Below, one piece after another: positions 1 through 37,936 of a stretch of 37,936 nt of DNA (its first letter is position 1; each line of letters starts with the position of its first letter). Under the pieces are notes generated by a model. The model was not told where the DNA came from and ran no database searches. It saw only the letters and a program-made list of their open reading frames with translations. The position numbers and the translations under genes are program-made. Source of the stretch: Bryobacterales bacterium (GTDB taxonomy: Bacteria > Acidobacteriota > Terriglobia > Bryobacterales > Bryobacteraceae); the NCBI GenBank assembly GCA_947467395.1, contig CANIIC010000018.1, positions 1 to 37,936 on the forward strand, read 5' to 3'.

Positions 1-236
1 ACGGCGCCCGTTGCAAAATAGTTCATGCCGCCCGTCGCGAAATTCTCCGACAGATTCGAGAAGCTGATGTCGACTTGGCGGCAGCCGTTCGCTGTCGACG
101 TTGCTGGGATCGCCGTCTCGGTAGCAAACGTGGTGGTACATGCGTTGATCGCCGCTTGGCTCGATCCAGCACCCAACACCATCAACACCGCTACCGCAAA
201 CCAACTGGCTGTCTTCATTATTTTTGAGTTCTGCAT
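1..236 (-). CDS. Secreted protein, N-terminal part (runs off left edge)
   Basis: Open on the minus strand from ATG at 236 to the window edge. An in-frame ATG at 218 begins a good signal peptide (MKTASWFAVAVLMVLGAGSS, then QAA|IN), so the product is exported. GGGAG lies four bases before the ATG at 236, which favours that start; the ATG at 218 has no ribosome site at a normal distance. The mature part seen (about 50 residues) is rich in Thr, Ser, Ala and Asn, with two cysteines, and resembles the start of acidobacterial surface proteins of the PEP-CTERM kind. The C-terminus that would prove this is outside the window, so I do not assign a family. Its leader (237-450 on this strand) is long. 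Confidence 0.6.
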   Translation of the reverse strand, partial: MQNSKIMKTASWFAVAVLMVLGAGSSQAAINACTTTFATETAIPATSTANGCRQVDISFSNLSENFATGGMNYFATGA

Positions 237-711
237 TCTACTCCCAAACAGTTTCGGCTGATTCACCGCACTGCCTCCTCCGAGGTAGTCCTACTCGTCC
301 TACTCCGTCCCATGGTGCTGGGTGTTAAGAAGGATCGCAAGTGCAAATTCTGACTTAAGTCCATTTTCCTGACGAACTTGGATTTCTTCGCCGAATCTAA
401 GTGGAACCTAAGTTGACCCCTAAGGTCTTTCGCTGAGTTTGCCGATTTGTCCTCTCGCCCTCTCCCTTTTCAAGTACTAAAGTACCCTTCGCGACGCTCC
501 GGCCAACGGCTGCCGACCCCTCCACGAAGAGAACTTCCCGCCTTATTATACTCGGAGCGAGCCCGACTTGGAACGCCTTCGCGTTGAAAAGAAACGAGTT
601 TTGTACTAGTACAGGGGCGCCTGCGATCGTACCAACTCAACCTCTTTTTCGCAGCCCGGACTTGTAGTATGCTGTTAGACGGACCACAGTACGCGCGAGG
701 GGAGCTACAGT
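237..711. other. Divergent intergenic region with small repeats and a palindrome
   Basis: No convincing gene. It separates two divergent genes for exported proteins. Visible structure: a perfect tandem 9-mer (GTCCTACTC twice, 288-305); one CTTAAG (354-359) and several CTAAG-type words between about 400 and 425; a -10-like TATACT at 547-552; and a perfect 12-base palindrome TGTACTAGTACA at 602-613, about 100 bases before the TPR gene. Base composition is less GC-rich than in the flanking genes. The palindrome could be an operator, but nothing identifies the protein that would bind it. Confidence 0.45.
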
Positions 712-1887
712 ATGACCGTACACAACTTTATCAAAAGAGGAGCCTTAGTGGCTTCTTTTGCCGCCATCACGTGGGCGCAGGCGATGACCGCCATCCAAGG
801 CACCGTCAAGGGTGCCGATGGCAAGCCCATGAAGGACGTCGAAGTGCGCATCGTTCGCACCGACATTAAAGCCAACTACAAGATCAAGACCGACAAGAAT
901 GGCAAGTTCAACTACGCCACTCTCCCGTTCGGCACCTACGACATCGAGATGGTCGCCGATGGGAAGACCATCCTCCAGACCAAGGGTGTGCACACCGACT
1001 ATTCCAAGCCGATTCCGATGGACGTCGACTTGAGCAAGCAGGAAACGGCTGCCGCGGCTCCGGCCGCCAGCGCCGGCCCTGCTGCTCCTCCGGCTCCGAA
1101 GGAAATGACGGAAGCCGAAAAGAAGGCTCAGGCCGAAGCGCAGGCGAAGTTTGAGAAGGAAATGAAGGATTATCAGGAGGCCCAGAACAAGAACGCTGGT
1201 CTCCAGACTGCCTTCAACACCGCCATGGAAGCTGCGAAGGCCAAGAACTGGCCGGTGGCGATTGAGAACTTCACGAAGGCTGGCGAAATCGATCCCACGC
1301 AGCACGCCGTCTTCGGTCAGCTGGCCGATGCCTACCAGAAGAAAGCGGAATCCGAACGTGGCGCTGACCGCTTGGCCGACTTCACGAAGGCCGGCGAAGC
1401 CTATGGCAAGGCCATCGCGATCATGCCGACCGATCCGGTGTACCGCTACAATGCCAGCGTCGTGTTGGCCCGCGCCAATAAGATGGACGAAGCGCAGGCG
1501 CAGTTGACCGAAGCGGCCAAGCTGGATCCGACCGGTGCCGCCCGCGGCTATCGCAACCTGGGCAACGTCTACTTCGACACCAACCGTGGCGAAGCGGCCG
1601 AAACCGCTTACAAGAAGGCGCTCGATATCGACCCGAAGGATGCGCAAACCTACTTCCAGCTGGGCGTGACCTATATGCAACGCGCCACCGAGAAGGACGG
1701 TAAGTTGCTCGCTCCGGCTGGCACCGCGGAAGCCTTCCAGAAGTATTTGGAATTGGCCCCCACCGGCGGGAACGCGGAAGATGCCAAGGGTATGCTGGCT
1801 GCCTTGGGCGCCACCATCACCAACAGCATCAATCGCGGCCCGGCTCCTGCTCCGGCCAAGGCTCCGGCCAAAGGCAAGGGCAAGTAA
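712..1887 (+). CDS. Secreted TPR protein with carboxypeptidase-like regulatory domain
   Basis: 391 residues; GAGGGGAG lies about 8 bases before the ATG. The signal peptide covers about residues 1-26. Residues 27-105 look like a CarboxypepD_reg beta-sandwich (AIQGTVKGADGKPMKDVEV...), a module common in surface proteins. An Ala/Pro-rich linker (about 108-130) and a Lys/Glu/Ala-rich, probably coiled, segment (about 130-165) lead into tandem TPR helices (about 170-360; e.g. the helix pair ending in AGEIDPTQ and another in ALDIDPKDAQ). The tail is Pro/Ala/Lys-rich and basic. TPR units bind proteins, so a periplasmic scaffold or assembly role is likely; the partner is unknown. The YHS gene starts 10 bases downstream and is probably co-transcribed. 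Confidence 0.85.
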   Translation: MTVHNFIKRGALVASFAAITWAQAMTAIQGTVKGADGKPMKDVEVRIVRTDIKANYKIKTDKNGKFNYATLPFGTYDIEMVADGKTILQTKGVHTDYSKPIPMDVDLSKQETAAAAPAASAGPAAPPAPKEMTEAEKKAQAEAQAKFEKEMKDYQEAQNKNAGLQTAFNTAMEAAKAKNWPVAIENFTKAGEIDPTQHAVFGQLADAYQKKAESERGADRLADFTKAGEAYGKAIAIMPTDPVYRYNASVVLARANKMDEAQAQLTEAAKLDPTGAARGYRNLGNVYFDTNRGEAAETAYKKALDIDPKDAQTYFQLGVTYMQRATEKDGKLLAPAGTAEAFQKYLELAPTGGNAEDAKGMLAALGATITNSINRGPAPAPAKAPAKGKGK

Positions 1888-1897
1888 GTAGCACCTT

Positions 1898-2173
1898 GTG
1901 TTTTTGTTTCGCGCGCTTTTCTACCTGATCCTCACCATCGTGGCGATCAGCGTATTGCGCGGCGTTCTCGGTTTCCTGGCTCGCATCTTCCTGAATGCGA
2001 CCGTGGGACCGGAACGCCGCGCGGGCGCACCCTCCAAAGAATCTCTCAAACCGGAAGCCCTCAAGAAAGACCCCGTCTGCGGTACATTTGTGGCTCCTTC
2101 GACGGCCCTCACCCAGGAACGCGGCGGCAAGATGTACTTCTTCTGCTCTAAAGAGTGTCGGGACAAGTTTTGA
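1898..2173 (+). CDS. Small membrane-anchored YHS/TRASH-like metal-binding protein
   Basis: 91 residues with a GTG start, 10 bases after the TPR gene; no strong ribosome site, so coupling to the upstream gene is likely. An N-terminal hydrophobic helix (residues about 2-30) should anchor it in the inner membrane. The C-terminal half carries DPVCGTFV...YFFCSKECRDKF, the cysteine pattern of YHS/TRASH-type domains, which bind metal ions and occur in metal sensors, chaperones and transporters. Length and layout match small stand-alone YHS proteins with one transmembrane helix. Which metal it binds cannot be read from the sequence. Confidence 0.8.
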   Translation: MFLFRALFYLILTIVAISVLRGVLGFLARIFLNATVGPERRAGAPSKESLKPEALKKDPVCGTFVAPSTALTQERGGKMYFFCSKECRDKF

Positions 2174-2217
2174 CTGCCGATGATTTGCTGTAGCGCACTC
2201 GCGTTCTGCGTCATCCA

Positions 2218-3288
2218 ATGAGTAGAATGGAAGCACCGTCGGGATACGACATGGCCACTGCCCCCGTTGTCACAGTTCCTCCGCCCACTCCGGCGACGTT
2301 CCCCGCGACGCTGCGGCTCCCCGACGCATTGCGCGATCAGTGGACTGCGGCCGCAGCCAAACTGACTTACCCCGACTATCACGATCTCACCGCCTGGAGC
2401 GCATTCCGGGATGCCTCTGTGGCCCTGGCCCAGCGCTTCATGCCGGCCGAGATCCGCGCGACGCTGAACGAATTCTTCGCCCCCGCCGGACCTGCAGCCA
2501 TCGTGCTGGAGAACTTTCCGGTGGATCCGCACCTGCCTCCCATCCCAGCCAGCGGCATGCGCCCGCCGGAAAAAGAGGCCGTCTCCGAAGCCGTCATCAC
2601 CGGAATCCTGTGCCAGGACGGGGAACTGCTCTCCTTCATCAACGAAAAAGGCGGCAGTCCCATTCACGAAGTCACCCCGATTCCGGGCCGCGAAGGTACC
2701 CAATCGAACGCCGGCCGTGTCCAGTTCGGCTTCCATAGCGACAACGCGTTCCTGCCGTCCTGGTTCAAGCAGCAGGGCATCTTGCTCTACGGCCTCTACA
2801 ACGAACGCACGGCCACCACGGTGGTCACCGCCGACCAGATCCTGGCTGCCGCTCCTCCGGAGCTCGCGGCACTGCTCGCCCAACCGATCTTCCGCCACGC
2901 CTGCCCGGCCAGCTTCACGTTCGGCGACGCCCAGGCGTTGTCGGCTCCGTGCCCCATCCTGTGGCGCGACGAGCTAGGCCTCATGCGCGTGTCTGCCGCC
3001 AGCTCCACCATCGTTCCCGTGACGCCTGAGGCGGCGCTTGCTCTGGAGTTGTTCCGGAGCCTGCTGGACGAATTAAACCCCGCCCGCGTCGTTGTAAGCC
3101 CAGGAACGGCCCTTCTGTTCAAGGATGACCGCCTGCTGCATGGTCGCGACGCCTTCCAGGGACCCCGCTGGCTGCAACGCGCCTACTTCACCTCATCCCT
3201 GGCCCTGCTGCGCGACGTGACGTCCTCTGACGGCCGCGCCTTCAGCTTCGACGCCCGAGCCCTGCTCAGCGGCCGCGAGCGCGCCTAA
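2218..3288 (+). CDS. Fe(II)/2-oxoglutarate oxygenase, amino-acid hydroxylase (AsnO/VioC) type
   Basis: 356 residues. The core resembles the TauD/clavaminate-synthase superfamily, closest by eye to the AsnO/VioC branch that hydroxylates free or carrier-bound amino acids. The iron ligands are visible: H173 and D175 in FGFHSDNAF and H308 in LLHGRDAF, with R321 (RWLQRAYF), thirteen residues after the last His, as the 2-oxoglutarate-binding Arg. The stretch after the HxD motif (ILLYGLYNERTATTVV) also fits. No NRPS or other secondary-metabolite genes are in view, so the substrate is unknown; a free amino acid or a small peptide is possible. Start choice is uncertain: ATG at 2218, 2227 and 2251 are in frame and none has a clear ribosome site. 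A terminator follows. Confidence 0.8.
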   Translation: MSRMEAPSGYDMATAPVVTVPPPTPATFPATLRLPDALRDQWTAAAAKLTYPDYHDLTAWSAFRDASVALAQRFMPAEIRATLNEFFAPAGPAAIVLENFPVDPHLPPIPASGMRPPEKEAVSEAVITGILCQDGELLSFINEKGGSPIHEVTPIPGREGTQSNAGRVQFGFHSDNAFLPSWFKQQGILLYGLYNERTATTVVTADQILAAAPPELAALLAQPIFRHACPASFTFGDAQALSAPCPILWRDELGLMRVSAASSTIVPVTPEAALALELFRSLLDELNPARVVVSPGTALLFKDDRLLHGRDAFQGPRWLQRAYFTSSLALLRDVTSSDGRAFSFDARALLSGRERA

Positions 3289-3308
3289 GCCTCCCCAGAA
3301 CGCAGAAA

Positions 3309-3352
3309 CGCCCACCTTGCGGTGGGCGCTCTACAACCCTACTTTCGTAGGG
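3309..3352. terminator. Two consecutive hairpins between convergent genes
   Basis: CGCCCACC-TTGC-GGTGGGCG (3309-3328) is a perfect 8-bp stem with a 4-base loop, 21 bases after the oxygenase stop. A second perfect 6-bp stem, CCCTAC-TTTC-GTAGGG (3337-3352), follows at once. Neither has a strong T tract, so termination may depend partly on Rho. They sit between convergent genes and could serve either strand. Confidence 0.65.
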
Positions 3353-3612
3353 CGATGTACATGGGAGAATCAGATTCGACGGTATCGCAACCGCCAAAAC
3401 TGGTTTGTGTTTGGATCTTAGGTTTTCCAGCCGGGGAAGTCAAGAAAAAATCTGTCAGCTCTTTTTTGACCATTAAGTGGTATGGAATGAATCGCTTGGC
3501 GAGAGAAGCTGCTGTGCTCAGTTTTGTGGAAAACCTGTGGAATACGGCTTCTCAAGGGGTCCGTTTTCGTTCTAACAGCCCGAATCGCCAAGGTTTATTC
3601 CCGGCGAGGACC
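3353..3612. other. Intergenic, lower-GC; paired DnaA-box-like words
   Basis: About 260 bases with no gene I trust; the open frame across it on the plus strand lacks a ribosome site and family features. On the minus strand it reads TTTTCCACA (3533-3525) and TATTCCACA (3544-3536), one and two mismatches from the DnaA box TTATCCACA, two bases apart. With only two weak copies and no dnaA, dnaN or gyrB nearby this is not an origin. Confidence 0.3.
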
Positions 3613-4593
3613 TTAGTCCTTAGCGTTGATCCGGAAAACGGTCATTTCTTCCCGCTCCTTGGCCAAACCGAACTTTCTCAGGAGCACTCGGAATCCGCCT
3701 AACCATAGACCTGCCAATAGGCTAGCCCCGATAAGTACAACCGCTAGGAGAGATCCTGTCAGGACAATATTTGCCATCCCCTGGACCGGCGGGGTCCCTA
3801 CTTCCTGCTTGGTCAGCTCCACCTCATACTGCACATTGGCCAGGATCCGTTCGGCGGCGTCCGCGTCCTTGGGCGAGCTGATCACCGCCACCATCGGCCC
3901 CGCGCGCTTGGCCAGCGTCCCCGGCACCATCAGGAAGGCGGCCTGCCGCTCCCGAGCCATGTTCGGCAGCGGGTAGTAGAAAATCGTCATCGTCAGCTCA
4001 CCGGTCGGTGTCTTGTACCGGCCCTGCTGACCCTCGGCCGACAGCGAGAACGCCGCCAGCGACGGCGAGATCTGCGGCGCGAACCGCTCCAGCGACACCG
4101 GGCCCAGGATGTAGCGTTCCGAGTTCGCCACTAGATCCTGATCCGGCAGGTAGTTGGGCAGTGAGGGCAGGGAACTCCGCTCCACCTTCTTCAGCTGAAT
4201 CAGCAATCCGTCCAAGTCGTCGGTGGTGGGCGTGTAGCCCGAGTATTCGAACACGAAGTTCCCGTACGCCGTGATGACCCCGTTCGCCGTCTTGGCCGCC
4301 AGCTTGGCCAGGCCCACGGGCTTGGCATCGGCCGGCCGCCGCAGTTGCCACAGGGCCAGCGCGCCAGTCGAGTCCCTCACCTTCCAGCCCGCGATCGTGA
4401 AGCTCTTGCCCGCGCCCGTGTACTCGGCCTTCTCGGCCTCGAGGAAGCCGTACTCTTTGTAGAGCTCGGCATCTGGCGCAGTCAGCGGCGTGACCTTGCC
4501 GCGCGTGAAGGTGGTGAACCGCTCCGGGAAGATCTCGGCGTTCGCCAGGGAGGCGAGGAAAAGGGCAGTCAGCACCCAAGCGGATTGTTTCAT
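3613..4593 (-). CDS. Exported membrane-anchored protein, DUF6599-like
   Basis: 326 residues from the ATG at 4593, chosen because it starts a clean signal peptide (MKQSAWVLTALFLASLANA) and AGAGG lies about 8 bases upstream; a longer in-frame start would add a non-hydrophobic extension overlapping secA. The body begins IFPERFTTFTRGKVTPL and contains repeated TGALALWQLRRP-like segments as in acidobacterial DUF6599 proteins, whose function is unknown. A C-terminal transmembrane helix (about residues 275-303, ANIVLTGSLLAVVLIGASLL) with a short basic cytoplasmic tail indicates a periplasmic domain anchored in the inner membrane. It lies 41 bases after secA on the same strand, so co-transcription is likely. 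Family name is from memory. Confidence 0.7.
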   Translation of the reverse strand: MKQSAWVLTALFLASLANAEIFPERFTTFTRGKVTPLTAPDAELYKEYGFLEAEKAEYTGAGKSFTIAGWKVRDSTGALALWQLRRPADAKPVGLAKLAAKTANGVITAYGNFVFEYSGYTPTTDDLDGLLIQLKKVERSSLPSLPNYLPDQDLVANSERYILGPVSLERFAPQISPSLAAFSLSAEGQQGRYKTPTGELTMTIFYYPLPNMARERQAAFLMVPGTLAKRAGPMVAVISSPKDADAAERILANVQYEVELTKQEVGTPPVQGMANIVLTGSLLAVVLIGASLLAGLWLGGFRVLLRKFGLAKEREEMTVFRINAKD

Positions 4594-4634
4594 TAGGAAG
4601 CCTCTGCCCATTTTGACATCAGATGCCACGAAGC

Positions 4635-7457
<2,823 letters not shown>

Positions 7458-7521
7458 AATTCACCTCTTCGAGTTGTGTGTTTCTTCAAGTTGGAACCGC
7501 GGAGGAGAGAAACAGCAGGGC

Positions 7522-7848
7522 TCAACAACGAAGCAGGGAATAACGGCGGGGGCGGGGAACGGCGACCGTTCGCACCGCGGGGGTGACCATCCACACCGAC
7601 CGGCGCATCGGGGTTTCCGAAAGCGCGGTCAACGACAGCAACTCCATCGACGACGATCGCACATGCGACGACGTCGTGATCGTGACATCGGCGGCCGGAA
7701 CGGCGAACAACGCCCTCCAGACCGGATTTTCCTGGGAGGCTGTTACGTCCTTTGTGAAGGCCGGATGCTCGGAAATTGCCGCAGCCAATGCCGATATGCC
7801 CAGGAGTTGGGCAAGACTGGCGAGGAGGATGATTCTTCCGAGGCGCAT
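7522..7848 (-). CDS. Small exported protein upstream of secA; candidate Sec-monitoring leader
   Basis: 108 residues. The first 24 residues are a textbook signal peptide (MRLGRIILLASLAQLLGISA, then LAAA), third codon positions are strongly G/C, and the frame stops 64 bases before secA on the same strand. No family is recognised. The C-terminal end is basic and Pro-rich (VWMVTPAVRTVAVPRPRRYS, then LLRC). A short secreted ORF just upstream of secA is the arrangement of SecM, whose C-terminal arrest motif stalls the ribosome when export is slow; the residues VW followed by a basic Pro-containing end recall this only loosely. The ATG has no clear ribosome site (GCCGGA upstream). An open frame also exists on the opposite strand with similar codon bias, so that this is a gene at all is moderately supported. 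Confidence 0.45.
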   Translation of the reverse strand: MRLGRIILLASLAQLLGISALAAAISEHPAFTKDVTASQENPVWRALFAVPAADVTITTSSHVRSSSMELLSLTALSETPMRRSVWMVTPAVRTVAVPRPRRYSLLRC

Positions 7849-8080
7849 TCCGGCAAGTGATAGACTAGCCCGATTTTAACATGCTGCGCCTGTCCGGAGA
7901 GCGCGATTTCGCGTTGTAACTTCGCGTTGTAACAAGGGTGAGTAGCCCAAAGTTGTCTTAAGTACCAAGGGACCTTTGCTTAAGCGGCCTACGGTCTTAA
8001 TCTCACACCGCTGAGTAGATCTCCCAATTGGTTAGAGGGTGGGGGAACGTTAACCTGCTGAAGTAGGCTGACAGGAATCT
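7849..8080. promoter_or_regulatory. Divergent control region before the tad-like genes
   Basis: 232 bases between a minus-strand ORF and the pseudopilin operon. It holds a perfect tandem 13-mer TTCGCGTTGTAAC (7908-7920 and 7921-7933) and two CTTAAG words (7957-7962, 7979-7984) flanking an imperfect dyad (CCAAGGGACCTTTG, about 7965-7978), with a third CTTAA at 7996-8000. CTTAAG should be rare in DNA this GC-rich, so two copies 22 bases apart around a dyad look like a regulator site for the downstream operon. AGGAA lies just before the first start codon. Confidence 0.4.
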
Positions 8081-8620
8081 ATGCTGGCGAGTAACCAAAT
8101 TTCGAGGCACCGGCTGCGCCGATCGAGTGGGAACACACTCATCGAAATGGCGTTCACGCTGATCCCGACCATCGCCATCCTGGTGGCATTTGTCGATTTC
8201 GGCCTGGTGCTATTTCGTTGGAGTACGCTGCAGAACGCGGTGCGGGAAGGCGCGCGTTACGCCATTACCTTCCAGCGGGATGCGGCCCATAGTCTCGGAC
8301 AAACTGCGTCCATTCAACAAGTTGTGGAGAAGAAGTCGATGGGTTCGGTGCATCGCACCGACAGTCCTCAGCATATTTTCGTGTGCTACGCCTCCACTGC
8401 GGCACCGAACACGTGCATCCCGAGCGGCGGCAACGTCCCGGGCAATATTGTCGAAGTATCGGTCAAGAATGTGACCTGGAGTTGGCTGGCGCCGCTGAGC
8501 GGCAGTTACTCGAGCGCGGTCGCTCCCTTTTTCCGCAGCAGATCCCCGTTTAATCTGAATGTCTACTCCGCGGATATTCTCGGCGGATACCCCGTTGGGG
8601 TCAACTCGGTGGTGGAATGA
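8081..8620 (+). CDS. TadE-like pseudopilin
   Basis: 179 residues. A basic N-terminus ending RRSSG is followed by NTLIEMAFTLIPTIAILVAF, the TadE/Flp-type processing site: Gly17 before the cut, Glu22 at +5, then a hydrophobic helix. The mature C-terminal part (FDFGLVLFRWSTLQNAVREGARYA-type sequence after the helix) is typical of TadE: substrate of the prepilin peptidase TadV, inserted in the inner membrane and needed as a minor pseudopilin for tight-adherence pilus or a related secretion system. Two cysteines lie in the periplasmic domain. AGGAATCT precedes the ATG. The stop overlaps the next start by four bases (ATGA), so the two are translationally coupled. Confidence 0.85.
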   Translation: MLASNQISRHRLRRSSGNTLIEMAFTLIPTIAILVAFVDFGLVLFRWSTLQNAVREGARYAITFQRDAAHSLGQTASIQQVVEKKSMGSVHRTDSPQHIFVCYASTAAPNTCIPSGGNVPGNIVEVSVKNVTWSWLAPLSGSYSSAVAPFFRSRSPFNLNVYSADILGGYPVGVNSVVE

Positions 8621-9336
8621 CACAACTTCGCATCCATCGACGCAAGGCACGCCAGAGCGGCCACGAGATCCTGGAGTTCGCCCTGGTCGCAGTCCTCTTT
8701 ATCCCCTTGTTCATGGGTAGCTTCGTGGTCGGCATGAACCTGATCCGTAGCAATCAGGCCAACCATGTGGTCCGCGACGTCGCCAACATGTACATCCATG
8801 GCGCCGATTTCAGCGACAAGAGCATGCAGGCCATTGCGCAACGGCTGGCCACCGGCATGGGGCTCCAGGTCGGTTCGGGTACCGGCAACGCGGCCGACAA
8901 TTTGGGCAACGCGGGTCGCGGCATCTTATGGGTAAGCAAGATCATGTGGGTCGGCGGCACTCTGGAAGCGAATTGCCAGGGGGCCTTGCCAGCGGCTTGC
9001 ACCAATGCCAACAAATTTGTGTTTCTGGAGCGCATCCGCTTTGGCAACGGCACTCTTGAAACCGAACATCCCAGCAGCCTGGGGCATCCTTCCGCGGCCA
9101 ACCGCAACACCTACGGTGTGATTACCGACAACCTGATCACTAACGCGGCCACTCAGGTCCCCGAGCCCTATCAGACCCAGCTGAAAAACCTGTGGCAGGT
9201 GACCAATGCCGCCGTGGGCCGAGTTCCCCTGACGGACGGCCAAATCGCGTACGTGGCCGAAGGATACTTCAAATCGCCCGACTTGAGCTTGGGCTCGGTG
9301 CAGGGCAGCGGTGTATTTTCGCGGTGGTTTTACTGA
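8617..9336 (+). CDS. TadE/TadF-like pseudopilin, long form
   Basis: 239 residues. The N-terminus repeats the pseudopilin signature: basic residues, Gly15 as cut site, HEILEFALVAVLFIPLFMG with Glu20 at +5 and a hydrophobic helix. The rest (about 200 residues) has no recognised domain, contains two cysteines close together (ANCQGALPAACTNA) that may form a disulphide, and ends in an aromatic residue. Longer than usual TadE. Overlaps the preceding gene by four bases. The 31 bases to the next gene contain a near-duplicate 14-mer (9332-9345 and 9349-9362, one mismatch) that carries the stop codon in its first copy and the next gene's AGGAG in its second, probably a small tandem duplication. Confidence 0.75.
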   Translation: MTQLRIHRRKARQSGHEILEFALVAVLFIPLFMGSFVVGMNLIRSNQANHVVRDVANMYIHGADFSDKSMQAIAQRLATGMGLQVGSGTGNAADNLGNAGRGILWVSKIMWVGGTLEANCQGALPAACTNANKFVFLERIRFGNGTLETEHPSSLGHPSAANRNTYGVITDNLITNAATQVPEPYQTQLKNLWQVTNAAVGRVPLTDGQIAYVAEGYFKSPDLSLGSVQGSGVFSRWFY

Positions 9337-9367
9337 GGCCGGAGTTTGACTGAGGCAGGAGTGAGCT

Positions 9368-11047
9368 ATGAGCGTGCGTAGAAATCGGCGGGAGCAGTCT
9401 GGCGTATCGTTGATTCTGGCGATCACGTCGCTGTTGATGGTGGTCCCCATGGTGGGCTTGATCGTCGACGTCGGGGTCCTCTACGCGGTCAAATCCAGGC
9501 TCCAGGCCTCGGTGGACGGCGCGGCGCTGGCGGCTGCCCGCGCCCTGACCCTGGGTGCAACCACGGCCGCGCAGGCCGCGAGCGCCAGAGCCAATGCCGT
9601 GAACTGGTTCTACGCGAATTTCCCGTCCGGCAACTGGAGCACCAGCGGCACGGCCATGTCGACGTCCAACGTCCAGGTCTATGACGACGCATCCAATCCG
9701 AATCTCCGTCACGTCGATATCACGGCCAGCACGCGCGTCCCCACCTATTTCATGAAGTGGTTCAACTTCAATTCCACCACCATCAACGCCATTGGCAATG
9801 CCAGCCGGCGTGATTCCGTCGTCATGCTGGTGCTGGATCGCTCGGGTTCCATGTGTTCCCCCGGGGCCAGTCCCTGCAACAACACCGGTGCGTGCGGACC
9901 CATGAAGACCGCCGCCAAGTTGTTCACCGGGCAATTTGCCGCCGGCCGAGACTATATCGGCTTGGTCTCCTTTAGCGACGGCGTCTACGTGCACTCCGCG
10001 CCAACTCGCAATTTCCGGACCGTGCTGGGCTTCTCGACGAGTTCCAGCAGTGGCACCGGCGCCATCGATACCATCCAGTGCCAGGGCGGCACCAATAGTG
10101 CCCAGGCCGTGTCGATGGGCTACAACGAACTCTACAAAATGAACCTGCCCGGCGCCTTGAACATCTTGGTCTTCGAGTCCGACGGTCTGCCGAATACGAT
10201 GACCGTCAATATGTGGGATGGCGCGGCCTTTGGCTTCGCGAACCTCGGCACCTCTGGTAGCCCGCAAGGCTGCAGGGACGCCTCGGGCAAGGCTGCCGTG
10301 AGTGGCGGCTGGGCCAGCTTTTCGAATCGGAAGCTGTGGACCGGCACCGCTTCGCCCACCTCCGCCCCCGGTACCAGCTACAACATGAACAGCGGCGGCA
10401 CCGGCTTCATCTCGAACATCCCCGCCGGCCCGGTCGGTACGATCTACTCCAGTGATCCCAGCCAGACCAAGGCCTTCACTTTGTTCGGCGATCCCTGGGA
10501 CACCAGCGGCAACTCCGGTTTGAATCTCTACTCTTCGACCCTCGCGCCCGGCTGCAAGTTCGTCACCTCCAGCAGTGACACCAGCGACATCAAGTGGCTA
10601 CCGAACACAGACGTCTTCGGGAATTCTGTCAACCCGGCCAGCCACCCCTACAAATCCGTCACCATGAGCGGCACGCACCTGCAGTTTGATGCCTCCATGA
10701 CCACCGCTACCAAGTGGACCAACTACCACAACGCCGCACTGAACGCGACCGACAATGCCGCTTATCGGGCCCGCGCGAATGCGAACCTGCCCTCCAGTGT
10801 GTTCGTCATCGGCTTGGGCGGCCAGGGTGCCGATCCACCCGACTACACGCTCATGCAGCGCATGGCCAATGATCCGTTGCCGGACTCCTTCAATTCCCCG
10901 GCTCTCTATACGGCCTGTTCGTCGAATCCGAACTGTTTCTACTACAGCAATCAGCCGCGTGGGACGTTCATCTTCTCCAGCAACCAGACGCAGCTCAAAC
11001 AGGCGTTTCTGCAGCTCAGTTCGCAGATCCTGCGCTTGAGCCAGTGA
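9368..11047 (+). CDS. TadG-like pilus protein with VWA domain
   Basis: 559 residues, AGGAG upstream. The N-terminus is TadG-like: QSG|VSLILAITSLLMVVPMVG then DVGVLYAVKSRLQASVDGAALAAA, as in proteins with the Flp-pilus-assembly TadE/G-like domain. Unlike its two neighbours it has Leu, not Glu, five residues after the Gly, so it may not be processed as a pilin. From about residue 150 a von Willebrand factor A fold begins, with a complete-looking MIDAS: DRSGSM (D157, S159, S161), a Thr in GGTNSAQAV (about 239) and Asp in FESDGLPN (about 265). A long Ser/Thr/Gly/Asn-rich insertion follows (about 280-440). It probably sits at the pilus tip or on the surface and binds a metal-dependent ligand. No stop-to-start overlap with folD; a new promoter begins there. 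Confidence 0.85.
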   Translation: MSVRRNRREQSGVSLILAITSLLMVVPMVGLIVDVGVLYAVKSRLQASVDGAALAAARALTLGATTAAQAASARANAVNWFYANFPSGNWSTSGTAMSTSNVQVYDDASNPNLRHVDITASTRVPTYFMKWFNFNSTTINAIGNASRRDSVVMLVLDRSGSMCSPGASPCNNTGACGPMKTAAKLFTGQFAAGRDYIGLVSFSDGVYVHSAPTRNFRTVLGFSTSSSSGTGAIDTIQCQGGTNSAQAVSMGYNELYKMNLPGALNILVFESDGLPNTMTVNMWDGAAFGFANLGTSGSPQGCRDASGKAAVSGGWASFSNRKLWTGTASPTSAPGTSYNMNSGGTGFISNIPAGPVGTIYSSDPSQTKAFTLFGDPWDTSGNSGLNLYSSTLAPGCKFVTSSSDTSDIKWLPNTDVFGNSVNPASHPYKSVTMSGTHLQFDASMTTATKWTNYHNAALNATDNAAYRARANANLPSSVFVIGLGGQGADPPDYTLMQRMANDPLPDSFNSPALYTACSSNPNCFYYSNQPRGTFIFSSNQTQLKQAFLQLSSQILRLSQ

Positions 11048-11077
11048 TGCGCGAATACGGCCATCCCGGCCTGATTT

Positions 11078-11086
11078 TGCTACACT
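11078..11086 (+). promoter_or_regulatory. Extended -10 element of the folD operon, possibly leaderless
   Basis: TGCTACACT (extended -10, TGn plus TACACT) ends nine bases before the folD ATG. Transcription would start at or within a few bases of the ATG, and no ribosome site is present, which suggests a leaderless or near-leaderless transcript. A short GGCC-ATCCC-GGCC dyad just upstream might end the pilin operon weakly. Confidence 0.45.
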
Positions 11087-11095
11087 CGGGCCTGC

Positions 11096-11986
11096 ATGGC
11101 ACAGATTCTTGACGGCGTCGCCGTCCGTAACGATATCCTGGCCCGACTGAAGCCGCGCATCGCGAAATTGCCGCGGAAGCCCGGCCTGGCCGTCATTCTG
11201 GTCGGCCACGACCCGGCCTCGGAAGTCTATGTCCGCAACAAAGTGAAGGCCTGCTCCGAGCTCGGCCTCTATAGTGACGAGATTAAGCCGCCGGAGACCA
11301 CCACCACCGAAGAACTACTGCAGTTGATCGACACGCTGAACAAGCGCGAGGACATTGACGGCATCCTGGTGCAGATGCCACTGCCCAAGCAGATCGATCC
11401 CCGCCGCGTGCTCGAAGCCATCGCTCCGGAAAAGGACGCCGATGGCTTCCACCCGACCAATGTCGGCCACCTGGTCGCCGGACGCCCCGGCGCGCAGGCT
11501 TGCACCCCGGCCGGCGTGATGGAACTGCTGAAGTTCTACAAGATTCCGGTCTCTGGCAAGCGCGCCGTGGTCATCGGCCGTAGCGACATCGTCGGCAAGC
11601 CGCAGGCCATCATGCTGCTGCACGAAAACGCCACCGTCACCATCTGCCACTCGCGCACCGAAAACATCGCCGAAGAGTGCCGCCGCGCCGACATCCTGGT
11701 CGCCGCCATCGGCAAAGCCGGCTTCGTCACCGCCGACTTCATCAAGCCCGGCGCCACCGTAATCGACGTGGGCATCAACCGTGTGACCGATGCCGCCGAA
11801 GCCGCTCGATTCGGTAAAGCCGCTGGCTTCGCGAAATCGGGCGCAGTGCTGGTCGGCGACGTCCACCCACTCGATGCCGACAGGGTCGCTGGCGGCTACA
11901 CCCCGGTTCCCGGCGGCGTCGGCCCGCTGACCATCGCCATGCTGATGGCGAACACCGTCACTCTTTCGGAGATGCACCAGGCGTAA
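11096..11986 (+). CDS. folD: Bifunctional methylenetetrahydrofolate dehydrogenase/cyclohydrolase
   Basis: 296 residues, full length. FolD interconverts 5,10-methylene-, methenyl- and 10-formyl-tetrahydrofolate with NADP, supplying one-carbon units for purines and fMet. Seen: catalytic Lys49 in YVRNKVKAC, the DGILVQMPLP signature, KDADGFHPTNVG, the dinucleotide-binding VVIGRSDIVGKP and the C-terminal TPVPGGVGPLTIAML box. First gene of a six-gene run; its TAA overlaps the coaE ATG (TAATG), so coaE is probably translated by coupling. Confidence 0.97.
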   Translation: MAQILDGVAVRNDILARLKPRIAKLPRKPGLAVILVGHDPASEVYVRNKVKACSELGLYSDEIKPPETTTTEELLQLIDTLNKREDIDGILVQMPLPKQIDPRRVLEAIAPEKDADGFHPTNVGHLVAGRPGAQACTPAGVMELLKFYKIPVSGKRAVVIGRSDIVGKPQAIMLLHENATVTICHSRTENIAEECRRADILVAAIGKAGFVTADFIKPGATVIDVGINRVTDAAEAARFGKAAGFAKSGAVLVGDVHPLDADRVAGGYTPVPGGVGPLTIAMLMANTVTLSEMHQA

Positions 11987-12591
11987 TGTGGAACGTCGGA
12001 CTCACCGGCGGTCTGGCCTCAGGCAAAAGCGTCGTCGGGCGCGAGCTTGAGCAACTCGGCTGCTGCGTGATTCGCATGGACGACCTGGGTCACGAAGTCC
12101 TGAAGCAGGGCGGGGAGGCCTACGCAAACGTTGTTTCTGCCTTCGGACCTTCCATCCTCAACCCCGACGGCTCCATTGACCGCCGCCGCCTGGGTCAGTT
12201 GGTGTTCGGCAGTCCCGACCAGCTCGCCAAGTTGAACGGCCTGGTTCACCCCGCCATTCACGCTCGCGCCCAAGCCCTGGCCAAGGGCTTCGCGGCCTCC
12301 CATCCCGATGCGATCATCGTGACCGAAGCTGCGATACTGATAGAGACGGGCAGTTATAGAGACTACGACCGCCTGATCGTTGCCGTGTGTACGCCTGAGC
12401 AGCAGATCGAACGTGCGATCGCGCGAGGGGGCCTCAGCCGGGCCGAAGTGCTGGAACGCCTGAGCCGCCAACTGCCCATCGCCGAAAAAGCGGCGTACGC
12501 CGATTTTGTCATCGACACGTCTGGTACTGAAGAGAGTACCCGTGAACAAGCGCGTGCAGTTTATGCGCAATTGCGGAGTTTAGCGCGATGA
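11986..12591 (+). CDS. coaE: Dephospho-CoA kinase
   Basis: 201 residues. Catalyses the last step of coenzyme A synthesis, ATP-dependent phosphorylation of the 3'-hydroxyl of dephospho-CoA ribose. The P-loop GGLASGKS is at residues 8-15, followed by RMDDLGHEVL, the conserved D..GH region that binds substrate, and a lid containing the arginine-rich segment around ARGGLSRAEVLERLSRQ. Length matches the family. It starts on the folD stop codon and its own stop overlaps the next start (ATGA). Confidence 0.95.
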   Translation: MWNVGLTGGLASGKSVVGRELEQLGCCVIRMDDLGHEVLKQGGEAYANVVSAFGPSILNPDGSIDRRRLGQLVFGSPDQLAKLNGLVHPAIHARAQALAKGFAASHPDAIIVTEAAILIETGSYRDYDRLIVAVCTPEQQIERAIARGGLSRAEVLERLSRQLPIAEKAAYADFVIDTSGTEESTREQARAVYAQLRSLAR

Positions 12592-13727
12592 AATTGAGAA
12601 CTCTTCTGATTGCTGCCGCCCTGGTCGGCGCATTCGTTTTGTACACGAACCAATCCGGCTGGCGTCCCGGTTTCTCGGGCGATCAACCCGCCTTCACCGC
12701 GGCCCCCAGTGGAGCCTACGCGGCCGGCCTGGGCACGGACGAACAGAACAACATCGACGTCTACAAGAGCGCCTCGCCTAGCGTCGTCTACATCACCAGC
12801 ACGGTTTACGAGCAGGACTTCTTCTTCGGCGTGCGTGAATCGCAAGGCATCGGCTCCGGCTTCATCATCAGTGCCGACGGCCAGATCCTGACCAACAATC
12901 ACGTGGTCAGCGGCAGCAGCGACCTCGAAGTCACCATGCCGGATAAGACGCGCTTCAAAGCCACCATCGTCATGCGCATCCCGAACGATGACCTCGCGCT
13001 GATCCGCATCGATCCCAAGGGCAAGAAGCTTCCTGTGCTGAAGCTGGGCGATTCCGACGCCGTGCAGGTGGGCCAGAAAGTGCTCGCCATCGGCAACCCG
13101 TTCGGCTTGTCCGGCACGTTGACCACCGGCATCGTCAGCGCCATGGATCGCACCATTCGCGGCGAAGATAAAGACCTGGAAGGCATGCTCCAGACAGACG
13201 CCTCCATTAACTCCGGGAACAGCGGCGGTCCGCTGCTCGATTCCCTCGGCAACGTCATCGGAATTAATACCGCCATCTACGGACCTAGCGGTGGCAGCGT
13301 CGGTATCGGCTTCGCGATGCCGATCAATCGTGCCAAGCGCATGCTGCAGGATTTCCGCTCCGGCATTCGCCCCGCGCAAACTGCGATCGGCGTGACCACA
13401 CAGTTGCTCTCTTCCGAATGGACGCGAGCCCTGGAACTCGGCTCCGAACAAGGCCTCCTGATCGAACGCGTGTTGCGCGGCACCCCGGCGGCATCGGCTG
13501 GCCTCCGTGGAGCCGACCGGCGCGTGCGTGTCGGCAACTACCTGCTCGATTGGGGTGGCGACTTCGTCACCCACGTCGACGGCAAACCCATCGAACGCGC
13601 CGACGACATTACGCGCGCGGCTTCGAAGAAACATGCCGGCGATGCAGTGGAACTCACCATCATTCGCGGCGGCCGCAGCATGAAGGTCAGCGTGACTCTG
13701 GCTCCGCTGGATAACAACACTGTCTAA
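12588..13727 (+). CDS. HtrA/DegP-type serine protease with one PDZ domain
   Basis: 379 residues. An N-terminal hydrophobic segment (about 4-20) without an obvious cleavage site suggests a membrane-anchored, periplasm-facing protease, as in DegS. The trypsin-like domain shows the triad: H105 (TNNHVV), D135 (PNDDLALI) and S212 in INSGNSGGPL. A single PDZ domain (about 265-375) follows, with the carboxylate-binding loop region before SAGLRGADR. One PDZ and the anchor fit DegS/HtrA-like regulators or quality-control proteases better than DegP with two PDZ domains. Overlaps coaE by four bases. Confidence 0.93.
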   Translation: MKLRTLLIAAALVGAFVLYTNQSGWRPGFSGDQPAFTAAPSGAYAAGLGTDEQNNIDVYKSASPSVVYITSTVYEQDFFFGVRESQGIGSGFIISADGQILTNNHVVSGSSDLEVTMPDKTRFKATIVMRIPNDDLALIRIDPKGKKLPVLKLGDSDAVQVGQKVLAIGNPFGLSGTLTTGIVSAMDRTIRGEDKDLEGMLQTDASINSGNSGGPLLDSLGNVIGINTAIYGPSGGSVGIGFAMPINRAKRMLQDFRSGIRPAQTAIGVTTQLLSSEWTRALELGSEQGLLIERVLRGTPAASAGLRGADRRVRVGNYLLDWGGDFVTHVDGKPIERADDITRAASKKHAGDAVELTIIRGGRSMKVSVTLAPLDNNTV

Positions 13728-13734
13728 AGGCGAC

Positions 13735-14982
13735 ATGCCGGTTCAATTGCCCGAACCCCTGTCCGGAGAGGAGCCTACGCAGGTGCTTCACAACCACGGC
13801 ATGCTTGCTGGCTCCGGCTCGCGGCGCGCGCTGGCCGGCTTCTTCATCTCCGGTGTGCTGCTCGGTTTCCTGGGCGCGATTCTGCTCTCTTGGGGCTACC
13901 ATCTGGGCGCCGACTACGATGTCATCGCGTTGTACTTCGGCGCCCTCACCGCAGGACTCGCCGCGTCCACTTGGGTTTCGCCGCGCATGCTGGAATCGAA
14001 GGGCGTCGGCTGGACCCTCTCCTTCGCCTGCATCCTGGCTGGAACGGCGTTCCTGTATCTGGCCTTCGTCTCCCCACCCTTCGGTCCGTGGTGGCGCGTC
14101 TTTGGCCTGGTCTTGTTGGGTGCCTCGGCCGGTGTTCTGCACACCGCCGTGTTCCACGCGATCTCTCCGATGTACAAGCACGACCCCGCAGCCACCGTGA
14201 ATCTTGCAGGCGTACTCTTCGGCCTGGGCTGCCTGACAGTCGCCGTGTTGATCTCCGGAGCCTACTACTTGTACTCCGTGCCGACCTTGCAAGCCTGGCT
14301 AGCCGTGATCCCCGCGGGCTTCGGCTGGATGTATTGGAAGAGTCCCTTCCGCACTGAGCCTGTGCCGCATCAGCCCCCCACCGGAAGCTTGTTTAGTGCG
14401 CTGCGCAACCCCGGAGCGGTTCTGCTGGCGTTGCTGCTGTTCTTCCAACTGGGCAACGAATGGGCGGTTGCCGGTTGGCTGGCGATCTTCCTGAGCCAAC
14501 GCCTTGGCATCAGCCCGACCAGCGCACTCTCGCTGCTCGCCTTGTACTGGATCGCTCTGTTGATTGGACGCGTGGTCGCCCAATGGGTGTTGCCCCGGAT
14601 CCGCCACTCGCGTCTGCTGCTCGGCTGCGTCGTTGCCGCCATGTTCGGCAGCACGATCCTCTCGGCCACCAACAACCAGTTCGGCGCCGTCGCCGGCATC
14701 CTGATGTTGGGCGGCTCCTTTGCTCCGATTTATCCGCTGGTGGTCGAACGCATTGGCCGCAGCTTCCCTTACTACCACCCCGGCTTCTACAACGGACTGT
14801 TCTCGCTCGCTCTGGCCGGCGGACTACTCGCGCCCTGCACCCTAGGCATCGCGGCGAGCTACTGGGGCATCGGCATGGTGATGACCTTGCCCATGATCGG
14901 CTCCGTCATCGTCTTCGTGCTGCTGGTGTTGTCGTGGCTGGAGGCCCGGTTGAGCGCCCATGTGCCGCCGGTGAAGGCCTGA
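13735..14982 (+). CDS. MFS transporter
   Basis: 415 residues with about twelve hydrophobic helices in two halves separated by a polar loop near residues 205-220 (KSPFRTEPVPHQPPTGSLF). The N-terminal 35 residues are soluble. Small-residue-rich helices, a basic loop (SPRMLESKG) between helices 2 and 3, and FYNGLFSLALAGGLLAP near helix 10-11 fit the major facilitator fold, perhaps nearest the sugar/FucP-like branch. The substrate cannot be read. It starts 7 bases after the protease gene, and its TGA overlaps the next ATG. Position beside a wall carboxypeptidase would suit uptake of a wall fragment, but this is only a guess. Confidence 0.85.
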   Translation: MPVQLPEPLSGEEPTQVLHNHGMLAGSGSRRALAGFFISGVLLGFLGAILLSWGYHLGADYDVIALYFGALTAGLAASTWVSPRMLESKGVGWTLSFACILAGTAFLYLAFVSPPFGPWWRVFGLVLLGASAGVLHTAVFHAISPMYKHDPAATVNLAGVLFGLGCLTVAVLISGAYYLYSVPTLQAWLAVIPAGFGWMYWKSPFRTEPVPHQPPTGSLFSALRNPGAVLLALLLFFQLGNEWAVAGWLAIFLSQRLGISPTSALSLLALYWIALLIGRVVAQWVLPRIRHSRLLLGCVVAAMFGSTILSATNNQFGAVAGILMLGGSFAPIYPLVVERIGRSFPYYHPGFYNGLFSLALAGGLLAPCTLGIAASYWGIGMVMTLPMIGSVIVFVLLVLSWLEARLSAHVPPVKA

Positions 14983-16415
14983 TGCGCCTCGCGGCTCTCG
15001 CAATCTTGAGCACGCTCGCCCTGCAAGCTGCAGGACTCGAAGAACGCATCGCCGCCTTGATCGATAGCGCCCCTGTCGCCGTGCGCGGAGCGGTCGGCGT
15101 GCACGTCGTGAATCTGGCGACCGGCGTTCCCGTCTACGAACACAACGAACATCAGCTCTTCCTGCCCGCCTCGAATCTCAAGTTGTTCACAGCCGCGCTG
15201 GCCATCTCTCGACTCGGCGCCGACTATCGCTTCGAGACGAAGTTAGTTCAGGACAAGTCCGGCTCACTGATCCTCGTCGGTTCCGGCGACCCCTCGATGT
15301 CGTCGCGCGTCTATCCGTACTCGCCGACCGCTGCATCGCTCAAGTCACTCCATGCGATCGAGGAGCTGGTCGATCAAGCCGTGGCCGCCGGCCTCACGCG
15401 TGTGGATGGGGATGTCGTCGGCGACGATCAGCACTATCCTTGGTCCCCGTATCCGGAAAGTTGGACCGCCGACGATGCCACCCGCGACTTCGGTGCGCCG
15501 GTGAGTGCCCTGACCTTGAACGACAACGTGATCACCATCCTGCTGCGCCCCGGCGCGCGCGCGGGAGCCTTGGCCAACGTAGAACTCGATCCTGGCTTCG
15601 AGTACTTCACCCTCGACAACCGCGTCACGACCACCGATGCTGTCGGCGCGAACTCTGTCCGCGTGACGCGCATTCCCAACACGCGGCAGTTGGTGTTGAC
15701 TGGCGTCATTACGACAAAATCGAGCGTGCTTCGCCAGACCGTCGCCGTCGATGATCCCGCGCTGTTCAGCGCCTACGCTTTATATGATGCTCTGCTGCGT
15801 CGCGGCATCCCCGTGCGGGGCCGCCCAGCGGCGCGGCATCGCGTAACTCAGGTGCTGCGGCCCGTCGAGGGGCAGGTCCTCGCAACGCGGCAATCTCCGC
15901 CGCTCTCCGAACTGCTGCAAGCCGCGATCAAAGTGAGTCAGAACCTGCACGCCGAACTGTTCTTGCGGGAAGCCGCTGCCGTCCGGCTGGGGCAGGGCAC
16001 CGTTGAAAATGGACTCCGCGACCTGCGTGTTCTCTTAACCGAACTGCGCATCCCGCCTGCCGACTTCGTGAGTGAGGACGGCTCCGGGCTCGCGCGCAAT
16101 GATGAGGTCACCCCCCGCGCCTTCACACAACTGCTGGTCGCGATGGACAAAGGCGAGCAGCGTGACCTGTGGCGCTCGTTATTCCCCGTCGGTGGTCAGG
16201 ACGGCACCCTCAGCTCCCGGCTCTGTTGTACCAGTGAACCTGTCTCTATCCGCGCCAAAACCGGCTCGCTGTCCCGCGCGATCGCCTTGTCCGGGTATGC
16301 CGACAGCCGCAGCAATGGACGACTGGCCTTCTCCATTCTGGTAAACAATTTCGCCGCCTCCGCAGCAGAGGTGCGCGCTTGGGTTGACAGGCTGGCCAGT
16401 GTCTTGGTGGAGTAG
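14982..16415 (+). CDS. D-alanyl-D-alanine carboxypeptidase/endopeptidase (PBP4, DacB family)
   Basis: 477 residues from the ATG overlapping the MFS stop (TGATG); a longer frame extends upstream but is antisense-like noise within the transporter gene. Signal peptide residues 1-17. Penicillin-binding active-site motifs of class C low-mass PBPs are all present: SNLK (S64 nucleophile, K67), SQN (319-321) and KTG (426-428), with the large insertion between the first two motifs typical of PBP4 (peptidase S13). It trims or cleaves peptidoglycan cross-links in the periplasm. Followed 23 bases later by the FmdB gene. Confidence 0.93.
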   Translation: MRLAALAILSTLALQAAGLEERIAALIDSAPVAVRGAVGVHVVNLATGVPVYEHNEHQLFLPASNLKLFTAALAISRLGADYRFETKLVQDKSGSLILVGSGDPSMSSRVYPYSPTAASLKSLHAIEELVDQAVAAGLTRVDGDVVGDDQHYPWSPYPESWTADDATRDFGAPVSALTLNDNVITILLRPGARAGALANVELDPGFEYFTLDNRVTTTDAVGANSVRVTRIPNTRQLVLTGVITTKSSVLRQTVAVDDPALFSAYALYDALLRRGIPVRGRPAARHRVTQVLRPVEGQVLATRQSPPLSELLQAAIKVSQNLHAELFLREAAAVRLGQGTVENGLRDLRVLLTELRIPPADFVSEDGSGLARNDEVTPRAFTQLLVAMDKGEQRDLWRSLFPVGGQDGTLSSRLCCTSEPVSIRAKTGSLSRAIALSGYADSRSNGRLAFSILVNNFAASAAEVRAWVDRLASVLVE

Positions 16416-16438
16416 AGAAAGAAGAGGATTACGAAGTC

Positions 16439-16669
16439 ATGCCGATCTTTGAGTACACCTGTGAAGACTGCGGAACCGCATTTGAGAAGTTGGTCAGCCG
16501 CACCTCCGCGACGGAAGTGAATTGCCCCGGTTGCGGCCACGACCACGTGAAGCAGGAATATTCGACGTTCGCCGCGCGTGCCACCGAAGGCTCCTCGGCT
16601 GCTCCTCAAATGGGCGGCTGCCCTGCGGGCATGTGTGGCAATCCCGGCATGTGCGGGCGTAATAACTAA
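16439..16669 (+). CDS. FmdB-family zinc ribbon protein
   Basis: 76 residues. MPIFEYTCEDCG...VNCPGCG is the standard FmdB zinc ribbon: two CxxC pairs that should bind one zinc. The tail GGCPAGMCGNPGMCG adds three more cysteines, a common Gly/Cys-rich ending in the family. Function is unclear; FmdB was first linked to regulation of formamidase, and a ribosome or assembly role has been suggested. AGAAGAGG lies about 9 bases before the ATG. It is the last gene of the folD run and its stop overlaps the stop of the convergent receiver gene. Confidence 0.9.
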   Translation: MPIFEYTCEDCGTAFEKLVSRTSATEVNCPGCGHDHVKQEYSTFAARATEGSSAAPQMGGCPAGMCGNPGMCGRNN

Positions 16670-17013
16670 CGCTTCAAGCTCTTCTGAATCTGGTCCGCCA
16701 GCATCTGCGGCAGGAACGGCTTCAGCAGGAATTCAACATTCTTTAGCTGCGGCTCGAACGGATACCCGCTGGCGATCACTCCGGGTAGCTTGGGATTTGT
16801 CCGCCGCAATTCACCGATCAACTGTTCGCCATTCATCCCGGGCAAAGTGAGATCGGAAATCACCAGATCGAACTCCTGGGCCCGTTCGCCGAAGGCCTCC
16901 ACGGCTGCTTCGGCGGATTCCGCGGTTTCCACCTGATGACCCTGACGCTCCAGATACCGCCGCAATAATTGCAGCAGCATCGCTTCGTCATCCACGATCA
17001 ACAGGTGCGCCAT
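16666..17013 (-). CDS. Single-domain response regulator (receiver only)
   Basis: 115 residues, one CheY-like receiver and no output domain. Acid pocket D8-D9, phosphoacceptor D54 (LVISDLTLPGMNG), S82 in ASGYP and K98 (LLKPF) are all present, so it should be phosphorylatable. The sequence resembles receivers cut from hybrid histidine kinases. It starts 3 bases after the stop of an outer-membrane barrel gene on the same strand, so they are co-transcribed. No kinase is in the window. Confidence 0.9.
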   Translation of the reverse strand: MAHLLIVDDEAMLLQLLRRYLERQGHQVETAESAEAAVEAFGERAQEFDLVISDLTLPGMNGEQLIGELRRTNPKLPGVIASGYPFEPQLKNVEFLLKPFLPQMLADQIQKSLKR

Positions 17014-17016
17014 GGT

Positions 17017-18324
17017 TTAGTGGAACGACAGTGGAATATCGCCCGGCTGGAAGGCGATGCCGAAGCTGACGCGCGATGCATCCTGTTGGAACAGCGTCGA
17101 GTTGATGTCCTGGCGACGGCGCATATACGTTGCGTAGACATTCAACGGGCCCGCCACACGGTAATTCACAGTCGTCGAACCGCTCAAATACCTGTAGCGC
17201 AGAAGTTGTTGCCCCAGGGCTCGCATGTCGGAGGTCGACCCTTGTACCGAGAAGGTCCAGCGCCGAAGGCCCGTGTAGGAGTAACTCGCACCGTAAGCCT
17301 CTAGCCGGGACGTTAGATACAATCCGTTCCCAGGACTAATCGACCGTGCATAATTTGCCGACACTGAGGACCGGCGGAACGTCTTCGTGAGTGCCAAGGT
17401 GCCGGTCGGCATGATGTTGCGCTTGTAGAAAATCGTTTGCACCGATCCTACTCCGAGCAGGGCGGCGATGGTCGGATCCAGAGCCGTGTTTTGGATACCC
17501 TGCACTTCGGACGTGTACACACCCGCCGTGAGGTCGAGTCGCCATGTTCGAGCGAAGGTTCGGGAGAGTAGTCCGGTATACGTGTTCAAGTCAGACTCGC
17601 CAAATGCGCGAGGATAATCGTAGTGGGTGTGCTGATACGACACTCCGACTGTGGTGTCACGCCCAACCTGATGACGAATGGACCCGCTCAGGTTGTAACC
17701 GTTGGCGCCGACGAGCTGCTGGGCCTTGCGTCGGATAGTGTATCCAGTCCCGCCCACAGTCACGGACGTGCGGCTCGACAAAAGGTACGTTGTGTTCATG
17801 CCCGCCTGAACGAAAGTCGTGCGGTCGTCGAAAAGCAACGAACTGCCGTTTACCAGGGTCGACGGATCGCCGGAGATTGCCGTACCGTAAGTCTGGGTTC
17901 CAGCACTTGCCGTTGTATCGATCAGCAAGCGGCGCGATTTTTGCCACGTGTAGCCAAGGTTCAGATTCTGGTTAACACCATCGTAATTCGTGGCTTGAGT
18001 GTAGTGGCGGAAGTTTCCGTTGTAGTCCAGCCCAAGTACGCTACGACGGAACGTATGACGCCCGTACGCTCCGATTCCCGCTTCAAGGCCCCATAAGGGT
18101 TCGGGTTTGACCAAAGCCCCATTCTGCACGGCGTACGGGAGAAGTCCCGTGTCATAGATGCCTGACCCGTTCGCGAAAAAACGCAGATCCAGGTCCTGGC
18201 CCGATCGCTGCCCGATCGTATTGGCCCCCTGCGACAGGATGCTTGGGCCGGAAGCATTGCCGATGTTTTGCCCAAGAAGTGCCGGACCCAGGGTTACTGC
18301 CAATGCGACGATTGTTTTCTTCAC
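17017..18324 (-). CDS. Outer-membrane beta-barrel protein
   Basis: 435 residues from a GTG at 18324, chosen because GGAG lies 8 bases upstream and a signal peptide follows (VKKTIVALAVTLGPALLGQ). The remainder is a long series of alternating, aromatic-capped strands such as LLIDTTASAGTQTYG, SVTVGGTGYTIRR and NVYATYMRRRQD, and the protein ends ...IPLSFH, close to the terminal-aromatic signal for BAM insertion. I count about 16 strand-like segments. It resembles barrels found with exopolysaccharide or PEP-CTERM loci, but no such genes are in view, so the solute or role is unknown. A perfect TTGACA lies upstream. Confidence 0.8.
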   Translation of the reverse strand: MKKTIVALAVTLGPALLGQNIGNASGPSILSQGANTIGQRSGQDLDLRFFANGSGIYDTGLLPYAVQNGALVKPEPLWGLEAGIGAYGRHTFRRSVLGLDYNGNFRHYTQATNYDGVNQNLNLGYTWQKSRRLLIDTTASAGTQTYGTAISGDPSTLVNGSSLLFDDRTTFVQAGMNTTYLLSSRTSVTVGGTGYTIRRKAQQLVGANGYNLSGSIRHQVGRDTTVGVSYQHTHYDYPRAFGESDLNTYTGLLSRTFARTWRLDLTAGVYTSEVQGIQNTALDPTIAALLGVGSVQTIFYKRNIMPTGTLALTKTFRRSSVSANYARSISPGNGLYLTSRLEAYGASYSYTGLRRWTFSVQGSTSDMRALGQQLLRYRYLSGSTTVNYRVAGPLNVYATYMRRRQDINSTLFQQDASRVSFGIAFQPGDIPLSFH

Positions 18325-18365
18325 GATATAACTCCGATTCTTAAACTTCAGGACGCCACCCTTAA

Positions 18366-18395
18366 AGTCTGACGGGTGGTCACAAACAGTGTCAA
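18366..18395 (-). promoter_or_regulatory. Sigma-70-like promoter of the barrel/receiver operon
   Basis: On the minus strand a consensus -35, TTGACA (18395-18390), is followed after 18 bases by CAGACT (18371-18366), a weak -10. This is about 40 bases before the GTG start of the barrel gene, in the 155-base divergent gap to the DUF4139-like gene. Confidence 0.4.
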
Positions 18396-18479
18396 GTCGA
18401 AATGTTTTGGACACAAGCATCCCTGTTGCAAGGATCGGCAGTCCGGCGGCATATCCTTAAAAGAAAGGAACCGCACCAC

Positions 18480-20435
18480 ATGTTCAAACGATTGGTTCTG
18501 TTGAGCTTGCCCCTGGCCGCCTTCGCCGCCGACCTGCCCGTCCGGGACGTGGTCCTCTATAAGCACGGAGTCGGGTATTTCTCCCGATCCGGAGAATTGG
18601 CCGCTGGAGATACCGCCCAATTGGCGTTTAAGGCCTCCGAAATGAATGACGTGCTGAAGTCGCTCACGATCGTCGATGCCAGCGGCGCTCCCATCGCCGG
18701 CGTCCGCTATGACGCCAGCGAACCACTGGAACAGCGCCTCGCCGAATTCCCCTTCCGCGTCACCGAAGGTGCCCCGCTGGTCGGCTTCCTCGACCAGTTG
18801 AAAGGTGCGCGCCTCGACCTGGGTCCCAACAACGGCGGCGTGATTGTAAGTGCTCGTGTGATTCATTCGAATGACCCGGCCAGGCCTGGTGAGCGCGAAG
18901 TCGTCGTCATCCTGGCCGACAACGCCGAACTGCGCACTATAGATTTGAGTGCTGTCAGCTACGTTCGTTTCACAGATCCCAAGAATCAGACCATGCTTCG
19001 CGACTACCTGACCATCGCCAGCGGAGCCCGCTCCCGCGACCGTCGCAACGTCTTCATCGACGCGTCGAAACAGGGAACTCGCCGCGTCACCGCCAGTTAC
19101 ATGATTCCGGCCGCCGTATGGAAGTCCAGCTATCGCCTGATCTTCCCCGCCACCGGCGAGCCCATGCTGGAAGGCTGGGCCATCATCGACAACACCTCCG
19201 GCGATGACTGGACCAACGTGAATCTATCGGTGGTCTCCGGCCGTCCGATCTCCTTCATCAGTCAGTTGTACGCTCCCAAGTACGTGACGCGCCCCGGTGC
19301 GGAAGTAGCGGAGGTTCAGGCCGCTGCGCCACAGGTCTTTGAAGGGGTTGTGGGTGGTTTCATGGCAGACTCTGCGAATATGGCCAAGGCCGAGATGCGC
19401 CTCGGTGCAGTCGCTCCCCAACAGGCAAGACCGGCGTCGCCCTCGTCTATCGCTCCCAACACTATCGCCGCCGAACTAGGTGACCTCTTCGAATACCGCT
19501 TCTCCACGCCCGTCACCGTCAAGCAGGGCGAATCCGCGATGCTGCCATTCCTGCAGCAGAAGCTCGGCGCACGCAAGCTGCTCATCTACTCCGAACGCTT
19601 CGGCGCGAATCCGCAGAACGCCGCCGAACTCACTAACTCCACCGGCAAGACACTCGATGGCGGCCCGATCACCGTCTACGACGCCAACGCCTACGCTGGC
19701 GAAGCACTCATCGAGACATTGAAGGCCGATGACAAGCGCCTCATCAGCTACGGTGTCGATCTCGGCACCCGCATCACCACCAAGATCGATTCCTCCGCCG
19801 CAAACGTGCGCGAACTGCACCTGCGCCGCGGCGTGCTGACCACGCGCAACGCCTTGCAGGAGAGCAAGACCTACACGATCAACAACGTTGACGCGACCCG
19901 CAAGACGATCATCATCGAACATCCTCTGCGCCAGAGTTACGCGCTGATCAGCGAAGTGAAGCCGAAAGAGACGACTTCCTCAGCACTGCGCTTTGAAGTC
20001 ACTGTCGGCGGCAAGGCGACGGAAACGTTCGTCGTGAAAGAAGAGCGCGTCTACGATCAGACCTCGACCATCTCGAACATGACGCCCGACGTGCTCGCCA
20101 GCAGCATCCAGGGTCGTCCGCTCAGCGCGGCCGCGAAAACGCAGGTCGATCGCATCCTCGCGAAGAAATGTGAGATCGCGACAAACCAGGCGCAGTCGCA
20201 GGCAGCTGAAACCAACGTACGCAACATCGCCAGTGATCAGGACCGCTATCGCCAGAACATCAACACCCTGCGCGGTGTCGCCGGTCAGGATCCGCTGGTG
20301 CAGCAGTACTCCAAGCAGCTGTCGGATTCCGAAGTTCGGCTGACCACTTTGCGCGATCAGCAGGTGCAGTTACAGCGTGCAGCCCAGACCTTGCAGACTG
20401 AGCTGAACACGCTGATTGAATCTGCCGACTTCTAG
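18480..20435 (+). CDS. Exported DUF4139-like protein with C-terminal coiled coil
   Basis: 651 residues. The ATG at 18480 is chosen over an upstream in-frame ATG (18402) because AAAGGA lies 10 bases before it and a signal peptide follows at once (MFKRLVLLSLPLAAFA). The mature start VRDVVLYKHGVGYFSRSGEL and the later YMIPAAVWKSSYRLIF...AIIDNTSGDDW are the hallmarks of DUF4139-type proteins, predicted beta-rich exported proteins without proven function. Residues about 560-650 form a long heptad-rich coiled coil, probably for oligomerisation. It converges on smc, with stop codons overlapping by four bases. Confidence 0.75.
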   Translation: MFKRLVLLSLPLAAFAADLPVRDVVLYKHGVGYFSRSGELAAGDTAQLAFKASEMNDVLKSLTIVDASGAPIAGVRYDASEPLEQRLAEFPFRVTEGAPLVGFLDQLKGARLDLGPNNGGVIVSARVIHSNDPARPGEREVVVILADNAELRTIDLSAVSYVRFTDPKNQTMLRDYLTIASGARSRDRRNVFIDASKQGTRRVTASYMIPAAVWKSSYRLIFPATGEPMLEGWAIIDNTSGDDWTNVNLSVVSGRPISFISQLYAPKYVTRPGAEVAEVQAAAPQVFEGVVGGFMADSANMAKAEMRLGAVAPQQARPASPSSIAPNTIAAELGDLFEYRFSTPVTVKQGESAMLPFLQQKLGARKLLIYSERFGANPQNAAELTNSTGKTLDGGPITVYDANAYAGEALIETLKADDKRLISYGVDLGTRITTKIDSSAANVRELHLRRGVLTTRNALQESKTYTINNVDATRKTIIIEHPLRQSYALISEVKPKETTSSALRFEVTVGGKATETFVVKEERVYDQTSTISNMTPDVLASSIQGRPLSAAAKTQVDRILAKKCEIATNQAQSQAAETNVRNIASDQDRYRQNINTLRGVAGQDPLVQQYSKQLSDSEVRLTTLRDQQVQLQRAAQTLQTELNTLIESADF

Positions 20436-23400
20436 GCCGTCACCAGTTCCTGTTGCGGTTCGGGTGCAGCCGGTGGCGGCTCGAACCGCACGCTGACCAG
20501 CGTGGAACAACCCGGCTCCTGCATCGTCACGCCGTACAGCGCTTGCGCCACTTCCATGGTGCGCTTGGCGTGCGTGATGACGATGAACTGGGTCTCGTCC
20601 GACATCTCCTTGATCAAGCGCGTCAGCCGTTGGATGTTCGATTCATCCAGCGGAGCATCGACTTCGTCCAGGATGCAGAACGGGCTGGGCGTGTAGCGGA
20701 AGATCGCCATCAGCAGCGCCATCGCCGTCAGCGACTTCTCACCACCCGACAGCAGCGCCACGTTCTGCAACTTCTTGCCCGGAGGCGAAGCCAGAATGTC
20801 GATGCCGCTTTCGTTCAAGTTGGTTTCGTCGGTCAGGCGCATCTCGCCCTGGCCACCGCCGAACAACGTTTTGAACATCCCCTTGAAGTGTTCGTTGACC
20901 GCGTCGAACGCTTCCTTGAACCGTCTGCGCGACTCGTTGTCCAACTCCTGAATCGCCTTCTCGGTATCGCGGATCGAGTCGAGCAAGTCCTGACGCTGCG
21001 TGTTCAGGAACTCGTAACGATGCGTCGCTTCCTGATACTCCTCGAGCGCCTGCGGATTCACCGGACCCAACGCCTCGATACGCGCACGCACCGCCGTCGA
21101 TTGTTCTTCGGCCTCCAGAACGCCCGCTTCGTCCAACTCACCTTCCAGTTCGATCTCCGAAGGCGCGATGTTCAGATCTTTGCGGCTGGTTTCATCCAGA
21201 TGCTTCAGGTCGCTCTGCTTCTTGACCAGTTCCAGCTCGATCGCTCCGCGACGTTCCTGCGCGGCCTGCGATTCGTTGCGCAGCGCACGCAACGATTCCT
21301 CCAGGGCCGCCAACGCCGCCCGGCCTTCCGTCTCCGCAGCCTGCAACCGAGCGACCTGCGCCGCAGCGGTCTCCGTCTCTTCGCCCAACTGCGCGGCGCG
21401 AGCATCCAGGCCCACGTTATCGCCCAACAGGCGATTGCGTTCGGCACCCATGCGTTCCAACTCGCGAGCCAGCTCTTCGCGACGCGCCGCGATGTGCCGC
21501 AACTGCGATTCCAGCCGAGCCGTCGCGCCCTTCTCCGCACGCTGCCGCTCTTCGATGCCCGCCAACTCCGACCGCAGGTTCGAATAATCTTCGTTGATCG
21601 CATGCACGCGCGACTGGAGACCTTCGATCTCCGCACGCATCGCTTCCAGAACTTTCTCCTGTTCGAAGCGCTGCGCCTCGCGTTCGGCAACAGCAGCCTG
21701 GCTCTGTTCGCGACGTTCACGAGACTGCGCCTCGGCGCGCTGCAAACGCTCCATCTCCAAGCGAGCCGTCGACAACCGCTGTCCCGAGCGAGCCGATTCC
21801 TCGGCCAGCTTGCGCTGCTCATGATCCAGCGCCAACGCGTCCTTTTCCTGCGCCTGCTGCTGCGCTCGAACGTATTCCAACTCCTCCGCCAAGCGAGCAG
21901 CGGACTGTTCCAGCGCCTCCAGCGTCGACGTCAGCGAGTCGAGCTCCGCCTGCTTCGATTCCACCTGACCATTGAGTTCGCGCAATTCGCGCTTCAACGC
22001 CAGCGGACCACTGGTGCTCTTGCGGCCACCCGTCACAGCCGACCCATGATAGCTGGTGCCGTCCGGCAGCAGGAAGTGGCACTCCGGATGTTGCGGAGCG
22101 AGCCGTTGAGCATCGGAGTGTTCATGGACCAGGAAGCAATTGCCCACGCGATCCAGTAAACCCTGCGGCGCTTGCGAGAACCCGTTGGTCAAACGCAGCG
22201 CATCCACCAAGCGCCCGGCGATCGCCGAATCCTGTGGGCGCTCCGTGATCCGCGCACCCTGCGACGATGCGCCGCTGTGCACCAGGAACGTAGCGCGGCC
22301 ATCGGCTTCAGCGCGCAGGAACCCGATGCCGGATTCAGCCTCGGTCCAGTCATGCACCACTACGTATTCCAGCTCTTCATGCAGGAACGTTTCCGACGCC
22401 TTTTCCCAGGCCGGATCGGTCAGTTCCATGAAGTCCGCCAGCACGCCCATGGGCTTGAAGCCGCCTTCATTGGCGCTGAACAACCGCTTCACCGATTCGG
22501 TGGTGTAGGCGCGATGCGACAGGATTTCATCCAGCGAATCCCGGCGCGCCTTGTGCCGAGCCAGCACCGCGCGCACTTCGTCCAACTGCTGCCGCGAGCT
22601 TTGTATCTGCGCCCGGCTCTCCTGCAGTTCTTCGGCAACGCGCGTGCGCCGGTCGCCCAGCGATTCCAGTTCCATCTGCCGCGCCGACAACTTGTGGCCC
22701 AGCTCTTCCTTCACCTGATCCAGGCGAGCCAGATCGGCTACGGCCGTATCTTCATCGCGCTTCGTACGTGCGGTGTCGCGCTCGATGGCCGCCAAGTACT
22801 CATCGATCTGCACCACTTGATTGCGCAGTGTCGAGGCTTCGCCCACCAACCGCAGAACCAATTGACGCGCACCGTCGATGCCGCGCTCACGCTCGCGTAG
22901 GTCGTTCTGCAGCGCGTCGCGTTCCGAGGTCTTGGCCTGCAGATGCTCGCGCATGGACGCGATCTCGTGTTCCAGCTCTGCCACGCGCTGCACATGCGCG
23001 TCCAGCTCGGTCTGCTCACGCTCACGACGCGCATCGAGCTCATTAGACTCGTTGTCGCCCGCCGTCATGCGCTCATCCAGGCTACCGATCTGCTTGGCCT
23101 GTAGTTCCAGCCGACCGCGCGTGCGCTCGGATTCCAGCTTCAGCTCGGCCACCTGTGCACGAGCCGTCGTCAGCTCGGCTTCCGTGCGATAACAGGTCTC
23201 CTGCACCTGCGCATGATCGCGCTCCTGCTGCATCAGCTGCGCCGACAGTTCCTGGAACGTCGTCTGCGCCTGATTCAAATCCGTGGTCAGCGTGGTGGCT
23301 TCAGTTTCCAGCATCCGGAACCGGCCGGAGATCGCGCGCCGCAAGTGGCCGATCATCTCTTCGCGCAGTTCTTCGTACCGCTTCGCCTTCGACGCCTGGC

Positions 23401-24070
23401 GTTTCAGCGAGTTCACCTGACGGCTGACTTCCTCAAGAATGTCGAACACGCGAGCCAGATTCTGGCGGCTGCTTTCCAGCTTGGCTTCGGCCAGCCGCTT
23501 GCGCGACTTATACTTTCCGATGCCTGCGGCCTCCTCGATAATCGCGCGACGGTCGGCCGGCTTGTTCGACAGAATCTGCCCGATGCGACCCTGCTCGATG
23601 ATGGCGTAGCTCTCCGGACCCAGGCCCGTGCCGCTGAAGATGTCCTGAATGTCGCGCAGGCGGGCGCTCTTGCCGTTCACCAGATACTCGCTCTCGCCCG
23701 AACGGTACAGACGGCGCGTGATCGTGACGTCCTTCGCCGCGGTTGTGGTCACCGGCTCGGAGGGCTCCTCGCCACCTTCGCTCTGCACGAAGACATGGTT
23801 GCCCGGGTCCATCATGGTCAGCGTCACCTGAGCCATCCCCAGCGGCTTGCGGTCGCGCGTCCCGGCGAAGATCACGTCTTCCATGCGGGTGCCGCGCAGG
23901 CTCTTGGCGCTCTGTTCGCCCAGTACCCAGCTGATCGCGTCACTAATATTGGATTTGCCGCATCCGTTCGGGCCGACAATGGCCGCGATGCCGGACCCGT
24001 GGAACTTCATGTCCGTGCGGTCGTAAAAGGACTTAAACCCCTGGATGTCAACGCGTTTGAGCTTCAGCAT
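20432..24070 (-). CDS. smc: Chromosome segregation ATPase SMC
   Basis: 1212 residues, usual length. SMC dimerises, binds ScpAB and extrudes DNA loops to compact and separate chromosomes. Seen: N-terminal Walker A GPNGCGKS (33-40); a first coiled-coil arm; a hinge around residues 510-650 (from AYTTESVKRLFSANEGGFKP to the glycines of SAVTGGRKS); the return arm; ABC signature LLSGGEKSLTAMALL (about 1113-1127) and Walker B CILDEVDAPLDESN (about 1140). The arms are very rich in Glu, Arg and Gln. AGAGG lies 7 bases before the ATG. Convergent with the upstream-coordinate DUF4139-like gene. Confidence 0.97.
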   Translation of the reverse strand: MLKLKRVDIQGFKSFYDRTDMKFHGSGIAAIVGPNGCGKSNISDAISWVLGEQSAKSLRGTRMEDVIFAGTRDRKPLGMAQVTLTMMDPGNHVFVQSEGGEEPSEPVTTTAAKDVTITRRLYRSGESEYLVNGKSARLRDIQDIFSGTGLGPESYAIIEQGRIGQILSNKPADRRAIIEEAAGIGKYKSRKRLAEAKLESSRQNLARVFDILEEVSRQVNSLKRQASKAKRYEELREEMIGHLRRAISGRFRMLETEATTLTTDLNQAQTTFQELSAQLMQQERDHAQVQETCYRTEAELTTARAQVAELKLESERTRGRLELQAKQIGSLDERMTAGDNESNELDARREREQTELDAHVQRVAELEHEIASMREHLQAKTSERDALQNDLRERERGIDGARQLVLRLVGEASTLRNQVVQIDEYLAAIERDTARTKRDEDTAVADLARLDQVKEELGHKLSARQMELESLGDRRTRVAEELQESRAQIQSSRQQLDEVRAVLARHKARRDSLDEILSHRAYTTESVKRLFSANEGGFKPMGVLADFMELTDPAWEKASETFLHEELEYVVVHDWTEAESGIGFLRAEADGRATFLVHSGASSQGARITERPQDSAIAGRLVDALRLTNGFSQAPQGLLDRVGNCFLVHEHSDAQRLAPQHPECHFLLPDGTSYHGSAVTGGRKSTSGPLALKRELRELNGQVESKQAELDSLTSTLEALEQSAARLAEELEYVRAQQQAQEKDALALDHEQRKLAEESARSGQRLSTARLEMERLQRAEAQSRERREQSQAAVAEREAQRFEQEKVLEAMRAEIEGLQSRVHAINEDYSNLRSELAGIEERQRAEKGATARLESQLRHIAARREELARELERMGAERNRLLGDNVGLDARAAQLGEETETAAAQVARLQAAETEGRAALAALEESLRALRNESQAAQERRGAIELELVKKQSDLKHLDETSRKDLNIAPSEIELEGELDEAGVLEAEEQSTAVRARIEALGPVNPQALEEYQEATHRYEFLNTQRQDLLDSIRDTEKAIQELDNESRRRFKEAFDAVNEHFKGMFKTLFGGGQGEMRLTDETNLNESGIDILASPPGKKLQNVALLSGGEKSLTAMALLMAIFRYTPSPFCILDEVDAPLDESNIQRLTRLIKEMSDETQFIVITHAKRTMEVAQALYGVTMQEPGCSTLVSVRFEPPPAAPEPQQELVTA

Positions 24071-24372
24071 GAAAGAACCTCTTAATGGGACGCCGGATGA
24101 AATACCTGGGGGAAGGTAGGACTATCGTAAACCGGATGAAGAGGAAAGTAAAGCGGGTGGAGCACTGAATGTAGGGGCTGCTGCTCGTAAACGCCCATAT
24201 ATAGTGATAGTGAGCCGCAAGTGGCTTCCCATCATCCGTTTAGCGGATCGGGACACCCGCACTTCCGCGGTATGGGTCTTAGTGATACGTGAGGAAAGCC
24301 TGAGACCGCAAAGGAGGGAACATTTTCAGGCCAACACCGTATTTATTCTCGTGACGGAGACACAATAGAAGA
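24071..24372. other. Divergent gap between smc and the ABC operon
   Basis: About 300 bases with no gene that I can support. It contains two similar GGATGAA words (24096 and 24133 region), an AT-rich stretch CCATATATAGTGATAG near 24190, and near the ABC start a CACAAT hexamer (24361-24366) exactly six bases before the ATG, like the leaderless arrangement of other genes here but a poor -10 match. I saw no clear terminator or structured RNA. Confidence 0.35.
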
Positions 24373-25302
24373 ATGGCGGACGCAGTCATCAACTTGGACG
24401 GACTGACGGTTCGCCTGGGCAAGCGAGAAATTCTGCACGGCCTCAAAGGCGAACTCACCGGCCGTACCATCGGACTACTGGGACCCAACGGAGCAGGGAA
24501 GTCGACCCTCATCCAAACCCTGCTCGGCTTCTGCCCGCCCACCTCCGGCACCGCCTCCATCTTCGGCGAAGATATCCGTAGCCAGGCCCGCAAGCTGCGC
24601 GGAGTCATCGGCTACATGCCGGAAAACGATTCCTTCATCGCCGACATGACGGCGGTCGGCTTCGTCAAACTGATGGGAGAGCTGAGCGGCCTTCCCGCCG
24701 AAGCTGCCCTCGAGCGAGCCCACGAAGTCCTGTTCTACGTCGGCCTCGGCGAGGCCCGCTATCGACCCCTGGGTACCTACTCGCTCGGCATGAAACAACT
24801 CGCCAAGCTCGCCCAGGCCATTGTGCACGGGCCGCGGCTCGTGATCCTCGATGAGCCCACCAACGGTCTCGACCCGCCGGCCCGCGCTCGCATGATCAAG
24901 CTCATCAAAGAAATGCGCGACACCGGCAAGATGCACCTGGTCGTCTGCTCGCACTTGCTCCGCGACGTCGAAGAGACCTGTGAGGAAGTGCTAATCCTCA
25001 AAGCCGGCCGCATCGTCCACTATTCGAACCTCGAAGAAGAACGCAAGGCGAACCAGCGCTTCGTCGAAATCGAGATGCTGGGAAATGAAGCAGGCTTTGC
25101 CGAAGCGCTGGCCCAGCGCGGCTGCGAGTGCACGCCCGCCGGACAGGGTCGCCTGAAGATGGTGGTCCCGCCCGAATTTGAACTGCGCGAGATCTACGTC
25201 CTCGCCGCCGAACGCGACCTGCAACTCCGCCGCCTCAACTATCGCCGCGATACGCTCGAAGACATTTTCCTGAAAGCGATGGCCACCGATGGCAGTCTAT
25301 AA
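24373..25302 (+). CDS. ABC transporter ATP-binding protein (first of pair)
   Basis: 309 residues. Walker A GPNGAGKS (37-44), a signature reading YSLGMK (136-141, a variant of LSGGQ usual in ABC-2 exporters), Walker [13 protein letters not shown] (about 156-167) and a His-containing switch CSHLL. The C-terminal 90 residues form an extra regulatory-type domain ([17 protein letters not shown]...), seen in ATPases of the ABC-2/NatA class. It energises export by the permease that follows, whose start overlaps its end by 14 bases. Confidence 0.92.
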
Positions 25303-26149
25303 GCGCACTTACACCGGCTACGATGGGCCGCTCACCCCTGAGTGGTCGCGCTTCCTGATCCTTCCGCGCGCCAACTACCGGCAGCTGGGCCAGTCCAAGC
25401 TGCTCACCATCCTGCGCATGGCGGCGATGTTCTACCCGCTCGGCTGCATCGTGTGGGTCTACTTGGCCAACAATCTCTCCGTGCTGTCCACTGTGGGCTT
25501 CGATGTCGGCCAATACATCAAGGTGGATACCTCGTTGTTCCTCTACTTCTGCTGGGTGCAGGGCGCTTTCGCCTACATCATGACCGCTCTGGTCGGCCCC
25601 TCCTTGGTTTCGCCCGACCTGGTCAACAACGCCCTCCCGCTCTACTTCGCGCGACCCTTTTCGCGCACCGAATACGTCCTCGGCAAGCTCAGCGTGCTCG
25701 GGATCCTGCTCTCCACCATCACCTGGATTCCCGGCTTAGTGGTCTGGATCATCCAAGCCTCGCTCGGCGGCTGGGACTGGACCGTGGCTAATCTGTGGGT
25801 CGCGGGATCCCTGTTCCTCGGCATGACGCTGTGGGTCCTGTTGCTCAGCCTCATCGCTCTCGCCGTCTCGGCATGGGTGAAGTGGCGGATCGCTGCAGGC
25901 GCGCTACTGCTCGGGATCTTCGTCGCCGGCGCGGGCTTCGGCACGGCCATCAATCAAATCGTGCGTACCGATTACGGATCGCTGGTGAACCTGCCCGAAG
26001 TGATGTTCACGCTGTGGTCGCAATTGTTCGGCCTGGAATCGACCACCGGTCTGCCCGCCGAATATGCCTGGGCCACCTATGTGACTGTGTGTGCCGGCTG
26101 CTTGTGGCTGCTGTGGCGCAAGGTTCGCGCCTTTGAGGTGGTGAAGTAA
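25289..26149 (+). CDS. ABC-2 type transporter permease
   Basis: 286 residues, about six transmembrane helices (for example [20 protein letters not shown] marks the loop after helix 2, and the run [20 protein letters not shown] is helix 3). The cytoplasmic start [19 protein letters not shown] has the short amphipathic lead-in seen in ABC-2 permeases. The sequence [20 protein letters not shown], between helices, is the typical coupling region to the ATPase. It overlaps the first ATPase gene by 14 bases and its TAA overlaps the second ATPase ATG. Substrate unknown. Confidence 0.88.
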
Positions 26150-27087
26150 TGAGCGGCGCCATCACCTTCGACAACGTCTCCCGCTTCTACGGCGACGTGC
26201 TGGGCGTCAATCGCGTCACGCTCTCCATCCCGCCCGGCATCACCAGCCTGGTCGGACCGAACGGCTCCGGCAAGACGACCCTCATGAACCTCATGACCGG
26301 TCTGGTCCGTCCCACGCGTGGCTCCATCGACGTGCTGGGAGTCAGCCCGCAGGATCCCGAGCGTTTGTTCAAAATCGTCGGCTACTCCACGCAATTCGAT
26401 TCCTACCCGCGCGGTATGACCGGCTTCCAGTTCATCCAGTCCTACCTGCGATTGTTCGGCATGTCCGCCAACGACGCGGCCGCAGCCGCGATGCGCGTCA
26501 TCGAACGCGTCAACCTCGCCGAAGCCGCCAATCGCAAGATCGCTGGCTACAGCAAGGGCATGCGCCAGCGTATTCGTCTTGCACAAGCCATCGCCCATGA
26601 TCCCCGCGTGCTGGTACTCGACGAACCACTGAACGGCCTCGATCCCTTGGTGCGCTCGGAAACTATCGCTCTTTTCCGCGCCTGGGCCGCCGAAGGCCGC
26701 CACGTCATCGTGTCGAGCCATGTCCTCCACGAAGTCGACTCCATCTCCGATCAAGTCATCCTGCTCGCCAACGGCTACGTCGTCGCCGAAGGCCAGATCC
26801 GTGGTGTCCGCGACGAAATGCGCGAACACCCCATGCAGGTCGTGCTTCGCTGCACCCGAGCCAACGAAATGGCCGCTCGTGTCTTCGGTGCCGACCACGT
26901 CGTCGAAGCCCGCCTCCACGCCGACGGCGGCGGCTTGTTGATCAAGACCCGCGACGCCGACAAGTTCTACACCATGCTGAACCACATCGCCCTCGACGGT
27001 TTCGTGATCGAAAGCGTGGCTCCCGCGGATGACAACGTGAATTCACTCTATGAGTACCTGATTGGCGGAGAGGAGCCAACTCGATGA
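26149..27087 (+). CDS. ABC transporter ATP-binding protein (second of pair)
   Basis: 312 residues. Walker [10 protein letters not shown] (36-44), Q-loop Gln in [11 protein letters not shown] (Q82), signature YSKGMRQ (134-140), Walker [13 protein letters not shown] (154-165) and switch His in SSHVLHE. Its C-terminal extension resembles that of the first ATPase in length only; the two ATPases are clearly diverged, so they may form a heterodimer or each serve its own permease. Starts on the TAA of the preceding permease gene (TAATG) and overlaps the next by four bases. Confidence 0.92.
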
Positions 27088-28136
27088 TCGGCATGTGGCT
27101 CTCACCAATTGGCTCTGTCGTGCGCCTGGAGATGAAGAAGACCTTCTTCTCGAAGCGCGGCCTATGGGTGTACCTGGTCGCACTCGCTCCCGTCGCGGTG
27201 ATGTTCCTGCACTCCATGGTCAGCCTCGCCAATGGCGAAGAACGCCGCGCCCTTGCCGCAGCACACCCTACCTCCGCCGCCGCACTGCAGTCCATCATGC
27301 CCGGCATGACCGTCGACGAAGTGCTGGAGCGCGCCGGCGAGCCGTTCGATCGTGTCGACCTCGGCCGCCGTGGAGTCTTCCGCTACACCGACGGCCGCGA
27401 CGCTTACAACGTAAACTTCTTCAACAACCAAGTGGCCCGAGTCACCACGCGTACACGCGATACCATCGCCTACGACTCCACCATCTTCGCCACCGTCTTC
27501 CAGTTCTTCTACCTGCGCCTGGCCATCTTCTTCGGCTGCGTAGGCGTCTTCACGAACCTGTTCCGCGGCGAACTGCTCGACAAGAGCCTGCACTACTATC
27601 TGCTCACGCCCCTCCGTCGCGAGGTGCTGGTCATTGGCAAGTACATCGCAGGACTGACCGCCACCACCGTCATCTTCTGTACAGGAACAGTGCTACAGAT
27701 CTGGGCCCTCTCCCTGCACTTTGAAAAGAGTGAAATCGCGGACTTCCTGAACGCTGATGGTTGGAGCCACATCGCCGCCTATGTCGGTGTCACCGCTGCG
27801 GCTTGCCTCGGCTACGGGAGCGTATTTCTGGCCGCCGGACTGTTGTTCAAGAACCCGATCATTCCGGCCGCTTCTGTTGAAGTGTGGGAGAGCCTGAACA
27901 TCTTCCTCCCTGCCACACTCAAGAAGGTCAGCGTCATCTACTACCTGCAATCGCTCTGCCCCATCGTCGCCCAACCGGACGAGAACATGAACCGCTTCCT
28001 CAAACTGATGATCAACGCCGCCGAACCCGTCTCGGCCCCCGTCGCGATCATCGGGTTGTTCGTCGTCACCGGGCTGGTGCTGTTATTGTCAGGCCGCCTC
28101 GCGCGACGCTTGGAAATCAACTACAGCACCGACTAG
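27084..28136 (+). CDS. ABC-2 type permease with BamE/SmpA-like insertion
   Basis: 350 residues. Helix 1 is about 27-49 ([20 protein letters not shown]); helix 2 begins near 133. The loop between them, which should face the periplasm, is about 85 residues and holds a compact motif set: [20 protein letters not shown] (70-89), [22 protein letters not shown] (about 99-120). This is the PGMT..EV....G.P / Y.Y.....Y.V.F.N..V..V pattern of BamE/SmpA (OmlA)-fold domains. Helices 2-6 and a C-terminal end [13 protein letters not shown] follow the ABC-2 pattern. An added BamE-like domain in a permease is unusual and may contact an outer-membrane or periplasmic partner. It ends two bases before the convergent 5'-nucleotidase. 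Confidence 0.82.
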
Positions 28137-28138
28137 GG

Positions 28139-29659
28139 CTATTTGCGGTCGACGCGATTCTCGATCTTGGCCCGCAGCGGTGAATGGGCTGCGATGTAGT
28201 CGATGAACGCATCGCTGTCGATCATTCCCGTATCGTAGCGGTAGCCCTTCGCGCTTTTGAGTGTCTCCACGCCATCGCCGCCGCCCGCGACAAAGTTGTT
28301 GGTCGTGATCCGGTATGTCGCGTTGCGATCCACCGGTTTACCAGCGATCATCAGCTCCGTGACGCGACGCCCTGCCGGTTGTGTCGGATCTAACGCGTAG
28401 CTACTGCCAGCCGAAATCCAGAGCACGCGGAAACGCGACGCTTCCACGATATCTTCCAGCGCCTGTTGCAGCTGAGCACCGCTGACATCCATCACCACCA
28501 GCGTGTTGTTGAACGGCTGCACCGAAAGCGCCGCCCCATACGTGATGTCGCCCGGCTCAAGCGCCGCGCGTACCCCTCCGATGTTCATGAGCGCGGCTAC
28601 CGCACCCTGCTTGGCCGTTGCTGCCAGCATCGCATCGGCGATCAGTTCGCCCATTGCCGCGTTCTGCGGAATGGCCTCCGCCGCCGAACCTACCTTGCGA
28701 TCGCGCTGCTGCAGCAACGGCTTCTGGAACGCTTCCACCAGCGTATGCAGCGTCGCATCCTCCGCCACCGTTTCATCCACCATCACCGGCTGCGTCGTGC
28801 TCCACCGCGTCACGCGACCCTGCTCGTCGAACGTCACCTGCACCCGTCCCAATACCTTCTCGCCTTCCCACGACTGCACCACGATCGTCTTGCCCTGGTC
28901 CGGATTGTCGACCACCGTCGGATACGGCCCGCGTGCATCCGGCCACCCCGGCGCCGTCGTGGTCCCCAGCAACGTATGGCTGTGTCCGCCGACGATCACA
29001 TCCACGTTGTGCAGCGTGCGCGCCAACTGCTGCTCTTCTTCGTAGCCGATATGCGTCAGCAACACGATTTTGTTGATGCCCTGACGCGTCAGCGCGTCGA
29101 TCTCGGATTGCAGCGACGCGTTCAGCTCCCGCAGACGCACATTCGGCCCCGGACTGCTGATGGTCGGAAGCGTATCGGTAATACCTCCAACGATGCCGAT
29201 GCGCTCGGTGCCTCGCGTCACAATCACGGAACCACGGATTCTGCTCTGCAACGCAGGCTCCGCACTCACGTCCAGATTCGCCGAGACCAACGGGAACTGA
29301 GCGTTGCGCGCGAACGCTCCAAGCGTCGCAGGACCTTTGTCGAACTCATGATTGCCCACCGCCATCGCATCCAGATGCAGTGCGTTCAGGAACGCCACAT
29401 CCGCCAGACCTTCGTACACGTTGAAGTAGAACGTTCCTTGAAACGCATCGCCCGCATGCAGCACGATTGGGTTCGGATCGGTCTCACGATACCGGTTGAT
29501 TAGCGTCGCCAGCCGAGGCATGCCGCCATACGGCTTGCCTTGGATCACCGTGGGCTCGATGCGGTCGTGCGTATCGTTGACGTGCAGGAAGGTAGCCGTG
29601 AAGTCGGCAGGGAAAGCCGCGGCCGATAGGAATAGCAGCAGCAAGAATCGCAGGCGCAT
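28139..29659 (-). CDS. Exported 5'-nucleotidase/2',3'-cyclic phosphodiesterase family protein
   Basis: 506 residues from the ATG at 29659; this start opens a signal peptide (MRLRFLLLLFLSAAAFPA), while the in-frame ATG at 29674 overlaps the -10 box. The calcineurin-like metallophosphatase domain shows NDTHD (28-32), AGD (69-71), GNHEFDKG (102-109), LLTHIGYEE and GGHSHTLLG, the two-metal site. The C-terminal 5'-nucleotidase domain contains NNFVAGGGDGVETL, which binds the base. It hydrolyses nucleotides or cyclic nucleotides in the periplasm for salvage. The end of the gene almost touches the convergent ABC permease gene. Confidence 0.93.
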   Translation of the reverse strand: MRLRFLLLLFLSAAAFPADFTATFLHVNDTHDRIEPTVIQGKPYGGMPRLATLINRYRETDPNPIVLHAGDAFQGTFYFNVYEGLADVAFLNALHLDAMAVGNHEFDKGPATLGAFARNAQFPLVSANLDVSAEPALQSRIRGSVIVTRGTERIGIVGGITDTLPTISSPGPNVRLRELNASLQSEIDALTRQGINKIVLLTHIGYEEEQQLARTLHNVDVIVGGHSHTLLGTTTAPGWPDARGPYPTVVDNPDQGKTIVVQSWEGEKVLGRVQVTFDEQGRVTRWSTTQPVMVDETVAEDATLHTLVEAFQKPLLQQRDRKVGSAAEAIPQNAAMGELIADAMLAATAKQGAVAALMNIGGVRAALEPGDITYGAALSVQPFNNTLVVMDVSGAQLQQALEDIVEASRFRVLWISAGSSYALDPTQPAGRRVTELMIAGKPVDRNATYRITTNNFVAGGGDGVETLKSAKGYRYDTGMIDSDAFIDYIAAHSPLRAKIENRVDRK

Positions 29660-29665
29660 GTCGCG

Positions 29666-29671
29666 AGTATA
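29666..29671 (-). promoter_or_regulatory. -10 element six bases before the 5'-nucleotidase start
   Basis: TATACT reads on the minus strand at 29671-29666, ending exactly six bases before the ATG at 29659. Transcription would begin at about the ATG, and there is no ribosome site, so the mRNA is probably leaderless. No clear -35 is present. Confidence 0.5.
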
Positions 29672-29719
29672 CATGCGCCGCGTGAGGTTCTGATGAAAGC
29701 TCCGAGCGGCCGCCCGGAA

Positions 29720-30181
29720 CTACTTGATCATGTACTTATCGTGGCAGCCGGAGCAGGAGTTCAAAATCTTCTCCGCCACGTCGCCACTCATCAGGTCCAG
29801 ATCCTTCTTGTCGATCGCCTTGATCGCCAGATCGCCAGCGGCATGCAGATCCTTGGCCGCCGCATTCCAGCCCGCCGGATTCGCGGCACCGGCCTTGCCC
29901 GCTTTGCCCTTGGTCGCGCCGCCCTTAGCTTGACCCGTAGCCATGCGGCCCGGCGTGGCGAGAAGGTCGGCCGACTCAATCAAGAGCTGTGCTTGCTTCC
30001 GGGCCGCGGCCCAATCTGCAGCCGACAGCTTCTCTTTCGATCCCGCATCGAACAACGCGTTCGATGCAGGGATGCTCATCTTGAGCATGATCTCTTTGGT
30101 GGTGGCGGTTTTCGTGTCGGCGACCTGGGCTACCAGAATCGAACCGGCGAGGAGTGTGAACGATCCAATGACGAGACGCAT
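29720..30181 (-). CDS. Cytochrome c'-like (class II) periplasmic cytochrome
   Basis: 153 residues from the ATG at 30181, which opens a signal peptide (MRLVIGSFTLLAGSILVAQV). The single heme site CSGCH (143-147) lies close to the C-terminus, the hallmark of class II cytochromes (c' and c-556), together with a helix-rich body. A Met pair near residues 32-35 could supply the sixth ligand as in c-556. An Ala/Gly/Lys-rich insertion (about 80-103, GQAKGGATKGKAGKAGAANP) is unusual. It may bind NO or carry electrons. It precedes the DUF6644-like genes of the next cluster on the same strand, separated by 81 bases. Confidence 0.8.
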   Translation of the reverse strand: MRLVIGSFTLLAGSILVAQVADTKTATTKEIMLKMSIPASNALFDAGSKEKLSAADWAAARKQAQLLIESADLLATPGRMATGQAKGGATKGKAGKAGAANPAGWNAAAKDLHAAGDLAIKAIDKKDLDLMSGDVAEKILNSCSGCHDKYMIK

Positions 30182-30187
30182 GGAACT

Positions 30188-30193
30188 ATTATG
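30188..30193 (-). promoter_or_regulatory. -10 element six bases before the cytochrome start
   Basis: CATAAT reads on the minus strand at 30193-30188, again exactly six bases before the ATG at 30181, with no ribosome site between. The same spacing as in the 5'-nucleotidase promoter suggests a leaderless transcript and gives this gene its own promoter. Confidence 0.5.
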
Positions 30194-30262
30194 AGCAAGT
30201 CGAGTGCCGCAAAACAGCCCCAACTTAGGCTACTTTCGCGCCCTATCGCGCAGGACTGAGCC

Positions 30263-30769
30263 TTAGAACGCAGTGCCGATGAACGGCAACATGCGGCCCC
30301 AGTACATCACACCGAACCACATGATCAGCGAAGTCGCCGCCACGATCTTGGCCGACAGCGGAGCATCCGCCCCCGGACCCAGTTCTTCGATGCGATGCGA
30401 CAGCCCCGTCGCGTAGAAGTACAGCACGTTCAGTCCGGCGAGCCCGACAAACAGCATCTTGAATTGGAACGCGATGTTGTGGCTGTACTGCATGGCATCC
30501 GCCGCGTAGAACATAATGCCCGTCACCAGATTCATCGCGAAGCCCAGGATGCCCCACGGCACCAGACGATGCAGCGGACGCAAGGGGATCTGCTTGGCGA
30601 CGCCCAGCATGCGCAAATCCAACACGCCGATCGCGCCCACCATCAACGCCAGGCCCAGGAAGTGAATCGTCTCGCAGCCGGCCCACAGCCATTGGTTGTC
30701 CTTCATGACGAAGGACAGTTCCGTGGTCTGAATCCACCGTGCGAATGGATCAATAAAGCTCGTATCCAT
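30263..30769 (-). CDS. DUF6644-like four-helix membrane protein, copy A
   Basis: 168 residues, about four transmembrane helices. The first long helix reads TIHFLGLALMVGAIGVLDLR and has a buried His; another holds NIAFQFKMLFVGLAG; the last has YWGRMLPFIG. It is a paralogue of the next gene: GLAL.VG....DLR.LG, KM.F....L..NV and W.G....GR....IG align between them. Hydrophobic four-helix proteins with a conserved His may bind heme, but no heme site is proven. Starts 4 bases after the stop of copy B. The family name is from memory. Confidence 0.75.
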   Translation of the reverse strand: MDTSFIDPFARWIQTTELSFVMKDNQWLWAGCETIHFLGLALMVGAIGVLDLRMLGVAKQIPLRPLHRLVPWGILGFAMNLVTGIMFYAADAMQYSHNIAFQFKMLFVGLAGLNVLYFYATGLSHRIEELGPGADAPLSAKIVAATSLIMWFGVMYWGRMLPFIGTAF

Positions 30770-30772
30770 GAC

Positions 30773-31240
30773 TTACTCCAGTCCCGCCACCGGCCCGATG
30801 TACGCCATCAGCCGGCCCGCCGTGGTCGCGCCGATCCACAGGAAGATCGAAATCCACGCCAGAGCAGGGGATTCAATGCCCGCCCGCAGTTTCCTCTGCG
30901 CAATCCGTACGTTCCACACCGCCAGGAAGATGAAGATCATCTTCACGTAGAACACCGGGTTGATCATCTTCGTCGTGGCGTCGGCCATCAACAGGATCAC
31001 GCCCGAAATTGCGTTCACCCAGAAACCGACCCACATGATCGGGAAGTAACGTTCGTACGGCCCGATCGCAGCCTCTTTACCGAAGCCCAGCAGACGAAGG
31101 TCCACCGCGAAGCTGATGCCCACCAGCAGCGCCAGGCCGATCGTGTGCATCGTCAAAATGAATGCGTACCCCATCACCGAGCCAGACTCGCGGACCCACG
31201 TGCTGAAGGACAGCTGCTCTACCCATTGGAGAAATTCCAT
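30773..31240 (-). CDS. DUF6644-like four-helix membrane protein, copy B
   Basis: 155 residues from the ATG at 31240 (a TTG seven codons upstream, directly after the previous stop, is the alternative). Four helices; the first long one reads TMHTIGLALLVGISFAVDLR and keeps the same buried His as copy A. Copy A's extra His residues (in RPLHRL and YSHNIAF) are absent here, so the two have diverged and could pair as a heterodimer. It follows the 288-residue exported protein by about 20 bases and is in the same transcription unit. Confidence 0.75.
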   Translation of the reverse strand: MEFLQWVEQLSFSTWVRESGSVMGYAFILTMHTIGLALLVGISFAVDLRLLGFGKEAAIGPYERYFPIMWVGFWVNAISGVILLMADATTKMINPVFYVKMIFIFLAVWNVRIAQRKLRAGIESPALAWISIFLWIGATTAGRLMAYIGPVAGLE

Positions 31241-31261
31241 GTGTGCGGAAACCCTGAGCAA

Positions 31262-32128
31262 TTACCGTGCCGAGCAGGCGGACGGCTTGAACTTAGAGTT
31301 GTTCGGCTCTTTCTTAAAGTGCGTGGACGTGCGGAACGGCTGCGTCAGGTTCGCCGGATCCTCAACCACTGTCGTGATCACCAGATACTGCGTCCCATCC
31401 GGTTCGTGCAGAATGTCGAAGAACTCGCTCAGCTGCGTGTTGGCGCTATACGGAACACCGTTCTTCCGCAGGTAGCCGCCGCTCAGGCTGCTGGTCAGCA
31501 CCTTCAGTGAACCCGGACGAATCGGCTGCGCCGCTCCCGGACCACCCGCGGCATTCGCGTCGCCCGTAGCACCCGCGGGCACCCCGAACGTCCCACGTCC
31601 GCGCGCCGGAATCCCGTCCCAGGAAGCCTTGGAGAAACCTTGCAGAGAAGGCGCGCCCGTCGCATCGCCCGTGAAGTGCAACAACCGCGTCTGTGTACCG
31701 GCATCCGCCTGGATGCGCAGTGTGTTGTCGTCCGCCCAATCGATCTGCAGACGCCCCGGCAACCGCATCAACCCCGCCGCGCCGTAGGCGAGACAGGTCT
31801 GGCCCGCCGCTTCGTCCTTGGCCGGATCCCAGTTATTCGCCGCCGTCCGAGCCGCCGGAGTTACCGGAACACTCGACACATCGCCCTTCGCCGGCGTCAC
31901 CATCCGATACAGCCAGTCCTCGGTCACCAGCGAAACCCATGTACCCGTCAGATCGATCGGAGCCTGCGCCTTCGGCGTCGGAGGTGCAGCCGGTCCCTTC
32001 GGAGCGCCGCCCTTCGCCGCGCCCCCCTTGGCAGCACCGCCGCCAGCTGGGGCCTGCGCCAGAACCAGAGAAACGGCCAATGCGAATGCACCCGCCAGCG
32101 TCAATACGTTGCGCCCAATGCGATACAT
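31262..32128 (-). CDS. Exported protein of unknown function with DLTGTW motif
   Basis: 288 residues; AAGGAGAGG lies about 9 bases before the ATG. Signal peptide residues 1-25, then an Ala/Gly/Lys/Pro low-complexity segment (about 26-55, built on GGAAKGGA repeats). The folded part begins IDLTGTWVSLVTEDWLYRMV and includes a GLMRLPGRLQIDWADDNTLRIQADAG stretch with a short, lipocalin-like look; two cysteines (TCLAYG, and one near the end, PSACSAR). Proteins of this type recur in bacteria next to DUF6152 and DUF6644 genes, and the same N-terminal DLTG words occur in the first gene of this cluster (33684-34532). Function unknown. Confidence 0.7.
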   Translation of the reverse strand: MYRIGRNVLTLAGAFALAVSLVLAQAPAGGGAAKGGAAKGGAPKGPAAPPTPKAQAPIDLTGTWVSLVTEDWLYRMVTPAKGDVSSVPVTPAARTAANNWDPAKDEAAGQTCLAYGAAGLMRLPGRLQIDWADDNTLRIQADAGTQTRLLHFTGDATGAPSLQGFSKASWDGIPARGRGTFGVPAGATGDANAAGGPGAAQPIRPGSLKVLTSSLSGGYLRKNGVPYSANTQLSEFFDILHEPDGTQYLVITTVVEDPANLTQPFRTSTHFKKEPNNSKFKPSACSAR

Positions 32129-32201
32129 GTGGGAATTCCTCTCCTTGTCGAAGCCGCGATCCGTGGCGCCTCGACGCTGTACAGCCTGATTCTGTGCCGC
32201 T

Positions 32202-32612
32202 CTAGTTAAACGTCTGGTTGCCTACCGGCCACGTCCAGCCGTCCGACGGACGCGTGATGGAACGCATGCGCAAGCGGTAGTCTTCCGGATTGCGGCCAGG
32301 GCTGCCGACCACGGTCACCTTGTCGCCCACCTTCAGCGTGCCCGTACGGACACCCTGCTGGGCCAACTGTCCCGCTGCGCCCCATTCGATGGACCAGCGC
32401 ACCGGCTTGCCGTCCTTGTCCTTCAGCTTCGCGTCTTCCACATGCACGAACGAGTGCGGATTGCGGACCAAGAATGCCTTCAGCTCGCCCTCAATCTTCA
32501 TCGGGGGAGCATCTTCCAGGTAGGTGCCGGCGAACGAATGGTGCGCCGAAACCGGCGTCACGCCCGTCATCAGGCCGAAGCCCACCGCCAGAAGTGCAAG
32601 TTTTAATTTCAT
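32202..32612 (-). CDS. DUF6152-like exported protein
   Basis: 136 residues; GGGAGG lies about 8 bases before the ATG. Signal peptide residues 1-23 (cut before HHSF). Mature start AHHSFAGTYLEDAPPMKIEG, then VRNPHSFVHVEDAKLKDKDG and VRWSIEWGAAGQL: the DUF6152 pattern (HHSFA, N-PH, W-EWG). It is a small beta-barrel-like periplasmic protein whose paired N-terminal His could hold a metal after signal cleavage. Function unknown. Family call from memory. Confidence 0.8.
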   Translation of the reverse strand: MKLKLALLAVGFGLMTGVTPVSAHHSFAGTYLEDAPPMKIEGELKAFLVRNPHSFVHVEDAKLKDKDGKPVRWSIEWGAAGQLAQQGVRTGTLKVGDKVTVVGSPGRNPEDYRLRMRSITRPSDGWTWPVGNQTFN

Positions 32613-32688
32613 CGAGAACCTCCCAAAGTCATGCTAACACCGCAGATCCCGGATTCCCGGTATCCGGCGGTCAACTCCCGGTCAGTGA

Positions 32689-33684
32689 CTACTTCCCGCC
32701 CAAACTCTTGTACACCGCTTCAATGAACATGTCCGTCGTCCACGCACCCGTGGTCGAACCCCACCGGGCATCATATTCATAAGTCGGCTTGGCCGCCTTG
32801 ATCTGCGCTAGCGTCTGCCCCTTCTTGATGCCGTCCTGGATGCGATCTCGAATGATGGTCACCATATCGCGGTATTCCAGAACATCGTGCTCATCGGTCA
32901 AACGCCCACGCCCGGGGATCACATACGTGCCCCCTTCCTGCTCATGCCGCGGCACGCAAATATCCAGAATCAGGTTCAACGCCTTCAATACACCCTGAAC
33001 GTTGCCGCCCTTGGCGATATCGATCTTCGGGAAGGACGTCATGTCGAACACGTCCCCCGCGGCGATCACATCGGACCGCCGGAAGAAGACCACGCTATCG
33101 CCATCGGTGTGCGCCTCCGGCTGGAACATGATCAGCACGGGCTCTTCATTGAAGAAGATCTCTTTCTGACCTTCGTTGAACGTCGTCGTCGGCAGGGCAT
33201 CGGCGTTCGGCACTTTCTGGCCTTCCGGGACGTTGCTCATGCGATACAACACGTTCTCGTGCGAGACGATCGTCGCGCCGTTTTCAAACGCCACCGCGCC
33301 CAGATTGCCGCCCGTCACCGGAGCGCCCGCGCGCGAAATCGCCGCGTTCGTCGCCGTATGATCGATGCTGGTATTCACCACGTAGCGAATCGGCTTGTCC
33401 GACAGCTTGCGGATCTCGGCGATCACCGCATCGCTCAAGCCCTCGGCCGGGGTATCCACCACGAACGCGCCCCAATCCCCGACGCTGACCGCGACATTGC
33501 CGGTAGGCGTCCAGATCATGTAAACGTTGCCTTGAACCTTCTGCACGCCGATCTGCGGCGCGGCGGCTTTCGCCTGCTTGCCCTTCTGCTGACCGAAGGC
33601 TTTCGGAGCCGGGCCGAAAGCCAGGAACGCGGCCGATGCGGCCAGAGCCGTGGCCAAGGGGAGGGTCTTCCAAGTTTTCGTCAT
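32689..33684 (-). CDS. Exported metallo-beta-lactamase-fold protein with degenerate metal site
   Basis: 331 residues. Signal peptide about 1-31. From residue 48 the MBL fold is clear: VYMIWTPTGNVAVSVGDWGAFVVDT, then the position of HxHxDH reads NTSIDHTATN (104-113), so both first histidines are gone and only DH (108-109) remains. AHTDGD (191-196) and GDVF (210-213) are kept, but the last ligand is R258 in VIPGRGRLTDE, where relatives have VIPGHG. Only part of a metal site survives. The CGT codon for R258 differs from a His codon by one base, so a sequencing error should be excluded. Its ATG overlaps the previous stop (TAATG). Confidence 0.85.
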   Translation of the reverse strand: MTKTWKTLPLATALAASAAFLAFGPAPKAFGQQKGKQAKAAAPQIGVQKVQGNVYMIWTPTGNVAVSVGDWGAFVVDTPAEGLSDAVIAEIRKLSDKPIRYVVNTSIDHTATNAAISRAGAPVTGGNLGAVAFENGATIVSHENVLYRMSNVPEGQKVPNADALPTTTFNEGQKEIFFNEEPVLIMFQPEAHTDGDSVVFFRRSDVIAAGDVFDMTSFPKIDIAKGGNVQGVLKALNLILDICVPRHEQEGGTYVIPGRGRLTDEHDVLEYRDMVTIIRDRIQDGIKKGQTLAQIKAAKPTYEYDARWGSTTGAWTTDMFIEAVYKSLGGK

Positions 33685-34532
33685 TACTTGCGAGCCGCCT
33701 TGATCTTTTCCATGTATTCGGGGTACATCGTTTCCGGTCCGCCTAAAACAGCATCCAGCGGCAGGTTGTACTTCGTGCGGAATTCATCCAGGAACGGATT
33801 CGTTCCCGGCAGGTAGGAGGGAACCTTGGTGCGATCCGAACCCGGCAGTTCGTTCACGTATTCGCACGGCCAAAGCCAGTTGCCGTTGGGATTGGTGCCC
33901 TTCACATAATCTTCACTCTTGATCAGCGGCTCGGCCAGATACACCGGATCGGTCACCACGCTGATGTGCGTCAACTGATCGCCATGCAGAATGAAGTGGT
34001 CGATCAGGTCAATCTTGTCGCTCGACGGAATGCCGTTGCGCCGATGCCAGCCCTGCTTGATATGCGTGGTGTGCACCGTGAGAATATTGCCGTCCCACTT
34101 GCCGGTCGAGAATCCCATCCAAGTATGCGGCGCCCATTCCGGTGGATGCGAGCGGCCATCCATCCAGATGGTCCGGTTCTGTTCGTAGGTGCTGGTGTAC
34201 TGCCGCAGCGCGACAATGTTCTGCGTCTGCGGATCGCGTTCTTCCCAGATGCGCAGCTGCAGCGGACCACGATAAATGTAGGCTGCCGTATGCACCTGGC
34301 ACTGATGTTCCTGCAAGCCCAGCCGGTCCGGTGCCCACGACAACGCCCACTTGCGCGCGAAGTCATTAATCGGGATGCCGCCGAAGTCGATCAATTCCGG
34401 TCCCGGGATGCGTTCCGGTTGATCTTCGAGATATTGCGGGTTCCACACGCCGGTCAAATCGACCTGAGCGCTAGCGGGAAGCAACGTAATTGCTGCCATC
34501 GCCAACAGGGTCGACCACCGCGAAAACTTCAT
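33684..34532 (-). CDS. Exported protein of unknown function, first gene of periplasmic cluster
   Basis: 282 residues from the ATG at 34532, which opens a signal peptide (MKFSRWSTLLAMAAITLLPA, cut before QVDLTG). AGGAGG lies 13 bases upstream; a GTG three codons earlier is closer to it and is the alternative start. The mature body starts VDLTGVWNPQYLEDQPERIP and contains RIWEERDPQTQNIVALRQYT and RTIWMDGRSHPPEWAPHTWMG, the latter typical of a family of secreted acidobacterial proteins that I cannot name. Two cysteines (HQCQVH, WPCEYV). It is rich in Trp and His and shares the DLTG start of another cluster member. Confidence 0.7.
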   Translation of the reverse strand: MKFSRWSTLLAMAAITLLPASAQVDLTGVWNPQYLEDQPERIPGPELIDFGGIPINDFARKWALSWAPDRLGLQEHQCQVHTAAYIYRGPLQLRIWEERDPQTQNIVALRQYTSTYEQNRTIWMDGRSHPPEWAPHTWMGFSTGKWDGNILTVHTTHIKQGWHRRNGIPSSDKIDLIDHFILHGDQLTHISVVTDPVYLAEPLIKSEDYVKGTNPNGNWLWPCEYVNELPGSDRTKVPSYLPGTNPFLDEFRTKYNLPLDAVLGGPETMYPEYMEKIKAARK

Positions 34533-34551
34533 GGGACGCACACTACCTCCT

Positions 34552-34617
34552 ATTGCAGTAACAGGCTGCAATCTGTAAAGTCGAAACACGGTAACATTTG
34601 GTTACGCAGCGCGTCAA
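34552..34617 (-). promoter_or_regulatory. Promoter and operator-like dyads of the periplasmic cluster
   Basis: Minus strand: TTGACG (34617-34612) and TACCGT (34593-34588) with 18 bases between form a plausible sigma-70 promoter. A palindrome GTAAC-N5-GTTAC (34591-34605) fills most of the spacer and touches the -10, as expected of a repressor site. A second dyad, ATTGCAG-N7-CTGCAAT (34552-34572), lies just before the AGGAGG of the first gene and could form an mRNA hairpin or be another operator. The regulator gene ends at 34640, directly upstream. Confidence 0.45.
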
Positions 34618-34639
34618 GGCCGCGCTTGTTTCAATCTAT

Positions 34640-35908
34640 TCAGCAGGCTACCGGCGAATTCGTGGCCGCGATTTTCTGCCGAATCGCCTCAAAACGAGGA
34701 TGCCCGCGGAAGTTGTCGAACTTCGGATCCACATTCAGCAACGCCAGCATCGGACAGCCCTGCTCAAAGGCGCTTTCCAACTCTGTCATCGCATCCTCCA
34801 CGCGTCCCAATGCATGCTTCAGGAGCGCCGTGTGGTAGCCGTCTACATACGTTGATTGCCGCACCCGCTCAATATCTGCCAGCGCGGATTCTGCTTCCGC
34901 CCGATACCCGGTCTTCGCCAGACACGCTCCTTCTAGCGCCCGATTCCAGCCCACATCCGGCGATAGCAGACACACGCGTCGGTACAACTCCAGAGCCTCT
35001 TCATTCCGCCCCAGCCGCTCCAGTGCCGCCGCGTAGAACGAAGTCGCCGTCGGGAAGTAGGGATGCAGGTCCAGAACCTGCTTGCCATAATCCACCGCCG
35101 CCTCGAAATTCCTGCTGCAGAACCGCACCAGGATTTCCGCTAGAGCCACGTTGCTCAACAACGCATCCACTGCGCGGCCCTGCTGAATCGTCTGCTCGGC
35201 TTCCTCGTACCGCTCCCACGAGACATACAACATGGCCAGATAAACGTAGGCCACCGCCAACCGGGGCTGTTCCGCAATCGCCGCCTGCAGGAATTTCTCT
35301 GACTCGGGATAATTCCGCTCGAATAGGTGCAGCCCCAGTCCGCGATCCGCTCGCAATTCCGCAGTGTATCCCCGCAATTCCACCACCCGGTTGTGCGCCT
35401 CCAGGAACCGCGGATACGCCTGCTCCGGCGACCGCATGGAGAACGATCCCATCTGCAACAACACCCGCGAGATGCCTTCCAGCGCACGGCCTTCGGCGCC
35501 GGTCTCAAGCGCGGCCCGCTCGAAACATACCAGCGCTTTCTCCAACCCCTCGCGCGTCTGCCGATTTACATGGTGCCAGCCGATTCGCAGCAGTTGTTCG
35601 GATTCCGGAATCTCCAGGCTGTACCCCAGCCTCGGATGGCACGTGATCCACGCCCCATATTCCCCCAGTGCCCGCTTCACTTCGGCGATCGTGACCGTCA
35701 CGGTGTGCTTCGAAACCGAGACCCCGCCCCACGCCTGCTGGATCATATGCTCATGATCCACATGCAGCCCGCTGTGGGTGACCAGTGCTTTTAGCGCCCG
35801 CAACGCCTGTGGCCGTAACGAGAGATATTCGCCTTCCCGCTGCAACGACTCGGACGTCAGGTCGAGCGTGAAGGGGCCGAACGTAATGACTTGAGAGGCC
35901 GGTGACAT
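34640..35908 (-). CDS. Winged-helix DNA-binding protein with TPR domain (CadC-like)
   Basis: 422 residues from the ATG at 35908, which starts at the domain edge; an ATG 19 codons earlier is possible. Residues 1-95 are an OmpR/ToxR-type winged helix: VITFGPFTLDLTSESLQREG, LRPQALRALKALV and VSKHTVTVTIAEVKRALGE. The rest is a run of TPR helices (e.g. AYVYLAMLYVSWERYEEAEQ, YAAALERLGRNEEALELY). No transmembrane segment, so unlike CadC it is cytoplasmic. No phosphorylation domain is visible; ligand or protein binding by the TPR part would set its activity. It lies just upstream of the periplasmic cluster and may control it. Confidence 0.85.
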   Translation of the reverse strand: MSPASQVITFGPFTLDLTSESLQREGEYLSLRPQALRALKALVTHSGLHVDHEHMIQQAWGGVSVSKHTVTVTIAEVKRALGEYGAWITCHPRLGYSLEIPESEQLLRIGWHHVNRQTREGLEKALVCFERAALETGAEGRALEGISRVLLQMGSFSMRSPEQAYPRFLEAHNRVVELRGYTAELRADRGLGLHLFERNYPESEKFLQAAIAEQPRLAVAYVYLAMLYVSWERYEEAEQTIQQGRAVDALLSNVALAEILVRFCSRNFEAAVDYGKQVLDLHPYFPTATSFYAAALERLGRNEEALELYRRVCLLSPDVGWNRALEGACLAKTGYRAEAESALADIERVRQSTYVDGYHTALLKHALGRVEDAMTELESAFEQGCPMLALLNVDPKFDNFRGHPRFEAIRQKIAATNSPVAC

Positions 35909-35981
35909 GTGGAAGAACGCCAAGTCATCATACAACAACCCCCGAACGGCCACTATGCAGCCCAATTGACACCTTCAATCA

Positions 35982-36001
35982 CCAGATTTGATCCAGATTT
36001 G
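35982..36001. repeat. Direct repeat upstream of the regulator gene
   Basis: CCAGATTTG occurs at 35982-35990 and 35993-36001, an 11-base spacing that puts both on one face of the helix (about one turn). It lies 74 bases before the regulator's start. ToxR/OmpR-type winged helices bind such direct repeats, so autoregulation is plausible. Confidence 0.4.
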
Positions 36002-36105
36002 ACTTCTGTTTTTCATAGGCCCCGCTAGAATCAAGTTGTCCGATTGCGGCAGCCTCCTCTCCAGGGTGTCCCATTAGGGAGCCGCAACAGGGTCCATCGC
36101 AGCGC

Positions 36106-36660
36106 CTAGCCCCCCACCAACCTGGGCGCTGCGGAAGATTCGCAACCCCTCCCGGCAGCACGCACCCCCCGCGCGCTGCCGGGAAGCGAATCCCCCAAAA
36201 ACCGGAACAGACATTCCGCATTTCCCCACATCTTCCCGCCGAAGTATTCGGAATACCCCGTCGACACCGCCCGCAGGTTCGACCCGCTCGCGCTCAGGTT
36301 GTACGCCACCAGCTTCGCCCCACCCGCCGAGTAGTACGTCAGCTCATCCACCGTCGTCGAGCCTCGCCACACCCGCTTGTTGCCGGGAGCGTAGGAGTAG
36401 CGGATCGTGTCCCCAGAAATCGGAGCCGCCACAATCCGGTTCGCCACGTCGTAAGTGTAGGTGCTACCGCACGGGGAGATGTTGCCGTTGGCATCCGCGC
36501 AATCCGTCGTGCGCCGGTTAGTCGAGGCGCTGTAGGACACGCTCAGTGTCGGAGCCGTGCCCTCGATGACGTTCACGTTCGTGAGGTTGCCGAAGGGGGA
36601 GCGTGTCAGTGCTTGAGTGTGCTGTCCCGAGTTTCCAATAGCTACTTCGGTGCTCCACCC
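36106..36660 (-). pseudogene. Truncated RHS/YD-repeat fragment
   Basis: Minus-strand frame open from 36660 (a stop codon lies directly upstream) to 36106, with no usable start except GTG codons. RHS-type content: GNSGQHTQALTRSPFGNLTN, YTYDVANRIVAA, YAPGNKRVWRG, VDELTYYSAGGAKLVAYNL, and STGYSEYFGGKMW, the last just before the RHS core would normally continue. After about 36235 the frame turns into Gly/Arg/Ala-rich sequence unrelated to RHS, next to a strong hairpin. Both ends are therefore broken: it is a remnant of an RHS gene, which in intact form makes a secreted or contact-dependent toxin shell. Its left end lies in the final codons of the 92-residue membrane protein. Confidence 0.75.
36151..36183. 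repeat. Strong GC-rich hairpin at the RHS breakpoint
   Basis: CCCGGCAGC-A-CGC (36151-36163), loop ACCCCCC, and GCG-C-GCTGCCGGG (36171-36183): 12 of 13 positions pair. No T tract follows on either strand. It lies within the region where RHS similarity has ended and could be a terminator stem or a repeat or recombination hairpin. Confidence 0.5.
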
Positions 36661-36920
36661 TCATCTTGTCTAGGTTCGTCCGGGCTTCTGCCCGCGTGAC
36701 TGAGAGCGCTGAGCCCACGACGGAATAGTGCCAGCCGCACGAACAGAAACCCCGCGACATAGAGGATCGAGTTGACGAGTTCCCGCGCCGCGCCGAGCCA
36801 AATCCCAGTCTCTCTCAGAGCGTGGATATGAACCCATACATTCACTGAAAAAACGAATGCGACCATGATTGCAAAGTGTCTCGCGCGGATCGGTCTTTTT
36901 CTCATGGTCCGTAATACCAT
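36642..36920 (-). CDS. Small membrane protein, unknown
   Basis: 92 residues; AGAGAGG lies 10 bases before the ATG, which supports a real gene. A basic N-terminus (MVLRTMRKRPIRARH) is followed by helix 1 (FAIMVAFVFSVNVWVHIHAL) and helix 2 (LVNSILYVAGFLFVRLALF), then a polar tail. GC content is clearly lower than in core genes of the window. Position behind another small membrane gene and overlapping the RHS remnant resembles an immunity gene of an RHS toxin, but no family similarity is seen. Confidence 0.6.
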   Translation of the reverse strand: MVLRTMRKRPIRARHFAIMVAFVFSVNVWVHIHALRETGIWLGAARELVNSILYVAGFLFVRLALFRRGLSALSHAGRSPDEPRQDEGGAPK

Positions 36921-36977
36921 CGGTCACAATCCTCTCTCGCTCGATTCGGGGAAACCCGGTACAGACGGACCATTCTC

Positions 36978-37382
36978 CTATTTTGCGAAGAACCCTACCA
37001 GGCGCTCGACCAGCCAAAAGATGGCCCGTATCAGGAAGATTTGTAAGAACATTACTGGAGCAAGTCCGTAAAGGCCACCCCTCAAGTTAGGCCAGGGAAT
37101 AGAAAGCACCAAGCATGAGTGAGCCAAGACAACGGCCACTAGCGTTATCCAGAACCAAACCCTTGACCGCAAGTCCCATAGATACCGTGCTATGAAAATG
37201 ACAGAAAAAGCGCTGATGCTTGCGGCTAGACCTCTTCCCGGGTCGCCCAGGAAAACCAAAAAGAGAGGCAACGTGAGGACCAAGACGGTCAGCCCCCAAC
37301 TCTTGGTAAACCACTCTATAGATCTGGGGTTTCGTTCTGGCATGCCCTCAAGCTTGTTGGCGAGTCCGTAGGAGCCGCGCAT
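36978..37382 (-). CDS. Small four-helix membrane protein, unknown
   Basis: 134 residues from the ATG at 37382; the frame also runs upstream to 37556, but that part lies in purine-rich, Gly-rich sequence and lacks a ribosome site. An ATG at 37343 is another option. Helices: about WGLTVLVLTLPLFLVFL, AASISAFSVIFIARYL, VWFWITLVAVVLAHSCLVL and LYGLAPVMFLQIFLIRAIFW. The tail is LVERLVGFFAK. Lower GC than its neighbours. It precedes the 92-residue membrane gene by 57 bases on the same strand; both may be immunity or stress proteins carried with the RHS remnant. No family recognised. Confidence 0.6.
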   Translation of the reverse strand: MRGSYGLANKLEGMPERNPRSIEWFTKSWGLTVLVLTLPLFLVFLGDPGRGLAASISAFSVIFIARYLWDLRSRVWFWITLVAVVLAHSCLVLSIPWPNLRGGLYGLAPVMFLQIFLIRAIFWLVERLVGFFAK

Positions 37383-37424
37383 GCAGTCGAATCTATCACA
37401 AGCGCCTGACTTTCTGGCTCTCGT

Positions 37425-37515
37425 CTCCTCCCATCTCCTGATTCCGCCAACTTCATCTCCCACCCCCTCAACTACATCCCACTTCCCATCACCCCCCACT
37501 CCCCAAGCCCCGTGC
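37425..37515 (-). promoter_or_regulatory. Polypurine tract with G-quadruplex motif
   Basis: The minus strand is almost all purine for about 90 bases. GGGG (37504-37501), six G (37497-37492), GGG (37487-37485) and GGG (37480-37478) are separated by 3-4 bases, meeting the usual G3+/N1-7 quadruplex rule; a fifth run of five G (37467-37463) follows. It lies upstream of the small four-helix membrane gene, on its coding strand, so an RNA quadruplex could also form in its leader. Confidence 0.6.
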
Positions 37516-37936
37516 CTAAATAAGCCAGACTTCCTTGGCCAAGGAAAGCGTTGCATTGGGGTATTACTGGACTCCCGGAACCTTCACGGGTCTCACGGAA
37601 CCCTTGGGGCAGTTCATCGCCGCCAAGTAACCGACGGGAGCATCTGGGATCATGATCACCAAACCGCCGCGGTGGGAACCACCGTGGTTTCCAGAGGATG
37701 GGGCGTCGCAGCCGACAGGCGGACGCCGCGCTTCCCACAAGCGCACCGAAATGGAGCTTTGAGAGGCCGCGATTCACGCCGCTCCTTCGCAAGCAAGAGG
37801 AGAAAGGCGGCGAGCCTCCAGCACAGCTATAGGTGCCACCCAAAATACTGACGGCCGGAGAGGTTCACACCCTCCGGCCGCCGCAACTTTCTACAGTCGA
37901 AGTGTGTCGATTCATTCAATGGTCTGCGGACAGGCT
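37516..37936. other. Right-end region without a supportable gene
   Basis: No frame has a start with ribosome site and family features. A short plus-strand frame (about 37520-37627) ends LGYYWTPGTFTGLTEPLGQF and looks protein-like but lacks a start; it may be a gene fragment. A perfect 9-bp hairpin, CGGCCGGAG (37852-37860) with CTCCGGCCG (37872-37880), could terminate a gene entering from the right edge on the minus strand, though an open frame also crosses it. The region beyond the edge may hold the parent RHS gene. Confidence 0.3.

Follow-up and report, generated by a model that had tools for sequence, protein, structure and literature searches.

The six-gene block and its conservation

The window, a 37,936-nucleotide stretch of Bryobacterales DNA, contains six consecutive minus-strand genes between positions 30263 and 34532, with all six open reading frames lying where a preliminary description had placed them. 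In block order, and followed by the two genes just downstream, these are:

33684-34532, minus strand: DLTG1, exported DLTG-superfamily protein of 282 aa; an ORF with no Pfam, NCBIfam or PDB match
32689-33684, minus strand: MBL, exported metallo-beta-lactamase-fold protein; H116 and H118 replaced (NTSIDH), PGRG in place of PGHG
32202-32612, minus strand: DUF6152, exported protein with a predicted OB fold; putative mature N terminus HHSF, NPH 27 residues on
31262-32128, minus strand: DLTG2, exported DLTG-superfamily protein without the C-terminal part of DLTG1
30773-31240, minus strand: MEMa, DUF6644-like polytopic membrane protein with an ATG start
30263-30769, minus strand: MEMb, DUF6644 polytopic membrane protein of 168 aa
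29720-30181, minus strand: cytochrome c'-like exported protein
28139-29674: 5'-nucleotidase (127 bits)

The close packing reported earlier was also found: MBL and DLTG1 overlap by one base (TAATG at 33684), and the gaps from DLTG1 to MEMb are -1, 76, 73, 21 and 3 nt. For DLTG1 an in-frame GTG at 34541, preceded by GGAGG, is possibly the true start, and a TTG at 31261 is an open alternative start for MEMa. A hydropathy scan revealed a signal-peptide-like or membrane segment in all six block proteins, which upholds their proposed export or membrane nature and corrects the earlier count of five. No promoter-like or terminator-like sites were detected on the minus strand between 28000 and 36200, a scan that carries little information because the promoter and terminator totals equalled the shuffled expectation.

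The block is present in eight relatives besides the window, making nine genomes, and this retention exceeds chance. The order of the two DUF6644 genes is swapped in six of the nine, and the flanks vary from genome to genome. The block is under purifying selection. With all dS values close to saturation and dS incomputable for DLTG2, dN/dS against the two nearest relatives was 0.03-0.13 for the other five genes (0.06-0.07 for MBL); with the more remote L033 as a third reference it was 0.09-0.28, MEMa, MEMb and DLTG2 being the highest. These sequence comparisons support treatment of the six genes as one conserved, operon-like unit. The preliminary description had proposed a single envelope redox or small-molecule system, of which the conserved unit and the linkage of its families elsewhere stand; the redox reading of the cluster is plausible but unproven.

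The two downstream genes, also noted earlier, are less constant. The cytochrome c'-like gene encodes a CSGCH motif, scores 22 bits against PF01322 (cut-off 26.5) and, as far as the fetched flanks reach, neighbours the block in only three of nine genomes; it is not core to the block. The nucleotidase occurs near the block in one of six relatives examined (L032). A regulator at 34640-35908 was left out of the unit because only a weak homologue (25% identity) was found, in one of 80 loci (L082).

A repeated DUF6152-DLTG cassette

DUF6152 and DLTG genes form a cassette that is repeated many times per genome, and the block is one version of it. DUF6152 adjoins a DLTG gene in 6 of 7 cases in random windows, where the DLTG background is 15 of 562 genes. 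Of the 24 DUF6152 genes in 20 loci picked by DUF6152 alone, 21 have a DLTG gene as their immediate neighbour, and the same adjacency holds for 27 of 30 DUF6152 loci in six other genomes. The preliminary description, which had overlooked this many-copy setting, had suggested a neighbourhood survey and a co-occurrence analysis: in the former the families proved linked in other genomes and the unlinked outcome was not found; in the latter DUF6152, DUF6644 and DLTG shared one distribution over 31 genomes, all three being present in 28 and all three absent from the remaining three, with correlated copy numbers (rho 0.84-0.94). Nine of the 31 genomes have 36-73 copies of DUF6152, and the 4.07 Mb genome of the window has 36 DUF6152 and 75 DLTG matches. 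Dozens of copies per genome would be odd for a copper chaperone. DUF6644 genes occur in tandem and often near DUF6152 in low-copy genomes (within 8 kb in 10 of 15); none was found in the 20 loci picked by DUF6152 alone.

DLTG1 and DLTG2 are homologous, with 29% identity and an invariant Cys in common; they belong to no Pfam or NCBIfam family, and the DLTG rows tested gave no convincing Pfam, NCBIfam or PDB match. G28 and W30 are nearly invariant, and the predicted secondary structure is mostly beta strands. Lipocalin-like proteins are antiparallel barrels with GxW in the first strand. A fold search with a whole DLTG1~MBL fusion as the query listed MBL matches only, so the DLTG fold cannot be called new. 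No paper containing the string WEGDTLVV was found among the open-licence papers searched.

The neighbourhoods of 40 full-length DLTG1 anchors, from 80 loci, were compared with 40 random windows for 21 families. The anchors span a broader taxonomic range than the controls, which represent six species of the window's genus and were placed away from known strong DLTG1 hits. Besides the DLTG profiles, which were anchored by design, only MBL (24 vs. 1, p = 7e-9) survived correction for the 21 comparisons, and no substrate context is therefore established. Nominal enrichment was seen for TonB-type receptors (9 vs. 1, p = 0.007), distant DLTG (19 vs. 8, p = 0.009) and DUF6644 (7 vs. 1, p = 0.03; six of the seven are the six-gene block). 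PQQ dehydrogenase (9/40 vs. 6/40), VOC (3 vs. 1), tannase (3 vs. 1) and one esterase family (4 vs. 0, p = 0.058) were not enriched around DLTG1, nor was DUF6152, whose background is high, per 16.8 kb window (10/40 vs. 6/40 controls). Monooxygenase, tannase, ring-cleavage and PQQ genes were named by eye near some loci. An aromatic or lignin catabolism context was considered and dropped, since none of its genes was enriched relative to the 40 random windows.

Protein features and competing explanations

The reading we prefer, at somewhat less than an even chance, is that the six genes are an operon-like unit for one cell-envelope assembly, a specialised DUF6152-DLTG cassette in which DUF6152 would carry a metal site. 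The DUF6152 assignment agrees with the earlier one, the protein scoring 69.3 bits against PF19649 (gathering cut-off 27). An HH...NPH pattern at constant spacing is present in 100 of 101 distinct DUF6152 sequences (at least 40 bits to a profile of 19 members, all motif-bearing), and in 99 of the 101 a small-x-small, cleavage-like motif immediately precedes HH; by this motif and the predicted cleavage, the mature chain would begin with histidine. H1, H2, N28, P29 and H30 are invariant in 19 rows. The predicted structure is an OB fold (pLDDT 87) in which residues 1-3 fall below pLDDT 50, so that the placement of the second histidine relative to H1 rests on a low-confidence region. A PDB profile match to the adhesin 6xi3 (E = 7e-9) was the sum of four weak repeats and was discarded. 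The motif suggests that DUF6152 after signal cleavage has an N-terminal-histidine metal site, probably for copper. The open-licence papers searched included none naming DUF6152 or DUF6644, and none combining a histidine brace with an OB fold.

The same HH...NPH pattern and predicted OB fold, a fold that CusF likewise has, could serve copper or other metal homeostasis only, with DUF6152 a periplasmic chaperone like CopC, DUF1775 or CusF, DUF6644 a CopD-like importer, and DLTG and MBL non-catalytic binding accessories. In L144 and in L147 DUF6644 has a multicopper oxidase nearby, with a CusF domain in the case of L147; in L148 the neighbour is HupE/UreJ. However, such metal genes occur in a few of the DUF6644 loci examined, counted without controls, and a DUF6152 copy number of 36-73, as nine genomes have it, fits a diversified, substrate-facing role better than housekeeping. 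Homeostasis alone is a possible but clearly a minority reading.

The window MBL scores 17.7 bits against Lactamase_B, below the cut-off of 22.7, and its best NCBIfam matches are TIGR04559 (58.9 bits, cut-off 280) and TIGR04558 (38.5 bits, cut-off 300). The earlier fold assignment was borne out only on the model of a fused relative (L097), whose best structural match is 6uxu, a chlorothalonil dehalogenase (Z 28.8, rmsd 2.8 over 266 aligned residues); the Burkholderia MBL 8d2z also aligns (Z 27.1). The zinc ligands of such enzymes (HxHxDH, H196, D221 and H263) are not fully retained in the window protein (NTSIDH, PGRG). This protein belongs to one DLTG1-linked clade, in which ligands were lost several times. 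An impression that all DLTG1-linked MBL proteins are degenerate was an artefact of an overlooked two-residue insertion in the motif.

A zinc-hydrolase system would make MBL the enzyme and DUF6152 structural, with DLTG1 shaping the substrate pocket and the window copy shifted in metal set or mechanism. It would accommodate the 18 of 59 MBL proteins in DLTG1-anchored loci that keep all ligands, the hydrolytic dehalogenase as nearest fold of the fused relative, and the 16 ORFs, spread over 15 of 80 loci, in which DLTG1 and MBL are fused. One such DLTG1~MBL fusion keeps its ligands intact (L079:7926-9740), whereas that of L097 (7953-9743) is ligand-poor. We consider it unlikely: H116 and H118 are both absent in all nine members of the window's subclade, though the window MBL is under purifying selection; an MBL-profile gene occurs in only one of the 20 DUF6152-picked loci (L213, opposite strand); and the conserved HH of DUF6152 is left unexplained.

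Two DUF6644-like paralogues had been described, of which MEMb exceeds the PF20349 cut-off (35.6 vs. 27 bits). MEMa gave nothing at E<=0.1 in the Pfam search; it does match DUF6644 at E<=1, as do all 31 rows of the set that includes it, which makes it DUF6644-like rather than a tested member. H36 and K104 are invariant across the 31 rows. DUF2214 was matched by 14 of these members (best E 4.6e-6), UPF0093 by three (best E 0.0052) and CopD by two (best E 0.0074). Profile comparison by hhalign gave a probability of 11% with CopD (six sequences) and 0.1% with HemJ-like proteins, the latter a weak comparison with three weak sequences, because none of 60 Acidobacteriota-type genomes had HemJ over the cut-off and only five had weak matches. 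The kinship of DUF6644 to heme or copper membrane families thus appears weak.

In a reading hinted at in the preliminary description, envelope electron transfer with heme, the invariant His (and Lys) would bind heme b and DUF6644 would pass electrons between quinone, cytochrome c' and PQQ dehydrogenase. A c'-like gene lies downstream of the window block and beside the DUF6644 pair in several order-level relatives, with PQQ dehydrogenase in four such loci, but cytochrome c' adjoins only three of nine blocks, PQQ dehydrogenase is unenriched around DLTG1, and the HemJ comparison, itself a weak test, gave a probability of 0.1%; this reading is unlikely too. Families this numerous are expected to show some adjacency, but a chance neighbourhood of unrelated expanded families is highly improbable given adjacencies of 6/7, 21/24 and 27/30, gene fusions, joint absence from the same three genomes, and a block retained while its flanks change.

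A proposed envelope assembly and its known counterparts

In the cell-envelope assembly that we prefer, signal cleavage would leave DUF6152 as a small metalloprotein with an OB fold. Its NPH histidine and one or both N-terminal histidines would together bind a single metal, most likely copper, at a site resembling a histidine brace. Its partners, the mostly-beta DLTG proteins, would hold a substrate or dock DUF6152, and the window MBL domain, rather than being a normal zinc hydrolase, would assist DLTG1 structurally or by binding substrate. The DUF6644 pair may handle metal or electrons in the membrane, in the way that CopD works with CopC, and the many paralogous cassettes may serve different small molecules. 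A bolder version, which we consider improbable, has DUF6152 as a new OB-fold histidine-brace copper protein that with DLTG constitutes a large secreted oxidative enzyme family, its dozens of paralogues per genome acting on different organic substrates and the six-gene cluster being a membrane-linked edition with a recruited degenerate MBL.

If true, the proposal would give a much-repeated, unstudied DUF6152-DLTG pair a testable role and place a histidine brace on a new fold. Even without the metal idea, a superfamily that lacks a Pfam or NCBIfam model and regularly partners DUF6152 is a target for study, as is an MBL clade with repeated zinc-ligand loss that is often fused to DLTG1.

Large paralogue numbers, known for fungal LPMOs, are a likeness to DUF6152. 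LPMOs and X325/DUF6595 proteins, as treated in PMC10952591, where the histidine brace is defined, are likewise secreted, with His directly after the signal peptide and a second conserved His; DUF6152, with its putative metal and activity, differs in its predicted fold and its two N-terminal histidines. The window MBL finds its best NCBIfam matches in the SoxH-like quinoprotein-relay zinc metallohydrolases (TIGR04559, TIGR04558), but lies far below their cut-offs, has lost zinc ligands and is DLTG1-linked, with PQQ dehydrogenases unenriched nearby. To 6uxu and 8d2z only the MBL half of L097 aligns, at ~20% identity, and ligands are lost in the window's subclade.

According to PMC12362106, CopC and DUF1775 commonly adjoin CopD. 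DUF6152 has a predicted OB fold as opposed to the cupredoxin-like fold of DUF1775 (PMC12362106), and the block is set apart from CopC/CopD-type modules by dozens of DUF6152 copies in some genomes, a DLTG partner and the weak DUF6644-CopD kinship. With CopC/CopD and the YcnI (DUF1775)/YcnJ copper uptake pair described there, it shares a small exported N-terminal-His protein encoded near a polytopic membrane protein.

A six-gene block on the minus strand

Six genes lie at 30263-34532 on the minus strand of the window, encoding DLTG1, a metallo-beta-lactamase-fold protein (MBL), DUF6152, DLTG2 and the membrane proteins MEMa and MEMb, with intergenic gaps of -1, 76, 73, 21 and 3 nt from DLTG1 to MEMb, which bears out the positions in the preliminary description. 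All six products are hydrophobic at the N terminus or have several membrane segments. DUF6152 and MEMb (DUF6644) are unambiguous members of their Pfam families, MBL scored under its Pfam cut-off, and searches of Pfam and NCBIfam gave no family match for DLTG1 and DLTG2, which are homologues (29% identity) with invariant cysteines common to both.

Other features of the window
24373-28136, two consecutive ATPase-permease gene pairs
27084-28136 (+), second permease of these pairs, ABC-2 type, with a soluble stretch after the first membrane segment
36106-36576 (-), possible RHS/YD-repeat-like fragment upstream of a regulator gene (SYAPGNKRVWRG)

The block was traced gene by gene in relatives and in 80 loci from a DLTG1 profile search. 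Nine genomes have DLTG1, MBL, DUF6152 and DLTG2 followed by at least two DUF6644-type genes. The six genes, proposed earlier as one unit, do form one, and are a piece of a larger repeated arrangement.

Genomes bearing the block (G, genomes of relatives; L, loci)
Window's own genome
G001 (L031, L051)
G014 (L032)
G018 (L033, L053)
G013 (L034, L054)
G007 (L035, L058)
G004 (L036, L056; DUF6152 present in the L036 tracing, overlooked by the gene caller in L056)
L052
L055

The two DUF6644-type genes are ordered as in the window in G014 and reversed in six loci (L052-L056, L058), while G001 has four such genes, of which the second pair more closely resembles that of the window (identities of 71 and 76%). 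In L057, from another species, the contig ends after MBL and the block is incomplete. Flanking genes vary among most relatives read (L033 and L034 have the same flanking genes), and within the flanks fetched, cytochrome c' adjoins the block solely in the window, G001 and G014. With dS near saturation, dN/dS was 0.03-0.13 for five computable genes in comparison with L031 and L032, the two closest relatives, and 0.09-0.28 against L033. The MEMb-type protein adjoining DLTG2 in L052-L056 and L058 is ~303-320 aa long, vs. 168 aa in the window, with roughly double the membrane segments, and may represent a duplicated or lengthened version.

The repeated DUF6152-DLTG cassette

Among 31 genomes (the window's own and relatives), DUF6152, DUF6644 and the DLTG profile each occur in 28, and G019, G021 and G026 are without all three. 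The own genome holds 36 DUF6152 matches (maximum in any genome 73), 13 DUF6644 matches and at least 75 DLTG matches, no more than 80 DLTG candidates having been scored in each genome, which makes high DLTG counts minimum values; a broader DLTG profile marks 92 stretches there, with some genes split into two pieces. Copy numbers of the three families correlate (rho 0.94, 0.86 and 0.84), on points that are not independent because the genomes are related. In one genus group, six genomes (G005, G009, G012, G015-G017) have 1-4 DUF6152 copies and five (G001, G004, G007, G013, G018) have 50-73, which suggests quick expansion or loss.

Across 40 windows taken at random from the genus, 6 of 7 DUF6152 genes had a DLTG gene (called at >=20 bits) no more than 45 nt away; DLTG made up 15 of the 562 genes there. 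A DLTG gene was the direct neighbour, within 300 nt, of 21/24 DUF6152 genes in 20 loci chosen by DUF6152 alone. Another six genomes, with record titles of Proteobacteria, Acidimicrobiia and Vicinamibacteria, were selected for holding DLTG1, their 30 DUF6152 loci not being so selected; 27 of these loci had a DLTG neighbour, and for two of the three that had none, no DUF6152 ORF was called by the profile. Searches of Pfam, NCBIfam and the PDB gave no convincing match for 34 DLTG-superfamily rows from the 20 loci chosen by DUF6152. Single ORFs of 493-516 aa in L201, L223 and L125 contain two tandem DLTG domains.

Partners of DLTG1 and DUF6152

Comparison of 40 full-length DLTG1 loci with 40 random windows (21 comparisons) showed enrichment of MBL around DLTG1 (24 vs. 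1), and none of aromatic-catabolism genes, PQQ dehydrogenases or DUF6152 per window (10 vs. 6). Enrichments of TonB-type receptors (9 vs. 1), distant DLTG (19 vs. 8) and DUF6644 (7 vs. 1, six of the seven being the block itself) are nominal only, because 21 comparisons were made.

DLTG1 and MBL are fused into a single ORF 16 times, across 15 of the 80 loci, which also contain 41 separate MBL ORFs >250 aa. An MBL tree of 67 rows was built by a quick method, four rows having been removed beforehand and the ligand columns excluded; a branch with support 100 separates the 59 rows of DLTG1-anchored loci from the others. By a motif rule, 18 of the 59 keep all zinc ligands; the tree implies at least 10 changes in ligand intactness and at least 9 in fusion. 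The nine block MBL rows form a subclade (support 98), and the zinc ligands H116 and H118 are absent from every one of them. In the model of a fused relative, L097 (pLDDT 86.7, pTM 0.88), the MBL half matches chlorothalonil dehalogenase structurally (Z 28.8, rmsd 2.8, 266 aligned) and the DLTG half is chiefly beta strands, the first of which bears GxW.

Of 15 low-copy genomes, 13 carry DUF6644 genes in tandem pairs, G016 having two such pairs; the exceptions are G015, whose single match sits at the end of a contig, and G029, where 2 kb separates the two matches. DUF6152 is no more than 8 kb from DUF6644 in 10 of the 15, seven of the ten from one genus, against a chance expectation of ~0.15 genomes (copies x 16 kb / genome length). 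H36, G56 and K104 are kept across 31 diverse DUF6644 rows. Six order relatives (L135-L138, L145, L146) have a cytochrome c'-like gene, the DUF6644 pair, DUF6152 and two DLTG genes, in most cases with other genes interspersed; a PQQ dehydrogenase is nearby in L135, L138, L145 and L146, and a second DUF6152 in L135, L138 and L146. Pfam was used to check the L135 PQQ protein and the c'-like genes at L135, L146 and L154, the remainder being named by eye; the c'-like genes of L135 and L146 score below the cut-off and that of L154 above it, and that of L141 has no Pfam match. Multicopper oxidases occur close to DUF6644 genes at L147:9714-11279 and L144:4817-6334, one with a fused CusF domain.

A putative metal site in DUF6152

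The mature DUF6152 model is an OB fold (pLDDT 87) with a poorly placed N terminus, and its best Foldseek and VIA-align matches are OB-fold proteins (Z ~9). Among 101 distinct DUF6152 proteins from the collected loci (>=40 bits against a 19-member profile), 100 contain HH and then NPH, spaced 25-27 residues apart, the sole exception having THH and SPH, and 99 have a small-x-small motif immediately before HH. H1, H2, N28, P29 and H30 are invariant across 19 aligned rows. From this conservation, we infer that HH...NPH is a putative metal site, perhaps for copper; the histidines may instead serve another metal or a structural role.

These results support the six-gene unit as an envelope system not yet described, as the preliminary description had proposed; any chemistry put forward for it is conjectural. 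Our best guess is that DUF6152 is an N-terminal-histidine metal protein that would work with DLTG proteins, the two being accompanied in the window's block by a non-canonical MBL and the DUF6644 membrane pair.

A copper histidine brace is defined by an N-terminal histidine and a second histidine (PMC10952591); a search of the open-licence literature for such a brace on an OB fold found no paper combining both. Profile comparisons point weakly to kinship of DUF6644 with CopD or HemJ. Genes for CopC and DUF1775 are frequently neighbours of CopD genes (PMC12362106).
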